A DNA stretch of 64,000 bases from Methylococcales bacterium (GTDB taxonomy: Bacteria > Pseudomonadota > Gammaproteobacteria > Methylococcales > Methylomonadaceae). Positions 1 through 64,000 of this stretch are shown piece by piece. The position numbers and the translations under genes were made by a program. How positions within the stretch are numbered: position 1 is the first letter of the stretch; every line of letters begins with the position of its first letter. The stretch spans positions 1 to 64,000 of the forward strand of contig JAPLRS010000042.1 of NCBI GenBank assembly GCA_026399015.1. Direction: 5' to 3'. The notes under the pieces were generated by a model, which worked only from the letters and a program-made list of their open reading frames with translations, was not told the origin of the DNA and ran no database searches.

Positions 1-254
1 AAACGACCTCTCAATTGCCAAGCTAATTCAGCCCCACGTATACCGTGCTCTGGATCTCTATGATCATTAAAACGCCTAGCATCATGAAAAAAAGCAAATA
101 ATTCGACTACATGTACAGAAGAGTTATTTTCTCTAGCCATCAATAAACCGTTATACCGCACACGCGACCAATGCCTTATGCCATGAATACCATGCCAATC
201 TAAGCAAAACTGAGTTTTTAAATGTTGTATTAAGGCGGGCTTATCGATACGCAT
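1..254 (-). CDS. HD-domain-like protein, N-terminal part (runs off window start)
   Basis: The first 84 codons of a minus-strand gene whose 3' end lies outside the window. The translation starts MRIDKPALIQHL and contains HGIRHWSRV, then FFHDARRFND and HGIRGAELA. The spaced His residues and the His-Asp pair are the pattern of HD-superfamily metal-dependent phosphohydrolases. The ATG at 252-254 has no strong ribosome binding site. Substrate is unknown; HD proteins act on nucleotides, (p)ppGpp and other phosphates. Being truncated by the window edge, its full length and any extra domains cannot be judged. Confidence 0.6.
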   Translation of the reverse strand, partial: MRIDKPALIQHLKTQFCLDWHGIHGIRHWSRVRYNGLLMARENNSSVHVVELFAFFHDARRFNDHRDPEHGIRGAELAWQLRGR

Positions 255-392
255 ATTTTTTTGTTTGATTGTCTAAAAACTTAATTTCTATGAATTTTAC
301 ATGAAAAATAAAATGATCAAGCTAAGTTCACAAAACTCCTTAAAGCTACCCAAACAGTTATCAATATAAATTTAATCAAATAGGTATTTGAG

Positions 393-422
393 TTAACTCT
401 TGTAATATTCAACAGTTATAAT
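393..422 (+). promoter_or_regulatory. Predicted sigma-70 promoter
   Basis: TTAACT at 393-398 and a perfect TATAAT at 417-422 are separated by 18 bases, placing a start site about 30 bases before the ATG at 458. It would serve the chemoreceptor-like protein and possibly the Na/Pi cotransporter gene behind it. Found by eye only. Confidence 0.45.
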
Positions 423-457
423 TCTTACAAAAAACCGAATCATTACAGTCTTAAATC

Positions 458-1105
458 ATGAAAACACAACTGCATACGCACATTCGCCTCATGGCAATTT
501 CTATTTTCTTTGTATTGCTAACAGGTCTAAGTTATTTATTTTCAATGAATTTAATGCACCAAGAATTAGACTTATTGAACCAATCCCATCAAAAATTATT
601 AACTGCGACTTTAGCCATTGAAGAAGCGCACACCCAATTTAAAATTCAATTTCAAGAATGGAAAAACCTACTACTACGGGGAAATAATCCAGATGACTAC
701 AAAAAGTATTTTTCATCTTTTAATTATCAAACAGATCAAGTTCAGCAGTCTTTAAATACAGCAAAATCCTCACTCAACGATAATTTGTTAAATGAAATAG
801 ATGAAGTTATCAAACAACACAAGGAGTTAGTTGAAATCTATCTCCAGACACTATCAGGGGCAAAACTAGATAACTTAAATGACATTGAGTCAGTTGATAA
901 ATCAGTCCGAGGCATTGATCGCCCCTTAGACACCTTATTCCCACAACTGAGTAAAAAGATAACCAATAAATTACAAGAAAAAGTCATAGCGGATAATGAG
1001 TTACAAGAAAAATATTACAACCAGAATACATTGTTGATTAGTAGTTTTGTATCAGCGAGTATCATTTTTATAATACTGTCTTTCTGGATTAGTAACAGAA
1101 AATAG
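458..1105 (+). CDS. Chemoreceptor-like four-helix-bundle membrane protein without signalling domain
   Basis: 215 aa. A membrane helix at about 11-30 is followed by a roughly 160-residue polar helical region and a second membrane helix at about 190-211, and the protein stops four residues later (ending SNRK). The extracytoplasmic part carries QEWKNLLLRG at about 66-75, a segment typical of the 4HB_MCP ligand-binding module of chemoreceptors. HAMP and the long cytoplasmic coiled coil of a true chemoreceptor are absent. It could be a stand-alone sensor or adaptor, or the remnant of a truncated receptor. The next gene, 32 bases on, is a Na/Pi cotransporter homologue on the same strand, so the two may be co-transcribed. 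Ligand unknown. Confidence 0.6.
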   Translation: MKTQLHTHIRLMAISIFFVLLTGLSYLFSMNLMHQELDLLNQSHQKLLTATLAIEEAHTQFKIQFQEWKNLLLRGNNPDDYKKYFSSFNYQTDQVQQSLNTAKSSLNDNLLNEIDEVIKQHKELVEIYLQTLSGAKLDNLNDIESVDKSVRGIDRPLDTLFPQLSKKITNKLQEKVIADNELQEKYYNQNTLLISSFVSASIIFIILSFWISNRK

Positions 1106-1137
1106 TCTTAATTTATCCTCTTAATAAAATCATTTTC

Positions 1138-2715
1138 ATGGAAATTACCCTTAATATTCTCTGTGGGCTAGGCCTGTTCTTTATTGGCATTGCTGCCGTC
1201 AGTAAAAGTTTAAGACAATTAACTGGATCTTCTTTTAGGCGCTTAATGGCAAGAGCCGGAAATCACCCTATATCTTCTGCAGCTACAGGTACTTTAGCCG
1301 GCCTATTACTACAAAGCTCAAATGCGGTTACTTTTATTATCATCAGCTTAATTAGCACTAAAGCACTCAACACTAAAGGTGGGATTCCCATTTTGGCATG
1401 GGCAAATGTGGGCACCTCTGCTCTGGTTTTTTTAGCCTCAATGAACCTTAAACTTGTAGCGCTTTTTTTATTAGCCGCTACAGGTATCTCCATGCACTTA
1501 AGTAATGATAAATCGCGCTATCAATATTTCATTACAGGACTTATGGGCCTAGGCCTATTATTAATGGGAACTGATTTAATTAAAATTGGCGCCAAACCCT
1601 TACAAGATATCGAAACATTTAAAAGCTTAATTTCTTTTGCTGTACTCTACCCTTTACTATCTGTCGTAATGGGTTTGGTGCTAGCTATATTTACCCAAAG
1701 CACTTCGACGGTTGCCGTCATTGCCATCGGAATGTCTCAATCTGGCTTATTTGGCATAGACCAAACTTTACTTCTAGTATTTGGCGCCAATATAGGGTCG
1801 GGCATTAGCACCGCTTTAATGGCCGCTAATTTGAGTGGTACTAGTAGACAACTAGCCTACTTTCAATGCATTTTTAAAATACTTGGCTCATTAGTATTGA
1901 TTATTTTGTTTTACTTTGAAAATGGCTTTAATTGGCCATTAGTTAAAGCCACCGTTTCTAATATTGATCCTAAATTAAGCGGCCAAATTGCCTTAGCTTA
2001 TTTAGCATTACAATTGGCAGGGGTAATCGGCACTTTACCCTTCAGCAAGCCGATACTTGCACTCTGTAATCGATTGTCCCCACCCACAAAACACGAAGAA
2101 TTATCAAGCCCGCAATACCTTTATGATCAGGCATTAGAGGATCCACAAACTGCAATTTCACTTGCTGATTGTGAAGCCATCGATATTATTAGTAGAGTTC
2201 CTAACCTATTACCTTATGATGGCACTCTACTCGATAATAGCCACAGAGATATACTACTAAATAGTAGCCTTAGCGTTTTACATGAACTGCACAACTTTCT
2301 TGCTGAAATGTTGGAATACCAACCAGACCTTGAAGTAGTAGAGCGCAATCTAAAGTTACAAGCACAATCCGAATTGATTGAGCAGTTATTGGTAACTACG
2401 CATCAGATAGGAATGACGTTAAATGCCTTACCCAAAACAACGGGCATCACACAAATAAGTAGCAGTGTGATTGAAGGCTTGCATTTTATCTTATTAACTT
2501 TAGTTGACTGTGTATCTGAAGCAGACAAGGACAGCATCCCTTTATTAGAAATAATGACAGATGATCGCACAGAAATCATGGAACGATTACGCGAAATGTT
2601 AATGAAAGAAGCGCTTGAAGTAGATCAATCGAATTATCAATCTTTGTTAAATGTTACTATTTTTCTGGACCGATCCATTTGGTTAATTCGCAGACTCTTA
2701 TTAACACTCAAATAA
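1138..2715 (+). CDS. Na/Pi-cotransporter family protein with PhoU-like C-terminal domain
   Basis: 525 aa. The first ~310 residues are strongly hydrophobic with two internally similar halves; each has the signature of the NptA/SLC34-type fold (LLQSSNAVTFI at about 58-68 and FTQSTSTVAVIAIG at about 183-196). After about residue 340 the protein becomes soluble and helical, matching the PhoU-like domain often fused to these carriers (YjbB type). The family moves phosphate, sometimes outward, using a sodium gradient. It lies in the inner membrane. It follows the chemoreceptor-like gene by 32 bases. No phosphate-regulon neighbours (pst, phoB) are visible, so the physiological role is inferred from the family only. 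Confidence 0.85.
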   Translation: MEITLNILCGLGLFFIGIAAVSKSLRQLTGSSFRRLMARAGNHPISSAATGTLAGLLLQSSNAVTFIIISLISTKALNTKGGIPILAWANVGTSALVFLASMNLKLVALFLLAATGISMHLSNDKSRYQYFITGLMGLGLLLMGTDLIKIGAKPLQDIETFKSLISFAVLYPLLSVVMGLVLAIFTQSTSTVAVIAIGMSQSGLFGIDQTLLLVFGANIGSGISTALMAANLSGTSRQLAYFQCIFKILGSLVLIILFYFENGFNWPLVKATVSNIDPKLSGQIALAYLALQLAGVIGTLPFSKPILALCNRLSPPTKHEELSSPQYLYDQALEDPQTAISLADCEAIDIISRVPNLLPYDGTLLDNSHRDILLNSSLSVLHELHNFLAEMLEYQPDLEVVERNLKLQAQSELIEQLLVTTHQIGMTLNALPKTTGITQISSSVIEGLHFILLTLVDCVSEADKDSIPLLEIMTDDRTEIMERLREMLMKEALEVDQSNYQSLLNVTIFLDRSIWLIRRLLLTLK

Positions 2716-2767
2716 ACCAACCGCCAATCCAAGAACAATGCATTTTATAAGGAATCATAGTTAATTC

Positions 2768-2776
2768 TGTTATAAT
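2768..2776 (+). promoter_or_regulatory. Extended -10 promoter upstream of lepA
   Basis: TGTTATAAT at 2768-2776 is a perfect TATAAT preceded by the TGN of an extended -10 element; the -35 region is poor. It sits about 95 bases before the GTG start of lepA and is the only clear promoter signal in front of the lepA-lepB-rnc-era-recO-pdxJ run. Confidence 0.45.
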
Positions 2777-2870
2777 CATCGCATTTTATGGTCGGATAAA
2801 AGCGCCTAATGCTTTTTATTGTCGACAACAAAGCAATAACGCCTAACAACCTCATCATCAGTTAAATACC

Positions 2871-4481
2871 GTGGATTTAAAACATATCAGAAATTTCTCC
2901 ATTATCGCGCATATTGATCATGGAAAATCTACCCTTGCCGACCGTGAAGTATCTCGCTCTTTAGCGGCCTGTGAAGGCGCCCTACTAATCGTAGATGCGG
3001 CCCAAGGCGTTGAAGCACAAAGTGTAGCAAACTGCTATACCGCGATTGAGCAAGGTTTAGAAGTAGTTCCTGTCCTTAATAAAATTGATTTACCCTCTGC
3101 TGAGCCTGAGCGCGTTAAAAATGAAATTGAAGAAGTCATTGGCATTCCTGCTGACGAAGCTTTAATGATTAGCGCAAAAACCGGCCTAGGCGTATTGGAT
3201 GTATTAGAACAATTAGTCATTAAAGTGCCACACCCAGTGGGTGATCCAGAAGGTCCATTACAAGCTTTGATTATCGACTCTTGGTTTGATAGTTATTTGG
3301 GCGTGGTATCTTTAGTTAGAATTATGCATGGCAGTATTCGTAGAAAACAAAAGATTACTATCATGTCTACCGGCAAATCTTTTATCGCAGAAAAAGTCGG
3401 TGTATTTACCCCTAAACGTTTAGAAAAAGAGCTTTTGAATACTGGCGAAGTAGGCTATGTAGTGGCGGGTATTAAAGATATTTTTGGTGCTCCGGTTGGC
3501 GATACCATCACTTGGACAGATAAGCCGGCCCCAGAACAATTAACCGGTTTTCAACGCGTACAACCCCGAGTTTTTGCTGGCTTATATCCTGTTAGCTCTG
3601 ATGATTATGAGGGCTTACGTGAGGCACTTAATAAATTAAATCTTAATGATGCAGCTCTACAGTTTGAACCCGAATCGTCACAAGCCTTAGGTTTTGGTTT
3701 CCGTTGTGGATTTTTAGGCATGTTGCATATGGAAATTGTGCAAGAGCGCTTAGAGAGAGAATACAATGTTGACCTGATTACGACAGCACCAACTGTAATC
3801 TATGAAGTGATCACCCAAACTGGCGATATTTTAATGGTTGATAACCCTGCCGATTTGCCGGATGGCGGTGTCGTTAAGGAAATCAGAGAGCCCATTATTC
3901 GCGCGAATATTTTAGTGCCCCAAACTTATTTGGGCGGCGTTATCACTTTATGTATTGAGAAACGTGGCATACAGAAAGATATGCAATATGTAGGTAGCCA
4001 AGTATCTTTGCATTATGAAATGCCATTAAGTGAAGTGGTTCTGGACTTTTTTGATCGCTTAAAATCAGTGAGCCGTGGTTTTGCTTCTTTTGATTATGAG
4101 TTCTTACGCTTCCAACCAGCCGACCTTGTTAAATTGGATGTATTAATCAACGCAGACAAAGTTGATGCTTTATCTATCATCGTACATCGTGATTTAAGTA
4201 ATAATCGTGGCCGTGATTTAGTCGAAAAGATGAAAGATTTAATTCCTCGACAAATGTACGAAGTAGCGATTCAAGCGGCTATTGGATCGAAGATTATCGC
4301 GCGCTCTACCGTTAAAGCCATGCGTAAAAACGTAATCGCTAAATGTTATGGCGGTGATATTAGCCGCAAGAAGAAGTTATTAGAAAAACAAAAAGCCGGT
4401 AAAAAACGCATGAAACAAGTAGGCAACATTGAGATACCTCAAGAAGCATTCTTGGCGGTATTACAATTAAACAAAGAATAA
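2871..4481 (+). CDS. lepA: Elongation factor 4 (LepA) with internal in-frame deletion
   Basis: 536 aa against about 599 for the family. LepA is a ribosome-binding translational GTPase that back-translocates or remodels elongating ribosomes. The start (GTG) and P-loop AHIDHGKST are normal, but TLADR at residues 22-26 runs straight into [14 protein letters not shown]. In other LepA proteins these are separated by about 63 residues containing switch I (the G2 threonine, ERERGITI) and the G3 motif DTPGH with the catalytic His. NKID (G4), SAK (G5), domains II-V and the lysine-rich C-terminal domain are intact and the frame is open. As read, it may bind but should not hydrolyse GTP normally. A strain deletion or an assembly error would look the same. 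Confidence 0.9.
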
Positions 4482-4547
4482 GCTAACACCACATTTTAAA
4501 CTCAAGGTGAGTCAATAACTTACCCCCTAAACACATTAGACATCAAT

Positions 4548-5324
4548 ATGGATTACGACTTTTCTTTTTACCTCTTTGTAGCAACAATAGTCACAGGCAT
4601 TGTTTGGGGTGGCTACCTACTTTATCTTAAATCTAAAGGTGAAATCTTTAGTGAAGAAAACGAACCCGTATTAGTTGAGTACGCCCGCTCTTTCTTTCCT
4701 GTCGTGCTTATTGTTCTGGTACTCCGCTCATTTATCGCCGAGCCATTTAGAATCCCATCTGGTTCTATGATGCCAACCTTATTAGTCGGCGACTTTATTT
4801 TAGTTAATAAATTTACGTACGGCATTCGTTTACCGGTAATCAATAAAAAAATCTTAGAAATCAATAAACCCGAGCGTGGTGATATCTTTGTTTTCCGTTA
4901 TCCAAAAGATCCAACTGTAGACTACATTAAGCGAATTATTGGTTTACCAGGTGACAAAATTGAATATCATGATAAAAGACTAACTGTAAATGGCGAAGCC
5001 ATTACAGAAGTGTCATTAGGAGCCTATCAAGGTGTTGGCCAAGGTGCCGACATGACAGGTTCAGAAGAGTTTCATGAAAATCTAACGGGTATCGAGCATA
5101 GTATTCTTATTAGAAACGGAGCACCCACTGTTGAATTTTCTTACCAAGTCCCTGAAGGGCAATATTTTGCAATGGGAGATAATCGTGACAACAGCAATGA
5201 TAGTCGTTACTGGGGCACGGTTCCTGAAGCTAATTTAGTTGGTAAAGCCTTCTTTATTTGGATGAACTGGGATTTACAAAACACCGGTATTGGTTTTAAT
5301 CGTATTGGCACGATTTTAAAGTAA
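4548..5324 (+). CDS. lepB: Signal peptidase I
   Basis: 258 aa. Cleaves signal peptides from exported proteins at the outer face of the inner membrane. Two N-terminal membrane segments (about 6-26 and 46-62) precede the catalytic region. IPSGSMMPTL at about 69-78 supplies the nucleophile Ser73 and VDYIKRIIGLPGD at about 124-136 the general-base Lys128; the C-terminal box GDNRDNSNDSRYWG is present. It follows lepA by 66 bases, the classical lepA-lepB order. The gap to rnc (124 bases) is empty; many gammaproteobacteria have a small DUF4845 gene there and none is seen. Confidence 0.96.
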   Translation: MDYDFSFYLFVATIVTGIVWGGYLLYLKSKGEIFSEENEPVLVEYARSFFPVVLIVLVLRSFIAEPFRIPSGSMMPTLLVGDFILVNKFTYGIRLPVINKKILEINKPERGDIFVFRYPKDPTVDYIKRIIGLPGDKIEYHDKRLTVNGEAITEVSLGAYQGVGQGADMTGSEEFHENLTGIEHSILIRNGAPTVEFSYQVPEGQYFAMGDNRDNSNDSRYWGTVPEANLVGKAFFIWMNWDLQNTGIGFNRIGTILK

Positions 5325-5448
5325 ACCATTCTAAACACTAACGATTTAAAACCAGGAATACCCGAATAGTGCTTTTTAAGTACCAAAAAACTAAACAGAT
5401 AATCTATAACACTAGCCTTTTACTGACGTTTACTTCAATAGGTATATC

Positions 5449-6129
5449 GTGATTAAAAAAGCAGACATTTTAGCTAAAAAACTAGGATTAACTTTTAATG
5501 ATCCACAACTCTTTACTGCTGCTTTAACGCATCGAAGTGCACATACAAAGAATAATGAGCGCCTAGAATTTTTAGGCGATTCTATTTTAGGCTTTGTGAT
5601 TGCTCAAAAGTTATACGATCTTTTCCCAAATGCCAGTGAAGGCATTTTAAGTCGCCTAAGAGCTAGCTTAGTAAACCAAAGTTCCTTAGCCGAGTTAGCC
5701 AGACATCATAACCTCGGTGATTATTTATTACTGGGCTCTGGCGAACTAAAAAGTGGTGGCTTCCGCAGAGACTCTATTCTATCCGATGCCTTAGAAGCCA
5801 TTATGGGTGCTTTATTTAAAGACCAAGGCATTGATGTTTGCCAAAGTTGGATTGAGCAATTATTCGCCGAAAAGCTCAACAACTTATCTCTAGATAATTG
5901 GCAAAAAGATCCAAAAACCCAACTGCAAGAACTGATGCAGTCAAAAAAACAAGAACTTCCCGAATACACATTAGTGACAATGTCAGGCCTTGCCCATGAA
6001 CAAATGTTCAAAGTAAGATGTAAAACAACGCTGACAGACATCACCTGTATTGGGACTGGAATCTCCAGAAAAAAAGCCGAGCAAGCAGCGGCCGAACTTA
6101 TGCTAGAACAAATTAATAAGGTTAAGTAA
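5449..6129 (+). CDS. rnc: Ribonuclease III
   Basis: 226 aa, GTG start at 5449. Double-stranded RNA endonuclease that processes rRNA precursors and some mRNAs. The signature NERLEFLGDSILGFV with the metal-binding acidic residues lies at about 36-50, SDALEAIMGALF at about 110-121 provides the second catalytic acidic pair, and a double-stranded RNA-binding domain fills 155-224. The stop codon overlaps the ATG of era by one base (TAATG), indicating translational coupling as in most Proteobacteria. Confidence 0.96.
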   Translation: MIKKADILAKKLGLTFNDPQLFTAALTHRSAHTKNNERLEFLGDSILGFVIAQKLYDLFPNASEGILSRLRASLVNQSSLAELARHHNLGDYLLLGSGELKSGGFRRDSILSDALEAIMGALFKDQGIDVCQSWIEQLFAEKLNNLSLDNWQKDPKTQLQELMQSKKQELPEYTLVTMSGLAHEQMFKVRCKTTLTDITCIGTGISRKKAEQAAAELMLEQINKVK

Positions 6130-7013
6130 TGAACTGTGGTTTCGTAGCGCTAATTGGGCGCCCAAATGTTGGCAAATCAACCCTGATGAATCATTTACTG
6201 AAACAAAAAATCAGTATTACTTCTCGTAAACCCCAAACTACTCGTCATCGTATCTTAGGTATTAATACCACTGAGGCAGGCCAAGCGATTTATATGGATA
6301 CCCCAGGTATGCATAATAATGAAAATAAAGCTTTAAATCGCTATCTAAACCGTACTGCTGATACCACATTATTAGGAGTTGATGTTATTGTCTGGCTGAT
6401 TGACGGTCTTTCATGGCATGAATACGACGAAGTGATCTTTAAAAAGATTGAACAAGCAGGCCTGCCTGTTATTCTTGCAGTTAATAAAGTAGACAAAGTA
6501 AAAGATAAAGATGAGATTTTAGCGTTCTTTGCCGAAGCCCAACATCGATTTCCTTTTGAACACTTAGTACCCATTTCGGCATTAAAAAGAACTAATTTAG
6601 ATCAGCTTGAAAGCTTGATCATGCAATTACTGCCCGAAAACGATTTAATCTATCCAGAAGATCAAATTACAGATCGACCTGAACGCTTCTTAGCGGCTGA
6701 AATTATCAGAGAAAAGCTCACTCGACGCCTGGGTGATGAACTACCTTATGCGTTAACCGTTGAAATGGAGCGCTACGAGGAGCATGAAAACATCACTAAA
6801 ATCTACGCCATTATCTGGGTCGAAAGAATGGGCCAGAAAAACATTGTGATAGGTAAAGACGGTGAAATGCTAAAAAATGTAGGTACGGACGCGCGTATCG
6901 ATATCGAAAAACTCATCGACCAAAAAGTCTATCTACAGTTATGGGTCAAAGTTAAAAAGAATTGGTCTGACAATGAAAGAGCGATGCAAAGCCTAGGATT
7001 TAATGACGGATAA
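6129..7013 (+). CDS. era: GTPase Era
   Basis: 294 aa. Ras-like GTPase that binds the 3' end of 16S rRNA and is needed for 30S maturation. G1 GRPNVGKST is at 10-18, G2 threonines in KPQTTRHRI, G3 DTPGMH, G4 NKVDK and G5 SALK are all visible. The C-terminal KH domain (about 200-290) contains VIGKDGEMLKNVG. The normal length and complete motifs contrast with the damaged lepA in the same operon. The gene overlaps recO by 11 bases. Confidence 0.97.
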   Translation: MNCGFVALIGRPNVGKSTLMNHLLKQKISITSRKPQTTRHRILGINTTEAGQAIYMDTPGMHNNENKALNRYLNRTADTTLLGVDVIVWLIDGLSWHEYDEVIFKKIEQAGLPVILAVNKVDKVKDKDEILAFFAEAQHRFPFEHLVPISALKRTNLDQLESLIMQLLPENDLIYPEDQITDRPERFLAAEIIREKLTRRLGDELPYALTVEMERYEEHENITKIYAIIWVERMGQKNIVIGKDGEMLKNVGTDARIDIEKLIDQKVYLQLWVKVKKNWSDNERAMQSLGFNDG

Positions 7014-7713
7014 CCTTGTTTATTTACAACCCGCTTATATTCTTGCACAACGCAAATATAGGGAATCCAGTGTCATTATAGATGTGCTGACTCGAGATTT
7101 TGGCAGGGTTTCTATATTAGCAAGAGGCGTTAGGAAGGAAAAATCAAAAACAGCAGGGCTTTTACAAGCCTTTATGCCTATAAGAATTTCTTACTTTGGT
7201 AAAGCTGAATTAAAAGCCTTAAGTCATGTTGAAATGGCTGGCCCAAGCGACAATCTTCAAGGTATTGCACTGTATTGTGGCTTTTATGTCAATGAACTGA
7301 TTACCCGCTTTTTACATCCCTACGATCCACACCCAGAAGTCTTTACCTGCTATGAAGCTTGCCTCGCAAGCTTATTAAAAACCGAAAACATCGAAGCGAC
7401 GCTTAGAGTTTTCGAAATTGATTTAACCGAAGCAACTGGCTATGGACTTGAGTTAGATTACGACCTTGATAACAATAAAATCAGTCCCTTAGCTACTTAC
7501 CATTTTGATGTAGAACGGGGCGTAAAAATGAGTCCGGATGGCCATGTATCTGGCGCTACGCTTCTAGCCCTTAAATCCAGACAATTGTTAGAAGCTCAAA
7601 CTTTATTAGAAGCCAAATGGCTTATGCGAAAAGTTATCAATAGCTGTTTAAATGGCAAACCTTTAAAAAGTAGAGCCGTTATTAATCAAATTATGCAACA
7701 TCTAGAAAAATGA
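7003..7713 (+). CDS. recO: DNA repair protein RecO
   Basis: 236 aa. RecO anneals complementary strands and helps load RecA onto SSB-coated DNA in the RecFOR pathway. The N-terminal OB-fold starts at about residue 8 ([17 protein letters not shown]) with [15 protein letters not shown] at about 30-45. The C-terminal helical part is of typical length and lacks zinc-binding cysteines, as in other gammaproteobacteria. The ATG lies inside the end of era and the stop overlaps pdxJ by four bases. Confidence 0.94.
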
Positions 7714-8462
7714 AATCATCGAACATATTATTAGGCGTTAACATTGACCACATTTGTACCATTAGACAAGCACGAGGTACGCGCTACCCTGATCCTGTGC
7801 AAGCAGCCCTCATTGCTGAACAAGCTGGCGCTGATGGTATCACAGCCCATTTAAGAGAAGACCGTCGCCATATCCAAGACAACGACCTATTCTTATTAAA
7901 ATCCCAATTAAAAACCCGTTTAAATATGGAAATGGCGGTAACGGATGAGATGATTGGCATAGCCCTTATGGTTCTGCCCTTTGCTTGCTGCTTAGTACCA
8001 GAAAAGCGTGAAGAATTAACCACAGAAGGTGGATTAGAAATAGCGGCCAATATAAATCGTATGAAGTCAGCCTGCGCAACTTTAGGCGATGCAGGCATAG
8101 AAGTATCTCTATTTATTGATCCGGATAAAACTCAAATTGATGCCGCTGTAGAAGTAGGTGCTCCGGTTATTGAACTTCATACTGGTTGCTATGCTGATGC
8201 AACAACTGCAGAAGAAAAAGATCATGAACTGAAGCGCATTATAACTGCCGCACAATATGCCCATAGCCTTGGTTTACAAGTAAATGCTGGCCATGGTCTA
8301 AACTTAGACAATGTAACGGAAATCTGTGCTATTCCAGAAATTGTGGAGCTTAATATTGGGCACTCAATTATTGCACATGCCTTATTTGTAGGCTTTGGTC
8401 CAGCGGTAAGTGAGTTAAAATCAGTGATGACACAAGCAAGATTAGCAAATTTAAAAGCCTAA
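7710..8462 (+). CDS. pdxJ: Pyridoxine 5'-phosphate synthase
   Basis: 250 aa. Condenses 1-deoxyxylulose 5-phosphate with 3-amino-1-hydroxyacetone phosphate to form pyridoxine 5'-phosphate, the last ring-forming step of DXP-dependent vitamin B6 synthesis. The start [18 protein letters not shown], the segment [12 protein letters not shown], the catalytic region ELHTGCYAD and the phosphate-binding VNAGHGLNL near 194 are all family hallmarks. ATGA overlap with recO. It ends the operon, 12 bases from the end of the convergent activator gene. Confidence 0.97.
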
Positions 8463-8474
8463 CTCTGTTTAAGG

Positions 8475-9437
8475 TTATTTTTCTGAACCTTTAAATCCAT
8501 GCTTTTGCATACGGTATAACAAGGTGTCTCGGGTAAGTCCTAATAGCTTTGCGGACTTACTACGATTACCATTGGTTCGATCTAAAGCCTGCTGAATAAG
8601 CTCTACTTCTAAACGCTCTAAATTAATGCCTTCATTTGGCAAAACAAAATTTTCAGTTGAGCCTTGATTAGAACCAGAAAAAAACTCACTAGGAAGATTA
8701 TCTACTTCTATTGGTCTACCGGCTAAAAGAATACTCAAGCGCTCACACAAATTGCGTAACTCACGTATATTGCCCGGCCAAGAATAACCTTTTAACGCAC
8801 TTAAAGCCGCTTTACTGACCGTAGGTGGATCTATACCATGCGCAGTAGCTATCATCGCCAAAAAATGCTTAATTAAATGCTCTAAATCTTCAAGACGCTT
8901 TACTAAGGGAGGCAATTCTAAGGGCACAACATCAAGGCGATAATATAAATCGCGTCTAAAACCGCCCTCTTTTACCAACTGATTTAAATCCGTATTTGTA
9001 GCCGCTATAATGCGTACATCCACCGTATATGTTTTGGTATCACCTACGGCTAAACATTCACCAGACTCTAAAAATCTTAATAACTTTGCTTGAATTGACA
9101 GAGGCAAAGAATTAATTTCATCTAAAAAAACAGTTCCACCATTGGCGGCTTCAAACAAACCTTCTTTAGCTGTAGCAGCCCCTGTAAAAGCACCTTTTTT
9201 ATGGCCAAATAACTCAGACTCAATTAAGCTTTCAGACAGAGCCGCGCAATTAAGAGTAATAAACGGTTTCTCGGCTCGATGACTTTCTTTTTGAATCGCA
9301 TTAGCAAACAACTCTTTACCGGTGCCAGTTTCTCCTTTAATTAGCACTGTTACATCCGTAGCAGCCACCATTTTAGCGCTACGAATAATGGAATCTAACG
9401 AAGGCGAATGTCCTATAATCGTTTTAAAATGATCCAT
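8475..9437 (-). CDS. Sigma-54-dependent activator without N-terminal regulatory domain
   Basis: 320 aa. An AAA+ enhancer-binding protein reduced to its central and DNA-binding domains, as in PspF. It starts at the AAA+ domain (IIGHSPSLDSI) with Walker A GETGTGKE at 35-42, the sigma-54 contact loop GAFTGA at 82-87, Walker B GGTVFLDEI at 100-108 and the R-finger region FRRDLYYRLDV. A Fis-type helix-turn-helix (GNRSKSAKLLGLTRDTLLYRM) fills about 291-311. No receiver, GAF or PAS domain precedes it, so activity must be set by a partner protein or by expression. It follows the SafE-like gene by 8 bases in the same direction. Target promoters are unknown. Confidence 0.88.
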   Translation of the reverse strand: MDHFKTIIGHSPSLDSIIRSAKMVAATDVTVLIKGETGTGKELFANAIQKESHRAEKPFITLNCAALSESLIESELFGHKKGAFTGAATAKEGLFEAANGGTVFLDEINSLPLSIQAKLLRFLESGECLAVGDTKTYTVDVRIIAATNTDLNQLVKEGGFRRDLYYRLDVVPLELPPLVKRLEDLEHLIKHFLAMIATAHGIDPPTVSKAALSALKGYSWPGNIRELRNLCERLSILLAGRPIEVDNLPSEFFSGSNQGSTENFVLPNEGINLERLEVELIQQALDRTNGNRSKSAKLLGLTRDTLLYRMQKHGFKGSEK

Positions 9438-9445
9438 AATAATTT

Positions 9446-10174
9446 TTAATGATGCATAGAATGATCAGTAATTAACATAGGATTCAACCATGGAAACGCC
9501 GCCAAAAGCGCAAGTATTACCATAAATATCCCTATAATTTGTTTGAAGCGTTGCATCCTTGATAAACGTGTTAAGACTTGTGTCATCACTCCAATACCCA
9601 TAACGGCAGGCAATGTGCCTAGGCCAAAAGCCAGCATAGTAAACGCGCTCTTAGTCACATCCCCCGAAGTTGCCGCTAATGCCAAAGCGGAATAAACCAA
9701 CCCACAAGGTAACCAACCCCAAACCATCCCAAATAAATAGGCTTGAGTATGGTTTTTTACCGGGATTAATTTACGACCGTAAGGCTCAATTTGTTTCCAA
9801 ATATTAACCCCCGCTTTTTCAATATAAGCAAAGCGTGGAAACCAGCCGGCGATATAAACACCCGCACCCGCCATAATAATAGCCGATAGTATTTGTAAAA
9901 AACGATGCCCATTAAAATCACCCAATGGCATACTTAATAAGGCTTCTATACTACCAATTAAGGCACCTGCCAAAGCGTAACTTGTTATTCGACCGAAGTT
10001 ATAATTAAACACAAACGGTAGAAGTAACTTTTTGTTATTTCGAATTTCGGGACTTAAACTGAGGGTTAAAGTACCTATGATGGAACCACACATGCCAATA
10101 CAATGCAGACTACTGAACAAGCCCATCATAAAAGCGACCCAATAAGAGGACGTAAAACTAGGATCAAATATCAT
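9446..10174 (-). CDS. Sulfite exporter TauE/SafE-family (DsbD-like) membrane protein
   Basis: 242 aa, about six membrane segments. The N-terminal segment has SSLHCIGMCG at 21-30, the cysteine-pair motif of the SafE/UreH-like group related to the membrane part of DsbD. Relatives sit beside cytochrome oxidase maturation (cco) genes or metal-handling genes and are thought to move electrons or metals across the inner membrane; the annotation as sulfite exporter is inherited from the Pfam name. Here its only close partner is the sigma-54 activator gene 8 bases downstream. Function uncertain. Confidence 0.8.
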   Translation of the reverse strand: MIFDPSFTSSYWVAFMMGLFSSLHCIGMCGSIIGTLTLSLSPEIRNNKKLLLPFVFNYNFGRITSYALAGALIGSIEALLSMPLGDFNGHRFLQILSAIIMAGAGVYIAGWFPRFAYIEKAGVNIWKQIEPYGRKLIPVKNHTQAYLFGMVWGWLPCGLVYSALALAATSGDVTKSAFTMLAFGLGTLPAVMGIGVMTQVLTRLSRMQRFKQIIGIFMVILALLAAFPWLNPMLITDHSMHH

Positions 10175-10215
10175 AGTAAAGTTTAAGTTTAGAATTCAAT
10201 AAATAGGGATCAAAA

Positions 10216-10932
10216 TTAAAACTGCGACAAAATTTGCGCTTGAATCTTCTCAGCCATGGCTTTACGGTCTGCTGCATCACGAATAGGACGACCTACTACA
10301 ATATAATCAGCACCATTTTCAAAAGCCATTTCTACACTAACCACGCGTTTTTGATCATCGTCTACACGATTGTCTACTGGACGAATACCCGGTGTAATCA
10401 CCAATAATTTTTGACCTAGTTCTTCTCTGATCATCGAGACTTCTAAACCCGATGAAACAATACCGTCACAACCAATTTGTAAAGCGCGCTTAGCTCGCGA
10501 TAACACTAAATCACGGACATCACATTTAAAGCCTAAATCATCTAAATCACCACGATCTAAGCTAGTAAGTGCTGTAACAGCTAACACTTTAAGATCACCT
10601 TTGGATTTAGCGGCAGCTTCCATAATGGCATCATTGCCATGTATCGTTGCTAAATCAACACCTTTGCTACTTAAGGCTTTAATCGCCCTACCCACAGTTT
10701 CAGGCACATCAAAGAACTTAAGATCAACAAATACTTTTTTATTCTGTTGCTTTAACCACTCAATAAAGCCGAAATAATCGCCTGACATGAATAACTCCAT
10801 GCCGACTTTATAAAAAATCACCGAATCACCTAACTCTTCCACTAACGCTTGTGCTTCTGGGATACTCGGAACATCCAACGCCATAATTAAACGTTCGCGG
10901 ACAGGAATTGCTTTAGTTGATATCAATGTCAT
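10216..10932 (-). CDS. pyrF: Orotidine 5'-phosphate decarboxylase
   Basis: 238 aa. Converts OMP to UMP in the last step of de novo pyrimidine synthesis. The catalytic cluster KVFVDLKFFDVPETV (Lys-Asp-x-Lys type, about 65-79) is present, as are the N-terminal MALDVPS and the phosphate-binding TPGIRPV and VVGRPIRDA near 180 and 213. Length and motifs are typical. The upstream rhodanese gene is in the same direction, 47 bases away; the downstream SafE-like gene starts 41 bases on. Confidence 0.96.
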   Translation of the reverse strand: MTLISTKAIPVRERLIMALDVPSIPEAQALVEELGDSVIFYKVGMELFMSGDYFGFIEWLKQQNKKVFVDLKFFDVPETVGRAIKALSSKGVDLATIHGNDAIMEAAAKSKGDLKVLAVTALTSLDRGDLDDLGFKCDVRDLVLSRAKRALQIGCDGIVSSGLEVSMIREELGQKLLVITPGIRPVDNRVDDDQKRVVSVEMAFENGADYIVVGRPIRDAADRKAMAEKIQAQILSQF

Positions 10933-10979
10933 AAATCTTATAAATATTAAAATTGTTATTGTAAAAAACTATCGAGTGC

Positions 10980-11381
10980 TTATTCTGTTTTTAAACCTGC
11001 TTTTTCCCACGCTATGATCCCACCTTCCATATTATAGACTTTAGAAAAACCCGCAGATTTTAACACATCACTGGCTTGCGCAGAGCGTCTACCCGAACGA
11101 CATTGCGCAATAATCTGACTATCTTGATAAGGTTTGAGCTCAGCTAAGCGTCCAGGCAATTGAGCTAACGGAATATGAATTGCTCCTGGAATATGTTCTT
11201 CATTCCATTCACTGTCTTCACGAACATCCAGAATAATAGCTGATTTTTTTTGTAATAACTGCTCTGACTCTACTGGTGATATAGCCTGAAGTTCATGTTC
11301 TTCTGCTACTGTAATTCCACTATTTAAGGCGAATAAAACAATACCTGCTAATTGAAAACTCTTAAAATACTGCATAGTCAT
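10980..11381 (-). CDS. Periplasmic rhodanese-like protein
   Basis: 133 aa. An N-terminal signal peptide (about 1-26, ending TVAEEHE) is followed by a single rhodanese domain. IILDVREDSEWNEEHIPGAIHIPL is the typical first half, and the active-site loop CRSGRR with its catalytic Cys (about residue 94) shows the enzyme can probably carry a persulfide. Such exported single-domain rhodaneses transfer sulfur in the periplasm, but the acceptor is unknown. Faces the divergent AEC transporter gene across a 183-base AT-rich intergenic region. Confidence 0.88.
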   Translation of the reverse strand: MTMQYFKSFQLAGIVLFALNSGITVAEEHELQAISPVESEQLLQKKSAIILDVREDSEWNEEHIPGAIHIPLAQLPGRLAELKPYQDSQIIAQCRSGRRSAQASDVLKSAGFSKVYNMEGGIIAWEKAGLKTE

Positions 11382-11564
11382 ACTCCTAAATAATGGATTA
11401 GATAAATATAAATTGCCCTATACTCTTATGTCACTGAATTATGCATTTATCTAATTCACAAGAGGCACAGTTTCTGATTTATATGATATATATTACCGTA
11501 ACTTCGCTTAGATACAATTAATAAGTGCTCGTTAATATTACTCCATCAATAAATCTGATTACCC

Positions 11565-12494
11565 ATGAACGCCACATTATTACAAATGTCCCTCTTAATG
11601 GCTTGCGGCATAGGCTGGAAAATAGCCAAACCAGCCAATTTGGGTGCAGAACAAACTCGATTAATACTCACTTCCGTCGTCTATTATTTATTACTTCCAG
11701 CAATGGTGTTAGAAGTCTTGTGGAGCTCTGACTTAGGTAGCCACTCTTTTAACTTTATGCTGGTGGGCGCCAGTAGTATCTTACTCGCCATGCTTTGCAC
11801 TTGGGTTATAGGTGTATTATTCAAATTAGAAAACAAACGCTTAGGCGCCATCATTTTAGCAACCGTACCCAATGTAACCTATCTAGGCCTACCTGTTTTA
11901 GAACAAACCTTTGGCTATTGGGCACGCTCCGTGGCTATTCAAGTTGATCTTTTTTCTGCGGCCCCTATCGTTTTTACCTTAGGCATAATGATAGCCAGAC
12001 ATTATGGTGAAGAAACTTCAGAACAACCTAAATCAACGCTATCTTTTTTAAATGCACCACCCTTTTGGGCAGCCGCCATAGCGATTACCTTAAACCTTAA
12101 TGGTATTATTTCTCCTCTTTGGTTTACTGGCGTCTTACAGAAACTTTCTGGTGCTGTCGTGCCTTTAATGCTGTTTTCTTTAGGTTTGGCTTTAAGCTGG
12201 CAAGCTGTTACCCGTAAAAACCTGCCTTATGTGCTACCGATAGTCATTATTAAGATGTGCTTACTGCCCTTGTTTGCCATGACACTCATTTCCTACCTAC
12301 CCATGGAAGGCCACTATAAAGCGGCAGCGGTATTAGATTTAGCGATGCCCAGTATGGTAGTTGGTGTGGTATTTTGTGATAGATACAAACTTGATAGTGC
12401 ACTCTATGCCATGACCGTTACCGTGACCACCGCAATGAGTTTATTTAGCCTACCTTTTTGGCATCACCTACTAGTCAATGAGTTTATGAAATGA
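11565..12494 (+). CDS. AEC (auxin efflux carrier) family transporter
   Basis: 309 aa, about ten membrane segments arranged as two similar halves. The NVTYLGLPVLEQTFG stretch (about 103-117) and VLDLAMPSMVVGVVF (about 258-272) are the broken-helix regions characteristic of the AEC/YfdV family. Bacterial members move small organic acids such as malate or malonate; the substrate cannot be read here, though a dicarboxylate would fit the serine-cycle neighbourhood. The start ATG at 11565 was chosen because the protein begins with the first membrane helix. Stop overlaps the cinA ATG by four bases. Confidence 0.82.
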   Translation: MNATLLQMSLLMACGIGWKIAKPANLGAEQTRLILTSVVYYLLLPAMVLEVLWSSDLGSHSFNFMLVGASSILLAMLCTWVIGVLFKLENKRLGAIILATVPNVTYLGLPVLEQTFGYWARSVAIQVDLFSAAPIVFTLGIMIARHYGEETSEQPKSTLSFLNAPPFWAAAIAITLNLNGIISPLWFTGVLQKLSGAVVPLMLFSLGLALSWQAVTRKNLPYVLPIVIIKMCLLPLFAMTLISYLPMEGHYKAAAVLDLAMPSMVVGVVFCDRYKLDSALYAMTVTVTTAMSLFSLPFWHHLLVNEFMK

Positions 12495-13693
12495 ATCCAA
12501 CTCTAGAAATATTCTCGCAAGGCGAAGAAATTGTCACCGGCCAAACGGTTGATACTAATGCCGCTTGGTTAGCGCAAGAAGCCATTCATTGTGGTTTTAC
12601 AGTCACTCGCCATACTGCAGTCGGCGACAAATTAACTGATTTAATCAACTTACTCAACGACATTGCGGCAAGAGCGGATTGCTGTATTTGCACCGGGGGA
12701 TTGGGTCCAACTTCTGACGATTTAACCGCCGAAGCAGTGGCAAGCGCTTTTAACAGACCCTTAGAATTTGATGATATTGCTTTTGAGCAAATTAAAGAAT
12801 TCTTTGACCGTAGAAACCGGCCCATGCCTGAGGTTAATAAAAAACAAGCGCTATTACCCCAGACAGCAAAACGCATTGATAACACGTGGGGCACAGCACC
12901 AGGCTTTGCTTTACAGCACCAACGCTGTTGGTTTGTATTTTTACCAGGCGTACCTTCAGAAATGAAAGGTTTATTTTTAGAACACGTTAAACCAGATTTA
13001 TTAACTCGCTTCACCTTACAGCCTCCACATTTAGTCAGCCTAAAAACCTTAGGCGTGGGTGAATCTGCCATTCAAGAACTTATAAAAGACATAAAGATAC
13101 CTGAAACTATTGAATTGGGCTTTAGAGCGGGCACAGATGATGTGCAAACAAAACTACTGTTTCCCTTTGATTACCCTAAGACTGATTTAGACAGTTTAGT
13201 CGCTGAATTTAGCCAATGTTTAGGTGATTATGTATTTGCTATTGATGGTTTAGAGGAACCTACCGGTGATTTGGCTTTTGAAATTAATAAATTAATGACC
13301 GCTACAAACCATACCTTAGCAATCATTGAAACAGCCAGTCATGGTTTATTAGCAGCAAAATGCGTTGGCTATGATTGGTTGATACAAGCAAGTTATGATA
13401 AAAATATTAGCCAATCGAACCAAGTACTGAGTTCATCGGAACTACTTAATACCGCAAAAAACTTAGCGCTGAATCTACAAGAAAAAACTGATGGAAGTTT
13501 GGTGTTAGTCCAACTTTACACTGGTAAACCAGAGGCTTTAAAAGATAAAAATTTAGCCATCCAAGTCCTGACAGTGTTACGTGTTGATAAAACCTTTTAT
13601 GAGTCCATCCATACCATCTTAGGTCCTATAACAAGAAAACAAAACCAAGCCGCACTATTAAGCCTAGATCTGTTGAGACGTTATTTAAAATAG
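12491..13693 (+). CDS. cinA: CinA-like protein with degenerate amidase domain
   Basis: 400 aa. The N-terminal MoCF-like domain (1-170) is well conserved: GEEIVTGQTVDTNAAWLA, TGGLGPTSDD at 68-77, KQALLPQTA and FLPGVPSEM at 150-158. This half in other CinA proteins is an ADP-ribose/NMN-pathway pyrophosphatase. The C-terminal domain should be an NMN amidohydrolase (PncC) with the motif ESCTGG; the matching place reads ETASHGLLAAK (280-290), so the catalytic Ser-Cys-Thr-Gly-Gly is lost and the rest of the domain is poorly conserved. The protein probably keeps only the first activity. ATGA overlap with the AEC transporter suggests co-translation. Confidence 0.85.
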   Translation: MNPTLEIFSQGEEIVTGQTVDTNAAWLAQEAIHCGFTVTRHTAVGDKLTDLINLLNDIAARADCCICTGGLGPTSDDLTAEAVASAFNRPLEFDDIAFEQIKEFFDRRNRPMPEVNKKQALLPQTAKRIDNTWGTAPGFALQHQRCWFVFLPGVPSEMKGLFLEHVKPDLLTRFTLQPPHLVSLKTLGVGESAIQELIKDIKIPETIELGFRAGTDDVQTKLLFPFDYPKTDLDSLVAEFSQCLGDYVFAIDGLEEPTGDLAFEINKLMTATNHTLAIIETASHGLLAAKCVGYDWLIQASYDKNISQSNQVLSSSELLNTAKNLALNLQEKTDGSLVLVQLYTGKPEALKDKNLAIQVLTVLRVDKTFYESIHTILGPITRKQNQAALLSLDLLRRYLK

Positions 13694-13718
13694 GATGTGC
13701 CGACATAGAAGGCGCATC
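13694..13718 (+). terminator. Hairpin after cinA
   Basis: GATGTGCC (13694-13701) pairs with GGCGCATC (13711-13718) including one G-T pair, directly after the cinA stop codon. No strong T-run follows, so termination is only plausible. Confidence 0.3.
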
Positions 13719-13811
13719 AATTAAAGTGATTTGGATCCAGGTAGTACTTATGGAAAAGTTGTGGCTGTAACAGGATTTAATTGTGAGATTTTTTAGACTT
13801 ATAGCAAGTGA

Positions 13812-13838
13812 CTAGAGCAATCCTATGGACTGCTCTAG
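13812..13838. terminator. Hairpin between convergent cinA and mtkB
   Basis: CTAGAGCA (13812-13819) and TGCTCTAG (13831-13838) form a perfect 8-bp stem with an 11-base loop in the 172-base space between convergent genes. No clean T-run lies on either side, so it may be a weak bidirectional terminator or an mRNA 3'-end structure. Confidence 0.35.
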
Positions 13839-13865
13839 CATGAGACTTTTACGAACTTTAACTGC

Positions 13866-14753
13866 TTATAACGTCGCTAACACCGCGGCAACAGTTTCAC
13901 CCATTGCTGATGGAGTTGGGCTGATATGAACACCCAATTCTCTTAAGATGGCTACTTTTTCTGCTGCGCCTTCACCAGCAGAAGAAATAATCGCACCGGC
14001 ATGCCCCATACGACGACCTTCTGGTGCAGTTAATCCGGCAATATAGGCAATTACTGGTTTTGTCATATGCTCTTTCGCATACAAGCCCGCTTCAACTTCT
14101 TGTGGACCACCGATCTCACCAATCATTAAAACTACTTTGGTTTCTGGATCATTCTCAAAGTGCTCTAAAATGTCACGGTGTGAACTACCATTGATAGGAT
14201 CACCACCGATACCGACAGAAGAAGAAATACCAATACCCAAACGTTTCATTTGGTCAGCCGCTTCATACCCTAAAGTTCCAGAACGACCTACGATACCCAC
14301 ATTACCTTGTTTGTAAATATGACCTGGCATAATACCTAACATTGAACGACCAGGACTGATAGTACCCGCACAGTTAGGGCCGGTTAAGATCATGCGCTCT
14401 TCAACAGGAAAACGACGCAAAAAGTTTTTAACCGTCATCATGTCTTGAGTAGGAATACCATCGGTAATCGCTACGCAATATTTAATACCTGCATCAGCGG
14501 CTTCCATAATTGAGTCCGCAGCAAAAGCGGGGGGTACAAAAATAATACTTGCTTCAGCGCCGGCTTGGTTTACAGCTTCTTTAACAGTGTTAAATACAGG
14601 TAAACCTAAGTGTGTTTGACCACCTTTACCTGGTGTTACACCACCGACTACTTTTGATCCGTAATTGATCATGTCTTGAGCATGAAAACTACCGATTTTA
14701 CCAGTGAAGCCTTGCACAATAATACGGGTTGTTTCGTTAATAAAAATTGCCAT
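13866..14753 (-). CDS. mtkB: Malate-CoA ligase, alpha subunit
   Basis: 295 aa. With MtkA it makes malyl-CoA from malate, CoA and ATP, the step before acetyl-CoA release in the serine cycle. The CoA-binding fold starts TRIIVQGFTGKIGSFHAQ; GPNCAGTISPG and GIVGRSGTLGYEA are the nucleotide/CoA motifs, and GRRMGHAGAII places the phosphohistidine at His251. The family is shared with succinyl-CoA synthetase alpha (SucD). I prefer malate thiokinase because the gene abuts mtkA and lies next to malyl-CoA lyase and other serine-cycle genes, with no TCA genes nearby. Its ATG follows the mtkA stop with no gap. Confidence 0.9.
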   Translation of the reverse strand: MAIFINETTRIIVQGFTGKIGSFHAQDMINYGSKVVGGVTPGKGGQTHLGLPVFNTVKEAVNQAGAEASIIFVPPAFAADSIMEAADAGIKYCVAITDGIPTQDMMTVKNFLRRFPVEERMILTGPNCAGTISPGRSMLGIMPGHIYKQGNVGIVGRSGTLGYEAADQMKRLGIGISSSVGIGGDPINGSSHRDILEHFENDPETKVVLMIGEIGGPQEVEAGLYAKEHMTKPVIAYIAGLTAPEGRRMGHAGAIISSAGEGAAEKVAILRELGVHISPTPSAMGETVAAVLATL

Positions 14754-15947
14754 TTAAATTTCTCCAGCCGCTTCTTTTGCTACTACTTCGTTACGCGCTT
14801 GCACTGCTTTTTCTGCTGCTTCGGCTAAAGTTTCTGCAGTAATAATCGGTAAACCACTTTCTTTAATGATACGTTGACCTTCTTCAACGTTAGTACCTGA
14901 TAAACGCACAATCAATGGTACTTTCATGTCAATTTTTCTAACCGCTTGCACAACACCTTCAGCGATCCAATCACAACGATTGATACCCGCAAAGATATTA
15001 ACCAACATCGCTTTAACACCTTGATCTGCTAAAACTAAACGGAAAGCTTTTTCAGTACGTTCAGCAGAAGCTCCACCGCCTACATCCAGGAAGTTAGCAG
15101 GTTCGCCACCGGCTAATTTAATCATGTCCATAGTTGCCATCGCCAAACCAGCACCATTGATCATACAACCAATATCACCGTCTAAGCCCACATAGCTTAA
15201 GCCACGATCAGCTGCAGCCATTTCACGAGGATCTTCTTGAGTTTTATCGCGTAATTCAGAAATTTTAAGCTGTCTAAATAGAGCGTTATCATCAAAACCC
15301 ATCTTAGCGTCTAAAGCAACTAGTTCATTGCTACTAGTAACTACTAATGGATTAATTTCAAGCATGCTAACATCTAAAGCCCGCAAAGCTTTGTAACAAC
15401 CCTTAATAGTTTTTACTGCATGACTCATGATTTCAGGCTCTAAACCTAGTGCAAAAGCCATTTCACGCGCTTGATAATCTTGTAAACCTACAGCAGGTTC
15501 TATGTATATTTTAGTAATCGCATCAGGATTTGTAACCGCAAGCTCTTCGATATCCATACCACCTTGTGCAGACCCTACCATTACGATTCGCTCTGAACTA
15601 CGATCAACTAAGAAGCAAAAATACAACTCTTTAACAATATCGGTACCCGCTTCAACATACAAACGTGAGCAAACCTTACCTGCAGGGCCAGTTTGATGAG
15701 TGACTAATCTTTTACCCAATAAAGCACCCGCTGCTGCTTCTACTTCATCGTGGGTTTTACAAATTTTAATACCACCCGCTTTACCACGCGCACCTGAATG
15801 AATTTGTGCTTTTACCGCCCAAACATGCCCACCGATTTCTCTAGCACGCTGTACAGCATCTTCAGAACTATAGGCTAAACCGCCTTCAGCGATTTTAATA
15901 CCATACCCACTTAAAATATCTTTGGCTTGATACTCATGAATATCCAC
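14754..15947 (-). CDS. mtkA: Malate-CoA ligase, beta subunit
   Basis: 397 aa. ATP-grasp subunit of malate thiokinase. It begins [17 protein letters not shown], the usual start of the SucC/MtkA family, with [15 protein letters not shown] at about 45-59 in the nucleotide-binding domain, LEINPLVV near 197-204 and the C-terminal loop [12 protein letters not shown] and IFAGINRCD that contacts the alpha-subunit histidine. It is upstream of mtkB and downstream of mcl in one minus-strand run (mcl-mtkA-mtkB). Sequence alone does not separate malate from succinate specificity; gene context does. Confidence 0.9.
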
Positions 15948-16027
15948 AGCATCTCTCTTTAATTAATATAAATTTACATGAACGATTCAAAAACTTAGGC
16001 AATAATTGCCTGTATTTTTAAACCCTA

Positions 16028-16978
16028 TTATTTAGTTTTTGCAGCAATAGCTTCTGCCGCTTTCACAACATTATTTGCCATTTTTTCTGAGGCCGCATCA
16101 ATCAAGCGACCATCTAATGCCGCCGCACCTTTGCCTTGCGCTGCCGCTTCTTGTAAAGCTACTAAAATTCTGCGCGCTTTTTCTACTTCAGCTGCGGGTG
16201 GTGTAAACACTTCATTCGCTAACTCAACTTGAGTTGGATGAATCGCCCATTTTCCTTCACAACCTAATGCCGCTGCGCGTCTTGCCGCGGCTTTATAACC
16301 TTCTGGGTCTTTAAAATCACCAAATGGGCCATCAATAGGACGTAAGCCAAAAGCACGACAAGCCACTGTCATACGACTAATTGCCGCATGCCATTGATCA
16401 CCAGGATAATCAGGATTTAAGCCACCGATATTAGTCGTTCTAGCACGGTTACTTGCTGCATAATCTGCTACGCCAAAATGTAAGGCTTCTAATCGACCTG
16501 AAGCACCATTACGCGCGATGTCTTCAACATTAGCCATACCTAACGCTGTTTCTATTAAGGCTTCGATTCCGATTTTATTTTTTAAGCCTTGTTGCATTTC
16601 TAACTGATTCAACATGGCTTCAACCATGTAAACATCAGAATAAACGCCAACCTTTGGAATTAAGATAGTGTCGATTTTTTCGCCAGCTTGCTCTACCAAG
16701 TCAACCACATCGCGTACCATGTACTGAGTATCTAGGCCGTTAATACGAATCGATACCGTCACACCGTGACCTTTCCAATCTAAATCATTGATCGCTTCAA
16801 TGATATTTTTTCTAGCACGTAATTTGTCATCAGGTGCAACAGCGTCTTCAAGATCAAGAAAAATAAAATCAGCACCACTCTTCATCGCCTTTTCAAACAT
16901 CTCGGGACTTGAACCCGGAACGGCTAACTCACAACGCTGAACACGTTGAACTGACGCTGTATATAAAGTGTGACTCAT
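16028..16978 (-). CDS. mcl: L-malyl-CoA/beta-methylmalyl-CoA lyase
   Basis: 316 aa. Cleaves malyl-CoA to acetyl-CoA and glyoxylate, the reaction that regenerates glyoxylate in the serine cycle. It is an HpcH/HpaI aldolase-fold (citrate-lyase beta-like) protein: RCELAVPGSSPEMFEKA near the start, FLDLEDAVAPDDK at about 40-52 with the metal/CoA-site acidic residues, RINGLDT at about 78-84, LIPKVG, GIEALIETA with the metal-binding Glu, and GKWAIHPTQVE near 243. Length is typical. It is the first gene of the mcl-mtkA-mtkB run, divergent from sga. Confidence 0.93.
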   Translation of the reverse strand: MSHTLYTASVQRVQRCELAVPGSSPEMFEKAMKSGADFIFLDLEDAVAPDDKLRARKNIIEAINDLDWKGHGVTVSIRINGLDTQYMVRDVVDLVEQAGEKIDTILIPKVGVYSDVYMVEAMLNQLEMQQGLKNKIGIEALIETALGMANVEDIARNGASGRLEALHFGVADYAASNRARTTNIGGLNPDYPGDQWHAAISRMTVACRAFGLRPIDGPFGDFKDPEGYKAAARRAAALGCEGKWAIHPTQVELANEVFTPPAAEVEKARRILVALQEAAAQGKGAAALDGRLIDAASEKMANNVVKAAEAIAAKTK

Positions 16979-17244
16979 TTGTAAATTCCTAATGGCAATT
17001 AGTGTAAATATTCTTGCTTCTAACTTGTGTAAAGGCCCAAAGCTCTACGCGAGAAACAAATAAACCGCCCATTCTACTTTTCACGAGATTAAAGTCAATT
17101 TTTTAACACATACTTTTGATATAAATTTTAATCAAATCTTGCTGATTGGCATCGCCTATGTCATTATTGCCAGTTTTTTGGGTATTTAGCTTAATTCCCA
17201 AAGCCAGTTTCTATCATTCCAACAACTATTTAAGAGGCTAACCT

Positions 17245-18411
17245 ATGGCAGGTCGTAACCACCTTTATATTCCAGGCCCTACAAACGTGCCTAACGAAAT
17301 TTTAAATGCGATGCATGTTACGATGGAAGACCATCGCTCACCCGTATTTCCAAAGCTATTAACACCTCTTTTACAAGATTTAAAAAAAATCTTCAGAACA
17401 GAAACTGGTCAAGCATTTATCTTTCCAGCGACAGGCACTGCTGGTTGGGAAATTGCATTAACAAACACTTTAAACCCAGGCGACAAAGTATTAATTTATC
17501 GCTTTGGTCAATTTAGCCATTTATGGGCTGAAATGGGTAAACGTTTAGGTCTAGATGTTGAAATTCATCAAGAAACTTGGGGTAAAGGCATTCCCCTAGA
17601 TAAATTAGAAGCTCGTTTAAAAGAAGATACTAACCACGAAATCAAAGCAGTTTTAGCGACGCACAATGAAACAGCAACAGGCGTAAGAAGTGATATCGCT
17701 GGTGTTCGTAAAGCAATGGACGCAAGCAATCACCCTGCTTTATTATTTGTTGATGGTGTAAGCTCTATCGCCAGCCTTGAGTTTAAAATGGATGAATGGG
17801 GTGTTGATGGTGCCATCAGTGGCTCTCAAAAAGGTTTCATGATGCCTGCGGGCGGTGCTTTTATGGCTTTTAGTCAAAAAGCCTTAAAAGCCACAGAAAC
17901 AGCAAGTTTCCCACGTTGCTTTTTAGACTTAAAAGATCAAATCAACACTAACAAAGATGGTTACACGCCATACACACCTGCGTTACCGATTTTATACGGT
18001 TTACGTAAAGCCATTGATATGTTGCTTGAAGAAGGCTTAGAAAATGTTTACGCACGTCACTTCCGTTTAGCAGAAGGCACGCGTAAAGCAGTTGAAGCAT
18101 GGGGCTTAAAGATTTGTGCTCAACCAGGTTTTGAATCTGACACAGTAACTGCAGTAATGGTACCTGAAGACAAAGATGCGCGTGACGTTATCAGCACTGC
18201 TTTTAATAAATACAACATTTCTTTAGGTGGCGGTTTATCTGAACTTCTAGGTAAAGCTTTCCGTATCGGCCATGTGGGCGATATGAATGATGTTTCAATG
18301 TTAGGTGCTATTGCCGGCGTTGAAATGGCTTTATTAGATAACGGTTTTGACATTAAACCAGGTAGTGGTGTTGCTGCTGCTATTGAGTATTACCGCTCAA
18401 CAGCTAAGTAA
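17245..18411 (+). CDS. sga: Serine-glyoxylate aminotransferase
   Basis: 388 aa. PLP enzyme transferring the amino group of serine to glyoxylate, giving hydroxypyruvate and glycine. Begins AGRNHLYIPGPTNVPNEI, as in methylotroph SgaA. FVDGVSSIASLEF supplies the PLP-ring Asp and SGSQKGFMMPAGG the Schiff-base Lys (about residue 197). Belongs to class V aminotransferases, and the methylotroph context supports this over alanine-glyoxylate transaminase. AAGAGGC lies 8 bases before the ATG as ribosome binding site. It is divergent from mcl, with 266 bases between the two starts, and is followed by a strong terminator. Confidence 0.95.
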   Translation: MAGRNHLYIPGPTNVPNEILNAMHVTMEDHRSPVFPKLLTPLLQDLKKIFRTETGQAFIFPATGTAGWEIALTNTLNPGDKVLIYRFGQFSHLWAEMGKRLGLDVEIHQETWGKGIPLDKLEARLKEDTNHEIKAVLATHNETATGVRSDIAGVRKAMDASNHPALLFVDGVSSIASLEFKMDEWGVDGAISGSQKGFMMPAGGAFMAFSQKALKATETASFPRCFLDLKDQINTNKDGYTPYTPALPILYGLRKAIDMLLEEGLENVYARHFRLAEGTRKAVEAWGLKICAQPGFESDTVTAVMVPEDKDARDVISTAFNKYNISLGGGLSELLGKAFRIGHVGDMNDVSMLGAIAGVEMALLDNGFDIKPGSGVAAAIEYYRSTAK

Positions 18412-18418
18412 TTAGCTT

Positions 18419-18455
18419 AAAAAACTGCGTAGCCCATTAGGTTACGCAGTTTTTA
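18419..18455 (+). terminator. Rho-independent terminator after sga
   Basis: AAAACTGCGTA (18421-18431) pairs with TACGCAGTTTT (18443-18453) around an 11-base loop, followed by T residues. It starts ten bases after the sga stop and separates sga from hprA transcriptionally, at least in part. Confidence 0.8.
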
Positions 18456-18510
18456 ATACTTATAGACTCTCCGTAAAACAATCTTTCTTTGATCGCATTA
18501 AGGATATGAA

Positions 18511-19482
18511 ATGAGCAAACCAAAAGTCATCGTCACTCGTAAATGGCCTGCTGAAGTTGAAGCTGAGTTAAAAGCACTATACGATGTCCAGCTCAATGAA
18601 TCCGATATACCCTTAACTGCAGACGAACTAAAACTAGCCCTGCAAACTGCCGATGCTTTATTACCCACAGTGACGGACGCTCTGACTGCTGATGTCTTAA
18701 ATGTTGAGAATAAACGCGTTAAAATCATTGGTAACTTTGGTGTTGGTTATAACAATATCGATATTAAAGCCGCCAAGTCACAAGGCATAGTGGTTACAAA
18801 TACTCCACATGTTTTAACAGACTGCACCGCCGATATCGCAATGCTTTTGTTATTGATGTCTGCCCGCCGAGCGTCTGAAGGCGAGCGGTTGATTCTGCAA
18901 CAAAAATGGCTAGGCTGGAAACCTACACAGTTAGTTGGTCAAAAAGTTACGGGTAAAACGTTAGGTCTGATTGGCTTTGGCCGTATTGCTCAAGCGATGG
19001 CCAGAAAAGCTCACCATGGTTTTGGTATGAAGATTATCTTTTTTTCACCATCACAACCCGATCAAGCGATTGTTGATAATTTGCAAGCAGAACGCTACGC
19101 AAGCATTGAAGATCTTTTGTCAGAAGCTCATTTTGTATCATTACATTGCCCCGGTGGTGAAGCAACTAAACATTTAATTAACGAAGAGCGTTTAAAGTTA
19201 ATGCGCCCATCAGCACACTTAATTAATACGGCACGCGGTGATGTTGTAGATAGTAGTGCGTTGATTAAAGCCTTAAAAGAAGGCTGGATTGCTGGAGCGG
19301 GCTTAGATGTTTATGAAGGCGAACCACACCTAAACCCTGAATTTTTAGACTTAAACAATGTTTCATTACTTCCGCACCTTGGCAGTGCTACTGAAGAAAC
19401 ACGAGTTGCGATGGGGAATAGAGTCCTTGCAAATATAGCTGCTTTTTTTGCTGATAAAGCACCTGAAGATCGTGTTGTTTAA
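18511..19482 (+). CDS. hprA: Hydroxypyruvate reductase (D-2-hydroxyacid dehydrogenase family)
   Basis: 323 aa. Reduces hydroxypyruvate to D-glycerate in the serine cycle. The Rossmann domain has GLIGFGRIAQAMARKA (about 151-166). The catalytic Arg lies in NTARGDVVDSSAL, the Glu in DVYEGEPHLNP and the His in LLPHLGSATEETR, all in the positions expected for glyoxylate/hydroxypyruvate reductases. GGATATG precedes the ATG weakly. It lies between sga and the convergent mdh. The family also includes glyoxylate reductases, so hydroxypyruvate preference is from context. Confidence 0.92.
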   Translation: MSKPKVIVTRKWPAEVEAELKALYDVQLNESDIPLTADELKLALQTADALLPTVTDALTADVLNVENKRVKIIGNFGVGYNNIDIKAAKSQGIVVTNTPHVLTDCTADIAMLLLLMSARRASEGERLILQQKWLGWKPTQLVGQKVTGKTLGLIGFGRIAQAMARKAHHGFGMKIIFFSPSQPDQAIVDNLQAERYASIEDLLSEAHFVSLHCPGGEATKHLINEERLKLMRPSAHLINTARGDVVDSSALIKALKEGWIAGAGLDVYEGEPHLNPEFLDLNNVSLLPHLGSATEETRVAMGNRVLANIAAFFADKAPEDRVV

Positions 19483-19523
19483 AGACAATCAATCTCAAAT
19501 AAATTAAAAATACTCCATCAAAC

Positions 19524-20504
19524 TTATGGCAATAAATGTTTAATTGAAGCTTTTTCTTCTTTTAACTCTGCTTCAGAAAGTCGCATTCTTTGTTTACTTA
19601 CATCGTCAATAGTAAGGCCTTTTACAATACTCACCTTACCATCTTGAATAGTAACCGGAAATGAGAATATTAAATCTTTAGCAATCCCATAACTGCCATC
19701 AGAAAGTACCCCCATACTGACCCAATCACCCTCTTCAGTACCTGAAGCCCAACTCTTCATTTGATCAACAGCAGCCTTTGCAGCAGAAGCCGCGCTTGAT
19801 TGACCTCTCGTTTTAATAACAACAGCGCCCCGTTGCTGAATAGTTGGAATAAAATCATTGATAAACCAACTTTTACCTACCAAAGGCAAAACATCTTGGC
19901 CTTTTACTTTTGCATGCGTTAAATCTGGATATTGTGTAGGAGAATGATTACCCCAAATGGCAATATTCTTAATATCCGTAGTTAATACCCCACACTTTTC
20001 TGCTAACTGGTTAATCGCACGATTATGATCAAGTCGACTCATTGCTGAAAAGTTTTCGGGGCCTAAATTAGGAGCATTCTTCAATGCAATTAAAGTATTT
20101 GTGTTGGCTGGATTACCGGTCACTAAAACCTTTACATCTCTACAAGCCACATCACTTAAAGCCCGGCCTTGTACCGCAAATATTTCAGCATTAACCTCTA
20201 ATAAATCTTTGCGTTCCATGCCGGGACCTCTAGGACGCGCGCCAACTAAAAAGGCATAATGCACATTTTTAAAAGCGACTCTAGGATCATCCGTGACCAC
20301 AATGCCGTGTAATAATGGATTTACACAATCCTTTAACTCCATGACAACACCTTCCAAAACAGGTAATGCAGAAGTGATTTCAAGTAGATGCAAAACAATT
20401 GGCTGATTAGGTCCAAATAAAGCACCCGCCGCCAAACGGAATAACAAAGAATAACTTATTTGCCCGGCAGCACCTGTTACAGCAATATGAATGGGGGATT
20501 TCAT
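19524..20504 (-). CDS. mdh: Malate dehydrogenase
   Basis: 326 aa. Interconverts oxaloacetate and malate with NAD(H), feeding malate to Mtk[18 protein letters not shown] at 10-25 is the nucleotide-binding loop, [16 protein letters not shown] the mobile active-site loop with substrate-binding arginines, TGNPANTNT and LDHNRA supply Asn/Asp/Arg, and [11 protein letters not shown] the catalytic His. This is the longer cytosolic-type MDH group (about 326 aa) seen in many Proteobacteria. It is placed in the middle of the serine-cycle cluster but on the opposite strand from hprA and mtdA, so it must have its own promoter in the 243-base gap to mtdA. Confidence 0.96.
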
Positions 20505-20698
20505 TTATGTTCCTTTGTGTTTAGGTATTAACCTAGTTCATCTGTTTAATGATGGTTATTTAATAATAAGTAGTTATTATTTACACCAATCTATATAACA
20601 TGATTGATTTCTAAATTATCGCAATCGTATCACTCCTAGAAGTATAAAAACACCCATTATTCACTCCGCTTAAATCACGGCACAATTTTTTTATCAGG

Positions 20699-20704
20699 TA
20701 TAAT
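20699..20704 (+). promoter_or_regulatory. -10 element upstream of mtdA
   Basis: Perfect TATAAT 43 bases before the mtdA ATG, within the divergent mdh-mtdA space; no good -35 match at 16-18 bases upstream. It may depend on an activator. It would drive the mtdA-gck-glyA-ftfL run. Confidence 0.4.
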
Positions 20705-20747
20705 ATTCGCAAAATTTTCATATTCACACAGACTTACGGGTAAGTTA

Positions 20748-21605
20748 ATGAAAAAACTACTCTTCCAATTTGATACCGACTTACACCCCTCTGTTTTTGA
20801 TACAGTGGTTGCCTATGATGGGGGCGCGGATCATGTTATTGGACATGGAAGCTTAACACCAGAAAACATCTCCAGTTTAGTAGACGGTACTATTTTTACC
20901 CGAGCACCCAAAGATAAAAAAAATACCGCTATCTTTGTCGGTGGCAGTGATATGGAAGCCGGACAACGCTTATTCAAAGCCATTCAAAAATGCTTTTTCC
21001 CCGGCTTTCAGGTCTCTGTCATGCTTGACAGTAATGGTAGCAATACCACTGCCGCCGCCGCAGTAGCCAAAATTAGCACCAACGGATCATTAGTCGGCAA
21101 AAATGCTGTTGTTCTAGCCGGAACCGGTCCAGTTGGACAGCGCGCAGCCGCCATGCTTGCTCAAGAAGGAGCAAATGTTAGCATCACTGCAAGAAAAATG
21201 GAGCGAGCTATTACGGCCTGTGAAAACATCAAAATACGTTTTGGCGTAGACATTACCCCCATCGAAGCAATAGACAACGCTGCTAGAGCCAAAGCCATTG
21301 AAACCGCTAATATTGTTTTAGCAACGGGCGCTGCTGGTATTGAACTTTTAAGCACCGAACAATGGCAAAACAATCCCAATCTTGAAATAATCGCTGATGC
21401 GAACGCCACGCCTCCATTGGGCATTGGTGGCACAGATATGATGGACAAAGGTGAATTACGCCATGGCAAAATAATCTGGGGCGCCATTGGCTTTGGTACT
21501 TTAAAGCTGGCTTTACATCGCGCCTGTATTGCTAAACTGTTTGAAGACAACAAACAAGTTTTTGATGCTGAAAACATCTTTGCCTTAGCCAAAGAAATGG
21601 CTTAG
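20748..21605 (+). CDS. mtdA: NADP-dependent methylene-tetrahydrofolate/methylene-H4MPT dehydrogenase
   Basis: 285 aa. MtdA oxidises or forms methylene-H4F (and methylene-H4MPT) with NADP(H) and links formate assimilation to serine synthesis. The start KLLFQFDTDLHPSVFDTVVAYDGGAD, the segment FVGGSDMEAGQRLFKAI and the Rossmann loop VVLAGTGPVGQRAAAMLAQE (about 121-140) are characteristic of MtdA rather than FolD. GGGTAAG serves as ribosome binding site. First gene of a four-gene run with gck (15 bases on), glyA and ftfL. The partner cyclohydrolase Fch, often adjacent, is absent here. Confidence 0.96.
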   Translation: MKKLLFQFDTDLHPSVFDTVVAYDGGADHVIGHGSLTPENISSLVDGTIFTRAPKDKKNTAIFVGGSDMEAGQRLFKAIQKCFFPGFQVSVMLDSNGSNTTAAAAVAKISTNGSLVGKNAVVLAGTGPVGQRAAAMLAQEGANVSITARKMERAITACENIKIRFGVDITPIEAIDNAARAKAIETANIVLATGAAGIELLSTEQWQNNPNLEIIADANATPPLGIGGTDMMDKGELRHGKIIWGAIGFGTLKLALHRACIAKLFEDNKQVFDAENIFALAKEMA

Positions 21606-21620
21606 TTTACGACTGTTTTA

Positions 21621-22997
21621 ATGAGCCAATCTTCGCATCTCATCTCATCTGAATTACGAGCACAGGCTTTAAAAATATTTAAAGCTGGCGTATTGGCGGC
21701 AGACCCATATTTAGCAGTTAAACAAGCTATTTCTATTGAAGATAACTTAATAAAGCTTGCCTTAAACGCGACACCAGATAAAAATCAATTTATCAGTAAA
21801 GACTGGTCAAAAGTGCATATTATTGCTTTTGGCAAAGCCGCTTATGCCATGACGCAAGCGGTATTAGATATTATCCCTAGCGCCTTAATTGCTAACGATA
21901 GCATTTTGGTTACGCATCAAGAAAATACCGCAACACTTAGCAATATAAATGTGCTTATAGCAGGCCACCCACTACCTGACGCTAACGGCCTACTGGCTGC
22001 AAAAAAATGCGCCGCCATAGCAAGCAATGCAAAACCTGACGAACTTATTTTAGTGTTAATTAGTGGCGGTGGTTCAGCCCTAATCCCTTATCCGGTTGAC
22101 TCGATAACACTCGCAGAAAAAATCTCCACCACCGATTTACTCTTAGCCAGTGGCGCTAACATCCATGAGATTAATTGTGTACGCAAACACTTATCACAAT
22201 TAAAAGGCGGACTTATGGCCAAACTTGCGGCCCCAACTGACTTACATGCTATTATTTTGTCAGATGTTTTAGATGACGATTTAAGCGTCATTGCAAGTGG
22301 CCCAACGGTTGCAGATAGCACTACTTTTACTGATGCCATCCATATTCTAAATAAATATAAGCTATGGGATAAAGCCCCACAGACAGTTAAAGACTATTTA
22401 GAACAAGGACAAAATGGCTTAGTAAGTGAAACACCTAAAGCTAAAGATAGTGTTTTTCCTAATACCAGCCATACTTTAATTGGTAGCAATGCTATCAGTC
22501 TAAAAGAAACTGTAAAAACGGCGGGCGATCTAGGATTTAAAACTCAAATTTATAATAACCAACTATCGGGTGAAGCTAGTCAAGTAGCTGAAGATTGGGT
22601 TAAATATGCAAAAAACCTCTGTGACACTGGCCTTATTAAACCAATAGCTTTATTAGCAGGTGGTGAAACCACGGTCACCTTAAAAGGTAAAGGTAAAGGC
22701 GGACGTAATCAAGAAATGTGTTTAGCTTTTGCTATCGCCGCAGAAAAACAAGCTTTGGTTACGGACTGGGTTTTTTTAAGTGGGGGCACAGATGGTCGTG
22801 ATGGACCGACAGATGCAGCGGGTGGTTTAATAGATAATAACAGTTTAACGCGTATGCTTACTTTAGAAAAAAATCCCTATAGTTTATTATCTGACAATAA
22901 CGCCTATGTGGCCTTACAAAGTTCCGATGACCTTTTAATAACTGGAGCAACCGGAACTAATGTCGCTGATTTACAAGTTTTACTTTTACACCCCTAA
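21621..22997 (+). CDS. gck: Glycerate 2-kinase (MOFRL/DUF4147 family)
   Basis: 458 aa. Phosphorylates D-glycerate to 2-phosphoglycerate, the product of the serine cycle that enters central metabolism. The two domains of the class II glycerate kinases are visible: the N-terminal DUF4147 domain (to about 300) with AFGKAAYAM near 72, [10 protein letters not shown], and [13 protein letters not shown] near 156, then the MOFRL domain with [21 protein letters not shown] at about 347 and [16 protein letters not shown] at about 391. Directly downstream of mtdA. Its pairing with hprA gives a complete hydroxypyruvate-to-2PG branch in this cluster. Confidence 0.93.
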
Positions 22998-23035
22998 TCC
23001 AACTCGAATATTCATTCTTAAATTCAGGAGACACT

Positions 23036-24289
23036 ATGTTTAAAAAATCCATGTCCATTGCAGGCTTTGATAATGATTTATTCAATGCCATGGAAGAAGA
23101 GCGTCTTCGCCAAGAAGATCATATTGAATTGATCGCATCAGAGAACTACACCAGCCCAAGAGTCATGGAAGCCCAAGGTTCACAACTAACCAATAAATAC
23201 GCTGAAGGTTATCCAGGTAAACGCTATTATGGTGGCTGTGAGTTTGTCGATAAAGTGGAACAATTAGCCATAGACCGTGCCAAAGCTCTATTTAATGCTG
23301 ATTATGCTAACGTACAACCACACTCTGGTTCACAAGCTAACATGGCCGTGTTTATGGCTTTAATTCAACCAGGCGACACCGTCTTAGGTTTAAGCTTAGC
23401 AGATGGTGGACATTTAACGCACGGCGCTAAACCCAACTTCTCGGGCAAAATTTATAACGCCATTCAATACGGTTTAAACTCAGAAACGGGTGAAATTAAC
23501 TATGAACAAGTTGAAGCCTTAGCTTTAGAACACAAACCTAAATTAATCATTGCTGGATTTTCTGCTTACTCGCGCATTTGGGATTGGCAACGTTTCCGTG
23601 ATATTGCTGACAAAGTTGGGGCTTATTTTGTAGTAGACATGGCGCATGTTGCTGGCTTAGTGGCAGCTGGCTTATATCCAAATCCAGTACCTTTTGCAGA
23701 TGTGGTCACCAGTACTACCCACAAATCTTTGCGTGGCCCTCGTGGTGGACTTATTGTTTGCAAAAGCAATCCTGAAATAGAGAAAAAAATAGACTCTTGT
23801 ATCTTTCCAGGTATTCAAGGTGGCCCAGCTATGCATATTATTGCCGCCAAAGCCGTCGCTTTTAAAGAAGCCTTAGAGCCAGAATTTAAAACCTATCAAG
23901 AACAAGTGATTAAAAACGCAAAAGCCATGGCCGCTGTTTTTATGAGCCGTGGTTTTGATGTCGTTTCTGGTGGTACTGATGATCATTTAATGTTGGTGTC
24001 TTTAATCGCTAAAGGCATTACCGGTAAAGCTGCGGATGCAGCATTAAGCAAAGCGCATATTACTGTTAATAAAAATGCCGTCCCTAATGACCCACAATCA
24101 CCTTTTGTGACTAGCGGTATCCGCGTCGGAACTCCTGCGCCAACCACACGTGGTTTTAAAGAAGCAGAAGTCACCGAAATCGCAAACCTAATGTGTGATG
24201 TAATGGAAAATCTTGAAGACGAAACAGTTATTGCAACGGTTCGTGAAAAAGTAAGTGCGCTTTGTGCTCGCTTTCCTGTTTATAGCTAA
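23036..24289 (+). CDS. glyA: Serine hydroxymethyltransferase
   Basis: 417 aa. PLP enzyme joining glycine and methylene-H4F to serine; the C1 entry reaction of the serine cycle. [12 protein letters not shown] at about 32-43, [26 protein letters not shown] with the PLP-ring Asp, and [13 protein letters not shown] with the Schiff-base Lys (about residue 231) are all present. AGGAGA precedes the ATG at an ideal distance. Length is standard. Located between gck and ftfL; I cannot tell whether a second glyA exists elsewhere. Confidence 0.98.
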
Positions 24290-24323
24290 TTAAAAAATAA
24301 AGAATACTGTTCCAAGGAAAACC

Positions 24324-25997
24324 ATGTCAGATATAGAAATCGCCCAACAAGCCACTATGCAACCTATTATTGGTTTAGCAAAAGCTCACTTTGGGATTGA
24401 TGCAGAGCACCTTGACCCTATTGGTCATTACAAAGCCAAAATATCACTAGAATACATAAACAGCTTAAGTGACAAACAAGACGGCAAGCTTATTTTAGTG
24501 ACCGCTATTAGTCCTACTCCAGCTGGCGAAGGTAAAACAACCACCACGGTTGGTTTAGGTGATGCCATGAATCGCTTAGGCAACAAAACTATTATGTGCC
24601 TACGCGAACCTTCTTTAGGACCGTGCTTTGGTGTAAAAGGTGGTGCGGCTGGCGGTGGTTATTCGCAAGTTGTCCCTATGGAAGACATTAACTTACATTT
24701 TACGGGTGACTTTCATGCCATTGGTGTTGCGCATAACTTATTATCCGCATTAATCGATAATCATATCAATCACGGCAATGCACTAGATATTGACCCCAGA
24801 CGCATTCAATGGAAACGCGTAGTGGATATGAACGACAGAGCGCTACGTAACATTGTCGTGGGCATGGGTGGACCTGCAAACGGTTATTTACGCGAAGACG
24901 GTTATGACATTGTGGTGGCTTCAGAAGTGATGGCGATTTTATGTTTAGCCACTAGCCGTGCTGACCTTAAAGACCGCTTAGGTCGCATCGTTATTGGTTA
25001 TAAATCAGATAAAGTCACGCCGGTTTACGCACGAGATTTAAACGCCCAAGGCGCGATGGCTGCCCTATTAAAAGATGCGATTAAACCCAATTTGGTACAA
25101 ACCCTAGAGAATAATATTGCCATTATTCATGGTGGACCCTTTGCCAATATCGCACATGGTTGTAATACTGTCACCGCCACTAAAACAGCACTTAAATTGG
25201 CTGACTATGTGGTTACAGAAGCAGGGTTTGGTGCCGATTTAGGTGCCGAAAAATTTATTGATATTAAATGCCGTATGTCAGGCTTAAAACCTGCTACCGT
25301 GGTATTGGTGGCTACAGTTAGAGCCCTTAAATTCCACGGCGGTATTGCTAAAGAAAACCTAAATACAGAAAGCTTAGCCGCCCTTGAAGAAGGTTTTAGC
25401 AACCTTGAGCGGCATTATCAAAATATTACCCAACATTACGGCTTACCCTGTGTGGTTTGTATTAACCACTTTACTTTTGATACTGAAGCCGAAATTAATC
25501 TGCTAAAACAAAAGTGCGAAACTTTAGGTGCAAAATGCATCGTATCTAAGCACTGGGCTCAAGGTGGAGCGGGTGCTGAAGAACTAGCCAAAGCAGTGCT
25601 AGAAGTTACAAACGCAAGCACAGGCGAGTTTACTTATGTTTACGATGAAAACCTTAGCTTATGGGAAAAAATAGAAACCATCGCCACTAAGTTATATGGC
25701 GCATCGCGTATCACCGCTAATGCAAAAGTAAAGGCTCAACTCGCCGAGTGGAATGCCGAGTATGGAAAATTTCCTATTTGTATGGCTAAAACCCAAATGT
25801 CATTTTCAACAAACCCTAATGCTAAAGGCGCCCCTTCTGGGCATAGTTTAGAAATTAGAGATGTAAAACTCGCTAATGGCGCAGGCTTTATTGTAGCCAT
25901 TGCTGGTGACATTATGACCATGCCTGGTCTACCCAAAGTGCCTGCTGCAGAACGCATTGATATTGATGATGATGGCAAAATAACTGGTTTATTTTAA
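24324..25997 (+). CDS. ftfL: Formate-tetrahydrofolate ligase
   Basis: 557 aa. ATP-dependent formation of 10-formyl-H4F from formate, the entry of formate carbon into the H4F pathway. The P-loop [18 protein letters not shown] is at about 64-81; [21 protein letters not shown] and [15 protein letters not shown] follow, and [15 protein letters not shown] near 295 is a family signature. AAGGAAAA lies before the ATG. It closes the mtdA-gck-glyA-ftfL run, with the ABC ATPase gene only 12 bases behind. Confidence 0.98.
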
Positions 25998-26009
25998 TTA
26001 GCATTCGAC

Positions 26010-27608
26010 ATGAAAACACCTGTACTGTCTGTTGAGAATCTGCGAGTCACTTTTAATCAAGAACAACACGTTGTTGATGATATAAGCTTTGCAATATACC
26101 CCAGTGAGACTTTCGCATTAGTGGGAGAGTCTGGCTCAGGAAAATCAATGACAGCACTTTCGGTGTTACAGTTATTGCCCAATAACGCACAGATAAGTGC
26201 TACCTCTATTGTTCTGCAAGATGATAACTTGCTTGACGCCACTGAAGAGGAGCTGTGCAAAGTGCGTGGTAAACGCATAGGATTAGTCTTTCAAGATCCC
26301 ATGTCATCACTCAACCCAGTGATGACTATTGGTAAGCAAATTGAAGAAGTGATTAACATCCACTTTTCCTTGCCTCAAAAAAGCGTTAAAGCACAAGCGC
26401 TAAAACTATTACAACAGGTAGAAATACCCAATCCAGAAACACGCTTAAATGATTATCCTCATCAATTATCGGGTGGTCAAAGACAGCGAGTCATGATTGC
26501 TATAGCGCTTGCCGGGCAGCCCGAATTATTAATCGCGGATGAACCAACCACATCACTTGATGTCACCATACAAGCGCAAATACTGGCTTTACTAAAAAAT
26601 ATACAGCAACAAACAGGCATGGCTTTATGGCTGATTAGTCATGATTTAGCCCTCGTTTCCACGATTGCAGATCGGGTTGCTGTCATGCAAAAAGGGAAGA
26701 TTGTTGAAACCGGCTTAACGCTAGATGTTTTTAACAATCCGCAACATGCCTACACGCGTAAATTAATTGAAGCACTACCCTCAATAAAAAGCTGCTTAAA
26801 TCACACAACAACAGAGCAAGCTCCGTTATTAAAAGTGGATAATTTTTGTTGCTATTATCCAATTAGAAAAGGTTTATTTAAACGCATCGTAGATTACGTT
26901 CGCGCAGTTGATGATGTAAGTTTTACTATTCAAAAAGGCAAAACACTTGCGCTAGTCGGTGAATCTGGCTGTGGCAAAACCACGTTAGGTAAAAGTTTAA
27001 TCAACCTAATTCCTAGCCATAGTGGTGAAATTAGTATTGATGGCCTATCCATAAATAAGCTAGACAAAGAAGCCTTAAGACAACAGCGCACTCACTTACA
27101 AATTGTGTTTCAGGATCCATTTTCATCAATGAATCCGCGTATGCTGGTGGGCGATATCATTGCTGAAGGCATCAAAGCATTACACCCTGAAATCACAAGT
27201 TCAGAGCGTAAAACCCTTATATTACAATTACTACACCAAGTTAATCTGCCTGCAGATTCTGCATTACGCTACCCACATGAATTTTCAGGCGGACAAAGAC
27301 AACGCATTTGTATAGCGCGCGCCTTAGCTGTTAATCCAAAACTCATCATTTGTGATGAACCCACTAGCGCCTTAGATGTATCAGTCCAAAGACAAATTAT
27401 TCAATTGCTAAAATCTTTGCAACAAGAAAAAGGTATCAGCTATTTATTTATAACGCATGATTTAAGCGTAGTAGCCGAAATTGCAGACGATGTAGCCGTA
27501 ATGTATAAAGGCAAAATTGTCGAATATGGATCGGTTGAACAAGTCTTAACTCAACCAAAAGAAGAATACACAAAACAACTATTGAGTGCAGTCCCAGTTT
27601 TGAAGTAA
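26010..27608 (+). CDS. ABC transporter with two fused ATP-binding domains (peptide/YejF type)
   Basis: 532 aa. Two complete ATPase cassettes of the Opp/Dpp class in one chain. Cassette 1 has Walker A GESGSGKS at about 37-44, signature LSGGQRQR at about 153 and Walker B LLIADEPT; cassette 2 has GESGCGKT at about 315, FSGGQRQR and IICDEPTSALD. The dipeptide/oligopeptide C-terminal region (EYGSVEQVLTQP) follows each. Such proteins energise uptake of peptides or microcin C-like compounds with permeases YejBE and binding protein YejA. No permease or binding protein gene is near, so its partners must be elsewhere. It trails ftfL by 12 bases. Confidence 0.9.
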   Translation: MKTPVLSVENLRVTFNQEQHVVDDISFAIYPSETFALVGESGSGKSMTALSVLQLLPNNAQISATSIVLQDDNLLDATEEELCKVRGKRIGLVFQDPMSSLNPVMTIGKQIEEVINIHFSLPQKSVKAQALKLLQQVEIPNPETRLNDYPHQLSGGQRQRVMIAIALAGQPELLIADEPTTSLDVTIQAQILALLKNIQQQTGMALWLISHDLALVSTIADRVAVMQKGKIVETGLTLDVFNNPQHAYTRKLIEALPSIKSCLNHTTTEQAPLLKVDNFCCYYPIRKGLFKRIVDYVRAVDDVSFTIQKGKTLALVGESGCGKTTLGKSLINLIPSHSGEISIDGLSINKLDKEALRQQRTHLQIVFQDPFSSMNPRMLVGDIIAEGIKALHPEITSSERKTLILQLLHQVNLPADSALRYPHEFSGGQRQRICIARALAVNPKLIICDEPTSALDVSVQRQIIQLLKSLQQEKGISYLFITHDLSVVAEIADDVAVMYKGKIVEYGSVEQVLTQPKEEYTKQLLSAVPVLK

Positions 27609-27649
27609 GCCAATTAAGCTGCAATTGGAGGATTGTGCATCGTTATTAA

Positions 27650-27854
27650 TTATTCCCCCACAGTTTTTGCTAATTTTTGTATTAAAGCTTCATGAAAGTA
27701 GATACCTTGATTTTACATGGCGTTAACATTTTGTACGAATGATGGAATTAAACCCTGTTGTTTTGCTTTAAGCAAGACACCCTTTCGGTAATAAATGTAA
27801 GCCGTCAATACTACTCAGGGCTATGATGGGCGTAGTATTAGAAAATACAATCAT
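27650..27854 (-). pseudogene. Remnant of DUF3368 (PIN-like) toxin gene
   Basis: The ATG overlaps the stop of the UPF0175 gene (ATGA), the normal arrangement of UPF0175/DUF3368 pairs. The reading frame starts MIVFSNTTPIIALSSIDGLHLL, matching the beginning of DUF3368 proteins with their first PIN-type acidic position altered (SNTTP for SDTTP). It then jumps, after PKG, to the family's C-terminal part (in another frame: LLKAKQQGLIPSFVQNV, then ALIQKLAKTVGE before TAA). Most of the middle, including the other catalytic residues, is deleted and the frame is broken, leaving about 205 bases of a gene usually near 480. Recognised by eye from family memory. Confidence 0.65.
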
Positions 27855-28105
27855 AACAGTGCAGTTTCACGCGCGAAGTCATCAGAGGTATCTTCTAGTA
27901 ATATAGCGCCAGCTGCAAAGGCAATATGTAAGAAAGCAACTCTTTCCATACCAAGCCATGACGCAGCTGTTCCTGAGGATAATTTACCTTCCTTGAATAA
28001 ATTTATTGCTGCTTGTTTTTTTAAATAATCCGCAAATCCTTCTGCGTTTAGATGAAGTCCTATGAGTATTTCTGGTGGGCAATCGATAGTGACTGTTTGT
28101 TGCAT
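27851..28105 (-). CDS. UPF0175 family protein (antitoxin-like)
   Basis: 84 aa. Small protein starting MQQTVTIDCPPEILIGL, with the helical central part EGFADYLKKQAAINLFKEG and KLSSGTAASWLGMERVAFLHIA, which resembles a ribbon-helix/helix-turn-helix DNA-binding unit. UPF0175 members are paired with DUF3368 PIN-domain proteins and are considered antitoxins. Here the partner immediately downstream (overlapping by four bases) is a deleted remnant, so the antitoxin gene looks orphaned yet intact. It may survive as a repressor, or simply not have decayed yet. Confidence 0.75.
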   Translation of the reverse strand: MQQTVTIDCPPEILIGLHLNAEGFADYLKKQAAINLFKEGKLSSGTAASWLGMERVAFLHIAFAAGAILLEDTSDDFARETALL

Positions 28106-28174
28106 GATTTAGACTCCGATAAATTAACGATTCAGTCTGCTTAATGTTAATCAAAATATTAAATGAAGTATAAC

Positions 28175-28435
28175 CTATTGTTTTAATACAATCAGTATAT
28201 TGGTATCACAAAGGTTCATCACTTGATACCAGCCGTGTTGTTGTACTAACTTGGCGTAGTTTAGCCGCAGTTGTTTTTCTTTTATTTTGCTTAACAAAAC
28301 TGGGTTATGCCCCCAAGGAATTTGTCCAGTTTTCCGCAAACGCCCTGATATGCGGAATATGTGGTAAAGAATGAATGGAAATTTAAAGCAATACAAGAAG
28401 CCACAGTAAATTGGCTGACTTAACCCCAATAACAA
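28175..28435 (-). pseudogene. Fragment of YhcG/DUF1016 PDDEXK nuclease
   Basis: An open frame of 86 codons in which GQIPWGHNPVLLSKIKEK followed by LRLNYAKLVQQHGW (about 37-69) matches the conserved linker of YhcG proteins (QIPWGHN then a RLxYAxxxxxxGW pattern). The residues before and after do not continue the family: the N-terminal DUF1016_N part and the C-terminal nuclease domain are missing. I read it as a decayed piece of a full-length gene of about 1 kb. YhcG proteins are linked to restriction and toxin loci, in keeping with the other remnants around it. Confidence 0.5.
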
Positions 28436-28682
28436 CTGATGGAAAATTGAGAACTACTCCGTGTATTAAATTTATAGGGTGATTCATTTATTGCATTCTT
28501 AAAACAAACAACGACCATAATTTAATAGTGGACTGATTTAAGTTTACTCTGACTCTAGGTATTAAGGCCGGTGTTGTATTTCATACTAATATATAGAAAT
28601 AAAATGACTTAAGACAATCAATACTTTTTTGATTGTTTGTAATAATATTTTTTGATTGCCTTTTAAGTTAAAAATTAATAAA
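28436..28682. other. AT-rich stretch without recognised gene
   Basis: No open frame with a recognisable family was found on either strand. The only structure seen is a 7-bp inverted repeat (ACAATCA at 28614-28620, TGATTGT at 28630-28636). Probably eroded sequence within the accessory region. Confidence 0.5.
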
Positions 28683-28853
28683 TTGATTAAAGTTAAGGTC
28701 TACAAATTCAAAATATTTCATATAAATTCTGGTGAATATGAGTATTCAGATTACTAAGCAACTGCAACCGCTGTTGAGGAGTTCAATGGTTTATATGATT
28801 AGGAAAGTGTTATAGAAGTAGATGAATATGTGTTAGATCGTAATCAGAGATAA
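28683..28853 (+). pseudogene. Small ORF interrupted by two in-frame stops
   Basis: From a TTG at 28683 the frame reads IKVKVYKFKIFHINSGEYEY, then TAA at 28755, ATATAVEEFNGLYD, TAG at 28800, ESVIEVDEYVLDRNQR and a final TAA at 28851. All three pieces are in one frame, 56 codons in total, and look protein-like (a basic beta-strand start and an acidic EVDE end), as in small conserved proteins of unknown function with a M-A-T segment in the middle. Two nonsense changes suggest a dead gene. It lies 77 bases before the 448-aa gene. Confidence 0.5.
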
Positions 28854-28930
28854 AAATGGTAAAAAAATCATTGCAAATGAATATAATGCAAAAATCACTT
28901 TTAAATGCGTGTCATAACTAAAGAGTTTTT

Positions 28931-30277
28931 ATGAAATGGGATGAAAAAGAGCCTGATAAGGTTAAAGAAGCACGGTTATTGATTTCGCCAGCCGATCTTG
29001 TGTATGAAGAGTTAAAGGCTTATGGGGCTTACTTACCTCAATCGTCTTGGATTCATCAAAACCCTGATCTTGAGCAAATCCTACTGAAACGAAACGATCC
29101 GCTCATTAATCTTGGACTTGCACAATATTGTTCTTCTAAAGATATTGTTTACGATTTGTATAATCGAGCCTGTATTCCTAGTGAGACGGAAAGCGATACT
29201 ATTTATAATCAAGGTTTACGAGTGGCATGTTTTGCTAATCAGAGTGTAAATCGTTGGATGGGGTGGAGTTGGTTAGCAAACGAGATAGATTTAAATCCCT
29301 TGTTTAAAAACAGGTCTGAAGAAGCTTATGCTTTTATACAAAATCCCAGTATACATCCTGATTCATTGGTTTCCTTATATGAACGAACTAAACCGTTTGC
29401 TGATTTAGAGGAAATTACTTGGTTGAGTTTCATTAATGCAAGTAGTAAAAATCCTCGATTGAATATTGATGAAAGTGATTGCGAAAATCCAGACTTAGGA
29501 CACTCGTGGATTCATAGTGCCATTTTAAAGATTTTAGATATTGCGCCTCTATCAGAACAGTGTATTGGGCTTATTTATGATCTTTTTAACAATTTGAATC
29601 CAAATCAAGTTCGTCAATCTAATGACATTGATTCAATTTTAGATCGATGGTCTGTTGAAAGCATTAAAAATTATAAAGATGATGAGGAAGCTGAAGGTTA
29701 CTTTACTAGTCTCTCACTGAAAGAAGAGTTTAGATGTTTAATAGCTTCTTTGTTTGGAAGGATTTATGGAGGTACAAATAAAGGAGTGTCAATTACCAAT
29801 CAAAATGATGATTCATTTCATTTACTGGGTACTAGAGATGCGGAGGAAATTGCCTTACGCTGTATTTACTATGGTAAAGCAAATATGACTCTTCCAGAGA
29901 TGGAAGCAGCATACGAACAAGATAGTGATGTTTTTGTTTATGCGGCTCTAAATAATACTCAACTATTTCATGATAAAAGCAAGCGATGTTTTATTGAGCA
30001 AAATTTAAATGATAACTTGGTGTATAAATATAAACGACATTGCGAACAAATACATAGTCAATATAAATCTTTTGATCCATCACCAATATTGGATGCTTGT
30101 GAAATTATGAGTGATGAGTTTCCCCAGAAAACACCAGAACTAAAAGTATTAGAAAAATTAACAATTCAATATGATGGACTTTCTAGTGAGCTTAAAACTG
30201 TTAAATCGAGATTGTTTTGGGGGGTTTGCCTTATTAGTTTACTTGTAATTTACAAGTTAAATTTATGGCAATATTGA
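28931..30277 (+). CDS. Unknown protein, helical repeats with C-terminal membrane anchor
   Basis: 448 aa, family not recognised. It is acidic and mostly helical. Segments such as LKRNDPLINLGLAQYCSSKDIV (about 52-73) and FIQNPSIHPDSLVSLYER (about 136-153) show an N-P-x-x-x-x-x-x-L spacing like LRV/HEAT-type solenoid repeats. A single hydrophobic helix at about 426-444 (LFWGVCLISLLVIYKL) precedes a four-residue tail, as in tail-anchored proteins, so most of the chain would stay in the cytoplasm. No enzymatic motif was found. The gene is 11 bases upstream of the HEPN-like gene and probably co-transcribed. Base composition appears lower in G+C than the flanking housekeeping genes (not measured). 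Confidence 0.65.
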   Translation: MKWDEKEPDKVKEARLLISPADLVYEELKAYGAYLPQSSWIHQNPDLEQILLKRNDPLINLGLAQYCSSKDIVYDLYNRACIPSETESDTIYNQGLRVACFANQSVNRWMGWSWLANEIDLNPLFKNRSEEAYAFIQNPSIHPDSLVSLYERTKPFADLEEITWLSFINASSKNPRLNIDESDCENPDLGHSWIHSAILKILDIAPLSEQCIGLIYDLFNNLNPNQVRQSNDIDSILDRWSVESIKNYKDDEEAEGYFTSLSLKEEFRCLIASLFGRIYGGTNKGVSITNQNDDSFHLLGTRDAEEIALRCIYYGKANMTLPEMEAAYEQDSDVFVYAALNNTQLFHDKSKRCFIEQNLNDNLVYKYKRHCEQIHSQYKSFDPSPILDACEIMSDEFPQKTPELKVLEKLTIQYDGLSSELKTVKSRLFWGVCLISLLVIYKLNLWQY

Positions 30278-30288
30278 GAAAGTAAACT

Positions 30289-30726
30289 TTGGGAATACAT
30301 AAAATTGAAATAGCTAAACGCCAGCTTGATGTTGCAATAGACATATTACGTTCTGACGGCGATTATTTAGCAGTTATTACTTTGGCAGGTGCCGCAGAAG
30401 AGATTCTCGGGGTCTTAGTAAAGCGTCAAAATAAATTGGCAATGGTAGATCATCTCAAGGAGTTGGACAGTAAATTAAGCGGCGGTAGAAAGTTTGATGT
30501 AGTTAATTACGAAATAAATGTTATTAGAAATGCACTTAAACACGCTAATTTTCCAGATGAAGATGAAATTGAGGTGGAACATTTTGATGCTGTTGCAATG
30601 CTTAGCAGGGCCGTTGCAAATTATATTTTATTGGGAGGGGCGGAGTCACCTAAGATTATTTGGTTTTATGAGTACTTAAATACATATTGTGAAGAGATTG
30701 ATCTTAATGATACCAATCGGTGTTGA
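30289..30726 (+). CDS. HEPN-like small helical protein
   Basis: 145 aa from a TTG start; GAGAAAG lies six bases before it. The protein is all helical: IEIAKRQLDVAIDIL, then ITLAGAAEEILGVLVKR (30-46), then INVIRNALKHANF (76-88), and a last helix MLSRAVANYILLG. The motif R80-N81-x3-H85 fits the R-[NDH]-x3-x-H type RNase signature of HEPN domains, which form toxins in toxin-antitoxin and abortive-infection loci. The Glu-rich AAEEIL helix would supply the partner helix of the four-helix bundle. HEPN assignment is by pattern, not by search. It pairs with the upstream 448-aa gene; a non-toxic HEPN or a scaffold role is possible. Confidence 0.6.
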   Translation: MGIHKIEIAKRQLDVAIDILRSDGDYLAVITLAGAAEEILGVLVKRQNKLAMVDHLKELDSKLSGGRKFDVVNYEINVIRNALKHANFPDEDEIEVEHFDAVAMLSRAVANYILLGGAESPKIIWFYEYLNTYCEEIDLNDTNRC

Positions 30727-30750
30727 ATATTTGCCAGTTTCTTCTTAAAA

Positions 30751-30891
30751 AGCCATGCTGAAACGGAAATAAAGACGCCCGTCAGTATTTCTATGATTGT
30801 AAGTCCTGTGTTGATTTGATCAAACCTAAGGAGGGGGTGTGTATTTTGTTCTTACGGGTCGGCAAAGTGTTCACCTATCCAATATTGCTAA
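30751..30891 (+). pseudogene. Frameshifted GDCCVxC-domain gene
   Basis: Pieces of a small GDCCVxC-family protein appear in two frames. SHAETEIKTP is in the first frame; ARQYFYDCKSCVDLIKPKEG in a second; then GCVFCSYGSAKCSPIQYC and a TAA at 30889 back in the first. Joined, they give the typical order CxxC-like knuckle, KPKxGDCCVFCSYG and CPPIQ of this cysteine-rich family, with the GDCC core damaged and two frameshifts. Family function is poorly known; members occur near metal or mercury resistance genes. No start codon is preserved, so the gene is dead. Confidence 0.6.
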
Positions 30892-30990
30892 GGTGGTCGA
30901 GCGTAAGACCGCAATAAACCTAGTCACCAAAAACCTTTAGGCATAAAAAAAGGCCCCTATCCGATAGTAACCTTTAGAATTCAGCTCTGT

Positions 30991-31131
30991 TTATCTACTT
31001 TTTGAGTCAGCCACTTCCTTTTTTAAATCCAAAATCATTTGGAACAATTCTTCATTGCTGGGTGCTGCGTAGGCGGCAGTATTAATAAGCATTAAAGAGG
31101 ATAGTGCGATTAGTTTTTTTGTATATGTCAT
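30991..31131 (-). CDS. Very short secreted protein (probable truncated remnant)
   Basis: 46 aa: MTYTKKLIALSSLMLINTAAYA is a good signal peptide with an A-x-A cleavage site, followed by APSNEELFQMILDLKKEVAD and a stop after SKSR. The mature part is the beginning of a heptad coiled coil, as found at the N-terminus of some outer-membrane porins of Proteobacteria where the barrel follows. No barrel sequence is present after the stop, so this is most likely a stub left by a deletion, although a tiny periplasmic protein cannot be excluded. Confidence 0.5.
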   Translation of the reverse strand: MTYTKKLIALSSLMLINTAAYAAPSNEELFQMILDLKKEVADSKSR

Positions 31132-31295
31132 TTTTAGATATTCGGTTAAAGGTTAATATTTGTGATGCAAATTAGAAGGTTAAATTAAAATCATGCTTAT
31201 AATATCGCTAAACGCTAATTTAAGTTATAAGTATTTACATCACAATTGATTTTATTAAAGAGATATTGACCTATTTATCGCACTCGCCCCCACAC

Positions 31296-31678
31296 TCAAT
31301 ATGTTGTAACTGGTTCAATACCTATACCAGCCCGCACAGTCCCTAGACCCGCCGGCACAATACCTGTACCAGCTCGCACAGACCCCAGACCAGCCGGCAC
31401 AATACCTATACCAGCCCGCATAGACCCTAGACCAGCCGGCACAATACCTAAACCAGCCCGCACAACCCCTAGTTCAACCGGCCCACACCTATACCGGCTC
31501 CCACAGACATTCGACCTCCCCGCACAATACCTGTACCGGCTACCACAGACATTCGACCTCCCCGCACAATACCTATGCCAGCTCGCACAACCCCTAATCC
31601 AGCCAACACAATACCTAGACCGCCCCGCACAGTATCTGTGCAAGCTGGTACAGATACGCAACCAGCATTTTTAATCAT
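31296..31678 (-). pseudogene. Possible heptapeptide-repeat gene, frame broken
   Basis: An ATG at 31678 with GAGGAA just before it opens a frame MIKNAGCVSVPACTDTVRGG that runs into Gly/Val-rich heptads such as AGIGIVR and GGRMSVV. One 20-bp repeat unit (31468-31487) shifts the frame; in the other frame the heptads continue (GIVPAGL, GSVRAGT) to a stop at 31296. Both strands are largely open because the repeat is 21 bp long, so it is uncertain whether this was ever a gene. No homologue is recognised. Confidence 0.3.
31321..31655. repeat. Sixteen 21-bp direct tandem repeats
   Basis: Units begin CCTATACCAGCCCGCACAG on the plus strand and alternate with a second form, CCTAGACCAGCCGGCACAA, giving a 42-bp higher-order period. 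Fifteen units are 21 bp and one (31468-31487) is 20 bp. Two copies of a third variant (ATTCGACCTCCCCGCACAAT at 31509 and 31551) show a local 42-bp duplication. The units are clearly richer in G+C than the surroundings. They end about 110 bases before trpF. Confidence 0.9.
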
Positions 31679-31767
31679 TCTTCCTCTATAGCACCCATTC
31701 AATATAAGTCATATTTTGTGTTATCCTATCCGGCTAAATTTTATTCAATAAATTCTCATATCACTTT

Positions 31768-32400
31768 ATGCGAACTCGCGTTAAAATTTGCGGTTTTACC
31801 CGCTCAGATGAGGCAGTTTATGCCGCTCGCTTAGGCGTTGACGCTATTGGCTTGGTGTTTTATCCACCTAGCCCAAGAAATGTTGATATTGAGCAAGCAG
31901 TGACCATTGTTAATGCCTTGCCGGCGTTTACATCGGTAGTGGCTTTATTTGTTGATGCAGAAGAAGCAAAAATCCGTGAAGTTTTAGCTCGGGTGCCGAT
32001 TGACTGTTTGCAGTTCCACGGCAATGAACCCCCCGAAGCTTGCAGAATTTATGGCAAACGCTACATTAAAGCGGTGCCGATGCAAAATGATACTGATGTC
32101 AATGCCTTAGCCCTTGCCTATCATGATGCAGATGGTTTATTGCTAGATGCGTATGACGCTAAAGCAAAAGGCGGAACAGGACACCAGTTTAATTGGGACT
32201 TAATTCCAACAGATTGCACTCTGCCCATTATTTTGGCGGGTGGATTAGATGAAACAAACGCCAAACACGCAATTTTAAGTGTAAAACCTTATGCTTTAGA
32301 TGTCAGTAGCGGTGTCGAAATAGCAAAGGGCATTAAAGACTCAATAAAAATAGCAGCATTTATAGAACAAGTTAATGAGGGTGACCAGGTAACAATATGA
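31768..32400 (+). CDS. trpF: Phosphoribosylanthranilate isomerase
   Basis: 210 aa. Third step of tryptophan synthesis, an Amadori rearrangement of phosphoribosylanthranilate. [17 protein letters not shown] contains the catalytic Cys (about residue 8); [19 protein letters not shown] and [17 protein letters not shown] with the catalytic Asp follow; the phosphate site is [10 protein letters not shown] and DVSSGVE. The stop overlaps the trpB ATG (ATGA). First gene of the trpFBA-accD-folC-dedD-purF-metZ series. Confidence 0.97.
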
Positions 32401-33599
32401 ATAATAAATATAATATGCCCGATGATCGGGGGCACTTTGGGCCTTATGGTGGAATTTTTGTTGCAGAAACACTAATGCCACCCATCCAAGAACTTAATGA
32501 AGCTTATCAACGCTACATTAATGATCCTGAATTTATAGCTGAGCTAGATAAAGACTTAAAATATTACGTAGGCCGACCTTCACCGCTTTATCATGCAGAA
32601 CGCTGGAGCCGTGAACTGGGTGGCGCACAAATTTATTTAAAGCGTGAAGACCTTAACCATACCGGTTCTCACAAAATCAACAACACGGTCGGTCAAGCTT
32701 TGCTTGCTAAGCGTATGGGTAAAACCCGTATTATTGCCGAAACAGGTGCCGGACAACACGGTGTTGCCACTGCAACTATTGCAGCCAGATTAGGCTTAGA
32801 GTGTGTTGTTTACATGGGCGCTGTGGACGTGGCCAGACAATCACTTAATGTCTATAGAATGAAGTTATTAGGCGCAAAAGTGGTGGCGGTTGAATCGGGT
32901 TCAAAAACTTTAAAAGACGCGCTTAACGAAGCACTCAGAGATTGGGTAACCAATGTTGATAACACTTTTTATATTATTGGTACGGTAGCAGGCCCACACC
33001 CCTACCCTGCTATGGTTAGAGATTTTCAATCTATTATTGGCAGAGAAGCTAAAGAACAATGTATTGAAGCAACTGGCCGTTTACCGGATGCTTTAGTAGC
33101 GTGTGTTGGCGGTGGTTCTAATGCAATCGGTTTATTCTATCCTTTTATAGATGATGCTTCGGTAAAAATGTACGGTGTTGAGGCTGCAGGTGATGGTGTT
33201 GCTACGGGTCGCCATTCAGCACCTTTATGTGCGGGTCGCCCGGGGGTTTTACATGGTAATCGTACTTATTTAATGTGTGATGACGATGGCGAAATTATCG
33301 AAACCCATTCTATTTCTGCGGGCTTAGATTATCCTGGTGTGGGTCCTGAACATGCTTGGTTAAAAGATACTGGCCGTGCCACTTATGTAAATATCACTGA
33401 TACTGAAGCCTTAGAAGGTTTTTATGCCTTAACCCGTATGGAAGGTATTATTCCGGCTTTAGAATCTAGCCATGCGATGGCCTATGCTATGAAGCTAGCC
33501 CCTACTATGAGCAAAGATGAAACACTGATTATTAATTTGTCAGGTCGTGGCGATAAAGACATGCAAACCATGGCAAAACGTGAAGGTATTGAACTATGA
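32397..33599 (+). CDS. trpB: Tryptophan synthase beta chain
   Basis: 400 aa. PLP enzyme condensing indole with serine. [17 protein letters not shown] contains the Schiff-base Lys93; [13 protein letters not shown], the phosphate-binding [10 protein letters not shown], and the Glu region YGVEAAGDG are intact. The Lys, Glu and Gly-rich elements all indicate the TrpB1 type that works with TrpA. Overlaps both trpF and trpA by four bases. Confidence 0.98.
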
Positions 33600-34399
33600 G
33601 TCGCTTAGCTAGTACATTTGAAGAACTTGCCAAAACAGGCCGCAAAGCCCTAATTCCGTTTATTACGGCAGGTGACCCAACACCTAATTTTACTGTACCC
33701 ATGATGCACGCCATGGTTAAAGCCGGCGTTGATGTGATTGAATTGGGTATTCCTTTTTCTGACCCTATGGCAGATGGCCCAGTTATTCAACGCGCCAGCG
33801 AGCGCGCTTTGGCTCATAAAATGAGCTTAAGACGCACTTTGGAATTGGTCATAGAATTTAGAAAAACAGACGATAAAACGCCTGTTGTGCTCATGGGCTA
33901 TTTAAACCCAATTGAAGCGATGGGCTACGAAGACTTTGCCAATGCCGCACAACGCGCTGATATTGATGGCGTTTTAACGGTCGACTTACCGCCAGAAGAA
34001 GGTTCAGAATGCAGCGCTTTATTAAAAGCCCGCGGCATTGATCCTATTTTTCTTTTAGCGCCCAACAGCACTGATGAACGCGTGCAAAAAATGGACTTAG
34101 CCGGCAGTGGTTATATCTATTACGTATCGCTAAAAGGTGTTACTGGCGCTGGACATTTAAACATTACAGATGTCGAAAACAAATTAAAACAAATTAAAGC
34201 ACACACCAATCTACCTATTGCGATTGGTTTTGGTGTAAAAGACGCCCAAACCGCCCAAGCGATTGCTAATGTGGGTGATGGCGTAGTGATTGGCAGTGCC
34301 TTAATTAGTAAAGTTGAAGCTAACCTTGATAACCCAGAGCAAGCTAGCAAAGAAATAATTGAATTATTAGTATCCATTCGTCAAGCGTTGGACAATTAA
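33596..34399 (+). CDS. trpA: Tryptophan synthase alpha chain
   Basis: 267 aa. Cleaves indole-3-glycerol phosphate to indole, which is channelled to TrpB. Catalytic Glu in [16 protein letters not shown] (about 47-62) and catalytic Asp in [10 protein letters not shown] are present, as are [11 protein letters not shown] and the phosphate-binding [11 protein letters not shown] and [10 protein letters not shown] complete TIM barrel of standard length. Confidence 0.98.
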
Positions 34400-34432
34400 G
34401 AGCATGATGACTAAGCAATACGGAGCAAACAA

Positions 34433-35368
34433 ATGAGTTGGTTTAAAATACTACTACCAAAAACCATTAGAACTGAAGGATCCACTAAAAAAGTGACTGT
34501 GCCTGAGGGTCTATGGACTAAATGCCCTAGTTGTAATGCCATTCTCTATAACAATGAATTAGAGAAAAACTTAAGCGTCTGCCCAAAGTGTGATCATCAT
34601 TTGCGCATTACTGCAAGAAACCGTTTAGACATGTTTCTTGATACAGAAGGCCGTGAAGAAATTGGTAAAAACATAAAACCAGTTGATCCTTTAAAGTTTA
34701 AAGATACAAAAAAATACAAAGACAGAGTCACCCAAGCTCAAAAACAAACCAAAGAGCACGATGCGCTGGTTGTTATGCAAGGCAAGCTTAATGGGCTTGA
34801 AATTGTTGCTGCCGCATTCGACTTTAGTTTTATGGGTGGCTCAATGGGCTCAGTCGTAGGTGAGCGTTTTGTAAGAGGCGTAAATAGAAGCGTTGAGCTA
34901 GGTATACCTTTTATTGTATTTACCGCGAGTGGCGGCGCTAGAATGCAAGAATCATTGTTTTCTTTATTTCAAATGGCAAAAACTAGCGCTGCATTAACTA
35001 GACTATCTGAATCGGGCATTCCTTATATCTCTTTTATGACCGATCCTACTATGGGTGGCGTATCAGCTAGCTTAGCCATGCTTGGCGATATAAATGCTGC
35101 AGAACCCAATGCTCTAATTGGCTTTGCTGGCCCTAGAGTTATTGAACAAACAGTACGCGAAAAACTACCTGAAGGTTTTCAACGTAGTGAATTTTTACAA
35201 GAACACGGTGCGATTGATATGATTATCCATAGAAAAGACATTCGTAATAAAATTAGCAGTGTTTTAACCCTATTAACCACCTCTAAATTAGAGAAAGATA
35301 TATTATTTCCTGCAGCACCTTTATCTTTAGAACCCGAAGTTACAACAAACAGTTCTGAACAAGTATAA
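34433..35368 (+). CDS. accD: Acetyl-CoA carboxylase, carboxyltransferase beta subunit
   Basis: 311 aa. Forms with AccA the carboxyltransferase that transfers CO2 from biotin to acetyl-CoA, committing carbon to fatty acids. A zinc ribbon with C31, C34, C50 and C53 starts the protein, followed by the crotonase-like carboxyltransferase domain with [18 protein letters not shown] and [19 protein letters not shown]. Located between trpA and folC as in most gammaproteobacteria. Confidence 0.97.
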
Positions 35369-35387
35369 CTCATTGTTTCCGAATAAA

Positions 35388-36671
35388 ATGAAGCGCTTTG
35401 ACTCGCTAAAAAGCTGGTTAGACTGGCAGGAAAACCTTCATCCAATCGCGATAGATTTAGGTCTTGAGCGCGTTACAACAGTATATAACGCGCTTAACCC
35501 TGACCGTATAAAACCCCTTACCATTACAGTCGCCGGTACTAATGGCAAAGGCTCTTGTGTGGCTTATCTTGAAGCCATGTACAGAGCACAAGGCTACAGT
35601 GTTGGCACTTACTCTTCTCCGCATATTCTCAAATATAACGAGCGCATAAAGATAAATGGCGAACCTGTTTCTGATGATCTTATCTGTGATGCCTTTAGTA
35701 AAATTGAAGCCGTTCGTGACGAAATATCTCTTAGTTATTTTGAGTTTGGCACTTTAGCCGCCCTTACTATATTTCAACAAGCTAACTTAGATATTCAACT
35801 TCTAGAGGTTGGACTAGGCGGTCGACTTGACGCTGTTAATATTGTTGAACCTGATATCGCATTAATAACCAGTATAGATATTGATCATGTTGATTGGTTA
35901 GGCGCGACCCGAGAAGCCATAGGAAAGGAAAAATCTGGTATTTTCCGCAGTCACAAACCCGCGATTGTGGGTGATATAAATCCACCAGACACTTTATTGC
36001 AAATAGCTAAAGATAAACAAGCTGAGCTTTATCTTATCAAGCAAAATTTTAATTATAGTAAGCAAAAAGACGTTTGGACTTGGTCAACAGAGACCCAATC
36101 TATTAACGATATTCCAACGCCTGGCTTAAAAGGCGAGCATCAATATCGCAATGCATCTTCGGCAATCTTAGCGGTAAACTTGTTAGCACAAAAACTGCCA
36201 GTTGATAATGAATCAATAAGAAGTGGCATTAAAAATGTCCATTTACTCGGTCGCTTTCAACTAATTAATGATAAAATTCCGGTCCTATTAGATGTTGGGC
36301 ATAACCCTGAAGCCGTCCGAACTCTGGTTGATTATTTGACTGAAAGCTTTCCTGATAAGAAAATACACGCAGTATTCTCAATGATGCGAGATAAAGACAT
36401 TGCGCATGTACTTGAGTTAATGAATCCGATTATTTATGATTGGTTTTTTAGTCCGTTAAATAATCCAAGAACAGCTTCAGAAGCTATGATGCGTGAGTTT
36501 TTTGCACAGAGCTCAATATCAAGAGTGTCTTTTGGATTTAAAAGTTTTAATGATGCTTTTCTTGCTGCGCAAAGCAAGTCAGAAGCAAATGATTTACTAC
36601 TCGTTTTTGGGTCTTTTTTTTTAGTATCTGAATGTTTGAATGAATTTAAGAAGAGTGAGTTAACAAAATGA
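35388..36671 (+). CDS. folC: Dihydrofolate synthase/folylpolyglutamate synthase
   Basis: 427 aa from the ATG at 35388; an in-frame TTG 15 bases upstream is a weaker start. Adds glutamate to dihydropteroate and to folates. The P-loop VAGTNGKGSCVAYLEAM (about 50-66 from this start), SPHILKYNERI, ESxxGGRLDAVN-type LEVGLGGRLDAVN, and ITSIDIDHVDWLG are all Mur-ligase-fold folate synthase motifs; the C-terminal domain has LDVGHNPEAVR. H4F-dependent C1 metabolism elsewhere in the window depends on this enzyme. Confidence 0.95.
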   Translation: MKRFDSLKSWLDWQENLHPIAIDLGLERVTTVYNALNPDRIKPLTITVAGTNGKGSCVAYLEAMYRAQGYSVGTYSSPHILKYNERIKINGEPVSDDLICDAFSKIEAVRDEISLSYFEFGTLAALTIFQQANLDIQLLEVGLGGRLDAVNIVEPDIALITSIDIDHVDWLGATREAIGKEKSGIFRSHKPAIVGDINPPDTLLQIAKDKQAELYLIKQNFNYSKQKDVWTWSTETQSINDIPTPGLKGEHQYRNASSAILAVNLLAQKLPVDNESIRSGIKNVHLLGRFQLINDKIPVLLDVGHNPEAVRTLVDYLTESFPDKKIHAVFSMMRDKDIAHVLELMNPIIYDWFFSPLNNPRTASEAMMREFFAQSSISRVSFGFKSFNDAFLAAQSKSEANDLLLVFGSFFLVSECLNEFKKSELTK

Positions 36672-37456
36672 ATCAAGACTTAAAACAACGCTTAATTGGG
36701 GCTGTAGTCGTTACCGCTCTGGCTGCTATATTCATTCCTATGCTATTTGATGACCCGATTGATAAAGGTGGACAATTAGTTACCGAACTTGAAATACCCT
36801 CTCCAAACACCGCTACAGATGAGAACTTATCTAGCAAATTACCAAAGACTGCTAAACAGGTTTTAGAAAACCCAGAGCCCACTTCAGAAATTATTAATAC
36901 CTCAGAAGAAGCAGAATTATCTCAAGAAACCCAACCACCTGCGGAAGCTAATCAAGAAGATCAACCTGAAGATACCGCTCAAGCCACTGCAGAAAGTGGT
37001 AGCGGTTTAGATACGGGCCTAGTTGATGAAAAAAATAATATTGTTCAAACTCAAACCAAAGCACCAGAAGCAACTAGCGTAGTTGTTGCTCCGCCTCAAG
37101 TTGCGCCGGCAAAAAAATTAGCCGTTACTCAGCCACCTGTTGCAGTTAAGAAAGAACTACCTGCTAAAACAGTGGTCACTGAACAAATACAGACACAAGC
37201 ACCAGCAACAAAATCTGAAGCAATAGGTCGTTGGACTATTCAAGCAGGTAGCTTTAGTAAAAAAGAAAATGCCGTGACATTAATGGAAACCCTTAAAAAA
37301 CAAGGTCTACCTGCCTCAATTGACACTGTAAACGGCCCTAACAATAGTGTTTTATATAGACTTAAAGTCGGCCCTACTCTTGATAAAAAAAGAGCTTTGG
37401 ATATGAAAGCTAAAGTTGATAATCAAAAAATTCAATCCCTTTTAATCGCTGAATAA
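36668..37456 (+). CDS. dedD: SPOR-domain cell-division protein, DedD-like
   Basis: 262 aa. Short cytoplasmic N-terminus, one membrane helix (about 9-27, LIGAVVVTALAAIFIPMLF), a long Pro/Glu/Ala-rich periplasmic linker (about 40-185) and a C-terminal SPOR domain (about 189-262, GRWTIQAGSFSKKENA) that binds denuded septal peptidoglycan. The position after folC matches dedD. ATGA overlap with folC. In many relatives cvpA follows dedD before purF; here purF follows after 18 bases. Confidence 0.88.
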   Translation: MNQDLKQRLIGAVVVTALAAIFIPMLFDDPIDKGGQLVTELEIPSPNTATDENLSSKLPKTAKQVLENPEPTSEIINTSEEAELSQETQPPAEANQEDQPEDTAQATAESGSGLDTGLVDEKNNIVQTQTKAPEATSVVVAPPQVAPAKKLAVTQPPVAVKKELPAKTVVTEQIQTQAPATKSEAIGRWTIQAGSFSKKENAVTLMETLKKQGLPASIDTVNGPNNSVLYRLKVGPTLDKKRALDMKAKVDNQKIQSLLIAE

Positions 37457-37474
37457 CAAACCTTAAATAAAATT

Positions 37475-38974
37475 ATGTGTGGTATTGCTGCAATTGTTTC
37501 ACATCAAGCTGTTAATCAAGAACTCTATGATGCTCTCACAGTTTTACAACATCGGGGGCAAGATGCTGCAGGCATTATAACGTGTGAAGGTGGACGCTTA
37601 CATTTACGAAAAGACAATGGTTTAACTCGTGATGTATTTAATAATGCACAAATGCTTAAATTAAAAGGCAATATGGGCATTGCTCATGTGCGCTACCCTA
37701 CCGCTGGTTGCACGAGCTCAGCGGAAGCGCAGCCTTTCTATGTTAACTCACCTTTTGGGCTTACACTTGCTCATAATGGCAATTTAACCAATACCGAAGA
37801 ATTAAAAAAAGCGTTATTCGTCGAAGATCAACGCCATATCAATACCGATTCTGACTCAGAAGTTTTATTAAACGTGTTTGCCCATGAGTTACATATACAA
37901 GGTAAACTAGATTTAAGCGTTGACGATATTTTTGCTGCAGTCCGTGGTGTACATCGCCGTTGTCGCGGTGCTTACGCAGTGGTTATTATGATTGCCGGCG
38001 TTGGTATTTTAGGTTTTAGAGATCCACACGGTATAAGACCTATCGTGTTCGGCGAGCGTAAATCAGAAGAAGGTTCTGAGTTTATGATTGCTTCTGAAAG
38101 CGTTGCGCTTGACGTGCTGGGTTTTGATCTTATCCGTGATATTGAACCAGGTGAAGCCATTTTTATTGAGGCATCAGGTAAACTTCATACCCAACAATGT
38201 GCTGATGAAATTGATCACTGCCCGTGTATTTTTGAATATGTTTACTTTGCGCGCCCAGACTCAATTATAGATGATATCTCAGTCTATAAAGCGAGACTGC
38301 GTATGGGTGACAAACTGGCGGCTAAAGTGATTAGAGAATGGCCTAATTATGATATCGATGTTGTTATTCCCATTCCAGACACCAGCAGAACAGCTGCTCT
38401 GCAAATGGCTAACAAGTTAGGCGTTAAATTTAGTGAAGGCTTTATGAAGAACCGTTACATCGGTAGAACCTTTATTATGCCAGGCCAAAAAATGCGCGAG
38501 AAATCTGTGCGTCAAAAGCTTAATGCAATTGACCTTGAATTTAACGGCAAAAATGTTCTATTAGTTGATGACTCTGTCGTAAGAGGCACAACTTCGGCGC
38601 AAATTATTCAAATGGCTCGCGATGCGGGTGCTAAGAAAGTATATTTTGCGTCCGCAGCGCCACCAGTCAGATACCCAAATGTTTACGGTATTGATATGCC
38701 TGCCGCTAATGAGTTAATCGCGCATGACCGCACAGAAGATGAAGTGTGTGAAGCAATTGGTGCTGATCGTTTAATTTACCAAGACTTACAAGACTTAATT
38801 GAAGCGGTTCGTAAGGGTAATCCTAGCATTGAGCACTTTGACACCTCATGCTTTAGCAAAGAATATATCACCGGTGATATAGACGATGCCTACCTAGAAA
38901 AAACAGAGGCTTTGCGTAACGATAATGCCCAAGCTGAGCGTAACTCGGCAAAGTCTATTATCGAAATGATATAG
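37475..38974 (+). CDS. purF: Amidophosphoribosyltransferase
   Basis: 499 aa. First step of de novo purine synthesis, making phosphoribosylamine from PRPP and glutamine. Begins MCGIAAIV, so the nucleophilic Cys is exposed after Met removal and no propeptide is needed. The glutaminase half contains [11 protein letters not shown] and LAHNGNLTN; the PRPP-binding loop is [13 protein letters not shown] (about 364-376). Enzyme of the E. coli-like type without obvious iron-sulfur cysteine cluster. Confidence 0.97.
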
Positions 38975-39036
38975 GCAAAACCTAAATATAATACTTAAGA
39001 TATAAAATCACCAAAAGCGAGCACCTTCAAACTAAC

Positions 39037-40221
39037 ATGAACAACACTGACTGGAACGATTATTCTCTTGAAACTCAGGCAATTAGAGCGGGACACCAAC
39101 GCACTCCTGAGGATGAGCATAGCATCCCAATTTTTGCCACTTCCAGTTATGTTTTTAAAAGTGCAGAAGATGCCGCGCTACGTTTCACCGGAAAAATTCC
39201 AGGAAACATCTATTCGCGGTTCACTAATCCAACTGTTAATGCCTTTCAAGAAAGATTGGCTTTTATGGAAAAAGGTGAAAGATGTTTAGCTTTTTCATCT
39301 GGCATGGCGGCGATAATGGCCGTTGGTATGGGACTGCTTAAAGCGGGTGACCATGTCATTTGTTCGCGTAGCGTGTTTGGTAATACTGTTCTAGTCTTCC
39401 AAAATTATTTTGCAAAATTTGGCGTTGAAACAGACTTCGTTGATTTAATTGACACCAAGGCTTGGGAAGCCGCTATAAAATCCAACACTCGGTTTTTATT
39501 TTTAGAAACCCCGTCTAATCCACTCATTGAAATAGCAGATATTAAAGCCTTAGCGGACATTGCTCATGCCCATGACAGCTTATTAATTGTTGATAATTGC
39601 TTTTGCACACCAGTTTTACAAAAACCTTTTGAACTTGGCGCTGACATCGTTATTCACTCAGCAACTAAATACATAGACGGCCAAGGTCGTTGTGTAGGTG
39701 GAGCAGTCATCGCGAGTGATGAGATTATAGAAAAATATATTTATCCGTACCTAAGAACGGGTGGCGCAACCATGAGCCCGTTTAATGCATGGGTATTTTT
39801 ATCGGGTCTAGAAACACTGGCCATTAGAATGAAAGCGCATTGTGATAACGCTTTTGAGCTGGCAAAATGGTTAGAAACTCAACCCAATGTCGCTAAAGTT
39901 CACTACCCTGGCCTGAGCTCTCATGCCCAACACGACTTAGCAAAACGCCAACAAACTCAGTTCGGCGGTATTGTAAGTTTTGAATTGAAAGGTGGCAAAG
40001 ACGCAGCTTGGCAGTTAATTGACTCAACAAAAATGATTTCAATTACCGCTAATTTAGGTGATGTTAAAACGACCATCACGCACCCTGCAACCACTACACA
40101 CGGACGCTTAAGTCCAGAAGCCCGAGCTGAAGCCGGCATTAAAGATGGCTTAGTTAGAATATCAGTGGGGCTTGAATCCATAGAAGACATTAAAAACGAT
40201 CTTATTAAAGGCTTAGCCTAA
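39037..40221 (+). CDS. metZ: O-succinylhomoserine sulfhydrylase
   Basis: 394 aa. PLP enzyme making homocysteine directly from O-succinylhomoserine and sulfide. Begins with TQAIRAGHQRTPEDEHSIPIF; IYSRFTNPTVNAFQERLA and the Schiff-base region HSATKYIDGQGRCVGGAV (Lys near 209) are Cys/Met-metabolism family hallmarks. The purF-metZ order is seen in Pseudomonas and many methylotrophs and favours MetZ over MetB or MetC. Followed by a PfkB kinase gene 30 bases on. Confidence 0.92.
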   Translation: MNNTDWNDYSLETQAIRAGHQRTPEDEHSIPIFATSSYVFKSAEDAALRFTGKIPGNIYSRFTNPTVNAFQERLAFMEKGERCLAFSSGMAAIMAVGMGLLKAGDHVICSRSVFGNTVLVFQNYFAKFGVETDFVDLIDTKAWEAAIKSNTRFLFLETPSNPLIEIADIKALADIAHAHDSLLIVDNCFCTPVLQKPFELGADIVIHSATKYIDGQGRCVGGAVIASDEIIEKYIYPYLRTGGATMSPFNAWVFLSGLETLAIRMKAHCDNAFELAKWLETQPNVAKVHYPGLSSHAQHDLAKRQQTQFGGIVSFELKGGKDAAWQLIDSTKMISITANLGDVKTTITHPATTTHGRLSPEARAEAGIKDGLVRISVGLESIEDIKNDLIKGLA

Positions 40222-40251
40222 CGCTAACACTCTACCCTATAAATTATTAAT

Positions 40252-41127
40252 ATGAACATTGACGTGCTCTGTGTAGGTCATGCCTCATATGACCTCATTT
40301 TTTCTGTAGATCATCACCCTCAAGCTGATGAAAAAACTTCGGCCACCGACTTCTTAAGTTCTGGTGGTGGCCCCGCGGCAAATGCAGCAGTCTGTATTGC
40401 CAGACTTGGCTTTAACGCTGCTTTTTCAGGTTACTTAGGAGCTGATATCTTTGGCGAAAACCACCATAAAGAACTACTGGCTGAAGAGGTAAATACCGAT
40501 TTAATCGTGCGCGGACAAAACCCTACGCCACTTTCAAGCATTATTGTTAAACCCAATGGTCATCGCTCATTAATCAATTATAAAGGCAGTACAACAGCAC
40601 TACCTTCTGACGCCATCAATTTTTCAGATGTAAACGCAAAAGCCCTTCTATTTGATGGCCATGAACCGAATATTTCACTCACTTTACTCAAGCAACTGTC
40701 TAATAAAAATATACCGACGGTATTAGATGCAGGATCCGTGCATGAAGGCACTTTAAGTCTAATGGACAAAGTTGATTATCTAGTATGCTCAGAAAAATTT
40801 GCCTTACAATTTGTCGGCGACATAAGCAGTGCATTAAAGCGTTTAACCGAATTTGCTCCACATGTTGTTATTACGCTAGGAGATAAAGGTCTCATTTGGA
40901 AAACCAGCGAGTCATCTGGGAGTCTGCCGGCATTTCCTATACAAGCAACCGATTCAACAGGCGCTGGAGATGCTTTTCATGGGGCTTTTACAGCCGCACT
41001 AACCACCAATATGCATTGGCTTGATATTTTAAAATATGCAAGTGCCGCGGGTGCGTTATGCTGTACAAAAATGGGAGCAAGAAATGGGTTACCATCAAAA
41101 ACTACCCATCAAAGCTTTTTAAGTTAG
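40252..41127 (+). CDS. PfkB-family carbohydrate kinase
   Basis: 291 aa. Ribokinase-fold sugar or nucleoside kinase. Two signatures are present: SGGGPAANAAVCIARLG at about 38-54 and the C-terminal DSTGAGDAFHGAFTAAL at about 231-247, with the catalytic Asp in GAGD. The start VLCVGHASYDLIF is typical of the ribokinase/sulfofructose-kinase branch. The substrate cannot be inferred from these motifs or from the metZ neighbour. Last gene of the long run that starts at trpF. Confidence 0.85.
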   Translation: MNIDVLCVGHASYDLIFSVDHHPQADEKTSATDFLSSGGGPAANAAVCIARLGFNAAFSGYLGADIFGENHHKELLAEEVNTDLIVRGQNPTPLSSIIVKPNGHRSLINYKGSTTALPSDAINFSDVNAKALLFDGHEPNISLTLLKQLSNKNIPTVLDAGSVHEGTLSLMDKVDYLVCSEKFALQFVGDISSALKRLTEFAPHVVITLGDKGLIWKTSESSGSLPAFPIQATDSTGAGDAFHGAFTAALTTNMHWLDILKYASAAGALCCTKMGARNGLPSKTTHQSFLS

Positions 41128-41306
41128 ATTCATAACTAATAATTTAGCCTTAAACAATGACACTTAGAAAACATTCCGTCATATTTATTTGCTATATTAT
41201 TATGGAAACACGAATCTAAACAAGTTATCTACCAACCCCTACAAACTGAACGACTATCAAGAATGCTTAAAATAACAAATATGTCGTTTATTATGAGGAG
41301 CCCATA

Positions 41307-42335
41307 ATGAATTTTTTAACTAAACTATTAAACTCTATATCGCAACTGGGTTCAATTTTTGCGTTAATTGCAATCATTTTTGCTGGCGGTTGGGCGCTTT
41401 CTATTTATGAAGAGTCTAAAGCCCCTCAACCTATTGAAAAATTATCCATAGTCGAAGGGGAAAATGCTTTATATAAAGGCCACTATGCGGATGCTAAACG
41501 TATATTTGAAGAAGAATTACGCACAAATCCTGAGAACCAACAAGCAGCATGGGGCTTAAAAATAACCCAACTAAAAGAAACAATGGGGCACCCCGATTTT
41601 AAAAGCACCATAGACCAGTTATACGAACAAGACCCTAATAATCCAACAATCAATTTATTTTTAGGTGAGTTTTATTTAGCCAATAAACAACTCGATAAAG
41701 CGATTCCTTTCTTCGAAAAATCTATCTTAGAAAACCCTAGATTAGCCGAAGCACATAATGATTTAGCTCAGACCTATGCGCATTTGGGTGATTTTGAATC
41801 CGCTAAAATTGAATTTTTAAATGCGATAGATGTGACACCCTTACCAAGATATAGAAATAGTTTAGGCGCCATATACCTAAAGCAAAAAAGATATGAAGAA
41901 GCGATTAAAGAGTACGGTAAAAATAAAGAATACCCTTTTTCAGCCCTAGAAAGTGCCAAGATTTATTGGCGCCTTGAATACTTAAGCCAAGCATCTAACT
42001 ACCAAAATCAAGCTGTTGAGTGGTTGAATGATAAAACGATTATGGGAAAGCCCGAAAATCAAGAACCTTGGTTATTGGACATTTCAACTGATCAAACTGT
42101 TCAACTGACTAGCATAGAAGAAAAAAAAGCTTACGCTTATTTCTGCCTTTCTGTCAGTCTTTATCTTGAAGGGGATAAACAAGGCGCCGAAAATGAGCTT
42201 AGAAAAATGTCTGAGCAACTACCTATACGTACTACTCACTTTAACTTACTGTTAGGCTCAACACTTGATAAATTAGTCTCGGCTAATTCGAGTTACACTG
42301 AAGAAATAACTATTTATAAGCAATTATTCCTATAA
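41307..42335 (+). CDS. Membrane-anchored TPR protein
   Basis: 342 aa. One membrane helix at about 15-33 (LGSIFALIAIIFAGGWAL) near the N-terminus, then tetratricopeptide repeats: GENALYKGHYADAKRIFEEEL (51-71), LFLGEFYLANKQLDKAIPFFEKSI (about 113-136), AHNDLAQTYAHLGDFESAKIEF and LGAIYLKQKRYEEAIKEY. A ribosome binding site GAGGAG lies 10 bases upstream. The C-terminal 120 residues are less regular. Such proteins act as scaffolds; the histidine kinase-response regulator pair 80 bases downstream on the same strand may be functionally linked. No specific function can be named. Confidence 0.75.
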   Translation: MNFLTKLLNSISQLGSIFALIAIIFAGGWALSIYEESKAPQPIEKLSIVEGENALYKGHYADAKRIFEEELRTNPENQQAAWGLKITQLKETMGHPDFKSTIDQLYEQDPNNPTINLFLGEFYLANKQLDKAIPFFEKSILENPRLAEAHNDLAQTYAHLGDFESAKIEFLNAIDVTPLPRYRNSLGAIYLKQKRYEEAIKEYGKNKEYPFSALESAKIYWRLEYLSQASNYQNQAVEWLNDKTIMGKPENQEPWLLDISTDQTVQLTSIEEKKAYAYFCLSVSLYLEGDKQGAENELRKMSEQLPIRTTHFNLLLGSTLDKLVSANSSYTEEITIYKQLFL

Positions 42336-42415
42336 ATCCCTCTTAGTCAGACAATAATGTTTAAAATCATTATTGCTTGCCATCGCTACTCTATTCTTTA
42401 ATACGAGTGTAACTC

Positions 42416-43867
42416 ATGTCTTCTATTTTTTATTTACCCGCTAAACTAAGAGCCTTTGCCTTCTTAGGGTTACTGCTATTAGCCCTTGCAATCCTTGGTG
42501 GTATGATTTGGCGTAACCTGCATCACTTTGAGACAGTCTTATCTTATGTTAATTATTCACATAGAGTCCAAAATATATCCGTAGGCTTACAGCAATCTTT
42601 AATTGGTTACATCACTCAAACTAAACATGAGTCTCAACCCGCTGTTTTAAATAAAACTTTAAGTGAATTACAAACCTTGTTGGATGATAACCGCTATTTA
42701 TCGCCCCCCACCAAACAGAATCTTGAAGCCGTAGAAAATCTATTATCAAACATAAGCAAATTAGAAAAAGATCAAAAGAATGCCCGATTAATTCAAGCGC
42801 TTGAGGTCATGAGTCAAACACTTGATGAGGAAGGTTTACGCCGAGAAAAACTTTTAGAAGATATTAATTTTGATACTCAAACAGAGCTCTATATTGCACT
42901 TATTACCTTCTCGTTAATACTTACCGGTGCGATGTTATTTCTGCACTTTAGAATATTACATCCCCTTAACGATCTTAGGCATTTATTAGAACGACTCACC
43001 GAAGAAAACTACACCCCCATTACCACCGACCATTTAGATCCTTTATTATTTCCAGTTTTTAATAGCTACAATGAAATGGTGATCCATTTAGCTGAATTAG
43101 AAGATGCACAGCAACGCTATGCGCTCTCGCTGCAGCACGAAGTTAGACTTGCTACCCAAACATTACTTGAGCAGCAATACAGTCTTGCCAGGGCCGAAAG
43201 GTTGGCTGCTATCGGTGAGGTTGCTGCCGAACTGGCCCATGAAATACGTAATCCTTTAGCAGGCATACAAATGGCTTTTAATAATCTTAGACGTGAAATA
43301 GAAGATGAGAGTCAGTGCGAGAGAATGGAACTCATTGGTAATGAGTTAAAACGCTTAGGTCGCTTATTAAACGAGATGCTCGATCAAAGCCGACATTCTC
43401 CAGAAGCATCGACTGACTTCAATATGGCAACTCTTATACATGATCTAATTACCTTAACGCGCTATCAAATAGCAGAAAAAATAGAACTCATTAGCGATGT
43501 GCCGCCCCATCTCGCCGTGCATTTGCCCGAAAGTGGTATTCGCCAAGCCTTACTCAACCTCATCCTAAATAGCGCTGATGCCCTAGGAGACACATCTGGC
43601 ACTATTCGTATTAAAGCGCATATCGAAGCAGATAACCTGACTATTAAAGTGTTTGATAATGGCACAGGGTTCTCTCAAGACATGCTTAATTACGGAATTA
43701 GGCCGTTTAGAACCAGCCATCAAGACGGTACCGGACTGGGTTTAGCGATGGTACAAAGATTTGTTAAAGATGTGGGTGGCAAAATTAAACTGAGTAACCT
43801 GCAACCTAAAGGGGCATGCGTTACTGTATCATTCCCTAAAGAATGCCTACCTAGAAGAACATTATGA
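42416..43867 (+). CDS. Membrane sensor histidine kinase
   Basis: 483 aa. Two membrane helices (about 13-33 and 156-178) flank an extracytoplasmic helical sensor of about 120 residues; HAMP follows (about 178-230). The dimerisation/phosphoacceptor box GEVAAELAHEIRNPLAG contains His275. The ATPase domain has N-box LLNLILNSADAL, G1 DNGTGFSQ and G2 GTGLGLAMV. Its partner response regulator overlaps by four bases, so the pair is translated together. The NtrB/AtoS-like class is expected for kinases with a sigma-54-type regulator. The stimulus is unknown. Confidence 0.92.
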   Translation: MSSIFYLPAKLRAFAFLGLLLLALAILGGMIWRNLHHFETVLSYVNYSHRVQNISVGLQQSLIGYITQTKHESQPAVLNKTLSELQTLLDDNRYLSPPTKQNLEAVENLLSNISKLEKDQKNARLIQALEVMSQTLDEEGLRREKLLEDINFDTQTELYIALITFSLILTGAMLFLHFRILHPLNDLRHLLERLTEENYTPITTDHLDPLLFPVFNSYNEMVIHLAELEDAQQRYALSLQHEVRLATQTLLEQQYSLARAERLAAIGEVAAELAHEIRNPLAGIQMAFNNLRREIEDESQCERMELIGNELKRLGRLLNEMLDQSRHSPEASTDFNMATLIHDLITLTRYQIAEKIELISDVPPHLAVHLPESGIRQALLNLILNSADALGDTSGTIRIKAHIEADNLTIKVFDNGTGFSQDMLNYGIRPFRTSHQDGTGLGLAMVQRFVKDVGGKIKLSNLQPKGACVTVSFPKECLPRRTL

Positions 43868-45288
43868 TTGAAACCTTGCTTATTATTGAAGATGAGCCCT
43901 TACTGGGCACGGAGCTCTCGCGGCATTACCGAGCCTTGGGGTGGGATGTTGTTTTAGCAAACACCCTTAATACAGCTCAAAACTTAATCATTAAAGATCG
44001 TATTGAACCGCTCATCATCCTGTCTGATATGAACTTACCAGATGGAAATGCGCTGGATTTTATGGAAGGCATAAAAAAACAAGTCAGTTATGCTGAATGG
44101 TTGTTTCTTACTGGATATGGCAGTGTACCCGATTCAGTAAGAGCGCTTCGTCTTGGGGCCTATGATTTTTTGGAAAAACCCTGTGATTTAGATCGCCTTG
44201 ATTTAGTTGTAACCAGTGCTAAACGCAGTGCACTAATGCAACGCCGAGTGCTTGACCAAGCAAAACAAGGACACCGCAAGTATTCACCTGATGCCTATTT
44301 AGGCCAAAGTGCACAAGCCAATACTATAAGAGAGTTACTAGAAAAACTAACCCAAGTACCCTTTAGCGCATTAATTATTGGCGGGGAAAGCGGCACGGGT
44401 AAAGGATTAACGGCAAAAATCTTACATTACGGCGGCCCAAGAGCTCAACAACCTATGATAGAGGTTAATTGTGCAGCCTTACCTCGTGAACTCCTTGAGT
44501 CTGAACTGTTTGGCCATGAGCCAGGCGCCTTTACGGGCGCATCTGGGCGACATCGTGGCTTATTAGAGCAAGCTGATGGCGGCACTTTGTTTATGGATGA
44601 AATAGGTGAAATGCCCCTAGATCTCCAGGCAAAGCTCTTAAAAGCCATTGAAGATCACAAGGTAAGACGGTTAGGTGGTGAAAAAGAAATAAATGTGGAT
44701 GTGCAGATAATTGCTGCTAGTAACCGTGATTTAGAACAAATGACACAATCCGGTCAATTCCGTAGTGATTTATATCATCGGCTGAGTGTCTTTAAAGTTA
44801 TTTTACCGCCCTTACGGGAAGCCATTGAAGACCTTAACGAGTTAGTTCCGCTCTTTATTGCAGAATATAATGCCAAGGCGGGACGCCATGTAAAGATCGT
44901 GCCCGACGAAGTGTGGAAAAAATTAAAAAGTCACGTTTGGCCCGGAAATGTTAGAGAGCTAAGAAATGTGATTGAGCGCTGTGTACTATTTTCAGATGGC
45001 AATACATTTCCTGACCAATGGCTACAACTGCCTAAACTAACTTCAACGGTTGCACCTCTTGAAGTAACGGACGAAATTACCGATCCAAATCAAGCTAAAG
45101 CCCATCAAAAAGGCATTTATTTACCCTTAGATGGAAGCATGGCCCTAGATGACATGGATCGTTTTATCATCAAAACCGCCTTAGATAGAGCAGATAATAA
45201 TCTTACCGCGGCGGCACGAGATTTAGGCGCAACGCGAGAAACATTGCGTTATAGAGTTAGAAAATACAATCTTAAAATTGTAGATTGA
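43864..45288 (+). CDS. Sigma-54-dependent response regulator (NtrC family)
   Basis: 474 aa in three domains. Receiver (1-120) with the acidic pocket EDE at 9-11, phosphoacceptor Asp55 (SDMNLPDGN) and Lys105 (LEKPCD). AAA+ domain (about 145-385) with Walker A GGESGTGK ending at Lys180, GAFTGA sigma-54 loop, and Walker [13 protein letters not shown]. Fis-type HTH at about 432-470 ([21 protein letters not shown]). It should activate sigma-54 promoters when phosphorylated by the adjacent kinase. No clear -24/-12 site was seen in the immediate surroundings. Confidence 0.93.
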
Positions 45289-45308
45289 TGTATTAGCTTC
45301 AATTACAT

Positions 45309-45692
45309 TTAATCGTATTTTATGTATTTAAAGCGGGGATCATCGGGCGTGCCCTCTAAGGCCCCACCTTCTTTATTGGGTTGCCACATAACAACTGATT
45401 CTATTTTTTGAGCCAATTCAAAATCTTTATTGGTAACGCCTTTTGCTGCATGGTTCATCAGTTTAACTATAACAAAGGCGTAAGAGACGGTGAGATCAGG
45501 GTGATGAAAAGCCACTTCAGCTAAATGACCAACCGTGTTAACCACCATTAGCGTAGCTTTCCAGCCACTGGTTTTATATTTACGCCTAATCCACCCATTT
45601 TCTAAATACCAGTGCGGTAATTCTGCCTTTAATCTAGCCTCTACCTCTTCATCTGTATACACTTCATCTTGATGACGAATTCTCCAACTCAT
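45309..45692 (-). CDS. 4a-hydroxytetrahydrobiopterin dehydratase-like protein (PCD/DCoH)
   Basis: 127 aa. Pterin-4a-carbinolamine dehydratase fold. HLAEVAFHHPDLTVSYAFV at about 56-74 carries the His-His-Pro segment at the active site. The C-terminal tail (about 100-127, WQPNKEGGALEGTPDDPRF) is an extension seen in a subgroup of bacterial homologues. No phenylalanine hydroxylase gene lies nearby, so the protein may act on another pterin or as a helper in molybdopterin or pterin metabolism; this is inference. It is convergent with the response regulator, 20 bases apart. Confidence 0.8.
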   Translation of the reverse strand: MSWRIRHQDEVYTDEEVEARLKAELPHWYLENGWIRRKYKTSGWKATLMVVNTVGHLAEVAFHHPDLTVSYAFVIVKLMNHAAKGVTNKDFELAQKIESVVMWQPNKEGGALEGTPDDPRFKYIKYD

Positions 45693-45987
45693 GATTTTCT
45701 CCTACTTATAAATACATAAATAATTTAATAAATGCAAAAACATCAGCTATCAATGATATAAAAATCAATTTAAATACAATTACTTTTAGTTTTCACCCTG
45801 CTGCACTTCCCTCAATAACACTATCACTATAAAATACCTAACATAGGCTAAATAACTGGCTTTAGCAAATTAAGGGATTTTAGCTTTTAATTGCATCCCT
45901 ATTTATTAAACATACGTGATACAAATCCAATCCTATATTGACCTGTCTCACTTTCAAAATAACCTAAAGTGGCTTTAATAACGCCTT

Positions 45988-46140
45988 ATGAAAATATTTA
46001 ACCTTATTTTTTTAACAGCATATCTTACCTTAGTAGGTTGCGGTCAAACTGGGCCTCTTTATTTGCCTAGTAAAAATCAGCCTATTCCAATAGAGCACGA
46101 AAAACCACAAACACCTGCTACAAATAACCCCACACAATAA
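45988..46140 (+). CDS. lptM: LptM-like (YifL) small lipoprotein
   Basis: 50 aa. Signal sequence MKIFNLIFLTAYL followed by lipobox LVGC (Cys18), then the conserved CGQTGPLYLP stretch that in E. coli LptM binds the LPS translocon LptDE and promotes its oxidative assembly. The rest is a Pro/Asn-rich tail. The position directly before lysA and dapF matches yifL in other gammaproteobacteria. Upstream lies a 295-base AT-rich gap with no other gene seen. Confidence 0.85.
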   Translation: MKIFNLIFLTAYLTLVGCGQTGPLYLPSKNQPIPIEHEKPQTPATNNPTQ

Positions 46141-46146
46141 GAAACA

Positions 46147-47394
46147 ATGGATTACTTTAATTACCGAAATAACGACCTTTTTGCCGAAGATGTTTCTGTC
46201 CAAGATATTATCACTCAGCATGGCAGCCCTTGTTACATATACTCCAGAGCTACTTTAGAAAGACATTGGCAAGCTTTTGATCAAGCCTTTGGAAACCATG
46301 CGCATTTAATTTGTTATGCAGTCAAAGCAAACTCTAATATTGCTTTGCTTAACCTACTTGCTCGCTTAGGGTCTGGTTTTGATATTGTGTCTATTGGAGA
46401 ACTTGAGCGAGTTATTCAGGCAGGTGGCGACCCAAAGAAAGTTGTTTTTTCGGGCATTGGTAAACGTGAAGATGAAATCCTTAGCGCTTTGAAATTAGGT
46501 ATCCGGTGTTTTAATATTGAAGTCAGCGACGAACTGGATAGAATTAATAGCATTGCCCAACAATTAAATGTCATTGCTCCCGTATCTTTTCGTGTCAATC
46601 CAGATGTCGATGCAAAAACACATCCTTATATTTCTACTGGCTTGAAAGAAAACAAATTTGGTATAGATATTAACCAAGCAGTTTCTGAATATCGCCGTGC
46701 TGCAACACTATCAAACATTGAAATTGTTGGTATCGATTGTCACATTGGCTCACAGCTCACCGAGACTCGACCTTTTCTTGATGCACTTGATAAGATTCTA
46801 AACCTGGTTTCAACGTTAGCTGATGAAGGTATTCATCTACATCATTTAGATTTAGGTGGCGGTCTAGGCATTCGCTATAACCAAGAACAACCACCAGAAC
46901 CCGCTGAATATATTAAAGCTATCCTAGAAAAACTTGGAGATACTCATTTTGAAATTTTATTAGAACCAGGCCGAGCCATCGTAGGCAATGCGGGCATATT
47001 AGTAACTAAAGTAGAATATCTAAAACCAACTGAACACAAAAAATTTGCCATTGTAGATGCGGCTATGAATGATTTAGTTAGACCATCGCTTTATAGTGCT
47101 TGGCAAGAAATTATTCCGGTAAAAATCCAAAATGTAGCAGAAGAACAAGAATGGGATATTGTTGGCCCTATTTGTGAAACAGGTGACTTTTTAGGTAAAC
47201 AGCGCTTACTCAAAATAAGCCAAGGTGACCTTTTAGCCATACGCTCGTCTGGCGCTTATGGATTTACGATGAGCTCTAACTATAATTCAAGACCCAAAGT
47301 GCCTGAAATTATGGTTGATGGCACCCAAGTGCATTTAATTCGAGAAAGAGAAAAAATAGAGCAACTTTGGTTAGGTGAACACCTACTACCCTAG
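46147..47394 (+). CDS. lysA: Diaminopimelate decarboxylase
   Basis: 415 aa. Last step of lysine synthesis, PLP-dependent decarboxylation of meso-diaminopimelate. The Schiff-base Lys60 is in ICYAVKANSN; GFDIVSIGELERV, DCHIGSQLTE, LGGGLGI, EPGRAIVGNAG and the C-terminal GPICETGDFLG with the substrate-binding Cys are all in place. Six bases after lptM, so probably co-transcribed; ATG at 46147. Confidence 0.97.
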   Translation: MDYFNYRNNDLFAEDVSVQDIITQHGSPCYIYSRATLERHWQAFDQAFGNHAHLICYAVKANSNIALLNLLARLGSGFDIVSIGELERVIQAGGDPKKVVFSGIGKREDEILSALKLGIRCFNIEVSDELDRINSIAQQLNVIAPVSFRVNPDVDAKTHPYISTGLKENKFGIDINQAVSEYRRAATLSNIEIVGIDCHIGSQLTETRPFLDALDKILNLVSTLADEGIHLHHLDLGGGLGIRYNQEQPPEPAEYIKAILEKLGDTHFEILLEPGRAIVGNAGILVTKVEYLKPTEHKKFAIVDAAMNDLVRPSLYSAWQEIIPVKIQNVAEEQEWDIVGPICETGDFLGKQRLLKISQGDLLAIRSSGAYGFTMSSNYNSRPKVPEIMVDGTQVHLIREREKIEQLWLGEHLLP

Positions 47395-47446
47395 TACTCA
47401 TCGACTCTAGCTATTTAATTTATATTCAGAGATAACATTAACCGTG

Positions 47447-48274
47447 ATGATCAATTTCACAAAAATGCAAGGTATAGGCAATGATTTTGTAGTCATTGAC
47501 GCTATAAACCAAACACTATCTTTAACGCCTGAAAACATTCGCTTTATGGCAGACCGAAAGTTCGGCATTGGTTTTGATCAATTACTCCTTGTTGAAAAGG
47601 CTATCACTGATCAGAGTGACTTTAAATACCGTATTTTTAATGCGGATGGCAGCGAAGTTGGACAATGTGGCAATGGTGCCCGATGCTTTGCGCGCTTTGT
47701 TAGAGACAAAAAACTATCTCTTAAGAACCCTATCAATGTAGATACAAATTCTGGACCTTTATCACTTAGCTTTAGTGATGATGATTTAATTACAGTTAAT
47801 ATGGGTGTCCCTAAACATAAACCTGAACAAATACCCATGCTTATTGAACCTGAAACGGTAAGTTATGAAATTGATATAGACGACAACGCCATTAATTTTG
47901 GTGCTGTTTCCATGGGCAATCCCCATGCGGTTATTCTAGTTAACGACATAAAATCAGCCCCTGTTAATGAGCTAGGCAAAATACTTGAATCTCATCAAGT
48001 TTTCCCTGAGCGCGCTAATATCGGGTTTATGGAGATTGTCAGTAGAGACGCTATAAAACTGCGGGTCTATGAACGCGGAGCCGCAGAAACACTCGCTTGT
48101 GGCAGTGGAGCTTGTGCCGCTGTTGTCATAGGAATAGAACAAAATCTGTTAGATAACAACGTCGAGGTTGAATTGCCAGGTGGCAACCTAAAAATCTGTT
48201 GGTCTGGAAGAGGACACCCTGTTTTTATGACAGGACCAGCGACTTCAGTTTATGATGGAATGATTAATTTATGA
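47447..48274 (+). CDS. dapF: Diaminopimelate epimerase
   Basis: 275 aa from the ATG at 47447 (an in-frame GTG directly precedes it). Cofactor-free epimerisation of LL- to meso-diaminopimelate for lysine and peptidoglycan. The two catalytic Cys motifs are QCGNGARCFARF at about 73-84 and LACGSGACAAV at about 218-228. The start FTKMQGIGNDFVVID is highly typical. ATGA overlap with the DUF484 gene. Confidence 0.97.
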   Translation: MINFTKMQGIGNDFVVIDAINQTLSLTPENIRFMADRKFGIGFDQLLLVEKAITDQSDFKYRIFNADGSEVGQCGNGARCFARFVRDKKLSLKNPINVDTNSGPLSLSFSDDDLITVNMGVPKHKPEQIPMLIEPETVSYEIDIDDNAINFGAVSMGNPHAVILVNDIKSAPVNELGKILESHQVFPERANIGFMEIVSRDAIKLRVYERGAAETLACGSGACAAVVIGIEQNLLDNNVEVELPGGNLKICWSGRGHPVFMTGPATSVYDGMINL

Positions 48275-48966
48275 AAGAACAAAAACATACTATAGTCTCT
48301 GATCAAGTTGAAGAGTATCTTAGTCAACACCCAGATTTCTTCCATGAGCATTTAGATTTATTAGAAAAGATGAGTATTCCACACCCCAGTGGAACTGCTG
48401 TCTCGCTTATTTCTAAACAATTAGAAATTTTCAGAAATAAACATCAAGATTTAGAAGAGCAACTTAATGCTTTAGTCACCATTGCCAGAGAAAATGATAA
48501 CTCTGTCATGCGTATGCATAAACTAATCTTAGCTTTACTTGAAACCTGTACCTTAGAAGAAGTGACGCATAATCTAAGAGTGGTTTTTTCAGAATACTTT
48601 TTGACTGACTTTGTTACCTTAAGAATTATTAAAAAATGTCCCGACCCGACAATGTCACAATTTTTTATTGATCCAAATAGTAAAGACTTATTGCCCTTCC
48701 TTAAAGAGCTCACAAGTAATCAACCAAAATGTGGTCGACCCACTATTGCGCAATCAAAGATTCTATTTGGTAACTCTGCACTAGAAATTAAATCATGGGC
48801 TATCATCCCCATGAGTTTTACCGAACTTGAAGGAATTTTAGCAATAGGTAGTCGAGACAAAGAACGCTTTCACCCTAGTATGGGTAATCTATTTTTAACC
48901 CAAATTAGTGAAGTCATCGGTACTCGTTTGATATCCTTATTACGGAACACTATTGATGCAAACTGA
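48271..48966 (+). CDS. DUF484 family protein
   Basis: 231 aa. Soluble protein with N-terminal VEEYLSQHPDFFHEHLDLLEKM (about 11-32), a coiled-coil segment (about 50-90) and a GAF-like C-terminal domain; this is the DUF484 family found between dapF and xerC in gammaproteobacteria. The HPDFFxxH motif is conserved. Biochemical role unknown. It overlaps xerC by 11 bases (counted from the ATG at 48956). Confidence 0.88.
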   Translation: MKEQKHTIVSDQVEEYLSQHPDFFHEHLDLLEKMSIPHPSGTAVSLISKQLEIFRNKHQDLEEQLNALVTIARENDNSVMRMHKLILALLETCTLEEVTHNLRVVFSEYFLTDFVTLRIIKKCPDPTMSQFFIDPNSKDLLPFLKELTSNQPKCGRPTIAQSKILFGNSALEIKSWAIIPMSFTELEGILAIGSRDKERFHPSMGNLFLTQISEVIGTRLISLLRNTIDAN

Positions 48967-49879
48967 TGCTCAACGACTGCTTACAGATTTTTTAGCTCAA
49001 CTAGCTATTGAAAAGCGTGCATCAAAACATACTGTAAAAAATTATCAACGAGATATTACACAACTCACTGACTATTGTATTAACAAAAATATTAGCGCAT
49101 GGAATGCGCTTGGCCAACAAGACATTCGGGCTCATATTGCGAGTCGCCATCGGCAAGGCCTAAGCAGTAGCACTTTACATAGAGAATTATCAGCTATCCG
49201 AAGTTTTTTTAATTACCTTCTTAAACAAAACTTAATCGAAAATAACCCAGCTCAATATGTTAAAGCGCCCAAACAACCCAGAAAACTACCCAAGACGCTT
49301 GATGTTGATCAGATAAAAGGTTTATTAGAGGCTGGTACAAACTCAATTCTGGAAATCCGTGACCTTGCCATGTTTGAGTTATTTTATTCATCTGGAATTC
49401 GTTTAAGTGAACTCAGTGAGCTTAATTTAAATGATATTGACCTAAAAGATAAAACAATTTTAATTCGTTCTGGTAAAGGTGATAAATCTAGAATTCTACC
49501 GATTGGTGGTAAAGCCATTGACGCTTTAAACAATTGGTTAAATCATCGACTCCAAATCAAAAACACGACAGAAGTCGCACTGTTTACTTCCAACAAAAAT
49601 ACCCGACTAGGTCAGAGAAGCATCGAATTGCGACTCAATTTGTGGTGTAAAAGAAAAGGTATAAACGATAAGATTCATCCGCATATGTTAAGACATTCCT
49701 TTGCTAGTCATCTGCTTGAATCGAGTCAAGATTTAAGAGCTATACAAGAACTCTTAGGGCACAGCAATATTAGTACAACACAAATATATACGCATTTAGA
49801 TTTTCAGCACATTGCAGATATATATGATAAATCACATCCACGGGCAAAAAAATTTCCGCAAACCGCTAAGCCTTCCTGA
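48956..49879 (+). CDS. xerC: Tyrosine recombinase XerC
   Basis: 307 aa from ATG 48956. Resolves chromosome dimers at dif with XerD and FtsK. N-terminal SAM-like DNA-binding domain (KRASKHTVKNYQRDI) and C-terminal catalytic domain with the R-K-H-R-H-Y set: SSGIRLSEL (Arg), SGKGDKSR (Lys), HMLRHSFASHLL (His-x-x-Arg), LGHSNISTTQIYTHL (His and nucleophile Tyr). Genomic position (dapF-DUF484-xerC) identifies XerC rather than XerD. Confidence 0.96.
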   Translation: MQTDAQRLLTDFLAQLAIEKRASKHTVKNYQRDITQLTDYCINKNISAWNALGQQDIRAHIASRHRQGLSSSTLHRELSAIRSFFNYLLKQNLIENNPAQYVKAPKQPRKLPKTLDVDQIKGLLEAGTNSILEIRDLAMFELFYSSGIRLSELSELNLNDIDLKDKTILIRSGKGDKSRILPIGGKAIDALNNWLNHRLQIKNTTEVALFTSNKNTRLGQRSIELRLNLWCKRKGINDKIHPHMLRHSFASHLLESSQDLRAIQELLGHSNISTTQIYTHLDFQHIADIYDKSHPRAKKFPQTAKPS

Positions 49880-49973
49880 GCAAGATATGTAAAAACCTGC
49901 TAACATTGCAAATATTTTTTGTACAAACTATTTGTTTTATTAAAAAACACTCCCTCATTACAGGATACTGGAA

Positions 49974-51083
49974 ATGGCAGCACACGACACACTAGATGAG
50001 ACAAAATCCAAAGGAATTTTATGGGGCTTTGGCGTTCTTACACTAACAACTCTAGTCGTACTATTAATTTTAGGTGCTTGGTGGGGTAGTGAGCCTGACC
50101 AATTCAACATTTTGGATGAAGCGCATAAACGTGTTGAAGAGTCTAAGCTTGAATCTAATGAACATCATGAACAACCAGCACATACTGCTGAACCCGCCAA
50201 ACCATCTGAAGACAATGAAGGCGAAGGCGGAGAATTCTCTGAAATTCCCATAGGCTACACCTACACCAACACCTTAGCGCATATTGCGGAAGTTTTATTG
50301 CATAAAAGTGGTGGCTACATCACTAATGACGTTGCACCTCCAGGGGTACTTCTAGACAACATTTCAAACTGGGAATACGGTGCACTTGTTATGTTGCGTG
50401 ACGGTACGACTGCCCTAAGAAATCACTTTGCTAGAGATCAATCTCAATCAGCTGAAGATCCTGATTTAGCGATTGCAGAACCGTATTTTTATTATGAACA
50501 TAATTCTTGGGCTTTACCATCAACTGAAGCCGAATATCAAAAAGGTATCGATGCATTGCATAAATACATGTCTCGTTTACAAAAGTATGGTGGACCTGTC
50601 AAAAAAGCTCAGTTTTACTCTAGAGCTGACAACTTATGGCAATACACAGAGGTTGTTATTAAACGTCTTGGTGGATTATCAACGCGCCTAACTGCAAATA
50701 ACGCTGGCGGTAACTATGGCCCCGGTCTTACGGTTCTTGAAAAACAAGCTGCAGATGATAAAGGCACACCGGTAACTAAAGTTTCTTGGCTAGAAATCGA
50801 CGATATTTTTTATGAAGCGAGAGGCGCAAGTTGGGCTTTATTACATATTCTTAGAGCCATTAAACATGACTTTGCCGATATTCTGTTAGACAAACGCGCT
50901 ATGCGTACTGTGGATATCATGATTAAAGCAATGGAAAATGCACTAACGCCTATTCTTAGCCCAATGATTCTAGATGGTAGCGGTTATGGCTTATTTGCTA
51001 ATTACTCATTAACCATGGCTAATTATATCTCTAGAGCAAATGCGGCGGCACTTGATTTGCGTGACATCATGAACAGAGGCTAA
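49974..51083 (+). CDS. DUF2333 family membrane protein
   Basis: 369 aa. One N-terminal membrane helix (about 16-37), an acidic linker (about 55-85) and a large periplasmic helical domain containing IPIGYTYTNTLAHIAEVLL, GGYITNDVAPPGVLLDNISNWEYG and RADNLWQYTEVVIKRLGGLSTRLT, which define DUF2333. GGATACTGG precedes the ATG. The companion DUF4389 gene starts 8 bases downstream; the two are usually neighbours in gammaproteobacteria. Possibly an envelope function; none is established to my knowledge. Confidence 0.85.
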   Translation: MAAHDTLDETKSKGILWGFGVLTLTTLVVLLILGAWWGSEPDQFNILDEAHKRVEESKLESNEHHEQPAHTAEPAKPSEDNEGEGGEFSEIPIGYTYTNTLAHIAEVLLHKSGGYITNDVAPPGVLLDNISNWEYGALVMLRDGTTALRNHFARDQSQSAEDPDLAIAEPYFYYEHNSWALPSTEAEYQKGIDALHKYMSRLQKYGGPVKKAQFYSRADNLWQYTEVVIKRLGGLSTRLTANNAGGNYGPGLTVLEKQAADDKGTPVTKVSWLEIDDIFYEARGASWALLHILRAIKHDFADILLDKRAMRTVDIMIKAMENALTPILSPMILDGSGYGLFANYSLTMANYISRANAAALDLRDIMNRG

Positions 51084-51091
51084 TTTAAGGC

Positions 51092-51391
51092 ATGGATGAG
51101 AAAATAAACTACAACCTCACTCAAGTAAATACTTGGAAACGTATTTTATTTATGCTTATTTTCGCAGCAATAGGTTCATTCGTAAGAATCATGGTATGGG
51201 GGGTTATCTTATTACAAGTTGCCTCCACATTACTAACTGGCAAAACCAACCCAAATATTTTGAGTTTTGGTCAAAATCTGTCTACATATACTTATCAGAT
51301 TTTACTCTTTATGACTTTTAATACCGAGACCCTTCCCTTTCCATTTTCTGAATGGAACAGTAACTCAGAGAAAAATCTACTCAATAAATAA
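51092..51391 (+). CDS. DUF4389 family small membrane protein
   Basis: 99 aa with two membrane helices (about 17-38 and 40-55) and the motif WKRILFMLIFAAIGSFVR followed by FGQNLSTYTYQILLFMTFNTE, typical of DUF4389. It follows the DUF2333 gene by 8 bases and is likely made with it. Role unknown. Confidence 0.85.
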   Translation: MDEKINYNLTQVNTWKRILFMLIFAAIGSFVRIMVWGVILLQVASTLLTGKTNPNILSFGQNLSTYTYQILLFMTFNTETLPFPFSEWNSNSEKNLLNK

Positions 51392-51396
51392 AAAAC

Positions 51397-51423
51397 TCAA
51401 CCCAATCGATTATATTGGGTTGA
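51397..51423 (-). terminator. Terminator between DUF4389 gene and darP
   Basis: TCAACCCAAT (51397-51406) and ATTGGGTTGA (51414-51423) form a perfect 10-bp stem. On the minus strand the stem is followed by a T-run (from the plus-strand A-run at 51390-51395), so it serves darP; it may also work in the other direction. Confidence 0.75.
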
Positions 51424-51441
51424 ATATCTATTTAAGTACGG

Positions 51442-52110
51442 CTATTCATCCTCATCGTCTTCATAGTCGTCATCATCTTCTATGTCAAACTCATAAAACT
51501 CAGCATCATCATCTTCTTCGGAAACTACGTTACTATCGACAAAGTCTTCGTAGTCAAAATCATCATCAATGTTTAATAATGATTTTAAATATCGATATAG
51601 CAACCGAGAAGACTTGGGTGGCTTATTAGTTTCGGTTTCTTTTTGAATATTACGCAACAACTGTCTAACTTGCTGCCTGTCGGCCTCGGGATGCTCATTC
51701 AAAAATGCAGTCAGAGCCTCTTGTCCACCATTGACTAATCTATCTCGCCATCGCTCTACAATATGGTGCTCCCTTACACCATGAGCACTTTTATTTTTTA
51801 TTCTCGCTAACTTTTCTAAAATAGGATCTACATCTATCTTATTTAACTGCCCTGTTATGTACTTTAAAAGCCGCTTTCTAGCCCCTTTATGTGGCATTTT
51901 GGACACTTCTAAAATCGCTTTATGGATATTCTCAGGCAACTCTAATGTATTGATTTGAGTAACCGATAATTCTGAAATCTCTTCACTTAAGGCGAAGAGA
52001 GCAGCCATATCTTTCTTTATTTGGGTTTTATTTGGCCGAACGGCGTAATAAACTATTTGTCCTTGATCATCATATTCATACTCATAATCAAACTCTTGCT
52101 CTTCATTCAT
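51442..52110 (-). CDS. darP: DarP/YjgA-like ribosome biogenesis protein with acidic tail
   Basis: 222 aa. DUF615 family; E. coli DarP (YjgA) binds pre-50S particles and helps late large-subunit assembly. The family core spans about 24-160: RPNKTQIKKDMAALFALSEEI, LPENIHKAILEVSKMPHKGARKRLLKYI and HHIVERWRDRLVNGG. It differs from usual members by an extra acidic N-terminus (EEQEFDYEYEYDDQG) and a C-terminal tail of about 50 residues made mostly of Asp, Glu, Tyr and Phe. The acidic ends may mimic RNA or bind basic ribosomal proteins, which is inference. Confidence 0.88.
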   Translation of the reverse strand: MNEEQEFDYEYEYDDQGQIVYYAVRPNKTQIKKDMAALFALSEEISELSVTQINTLELPENIHKAILEVSKMPHKGARKRLLKYITGQLNKIDVDPILEKLARIKNKSAHGVREHHIVERWRDRLVNGGQEALTAFLNEHPEADRQQVRQLLRNIQKETETNKPPKSSRLLYRYLKSLLNIDDDFDYEDFVDSNVVSEEDDDAEFYEFDIEDDDDYEDDEDE

Positions 52111-52309
52111 CTTATATCAAACCATCATACATAAAAATTCACCCCCTAAAGCCTATAAATTAGCGACCTTATTGGCCTCAGCTTAACTTAAATACACTAA
52201 CTAAGACTTCTTGAATGTCCTTAGTTATTTTACCACAGACAACCTTAGACCCCATTAAGCCAAGATAAGTATTGATATTACATTTAAAACGGAGATGACT
52301 GTACAAATT

Positions 52310-52318
52310 TGCGATAAT
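52310..52318 (+). promoter_or_regulatory. Extended -10 promoter of rdgC
   Basis: TGCGATAAT at 52310-52318 combines TGN with GATAAT, 37 bases before the rdgC ATG; no good -35 box is visible. Confidence 0.4.
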
Positions 52319-52354
52319 ACTCAGATCATTAACTATTAAGGATATAACCTACCC

Positions 52355-53263
52355 ATGTGGTTTAAAAATCTCACTATTTTCCGCCTTACCGAAAGCTTCT
52401 TATTATCAACTGAAGAGTTAGAACAAAAACTGGCTACATTAGCCTTTCATCATTGTGGACCTCATGAAGAATTTAGCCTTGGATGGACCAGCCCTTTAGG
52501 TAAATCTGGACAACAACTAACTCATTCCAGCAATGGTTTCATAATGCTCTGTGGTAAAAAAGAAGAACGAGTTTTACCGTCGGCTGTTATTAACGAACTT
52601 GTACAAGAAAAAATTTCTGAAAAAGAAGATCAACAAGCAAGAAAACTTTCAAAAAAAGAACGCACTGAAATCAAGGATGAAATTATCTTTGATTCCTTAC
52701 CCAAAGCCTTTACTTTTTCACGAAAAATCTATCTCTATATAGACCCAAAAGATGGCTATGTTATCGTTGATTCCGCTTCTGCCAAAAGTGCGGAAGATAT
52801 TCTTAGTTTACTAAGAAAGTCTCTCGGGTCTTTACCAGCCATTCCGCTGAATACTATTAATAAACCAAGTACAGTAATGACAGACTGGCTACTAACCCAA
52901 CAAGTCCCTAGTGGCATTACTATTGAAGACGAATGTGAATTACGCTCACCAGAGGAGTCTGGCAGTATTATTCGTTGTAAACGTCACGATCTATCCTTAC
53001 CCGAAATTAAAAATCACTTAGATAGTGGCAAAGAAGCCATAAAACTCGCTGTCAGTTGGGAGGAACGCTTATCTTTTATAATTGATGAAAACTTAGCAAT
53101 TAAGCGCCTGCGTTTTTTAGAATTGATTCAAGATCAAGTTTCAGATATTGAAGTTAATGATGCCGCGGCACAATTCGATGTAGACTTCTCGATTATGTCT
53201 GCAGAACTGGCTAATTTTATTCCGCGCTTACTAGATTTATTTGGTGGTGAAATTCAGGCATAA
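52355..53263 (+). CDS. rdgC: Recombination-associated protein RdgC
   Basis: 302 aa. Ring-forming dsDNA-binding protein that restrains RecA-mediated recombination. Begins MWFKNLTIFRLTESF, then LGWTSPLG, LPSAVINELVQEKI and LYIDPKDGYVIVDSASAKSAEDIL, all RdgC hallmarks, and ends with a DLFGGE segment. Length is normal. It stands alone, with its own promoter and terminator. Confidence 0.96.
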   Translation: MWFKNLTIFRLTESFLLSTEELEQKLATLAFHHCGPHEEFSLGWTSPLGKSGQQLTHSSNGFIMLCGKKEERVLPSAVINELVQEKISEKEDQQARKLSKKERTEIKDEIIFDSLPKAFTFSRKIYLYIDPKDGYVIVDSASAKSAEDILSLLRKSLGSLPAIPLNTINKPSTVMTDWLLTQQVPSGITIEDECELRSPEESGSIIRCKRHDLSLPEIKNHLDSGKEAIKLAVSWEERLSFIIDENLAIKRLRFLELIQDQVSDIEVNDAAAQFDVDFSIMSAELANFIPRLLDLFGGEIQA

Positions 53264-53297
53264 AAAAAGCCCGGTGGTTTTAACCACCGGGCTTTTT
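53264..53297. terminator. Strong bidirectional terminator between rdgC and lipoprotein gene
   Basis: GCCCGGTGGTT (53269-53279) pairs with AACCACCGGGC (53282-53292), flanked by seven A residues on the left and five T residues on the right, so it ends transcripts from both convergent genes. Confidence 0.92.
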
Positions 53298-53318
53298 CAG
53301 CTCGAAAGCAATGTTGAA

Positions 53319-53597
53319 TTATTTCAACATTGATTTTTTGAACAAGTTGTCCAATTTGCTGTTAGTGTCTTGTGCGTATTGAGCTGCACGGTTAGCAGCA
53401 GACTCAGCAGCAGCAGCAGTTGCAGCAGCAGCGTCAGCAGCAGCTTTTGCGCTAGCAGCGTCAGAAGAAGCAGAAGCTACTGAAGATTTCAAACCGTCGA
53501 TTTGTGATTGAAGACCTTCGATGTCAGAGTTAGTTGCACAACCAACTACTAAGCTAGCAACCATTGCGATCATTGATAATTTAATTACTTTTTTCAT
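53319..53597 (-). CDS. Alanine-zipper outer-membrane lipoprotein (Lpp/OprI type)
   Basis: 92 aa from the ATG at 53597, preceded by AAGGAAA. Signal peptide MKKVIKLSMIAMVASL with lipobox VVGC (Cys20). The mature protein is a short coiled coil rich in alanine (DAASAKAAADAAAATAAAAE), the alanine-zipper class that forms trimers in the envelope, ending LDNLFKKSMLK. The terminal Lys could be attached to peptidoglycan as in Braun lipoprotein; the L,D-transpeptidase gene just upstream on the same strand makes this attractive but unproven. A near-perfect -10 and strong terminator suggest high expression. Confidence 0.88.
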   Translation of the reverse strand: MKKVIKLSMIAMVASLVVGCATNSDIEGLQSQIDGLKSSVASASSDAASAKAAADAAAATAAAAESAANRAAQYAQDTNSKLDNLFKKSMLK

Positions 53598-53634
53598 ATT
53601 ATTTTCCTTAGTCAGAGTTATTACTACAAAAAAC

Positions 53635-53640
53635 ATTATA
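53635..53640 (-). promoter_or_regulatory. -10 element of lipoprotein gene
   Basis: Perfect TATAAT on the minus strand, 38 bases before the lipoprotein ATG, implying a leader of about 30 bases. The -35 region is poorly matched. Confidence 0.45.
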
Positions 53641-53681
53641 GCTGGCACAGATTTTACCAGTTTTTAAAGATTTTTCCAGCT

Positions 53682-54224
53682 TTATTTTATTTTTACTACC
53701 GTTCCCGTTTCCACTAACTGACTTAAATGATCAATTTGCGGGTTAGTTAACGCAATACATCCATGAGTCCAATCGAATGCCTGATGAATCTTTAAATCAG
53801 CATGACCAAGCCCGTGAATACCTATTTGCCCGCCTAAAGGAGTGTTTTGTGGCGGTATCTGTTTATACTGATGCGCAGTCACAATACGATCGAAGGTAGA
53901 TCGATCAATAACCCCTTTATGCAAAGCCTTCTCTGCATCTGCAGCAGAAGGATAAGTTAAGCCAAAAAACCGTCTAAAGATACTTTTTGCACCTACCCAC
54001 CCAATTCTATATTCACCGAAAGGCGTAATATTATCGCCTCGATGACTCTTTGACCCTGCACCACCTCTCCCAATTGCGATAGACTCTAGCGTCTCTATGG
54101 TTTGCTCACCTTTTTTAACTTCAATTTTACGCGCATGCGTATCAACTAATAACCACACATCTGAATCTGCAAAAACTGCAAAAGAAACAAAACTAAAGAA
54201 CAACAAAGAATAAATTCGTAACAT
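53682..54224 (-). CDS. L,D-transpeptidase family protein
   Basis: 180 aa. A signal peptide (about 1-19, ending FAVFADSD) is followed by a YkuD domain. The catalytic signature reads GIHGLGHADLKIHQAFDWTHGCIAL at about 135-159 with nucleophile Cys157. DVWLLVDTHARKIEVKKGE is the usual first strand pair. YkuD proteins make 3-3 cross-links or attach lipoproteins to diaminopimelate in peptidoglycan. The alanine-zipper lipoprotein gene lies 84 bases downstream on the same strand. Confidence 0.88.
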   Translation of the reverse strand: MLRIYSLLFFSFVSFAVFADSDVWLLVDTHARKIEVKKGEQTIETLESIAIGRGGAGSKSHRGDNITPFGEYRIGWVGAKSIFRRFFGLTYPSAADAEKALHKGVIDRSTFDRIVTAHQYKQIPPQNTPLGGQIGIHGLGHADLKIHQAFDWTHGCIALTNPQIDHLSQLVETGTVVKIK

Positions 54225-54275
54225 ATTAATTTTAGACTAGACCTACATTTTGGTGTATTTTATCAACCACGTTAA

Positions 54276-55931
<1,656 letters not shown>

Positions 55932-55952
55932 GTAATCTCTACTATTCTAAAC

Positions 55953-55988
55953 AACATTAGAGACGTAAACTGCTACGTCTCTAATGTT
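55953..55988. terminator. Long perfect hairpin between convergent pgm and ZIP gene
   Basis: AACATTAGAGACGTA (55953-55967) and TACGTCTCTAATGTT (55974-55988) form a perfect 15-bp stem with a 6-base loop in the 64-base gap between convergent genes. There is no T-run on either side, but position supports a bidirectional transcript-end structure. Confidence 0.6.
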
Positions 55989-55995
55989 GACATAC

Positions 55996-56823
55996 TTAAT
56001 CTGGTTTTATGCTATGAGCAAAATCATGCATAAGACAAATCAATAATACACCTGCCACAATTAAAGCAATTTGTTGCAAAGAAGTTTTAATATCCGTTTT
56101 AGTGTGCAATGAGGGTATCAAATCAGCGACGGCAATATAAATAAAACTTGAAGCAGCCAACGCCAAGAAGAATGGCAAACTTTCATGCAAGTCCTCCAAA
56201 CTAAAATAAGCTAAAACACCGCCCAACACAGTAGTTAAACTAGCAAGCACATTATAAAACAATGCCTTACCACGCGAATATCCGCTATCTAATAAAATCG
56301 CAAAATCACCAACTTCTTGTGGAATTTCATGAGCGGCAACCGCCAAACTCGTCACAATACCTAGTTGTACATCTGTTAAAAATGCCGCAGAAATTAGAAT
56401 ACCATCCACAAAATTATGAATACTATCCCCTAAAATAATTAAAGCACCTGCAGATTTTTTTACACCATGGCCATGTGAGTGAGCATGATGATTATCATGC
56501 TGGTGATCATCACCATGTGCTTCGCAATGCCCGGCATGACAATGTCGCCAAACCAATAGTTTTTCTAGCACAAAAAAACCAAGAATACCCACTAAAATGG
56601 TTCCGGATAAGGTTTGAAATTGCTCTGCTTTAACCAATTCAAAAGCTTCAGGAATTAAACCCCAAAATGCCACAGACAATAATGCACCAATCGCAAAACT
56701 AATCCCATGTGGTAATACTGCTTTTCTATGCTCTTCGCTTAATAACAAAAAAACCGCTGCAGCCAAAACGCTTAACACGCCTCCAACAGCTGTAAAGATA
56801 ATAATTAATAACAACAAATTCAC
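55996..56823 (-). CDS. ZIP family metal transporter
   Basis: 275 aa, about eight membrane helices. HNFVDGILI (about 142-150) and HEIPQEVGDFAIL (about 171-183) carry the metal-binding residues of helices 4 and 5 of ZIP transporters. A His-rich cytoplasmic loop at about 93-119 (HCHAGHCEAHGDDHQHDNHH onwards) probably senses or buffers zinc. The inner-membrane protein should import Zn2+ or Fe2+; the exact metal is not certain. Starts one base after the pgeF stop, so both are likely one transcript. Confidence 0.9.
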   Translation of the reverse strand: MNLLLLIIIFTAVGGVLSVLAAAVFLLLSEEHRKAVLPHGISFAIGALLSVAFWGLIPEAFELVKAEQFQTLSGTILVGILGFFVLEKLLVWRHCHAGHCEAHGDDHQHDNHHAHSHGHGVKKSAGALIILGDSIHNFVDGILISAAFLTDVQLGIVTSLAVAAHEIPQEVGDFAILLDSGYSRGKALFYNVLASLTTVLGGVLAYFSLEDLHESLPFFLALAASSFIYIAVADLIPSLHTKTDIKTSLQQIALIVAGVLLICLMHDFAHSIKPD

Positions 56824-56824
56824 T

Positions 56825-57589
56825 TTATGATTTTCTCCAAATTAAAGAAGCCATTCGACCCGTTTGCCTATCCCTACGATAAGAGTAATAAAGCTCCTGC
56901 TCCATAAAGGTACAAGCATTACCACCATAAATATCTTCTACACCTAAAGTGGCTAACTCAATGCGAGCCAACTGATAAATATCAGCTAACCATTTAGCAC
57001 TAGATATCTGTATAAAAGCACACTGATTCGCTTTATTTTTATTCACAAAAGCTTCCAGCACTTCTACACCCACCTCGAAACATTTTGGACCAATTGCTGG
57101 ACCTAACCAAACCATGTAATTAGCGCCCTGTTTTGCTGCACCCACTGAGTTATTGAACAACGCATTAAGAGTATTACTTATAACACCTGCAGCTAATCCT
57201 TTCCATCCTGCATGAACCGCTGCGACCTGCAATCCATCTTTAGAGCAAATTAATAATGGCAAACAATCTGCAGTTAATACAGCACAAACCACCTCTAACT
57301 TATTCGTAAAACTCGCATCAGCTTGCTGTAGTAACGATGTATTGTTTATTTCTATGACACGATCACTATGTATCTGATCTAACCAAATTGGCTCATTAGG
57401 TAACTCTAAAACGCTCTTGATAAAATGCCGATTCCTTAATACAGCCTCTGGATCGTCCCCTACATGTAAAGCAGGATTTAGACTAGCAAAAGGACTCTTA
57501 CTAACACCGCCAAATCTTAAAGTCGTTGCCACACCAATATTTGCCGGCGCAGGCCAGTCAGGCAATAAAAAACTACTCAAATTACTCAT
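56825..57589 (-). CDS. pgeF: Peptidoglycan editing factor PgeF (YfiH, multicopper-like)
   Basis: 254 aa. Cu-independent or Zn-dependent hydrolase-fold protein that in E. coli removes misincorporated L-Ser-containing precursors from peptidoglycan; also called polyphenol oxidase or purine nucleoside phosphorylase. VCAVLTADCLPLLI (about 99-112), VAAVHAGWKGLAAGV (about 124-138) and LGPAIGPKCFEVG (about 163-175) hold the catalytic His/Cys residues. Overlaps the end of rluD by eight bases, the usual rluD-pgeF arrangement. Confidence 0.93.
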   Translation of the reverse strand: MSNLSSFLLPDWPAPANIGVATTLRFGGVSKSPFASLNPALHVGDDPEAVLRNRHFIKSVLELPNEPIWLDQIHSDRVIEINNTSLLQQADASFTNKLEVVCAVLTADCLPLLICSKDGLQVAAVHAGWKGLAAGVISNTLNALFNNSVGAAKQGANYMVWLGPAIGPKCFEVGVEVLEAFVNKNKANQCAFIQISSAKWLADIYQLARIELATLGVEDIYGGNACTFMEQELYYSYRRDRQTGRMASLIWRKS

Positions 57590-58520
57590 TAGCGGCTAAA
57601 GCTTCCAATAAACGCACCATATCATCTGGTAATGGCTGTACCCATTCAACATATTCATTTGTAACAGGATGCTGTAAACCTAACTTCGCAGCATGTAAAG
57701 CTTGGCGTTTAAATCCTCGAAGCTCTTTTTCCAACTCAGCACTACAACCAGCCGGCATTTGAAATCTACCACCATATACTTGATCACCAACTAAAGGAAA
57801 TCGAATATGAGACATATGTACTCGTATTTGGTGAGTACGCCCCGTTTCTAACTTAACACGCACAAAAGTATGACGTGCAAAACGCGTATCAACACGATAA
57901 TGCGTTATAGAATCTTTTCCAGATTCACGAACCGCGTAGCGCTTACGATCTGTAGGATGTCGGGCAATGGGTTCATCCACAGTCCCACCGGCGGTCATAC
58001 GCCCACGCGTAATAGCTAGATACTCTCGGTTGATAGTACGCTCTTGCAATTGCTGAGTCAGGCTATTATGTGCCTGTAATGTCTTAGCAATCATCAAAAT
58101 ACCACTCGTTTCTTTATCAATTCTATGCACAATACCTGCTCTAGGTAAAGTTTCTAAATTAGAATCATGATTTAGTAAACCATTCAGTAAAGTACCATGC
58201 CAATTACCTACCGCAGGGTGAACCACCATTCCCGCAGGCTTATTGACAATTAAAATACTTTCATCCTCAAAGATAATATCCAGAGGGATTTCTTCAGGCT
58301 CAGAGTTAATAACTACCTCAGCCTCCGCATCCAACTCTATTTCTTCACCTCCCTCTAATTTATCTCTTGGTTTAAGCACTAAACCATTCACTTTAACGCG
58401 CCCAGCTTTAACCCAGGTTTGCAATTTACTGCGTGAATAATCTGCAAATAATTCTGCAAGGACTTGGTCCAAGCGCATACCTGCCATTTCGTTAGGAACT
58501 TCTGCTGTTAATCTTGTCAT
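57582..58520 (-). CDS. rluD: 23S rRNA pseudouridine synthase RluD
   Basis: 312 aa from the ATG at 58518-58520; longer upstream starts would overlap bamD. Makes pseudouridines 1911/1915/1917 in helix 69 of 23S rRNA. S4 RNA-binding domain at about 15-70 (MRLDQVLAELFADYSRSKLQTWV), then the pseudouridine synthase domain with catalytic Asp in VHRIDKETSGILMIAKT (about 110-126). GRTHQIRVHMSHI and the C-terminal LGLQHP are typical. Divergent from bamD, as in other gammaproteobacteria. Confidence 0.94.
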   Translation of the reverse strand: MTRLTAEVPNEMAGMRLDQVLAELFADYSRSKLQTWVKAGRVKVNGLVLKPRDKLEGGEEIELDAEAEVVINSEPEEIPLDIIFEDESILIVNKPAGMVVHPAVGNWHGTLLNGLLNHDSNLETLPRAGIVHRIDKETSGILMIAKTLQAHNSLTQQLQERTINREYLAITRGRMTAGGTVDEPIARHPTDRKRYAVRESGKDSITHYRVDTRFARHTFVRVKLETGRTHQIRVHMSHIRFPLVGDQVYGGRFQMPAGCSAELEKELRGFKRQALHAAKLGLQHPVTNEYVEWVQPLPDDMVRLLEALAANE

Positions 58521-58552
58521 AACAAGTTCTTCTGAATAACCCATAGTTAAGT

Positions 58553-58558
58553 TATACT
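58553..58558 (+). promoter_or_regulatory. -10 element upstream of bamD
   Basis: TATACT with a weak TTCTGA -35 17 bases upstream, in the 119-base space between rluD and bamD. It would give an untranslated leader of about 75 bases. Confidence 0.3.
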
Positions 58559-58639
58559 CGCATGTTAATAAGGCAAATTCAATTATGCCTTTTTTATCCT
58601 GCAAGAAAACCTCTAATATTACAACGTGTCGTTGGTACT

Positions 58640-59485
58640 ATGCGATTAATTTTAATTAAAATTTTATTTATTGGCTGTTTAAGCCTTATTTTAGATGGCT
58701 GTTCATCTTTTAAAGACATCTTTTCTACTGACTCAAAAGCTGCAGAAGAAGCAGAGTATGCCGATTGGACTGCTGAAAAATTTCGCTCAGAAGCTAAAAG
58801 AATGGTGGATAACAGTAATTATGAGAAAGCCATCAAACTATACCAAGCGCTTGAATCTCGATATCCGTTTGGCGAAGATTCAGCCCAGACAGAACTGGAT
58901 ATCGCATATGCTTATTTCAAAAACAATGAACCAGATTCTGCTATTGCTGCAGCAGATCGCTTTGCTAAAATTAACCCTCGTAGCCCTGCAATTGATTACG
59001 CCTACTACCTAAAGGGTTTGGTTAATTACAATAGAGGCATAAGCTTTATTGATCGTTTTTTACCCACAGATACTTCTCAACGTGATACAGGGGGCTCTGC
59101 GGATGCTATAAAAAACTTTGAAGAACTCATTCAACGTTTTCCTAACAGTAAATATGTTGCTGATAGTCGCTTACGTATGATTTCTTTAAAAAACAATCTC
59201 GCAATGCACGAAGTACATGTCGCCAGATATTACCTTAAGCGCCAAGCTTATGCAGCGGCAGTTAATAGAGCATCAATCGTTATTGAAAAATACCCTCGTA
59301 CACCTGCGGTACCCTACGCCTTATTAGCTTTAAACGAAGCCTACACAAACCTTAATCAAACTGGACTAGCAAACGACGTTAAGCGAATCTACGATCTAAA
59401 CTATCCAAGTGGCCCGCCAGTGCTTGAACAAGCCTCATCCACTATTTCGCATAAAGTTTGGGATTTTATTGGCTTAGAGAAATAG
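58640..59485 (+). CDS. bamD: Outer membrane protein assembly factor BamD (ComL)
   Basis: 281 aa from ATG 58640, where the signal peptide MRLILIKILFIGCLSLIL begins; lipobox LDGC. Essential lipoprotein of the beta-barrel assembly machine. Five TPRs follow, beginning KFRSEAKRMVDNSNYEKAIKLY and FPFGEDSAQTELDIAYAYF, and RFPNSKYVADSRLRM plus HEVHVARYYLKRQAYAAAVNR are characteristic. Residue numbering and length agree with other BamD proteins. Divergently transcribed from rluD, the normal arrangement. Confidence 0.94.
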   Translation: MRLILIKILFIGCLSLILDGCSSFKDIFSTDSKAAEEAEYADWTAEKFRSEAKRMVDNSNYEKAIKLYQALESRYPFGEDSAQTELDIAYAYFKNNEPDSAIAAADRFAKINPRSPAIDYAYYLKGLVNYNRGISFIDRFLPTDTSQRDTGGSADAIKNFEELIQRFPNSKYVADSRLRMISLKNNLAMHEVHVARYYLKRQAYAAAVNRASIVIEKYPRTPAVPYALLALNEAYTNLNQTGLANDVKRIYDLNYPSGPPVLEQASSTISHKVWDFIGLEK

Positions 59486-59564
59486 AATAGCTCTCAAACA
59501 AGGGTGAGAAAAACTAGCGTATTAAATCGGCAGTTAATCTCACCATTGCTTCACATAAAATAAA

Positions 59565-60167
59565 TTACTTATTAGCCCCCAAAGCATTAAACTCCCTCAC
59601 TACTTCATCTGGACTTACAAACCCTTCAAGCCTAACCCAAGATTTACCTGGGATTGAACGCATCAAGATTAAAGAAGCATGATTCATCTTATCACCACGA
59701 TAAGCTTTAAAAGCTTTTTGTAAAGTCAAACTCGCTTCTCGTGTACCCGTATAAAAACTCCAATTTTCACCTGCAGCAAATTTCTTTGCGTACTCAGTTA
59801 AAGAAGCAGGCGTATCATTCTCTGGATCAATTGAAATAGTCATTAAATGAAATTTCTGACCCTCTTTAGTTAACTTTTCTTGCACCTTGGAGAAAACATG
59901 GCTCAACATGGGACAGATTGCTGAACATGAAACAAACACAAAATTTAGCAAGACTGGACGACCATCATCTAACTCTTTTACAAAAGCAGATTTATAGCCG
60001 TCTTGACGTACTACATTCACATCAGGGATTTTATAATTATCTTCAGACCTTTCAAATTGCGCTGATTCAGCCCAACTCCAATTAGAAAAAGCTAAACCCA
60101 AAATAGTGACTACAATTAATAACCAAGACTTAGACGACATACAGAAGTTTTGCTTAAAAGTATTCAT
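59565..60167 (-). CDS. SCO1/SenC-family copper chaperone
   Basis: 200 aa. Signal or anchor sequence at about 12-33. Thioredoxin fold with the copper site FVSCSAICPML (Cys-x3-Cys, about 78-88) and His in MNHASLILM (about 160). These proteins deliver copper to the CuA or CuB site of haem-copper oxidases or act as thiol reductases. Adjacent upstream on the same strand is the cytochrome c-binding-protein fusion, 100 bases away, suggesting a joint periplasmic electron-transfer or copper function. The start could also be the Met at residue 10, which sits closer to the hydrophobic segment. Confidence 0.9.
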   Translation of the reverse strand: MNTFKQNFCMSSKSWLLIVVTILGLAFSNWSWAESAQFERSEDNYKIPDVNVVRQDGYKSAFVKELDDGRPVLLNFVFVSCSAICPMLSHVFSKVQEKLTKEGQKFHLMTISIDPENDTPASLTEYAKKFAAGENWSFYTGTREASLTLQKAFKAYRGDKMNHASLILMRSIPGKSWVRLEGFVSPDEVVREFNALGANK

Positions 60168-60267
60168 AATAAAAAAGGGATATTTTTCATGTTAAATTTA
60201 AAGGTAAAAGGCACCACTTCCGTTTAAAAACGGTAGGTACCTTTACATCAATCTTTAGTTTAATCTG

Positions 60268-61950
60268 TTACGGTACAATATAAGCTGAATCTGCGACTAA
60301 TTTGCCGTCATCCCCGATACGAGCTATATAAGCGCCTTTAGAAGCGAATCGTTGTCCACGAGACAAACTCAAGTGGGGATAAGCAGAAACATTGGAACCA
60401 AGACTTAACATGTCTTCAGCGCGCTCAATTAAATAATCTCTATACAAATTATCCAACATTTGCGAAGTTAAATCTGTCAAAAACAAAGCATCAAAAAACA
60501 CTTCAGTTTGAAATGGCTCATCTACTAAAGGTAATCGCCAAGATTTCAACCATTCTTTCATGGCTGTCACATTTTTCTTGCGTTTATCACCCAGTTCATA
60601 TGGATAAACAACCCGTAAATGTGGATTTAAAGCTTTAGAATTAAAACTATAGTTTTCTGATGTCAAGTAACCCGATACAAAGACATTCTGTGGCACTTGC
60701 TTAGCCATAAACTTATTAAAAACAGCTAAATCAGATGAGTTCAACCATAGCATCACAGAATCTTTACTAGAAACGCCTTTCATTGCTACTTTCAAATCGT
60801 CCTGTTTTGTACCCAATAAAACATGATTTTCAACTATTACTTCTGATCCAGCCAACGCCTTAGTAAAAGCCCTACTAGCATTCATTCCAACTTCATTATC
60901 ACGATAAATCTGCACTACACGATGAGGTGCCTTTTTTTCTTTGTCCGTTAAATATCCTGCCAAAACTTCTGCTTCTAAAACAACGCCACGAGAAAAATAC
61001 AAGGAGTAATAACTAGGATTTTCTGGAGGCGAAATTACATTTGGCAATAAACAAGGTAACTTTTCTTGCTGACAAAATTGATCAATTGGATTCCATGTAC
61101 TAGCAGAAATACCTGATACTACAGCAAAAACAGGATCTTTTTTATTAAACTCAGCAAGTTGAACTCCCCATGTGTCAGGCGCGCCTTTTAACTCCCATAC
61201 AGATAAATCCCAATTACGTAATTTTCTTGGAATTAAATCTAAAGGCATACGCATACGCCCAGAATAAGTTTGCTGACTAGAATTTCTCTGCTCAAAAGCA
61301 TGTCGTAACATGTCAATCATCACGGCACTTTTTTTAGGATCAACATCAGGTGTAATAATGGTAGAGAAATGCACGCTATCATCACCAACTCCTGGAGATA
61401 ACGATACAGAAAGCTGGCTAAGGTAAGCAGAAACAGCCTTAATTTCTTTATCGGTTAAAGCATAATGAGGCATTAAAATACTCATTTCACGCCCACTTAC
61501 ATGCATACCATCGCGAATAGCTTTAGCTAAAGATTTCTCATCGTAAGGCACATGAGCACGTGTTAAATCTTTCGCCTGTCGGGTATCAACTAAAGCTAAT
61601 ACTCTATCCTCTATAGGAGCATATAAAAATCTGCCTGATATAGGAGGAACTGGAATATTTCCTTCTAGACTACCCATACCACTGCGTCTATGACATGCTT
61701 CGCAAGCAGCTGACGCCCCTTCCAATTGCACAGTATTTTGTCGAACAGCTTTTAACGGCTCTCCAGAAGCTAAAACACCCTCCAAATAAATACGTCGACC
61801 TAATTCAATTTCTTCAGGGCTTGCAGATAACGAATCAGCTTGAACAACAGTAATGGAGAAAATGAACAATAAACTAAAAAAAAATCGGCTTTTTAAAAGC
61901 CCTAAAATTTGACAACCTAACATTTGCTGTATCGGAGACTGCATAAACAT
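60268..61950 (-). CDS. Cytochrome c fused to ABC-type periplasmic binding domain
   Basis: 560 aa. A signal sequence (about 20-38, ending VVQADS) is followed by a mono-haem cytochrome c domain (about 45-182) with the attachment site CEACH at 83-87 and a likely axial Met160 (ILMPHYALTDKEI). From about 195 to 545 the chain resembles a type I periplasmic binding protein of the amino-acid/receptor-ligand class (TPDVDPKKSAVMIDMLRHAF, VQIYRDNEVGMNASRAF, EVFFDALFLTDL). The combination suggests a periplasmic redox sensor or a docking protein for an electron-transfer partner. It shares a strand with the SCO1-like gene. Ligand and partner are unknown. Confidence 0.82.
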   Translation of the reverse strand: MFMQSPIQQMLGCQILGLLKSRFFFSLLFIFSITVVQADSLSASPEEIELGRRIYLEGVLASGEPLKAVRQNTVQLEGASAACEACHRRSGMGSLEGNIPVPPISGRFLYAPIEDRVLALVDTRQAKDLTRAHVPYDEKSLAKAIRDGMHVSGREMSILMPHYALTDKEIKAVSAYLSQLSVSLSPGVGDDSVHFSTIITPDVDPKKSAVMIDMLRHAFEQRNSSQQTYSGRMRMPLDLIPRKLRNWDLSVWELKGAPDTWGVQLAEFNKKDPVFAVVSGISASTWNPIDQFCQQEKLPCLLPNVISPPENPSYYSLYFSRGVVLEAEVLAGYLTDKEKKAPHRVVQIYRDNEVGMNASRAFTKALAGSEVIVENHVLLGTKQDDLKVAMKGVSSKDSVMLWLNSSDLAVFNKFMAKQVPQNVFVSGYLTSENYSFNSKALNPHLRVVYPYELGDKRKKNVTAMKEWLKSWRLPLVDEPFQTEVFFDALFLTDLTSQMLDNLYRDYLIERAEDMLSLGSNVSAYPHLSLSRGQRFASKGAYIARIGDDGKLVADSAYIVP

Positions 61951-61986
61951 ATGATATTTCCATTAAAATTTGACCCCATCCTGACG

Positions 61987-62024
61987 CAGATAGCTCCCTA
62001 ACATCATCATTAGGAAGTTATCTG
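61987..62024. other. Imperfect inverted repeat between FKBP and cytochrome fusion genes
   Basis: CAGATAGCTCCCTAA (61987-62001) pairs with TTAGGAAGTTATCTG (62010-62024) with one mismatch and one G-T pair around an 8-base loop. Lies in the 91-base gap downstream of the FKBP gene. Without a T-run it could be a weak terminator, an mRNA stabiliser or a binding site. Confidence 0.45.
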
Positions 62025-62041
62025 TTTAAATCAAAATAAAA

Positions 62042-62809
62042 CTAAGGGTTACTCGAAGCGGGTTTAGCTGGCTGAACATCAAGTAATTCTACTTCAAAGA
62101 TCAAAGTCGAATTTGGTCCAATATCTCGGCCTGCGCCGCGTTGACCATACGCCAAATCCGAAGGGATATAAATCTCCCATTTTGACCCAACTGACATTAA
62201 TTTTAAAGCTTCTTGCCAGCCCGGAATAACACCTGCGACATTAAACATAGCTGGTTTCCCGGTACTAGCAGAACTATCAAACACAGTACCGTCTAATAAA
62301 GTACCTCGATAATTACAAGTAACCATATCATCTTGAGTAGCAACCTTTCCCTCACCCTTTGTTAAAACTTTATACTGCAAACCACTAGTTAAAGTAATCA
62401 CACCTACTTTTTTAGTATTTTCTGCTAAGAATGCTTCACCCGCTTTTTTATTATTTTCAGCAATAGTTTTTAATGCATTTAACTGCTTCTGCTTTAACTC
62501 ATTCTGATAATTACTCATAATATTTCGCAAGTCATCTTCAGAAAGATCTAATTTCTTACCCGCATGAGCATCTTTAAGACCTTTTGCTAATAAATCTAGA
62601 TCCAAATCTAAATCTAAACGTTTAAAATTACGGCCAATATCAACCCCAATACCGTAACTCACTTTCTTTTTATCGGTTTTATCAACACTGATTGGCGCTT
62701 TTTCTGTTGTTTTTTCACTCTTAGGTTTCGCCACTTCTTTTGCATTAACCGCTGGTATCAAAACGCAACCCATCAATAAAGCTAGCCAATGATAATTTTT
62801 CTTTTGCAT
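62042..62809 (-). CDS. FKBP-type peptidyl-prolyl isomerase (FkpA/Mip-like)
   Basis: 255 aa from ATG 62807-62809. A signal peptide MQKKNYHWLALLMGCVLIPAV is followed by a basic/polar linker, an N-terminal helical dimerisation domain (about 45-130, KVSYGIGVDIGRNFKRLD onwards) and an FKBP domain (about 145-245) with YRGTLLDGTVFDSS, VIPGWQEALKLMSVGSKWEI and LAYGQRGAG. It is a periplasmic chaperone that speeds prolyl isomerisation. Two in-frame Met codons 12-18 bases upstream are less suitable starts. Confidence 0.93.
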   Translation of the reverse strand: MQKKNYHWLALLMGCVLIPAVNAKEVAKPKSEKTTEKAPISVDKTDKKKVSYGIGVDIGRNFKRLDLDLDLDLLAKGLKDAHAGKKLDLSEDDLRNIMSNYQNELKQKQLNALKTIAENNKKAGEAFLAENTKKVGVITLTSGLQYKVLTKGEGKVATQDDMVTCNYRGTLLDGTVFDSSASTGKPAMFNVAGVIPGWQEALKLMSVGSKWEIYIPSDLAYGQRGAGRDIGPNSTLIFEVELLDVQPAKPASSNP

Positions 62810-62873
62810 TATTTTTATTCCCATCAAAACTTAAATTTATGAAAGTAATTTCGACTAAAAAATATTTAACTAT

Positions 62874-64000
62874 TTAAAAACTACTGTCTTGTGTTTGCTT
62901 CGACCAGTAATCATACCAAACTAAAAACCGATCGGACGACATTGGATTACCAAAACCATAACCTTGAGCCAACTCACAGCCCATATTTAAAAGCACCTCT
63001 CCTTGCTCTAACGTTTCTACTCCTTCAGCGATAATATTGCAACCCAAGGTAGAAAGCAACCCAACAACACTATTAATAACAGCGTAATTCTCAGGGCTTT
63101 TATCCATGTCCGCAATAAAACTACGATCAATTTTAATTGTGTTTATAGGTAATTCTCTTAAATAACTTAAGGAAGAATATCCGACCCCAAAATGATCCAG
63201 AGCAAATGTAACACCCAACTTCTGGCAATCAGAAATCATTTTAAAAGCGTAGTTTTTATCAGCTAAAACAGTCGATTCAAAAACTTCTAATTCTAAACTA
63301 CCCGATCTAAAATTAGGATAAGTTATCAGTGCAGATTTCAACCGTTCTAAAAAATTATGCTGACTTAAATGTCTAGCGTTAATATTGACACTGACAGGAA
63401 TATTTAAACCTTTAACTTGCCACTCATTTAGTTGCACCAAAGCTGACTTTATAACCCACTCACCCATCTCAATACATAAAGGATGATTTTCAATGACTGA
63501 TAAGAAATCAGCTGGTAGCAATAATCCTTGATCTGGATGCTCCCATCTAACGAGCGCCTCAACCCCAAGTAACTCACCAGTTAGCATATTAACCTTAGGT
63601 TGATAATGCAAAACAAACTCACCGGTTTGTAAGCCTCTTTGAATCGCTTGAATAATTTCGCTACGCGTACTAACAACTTGGTCTGAATTAGCATCAAATA
63701 AATGATATTGATTTTTACCTGACTGTTTTGCAACGTACATTGCCTGATCTGCTTGACGTAACAACGTATCACCATCCAATGATTCTTTATCATATTGACC
63801 ACGATAAAATCTAACACCCAAGCTTGCAGACACTTTTAGCATAACGCCATTTATATCTAATGACGAATTACAGGCTTTTAATAAATTGATGACCGGTTTT
63901 TTATAAGAATCTAAAGCATCTAGACCGTTTAAGATCACAACAAACTCATCACCACCTATACGAGCCAAGGTGTCACTTTCTCGAATTACCGCCTGCATTT
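62874..64000 (-). CDS. GGDEF-EAL cyclic di-GMP protein, C-terminal part (runs off window end)
   Basis: The C-terminal 374 residues; the N-terminus lies beyond the window. The GGDEF half has an intact RIGGDEFVV motif and an I-site R-E-S-D five residues before it, indicating an active diguanylate cyclase with product inhibition. The EAL half has EALVRWEHP, NINARHL, LELEVFES, IKIDRSF, IAEGVET and QGYGF, but the DDFGTG-type loop reads LDHFGVGYSSL. The second Asp, a metal ligand, is His here (codon at 63192-63194), which should impair phosphodiesterase activity. The EAL domain may therefore act as a c-di-GMP or GTP sensor. Confidence 0.93.
   Translation of the reverse strand, partial: MQAVIRESDTLARIGGDEFVVILNGLDALDSYKKPVINLLKACNSSLDINGVMLKVSASLGVRFYRGQYDKESLDGDTLLRQADQAMYVAKQSGKNQYHLFDANSDQVVSTRSEIIQAIQRGLQTGEFVLHYQPKVNMLTGELLGVEALVRWEHPDQGLLLPADFLSVIENHPLCIEMGEWVIKSALVQLNEWQVKGLNIPVSVNINARHLSQHNFLERLKSALITYPNFRSGSLELEVFESTVLADKNYAFKMISDCQKLGVTFALDHFGVGYSSLSYLRELPINTIKIDRSFIADMDKSPENYAVINSVVGLLSTLGCNIIAEGVETLEQGEVLLNMGCELAQGYGFGNPMSSDRFLVWYDYWSKQTQDSSF

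Follow-up and report, generated by a model that had tools for sequence, protein, structure and literature searches.

The lepA gene at positions 2871 to 4481 of the window (the whole stretch of DNA analysed, 64,000 nucleotides) lacks 189 bases carried by its relatives, and the best explanation, to which we assign a probability of roughly 0.6, is that this segment was dropped in the making of the draft assembly and that the organism most likely has an ordinary full-length lepA. An earlier note on this DNA had left a choice between a GTPase-dead EF4 and a collapsed segment; the former is the less likely, while the latter is favoured by three more clean losses elsewhere in this genome and is here extended from lepA to the whole assembly. 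The window represents bases 1-64000 of the 67,065-base contig C19 and contains no N letters. The genome (G000 below) is a draft of 2,696,958 bases in 47 contigs, 86.47% complete and 0.38% contaminated. The features of lepA and its neighbourhood are:

2871..4481, + strand: lepA open reading frame of 536 aa, starting with GTG and 63 codons short of its length in relatives; TIGR01393, 839.4 bits (cut-off 533.9)
2907..2933, + strand: G1/P-loop AHIDHGKST, residues 13-21, sequence kept
2944..2946, + strand: junction at which 189 bases of the relatives are absent; T2945 fits either side
2988..2990, + strand: codon 40, V40I, the sole private amino-acid change against five close relatives
3078..3089, + strand: NKID, residues 70-73, which we take to be G4, kept
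3171..3179, + strand: SAK, residues 101-103, presumably G5, kept
4146..4466, + strand: LepA_C domain, residues 426-532, complete; PF06421, profile 1-107 of 107, 170 bits
4548..5324, + strand: lepB, signal peptidase I, the gene after lepA; TIGR02227
5449..6129, + strand: rnc, ribonuclease III; TIGR02191
6129..7013, + strand: era, GTPase Era; TIGR00436

The absence of switch I and the DTPGH motif from this 536-aa LepA, reported in the earlier note, is borne out by the sequence, the open reading frame and the alignment with relatives. Against close relatives exactly 63 codons, or 189 bases, are missing between R25 and E26, so that the predicted size of about 63 residues was right and that of 190 bases was one too many; the placement of one edge base, the T at 2945, is ambiguous between the two sides. 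The removed piece carries G2/switch I, G3 DTPGH and the catalytic histidine, just as had been proposed. Both residues bordering the break are invariant across 56 aligned LepA proteins, as is the P-loop. The TIGR01393 score, LepA_C, G1, the NKxD of G4 and the SAK of G5 all place the protein in the LepA/EF4 family, of whose hallmarks G2/switch I and G3 DTPGH with the catalytic histidine are absent. The intact LepA of G022, a relative in the genus, scores 987.8 bits with TIGR01393, and its best Pfam G-domain stretch spans profile positions 1-187 of 188, compared with 84-187 in the window protein, whereas EFG_C and LepA_C match identical profile positions in the two proteins. With the catalytic histidine gone, the shortened EF4 would be expected to lack ribosome-dependent GTPase activity, since the H81A change alone reduces GTP hydrolysis by EF4 to background, with ribosome binding kept (excerpt of PMC4339808).

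AlphaFold models were built for the window protein and an intact relative from the same 56 sequences. In the former, residues 15-28 have a pLDDT below 50 and no helix follows the P-loop; the latter shows a strand (6-13), a helix (19-29) and two further strands (60-66 and 72-78), together with a weak stretch of its own (42-58). As the mean pLDDT is only 68.5 for the window protein and 69.2 for the intact one, the difference counts as support only, and these models make the folding of the shortened G domain doubtful. The proposal that the ribosome-binding domains remain thus holds in sequence, the later domains being complete by Pfam, and becomes uncertain at the level of fold. Downstream, where the note had described the operon genes as intact, lepB, rnc, era, recO and pdxJ are all recognised by NCBIfam. 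Further along the window, the gene at 21618-23018 is cut short at its end by seven codons relative to its counterparts in the two genomes used for the comparison below (G006 and G022), and ordinary small changes therefore occur in this genome too.

The alignment with lepA of relatives that the note had called for shows the loss to be confined to this genome among those tested. Among 110 lepA loci examined, one is the window itself and one (L085) has no readable start region; the distance from the P-loop motif to EVSRS is 77 residues, DTPGH included, in all 108 others, which retain the 63 residues, and 14 in the window. Some of these 108 loci are one genome present in two collections, and they do not represent 108 independent genomes. 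Two loci with a similar match length (L053 and L074) were considered as fellow carriers of the deletion and rejected, both being intact. In a genus search, 32 of the 34 other genomes matched the tested piece, none starting before residue 24, and two gave no match; an older, shared deletion was rejected, as no tested genus genome has the same loss. Of 274 genomes of the class, 266 gave a match, and among the matches listed (in E-value order) that of this genome alone starts at residue 1. One row of that search (G293; residues 2-72, 68%, open frame of 659 aa) is read as a probable alignment of the P-loop onto the DTPGH region. A search of all contigs with the piece from a relative found, besides the flanks, only chance matches and paralogues belonging to other families; on these grounds both a duplicate lepA and a copy of the missing piece on a different contig were rejected.

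What remains of the gene is under the same strong constraint as its sister genes. In a comparison with five close relatives, private changes in the window lepA number one at the amino-acid level and 24 silent, against 0-3 and 3-44, respectively, in the other lepA genes. The dN/dS ratio is about 0.008-0.017 in pairs that include the window and about 0.009-0.024 in pairs that do not. Had constraint been absent for 10% of the branch, the probability of at most one amino-acid change would be 0.009, by a rough Poisson calculation that assumes 2.8 non-silent sites for each silent one. Relaxed selection following an old deletion was rejected, its pattern not being seen in the private changes. The strong constraint therefore implies that the deletion is very young, is not in the organism, or is harmless to function.

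An assembly artefact was to be recognised by further clean losses of segments elsewhere in the assembly, and three more genes were found to have them. The comparison set 1,145,169 bases of the genome against 1,226,098 of G006 and 246,406 of G022; matches no shorter than 200 bases and no less than 72% identical cover 530,904 bases. It listed 40 differences of at least 30 bases, 20 in each direction (two being the same event against both relatives), most of them outside or partly outside open reading frames. When the count takes in those wholly inside open reading frames, and not those overlapping them partly in either direction, there are four clean losses in the 530,904 covered bases, namely the 189 bases of lepA and the following:

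G000:C1:24972-25355 (L163:4972-5355): HbpS-like gene, 138 bases lost in frame, against G006 and G022
G000:C13:2552-3883 (L199:2552-3883): CusB-like efflux gene, 87 bases lost in frame, the DNA gap being against G022 only
G000:C12:1987-2760 (L166): gene for what we take to be a PpiC-like lipoprotein, 175 bases lost out of frame near the gene end, against G006 only

In the PpiC-like gene the tail past the gap still reads well in the other frame. The HbpS-like gene is in two pieces only in this genome (1 of 31 genus genomes matched) and in a single piece in the 30 others, and the CusB-like gene is likewise split here alone (1 of 15) and unsplit in 14 others. In both of these genus searches a stop lies inside the match in the rows of several relatives. 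The CusC-like neighbour at G000:C13:3858-5219 is 24 residues shorter than in G022 in a poorly conserved leader, and was not counted as a further loss because the alignment shows this leader to be variable. The ends at the four joins share no more than a single base (0-1), two of these joins hold one base that is left unexplained, and no runs of N of the assembly's own, marking scaffold gaps, were found. The probability that at least three of four losses are in frame by chance is 0.11. The description of the lepA deletion as exactly in frame is correct in itself and loses its force as a hint of biology, given this probability and the three additional clean losses, of which the PpiC-like one breaks the frame.

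In the relatives, the same comparison found 48 and 30 bases missing wholly inside open reading frames, as well as 22 residues missing from a poorly conserved stretch. Set against each other as a control, with 110,036 bases aligned, a smaller set than that of the main comparison, G022 and G006 differ at four places by 33-78 bases. Frame damage was surveyed in a census of proteins of at least 150 aa, of which 326 of G006 and 138 of G022 were comparable. Proteins covered to less than 80% (7 and 2, respectively) were left out and the last 20 columns ignored; these thresholds flag neither lepA nor the HbpS-like gene, both of which come from the DNA comparison. Frame breaks appeared in the PpiC-like gene and in one open reading frame taken for an antisense frame; of the stops, two precede likely starts and two others fall in the antisense frame. 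After alignment, the stops ahead of likely starts and the antisense frames were not counted as gene damage. No point frameshift in this genome was accepted as real in the census, the PpiC-like gene being the sole accepted frame break. The 665-aa open reading frame at G000:C25:5286-7280 is 98% identical to its match on G006:C10, which has one stop inside it.

Ku had no match in any of the 35 genus genomes in a search that, among 14 control genomes, matched Bacillus subtilis only, and Ku end joining was rejected on that basis. No direct repeat joining the gap ends was found in the nearest intact gene (L010:1240-1560), the join sharing one base, and repeat-mediated deletion was rejected as well. 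An imperfect 12-base inverted repeat, with one arm at the right end of the gap and the other 51 bases left of its left end, was given no weight.

A dropped segment is favoured because the losses are clean, of 87-189 bases, in unrelated places, without end homology and in a genus without Ku, and because lepA is otherwise strongly constrained. The sequence may have been closed up over a piece that was unsequenced or tangled, leaving no N between the two stretches, possibly through faulty gap closing or removal of N runs. A join with 0-1 base of overlap is not made by a k-mer assembler by itself, and some later step must therefore be assumed. Also counting against a dropped segment are the lack of N in the assembly, the occurrence of ordinary small changes such as that at 21618-23018, and the fact that three of the four losses are in frame and the fourth lies at a gene tail, as selection on real deletions would favour. 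A real and recent deletion is accordingly a possibility to be taken seriously, though a clearly less probable one. The sequenced cells would then have a broken lepA whose product, if stable, would not hydrolyse GTP and would act as a null, the frame having been kept by chance or to spare the downstream lepB, rnc and era. Natural gene decay usually adds stops and small frameshifts beside larger deletions, whereas here the three more clean losses have hardly any small frameshift beside them, and the constrained remnant, the lack of Ku and the lack of a repeat at both gap ends also speak against it. The real deletion retains its weight from the clean in-frame join unlike that of a k-mer assembler, the in-frame majority, the absence of N runs and the dispensability of the gene: in the excerpts of the sources, E. 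coli grows without obvious defect when lepA is deleted (PMC4245954), its loss is tolerated (PMC4342817), and clinical M. tuberculosis isolates have lepA mutations with partial loss of function (PMC7242378).

That the shortened EF4 is functional, binding the ribosome through its later domains, working without GTP hydrolysis and remaining under selection, is very improbable. The constrained remnant, the complete later domains and the ribosome binding of GTPase-dead H81A (PMC4339808, in excerpt) would fit such a protein; we rate it this low because, in the excerpted part of PMC4245954, H81A does not complement lepA-dependent growth phenotypes in E. coli. In addition, no other tested genome has the same loss, the modelled G domain has no helix after the P-loop, and a long-standing variant should show a change pattern of its own, which is not seen. 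It is equally hard to credit a mixed population in which a minority deletion allele was assembled in place of the common intact one; this would reconcile the constraint with the clean join, but it is needed at four places, and the intact segment is on no contig of the genome. Least probable of all is a natural GTPase-less EF4 of a methanotroph lineage that would still be made as a useful ribosome binder, its gap being one of several clean deletions inside proteins of this strain by Ku-independent end joining.

Were the deletion real and the shortened protein functional, this would be a natural separation of ribosome binding by EF4 from GTP hydrolysis. For now, the lepA case is mainly a warning about a draft genome. 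Four losses in 531 kb extrapolate to about 20 possible ones in the 2.70 Mb draft, and odd truncations read from it therefore need checking against reads.

The laboratory GTPase-dead EF4 H81A (excerpts of PMC4339808 and PMC4245954) resembles the window protein in the absence of the catalytic histidine; it differs in that it keeps its fold and nucleotide binding, whereas the window protein has lost two strands, switch I and the DTPGH loop. No paper combining LepA, an in-frame deletion and the GTP-binding domain was found in the literature searched. The intact LepA/EF4 (TIGR01393) of G022 shares with the window protein its start region, domains II and III, EFG_C and LepA_C, with more than 98% identical residues outside the gap, and differs from it in possessing the 63-residue segment that includes switch I, DTPGH and the catalytic histidine. 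Draft assemblies with dropped segments show several clean internal losses per genome, in unrelated places and without end homology. Except that three of four are in frame (chance 0.11) and that the joins carry no N, the losses described here resemble these in all three respects.
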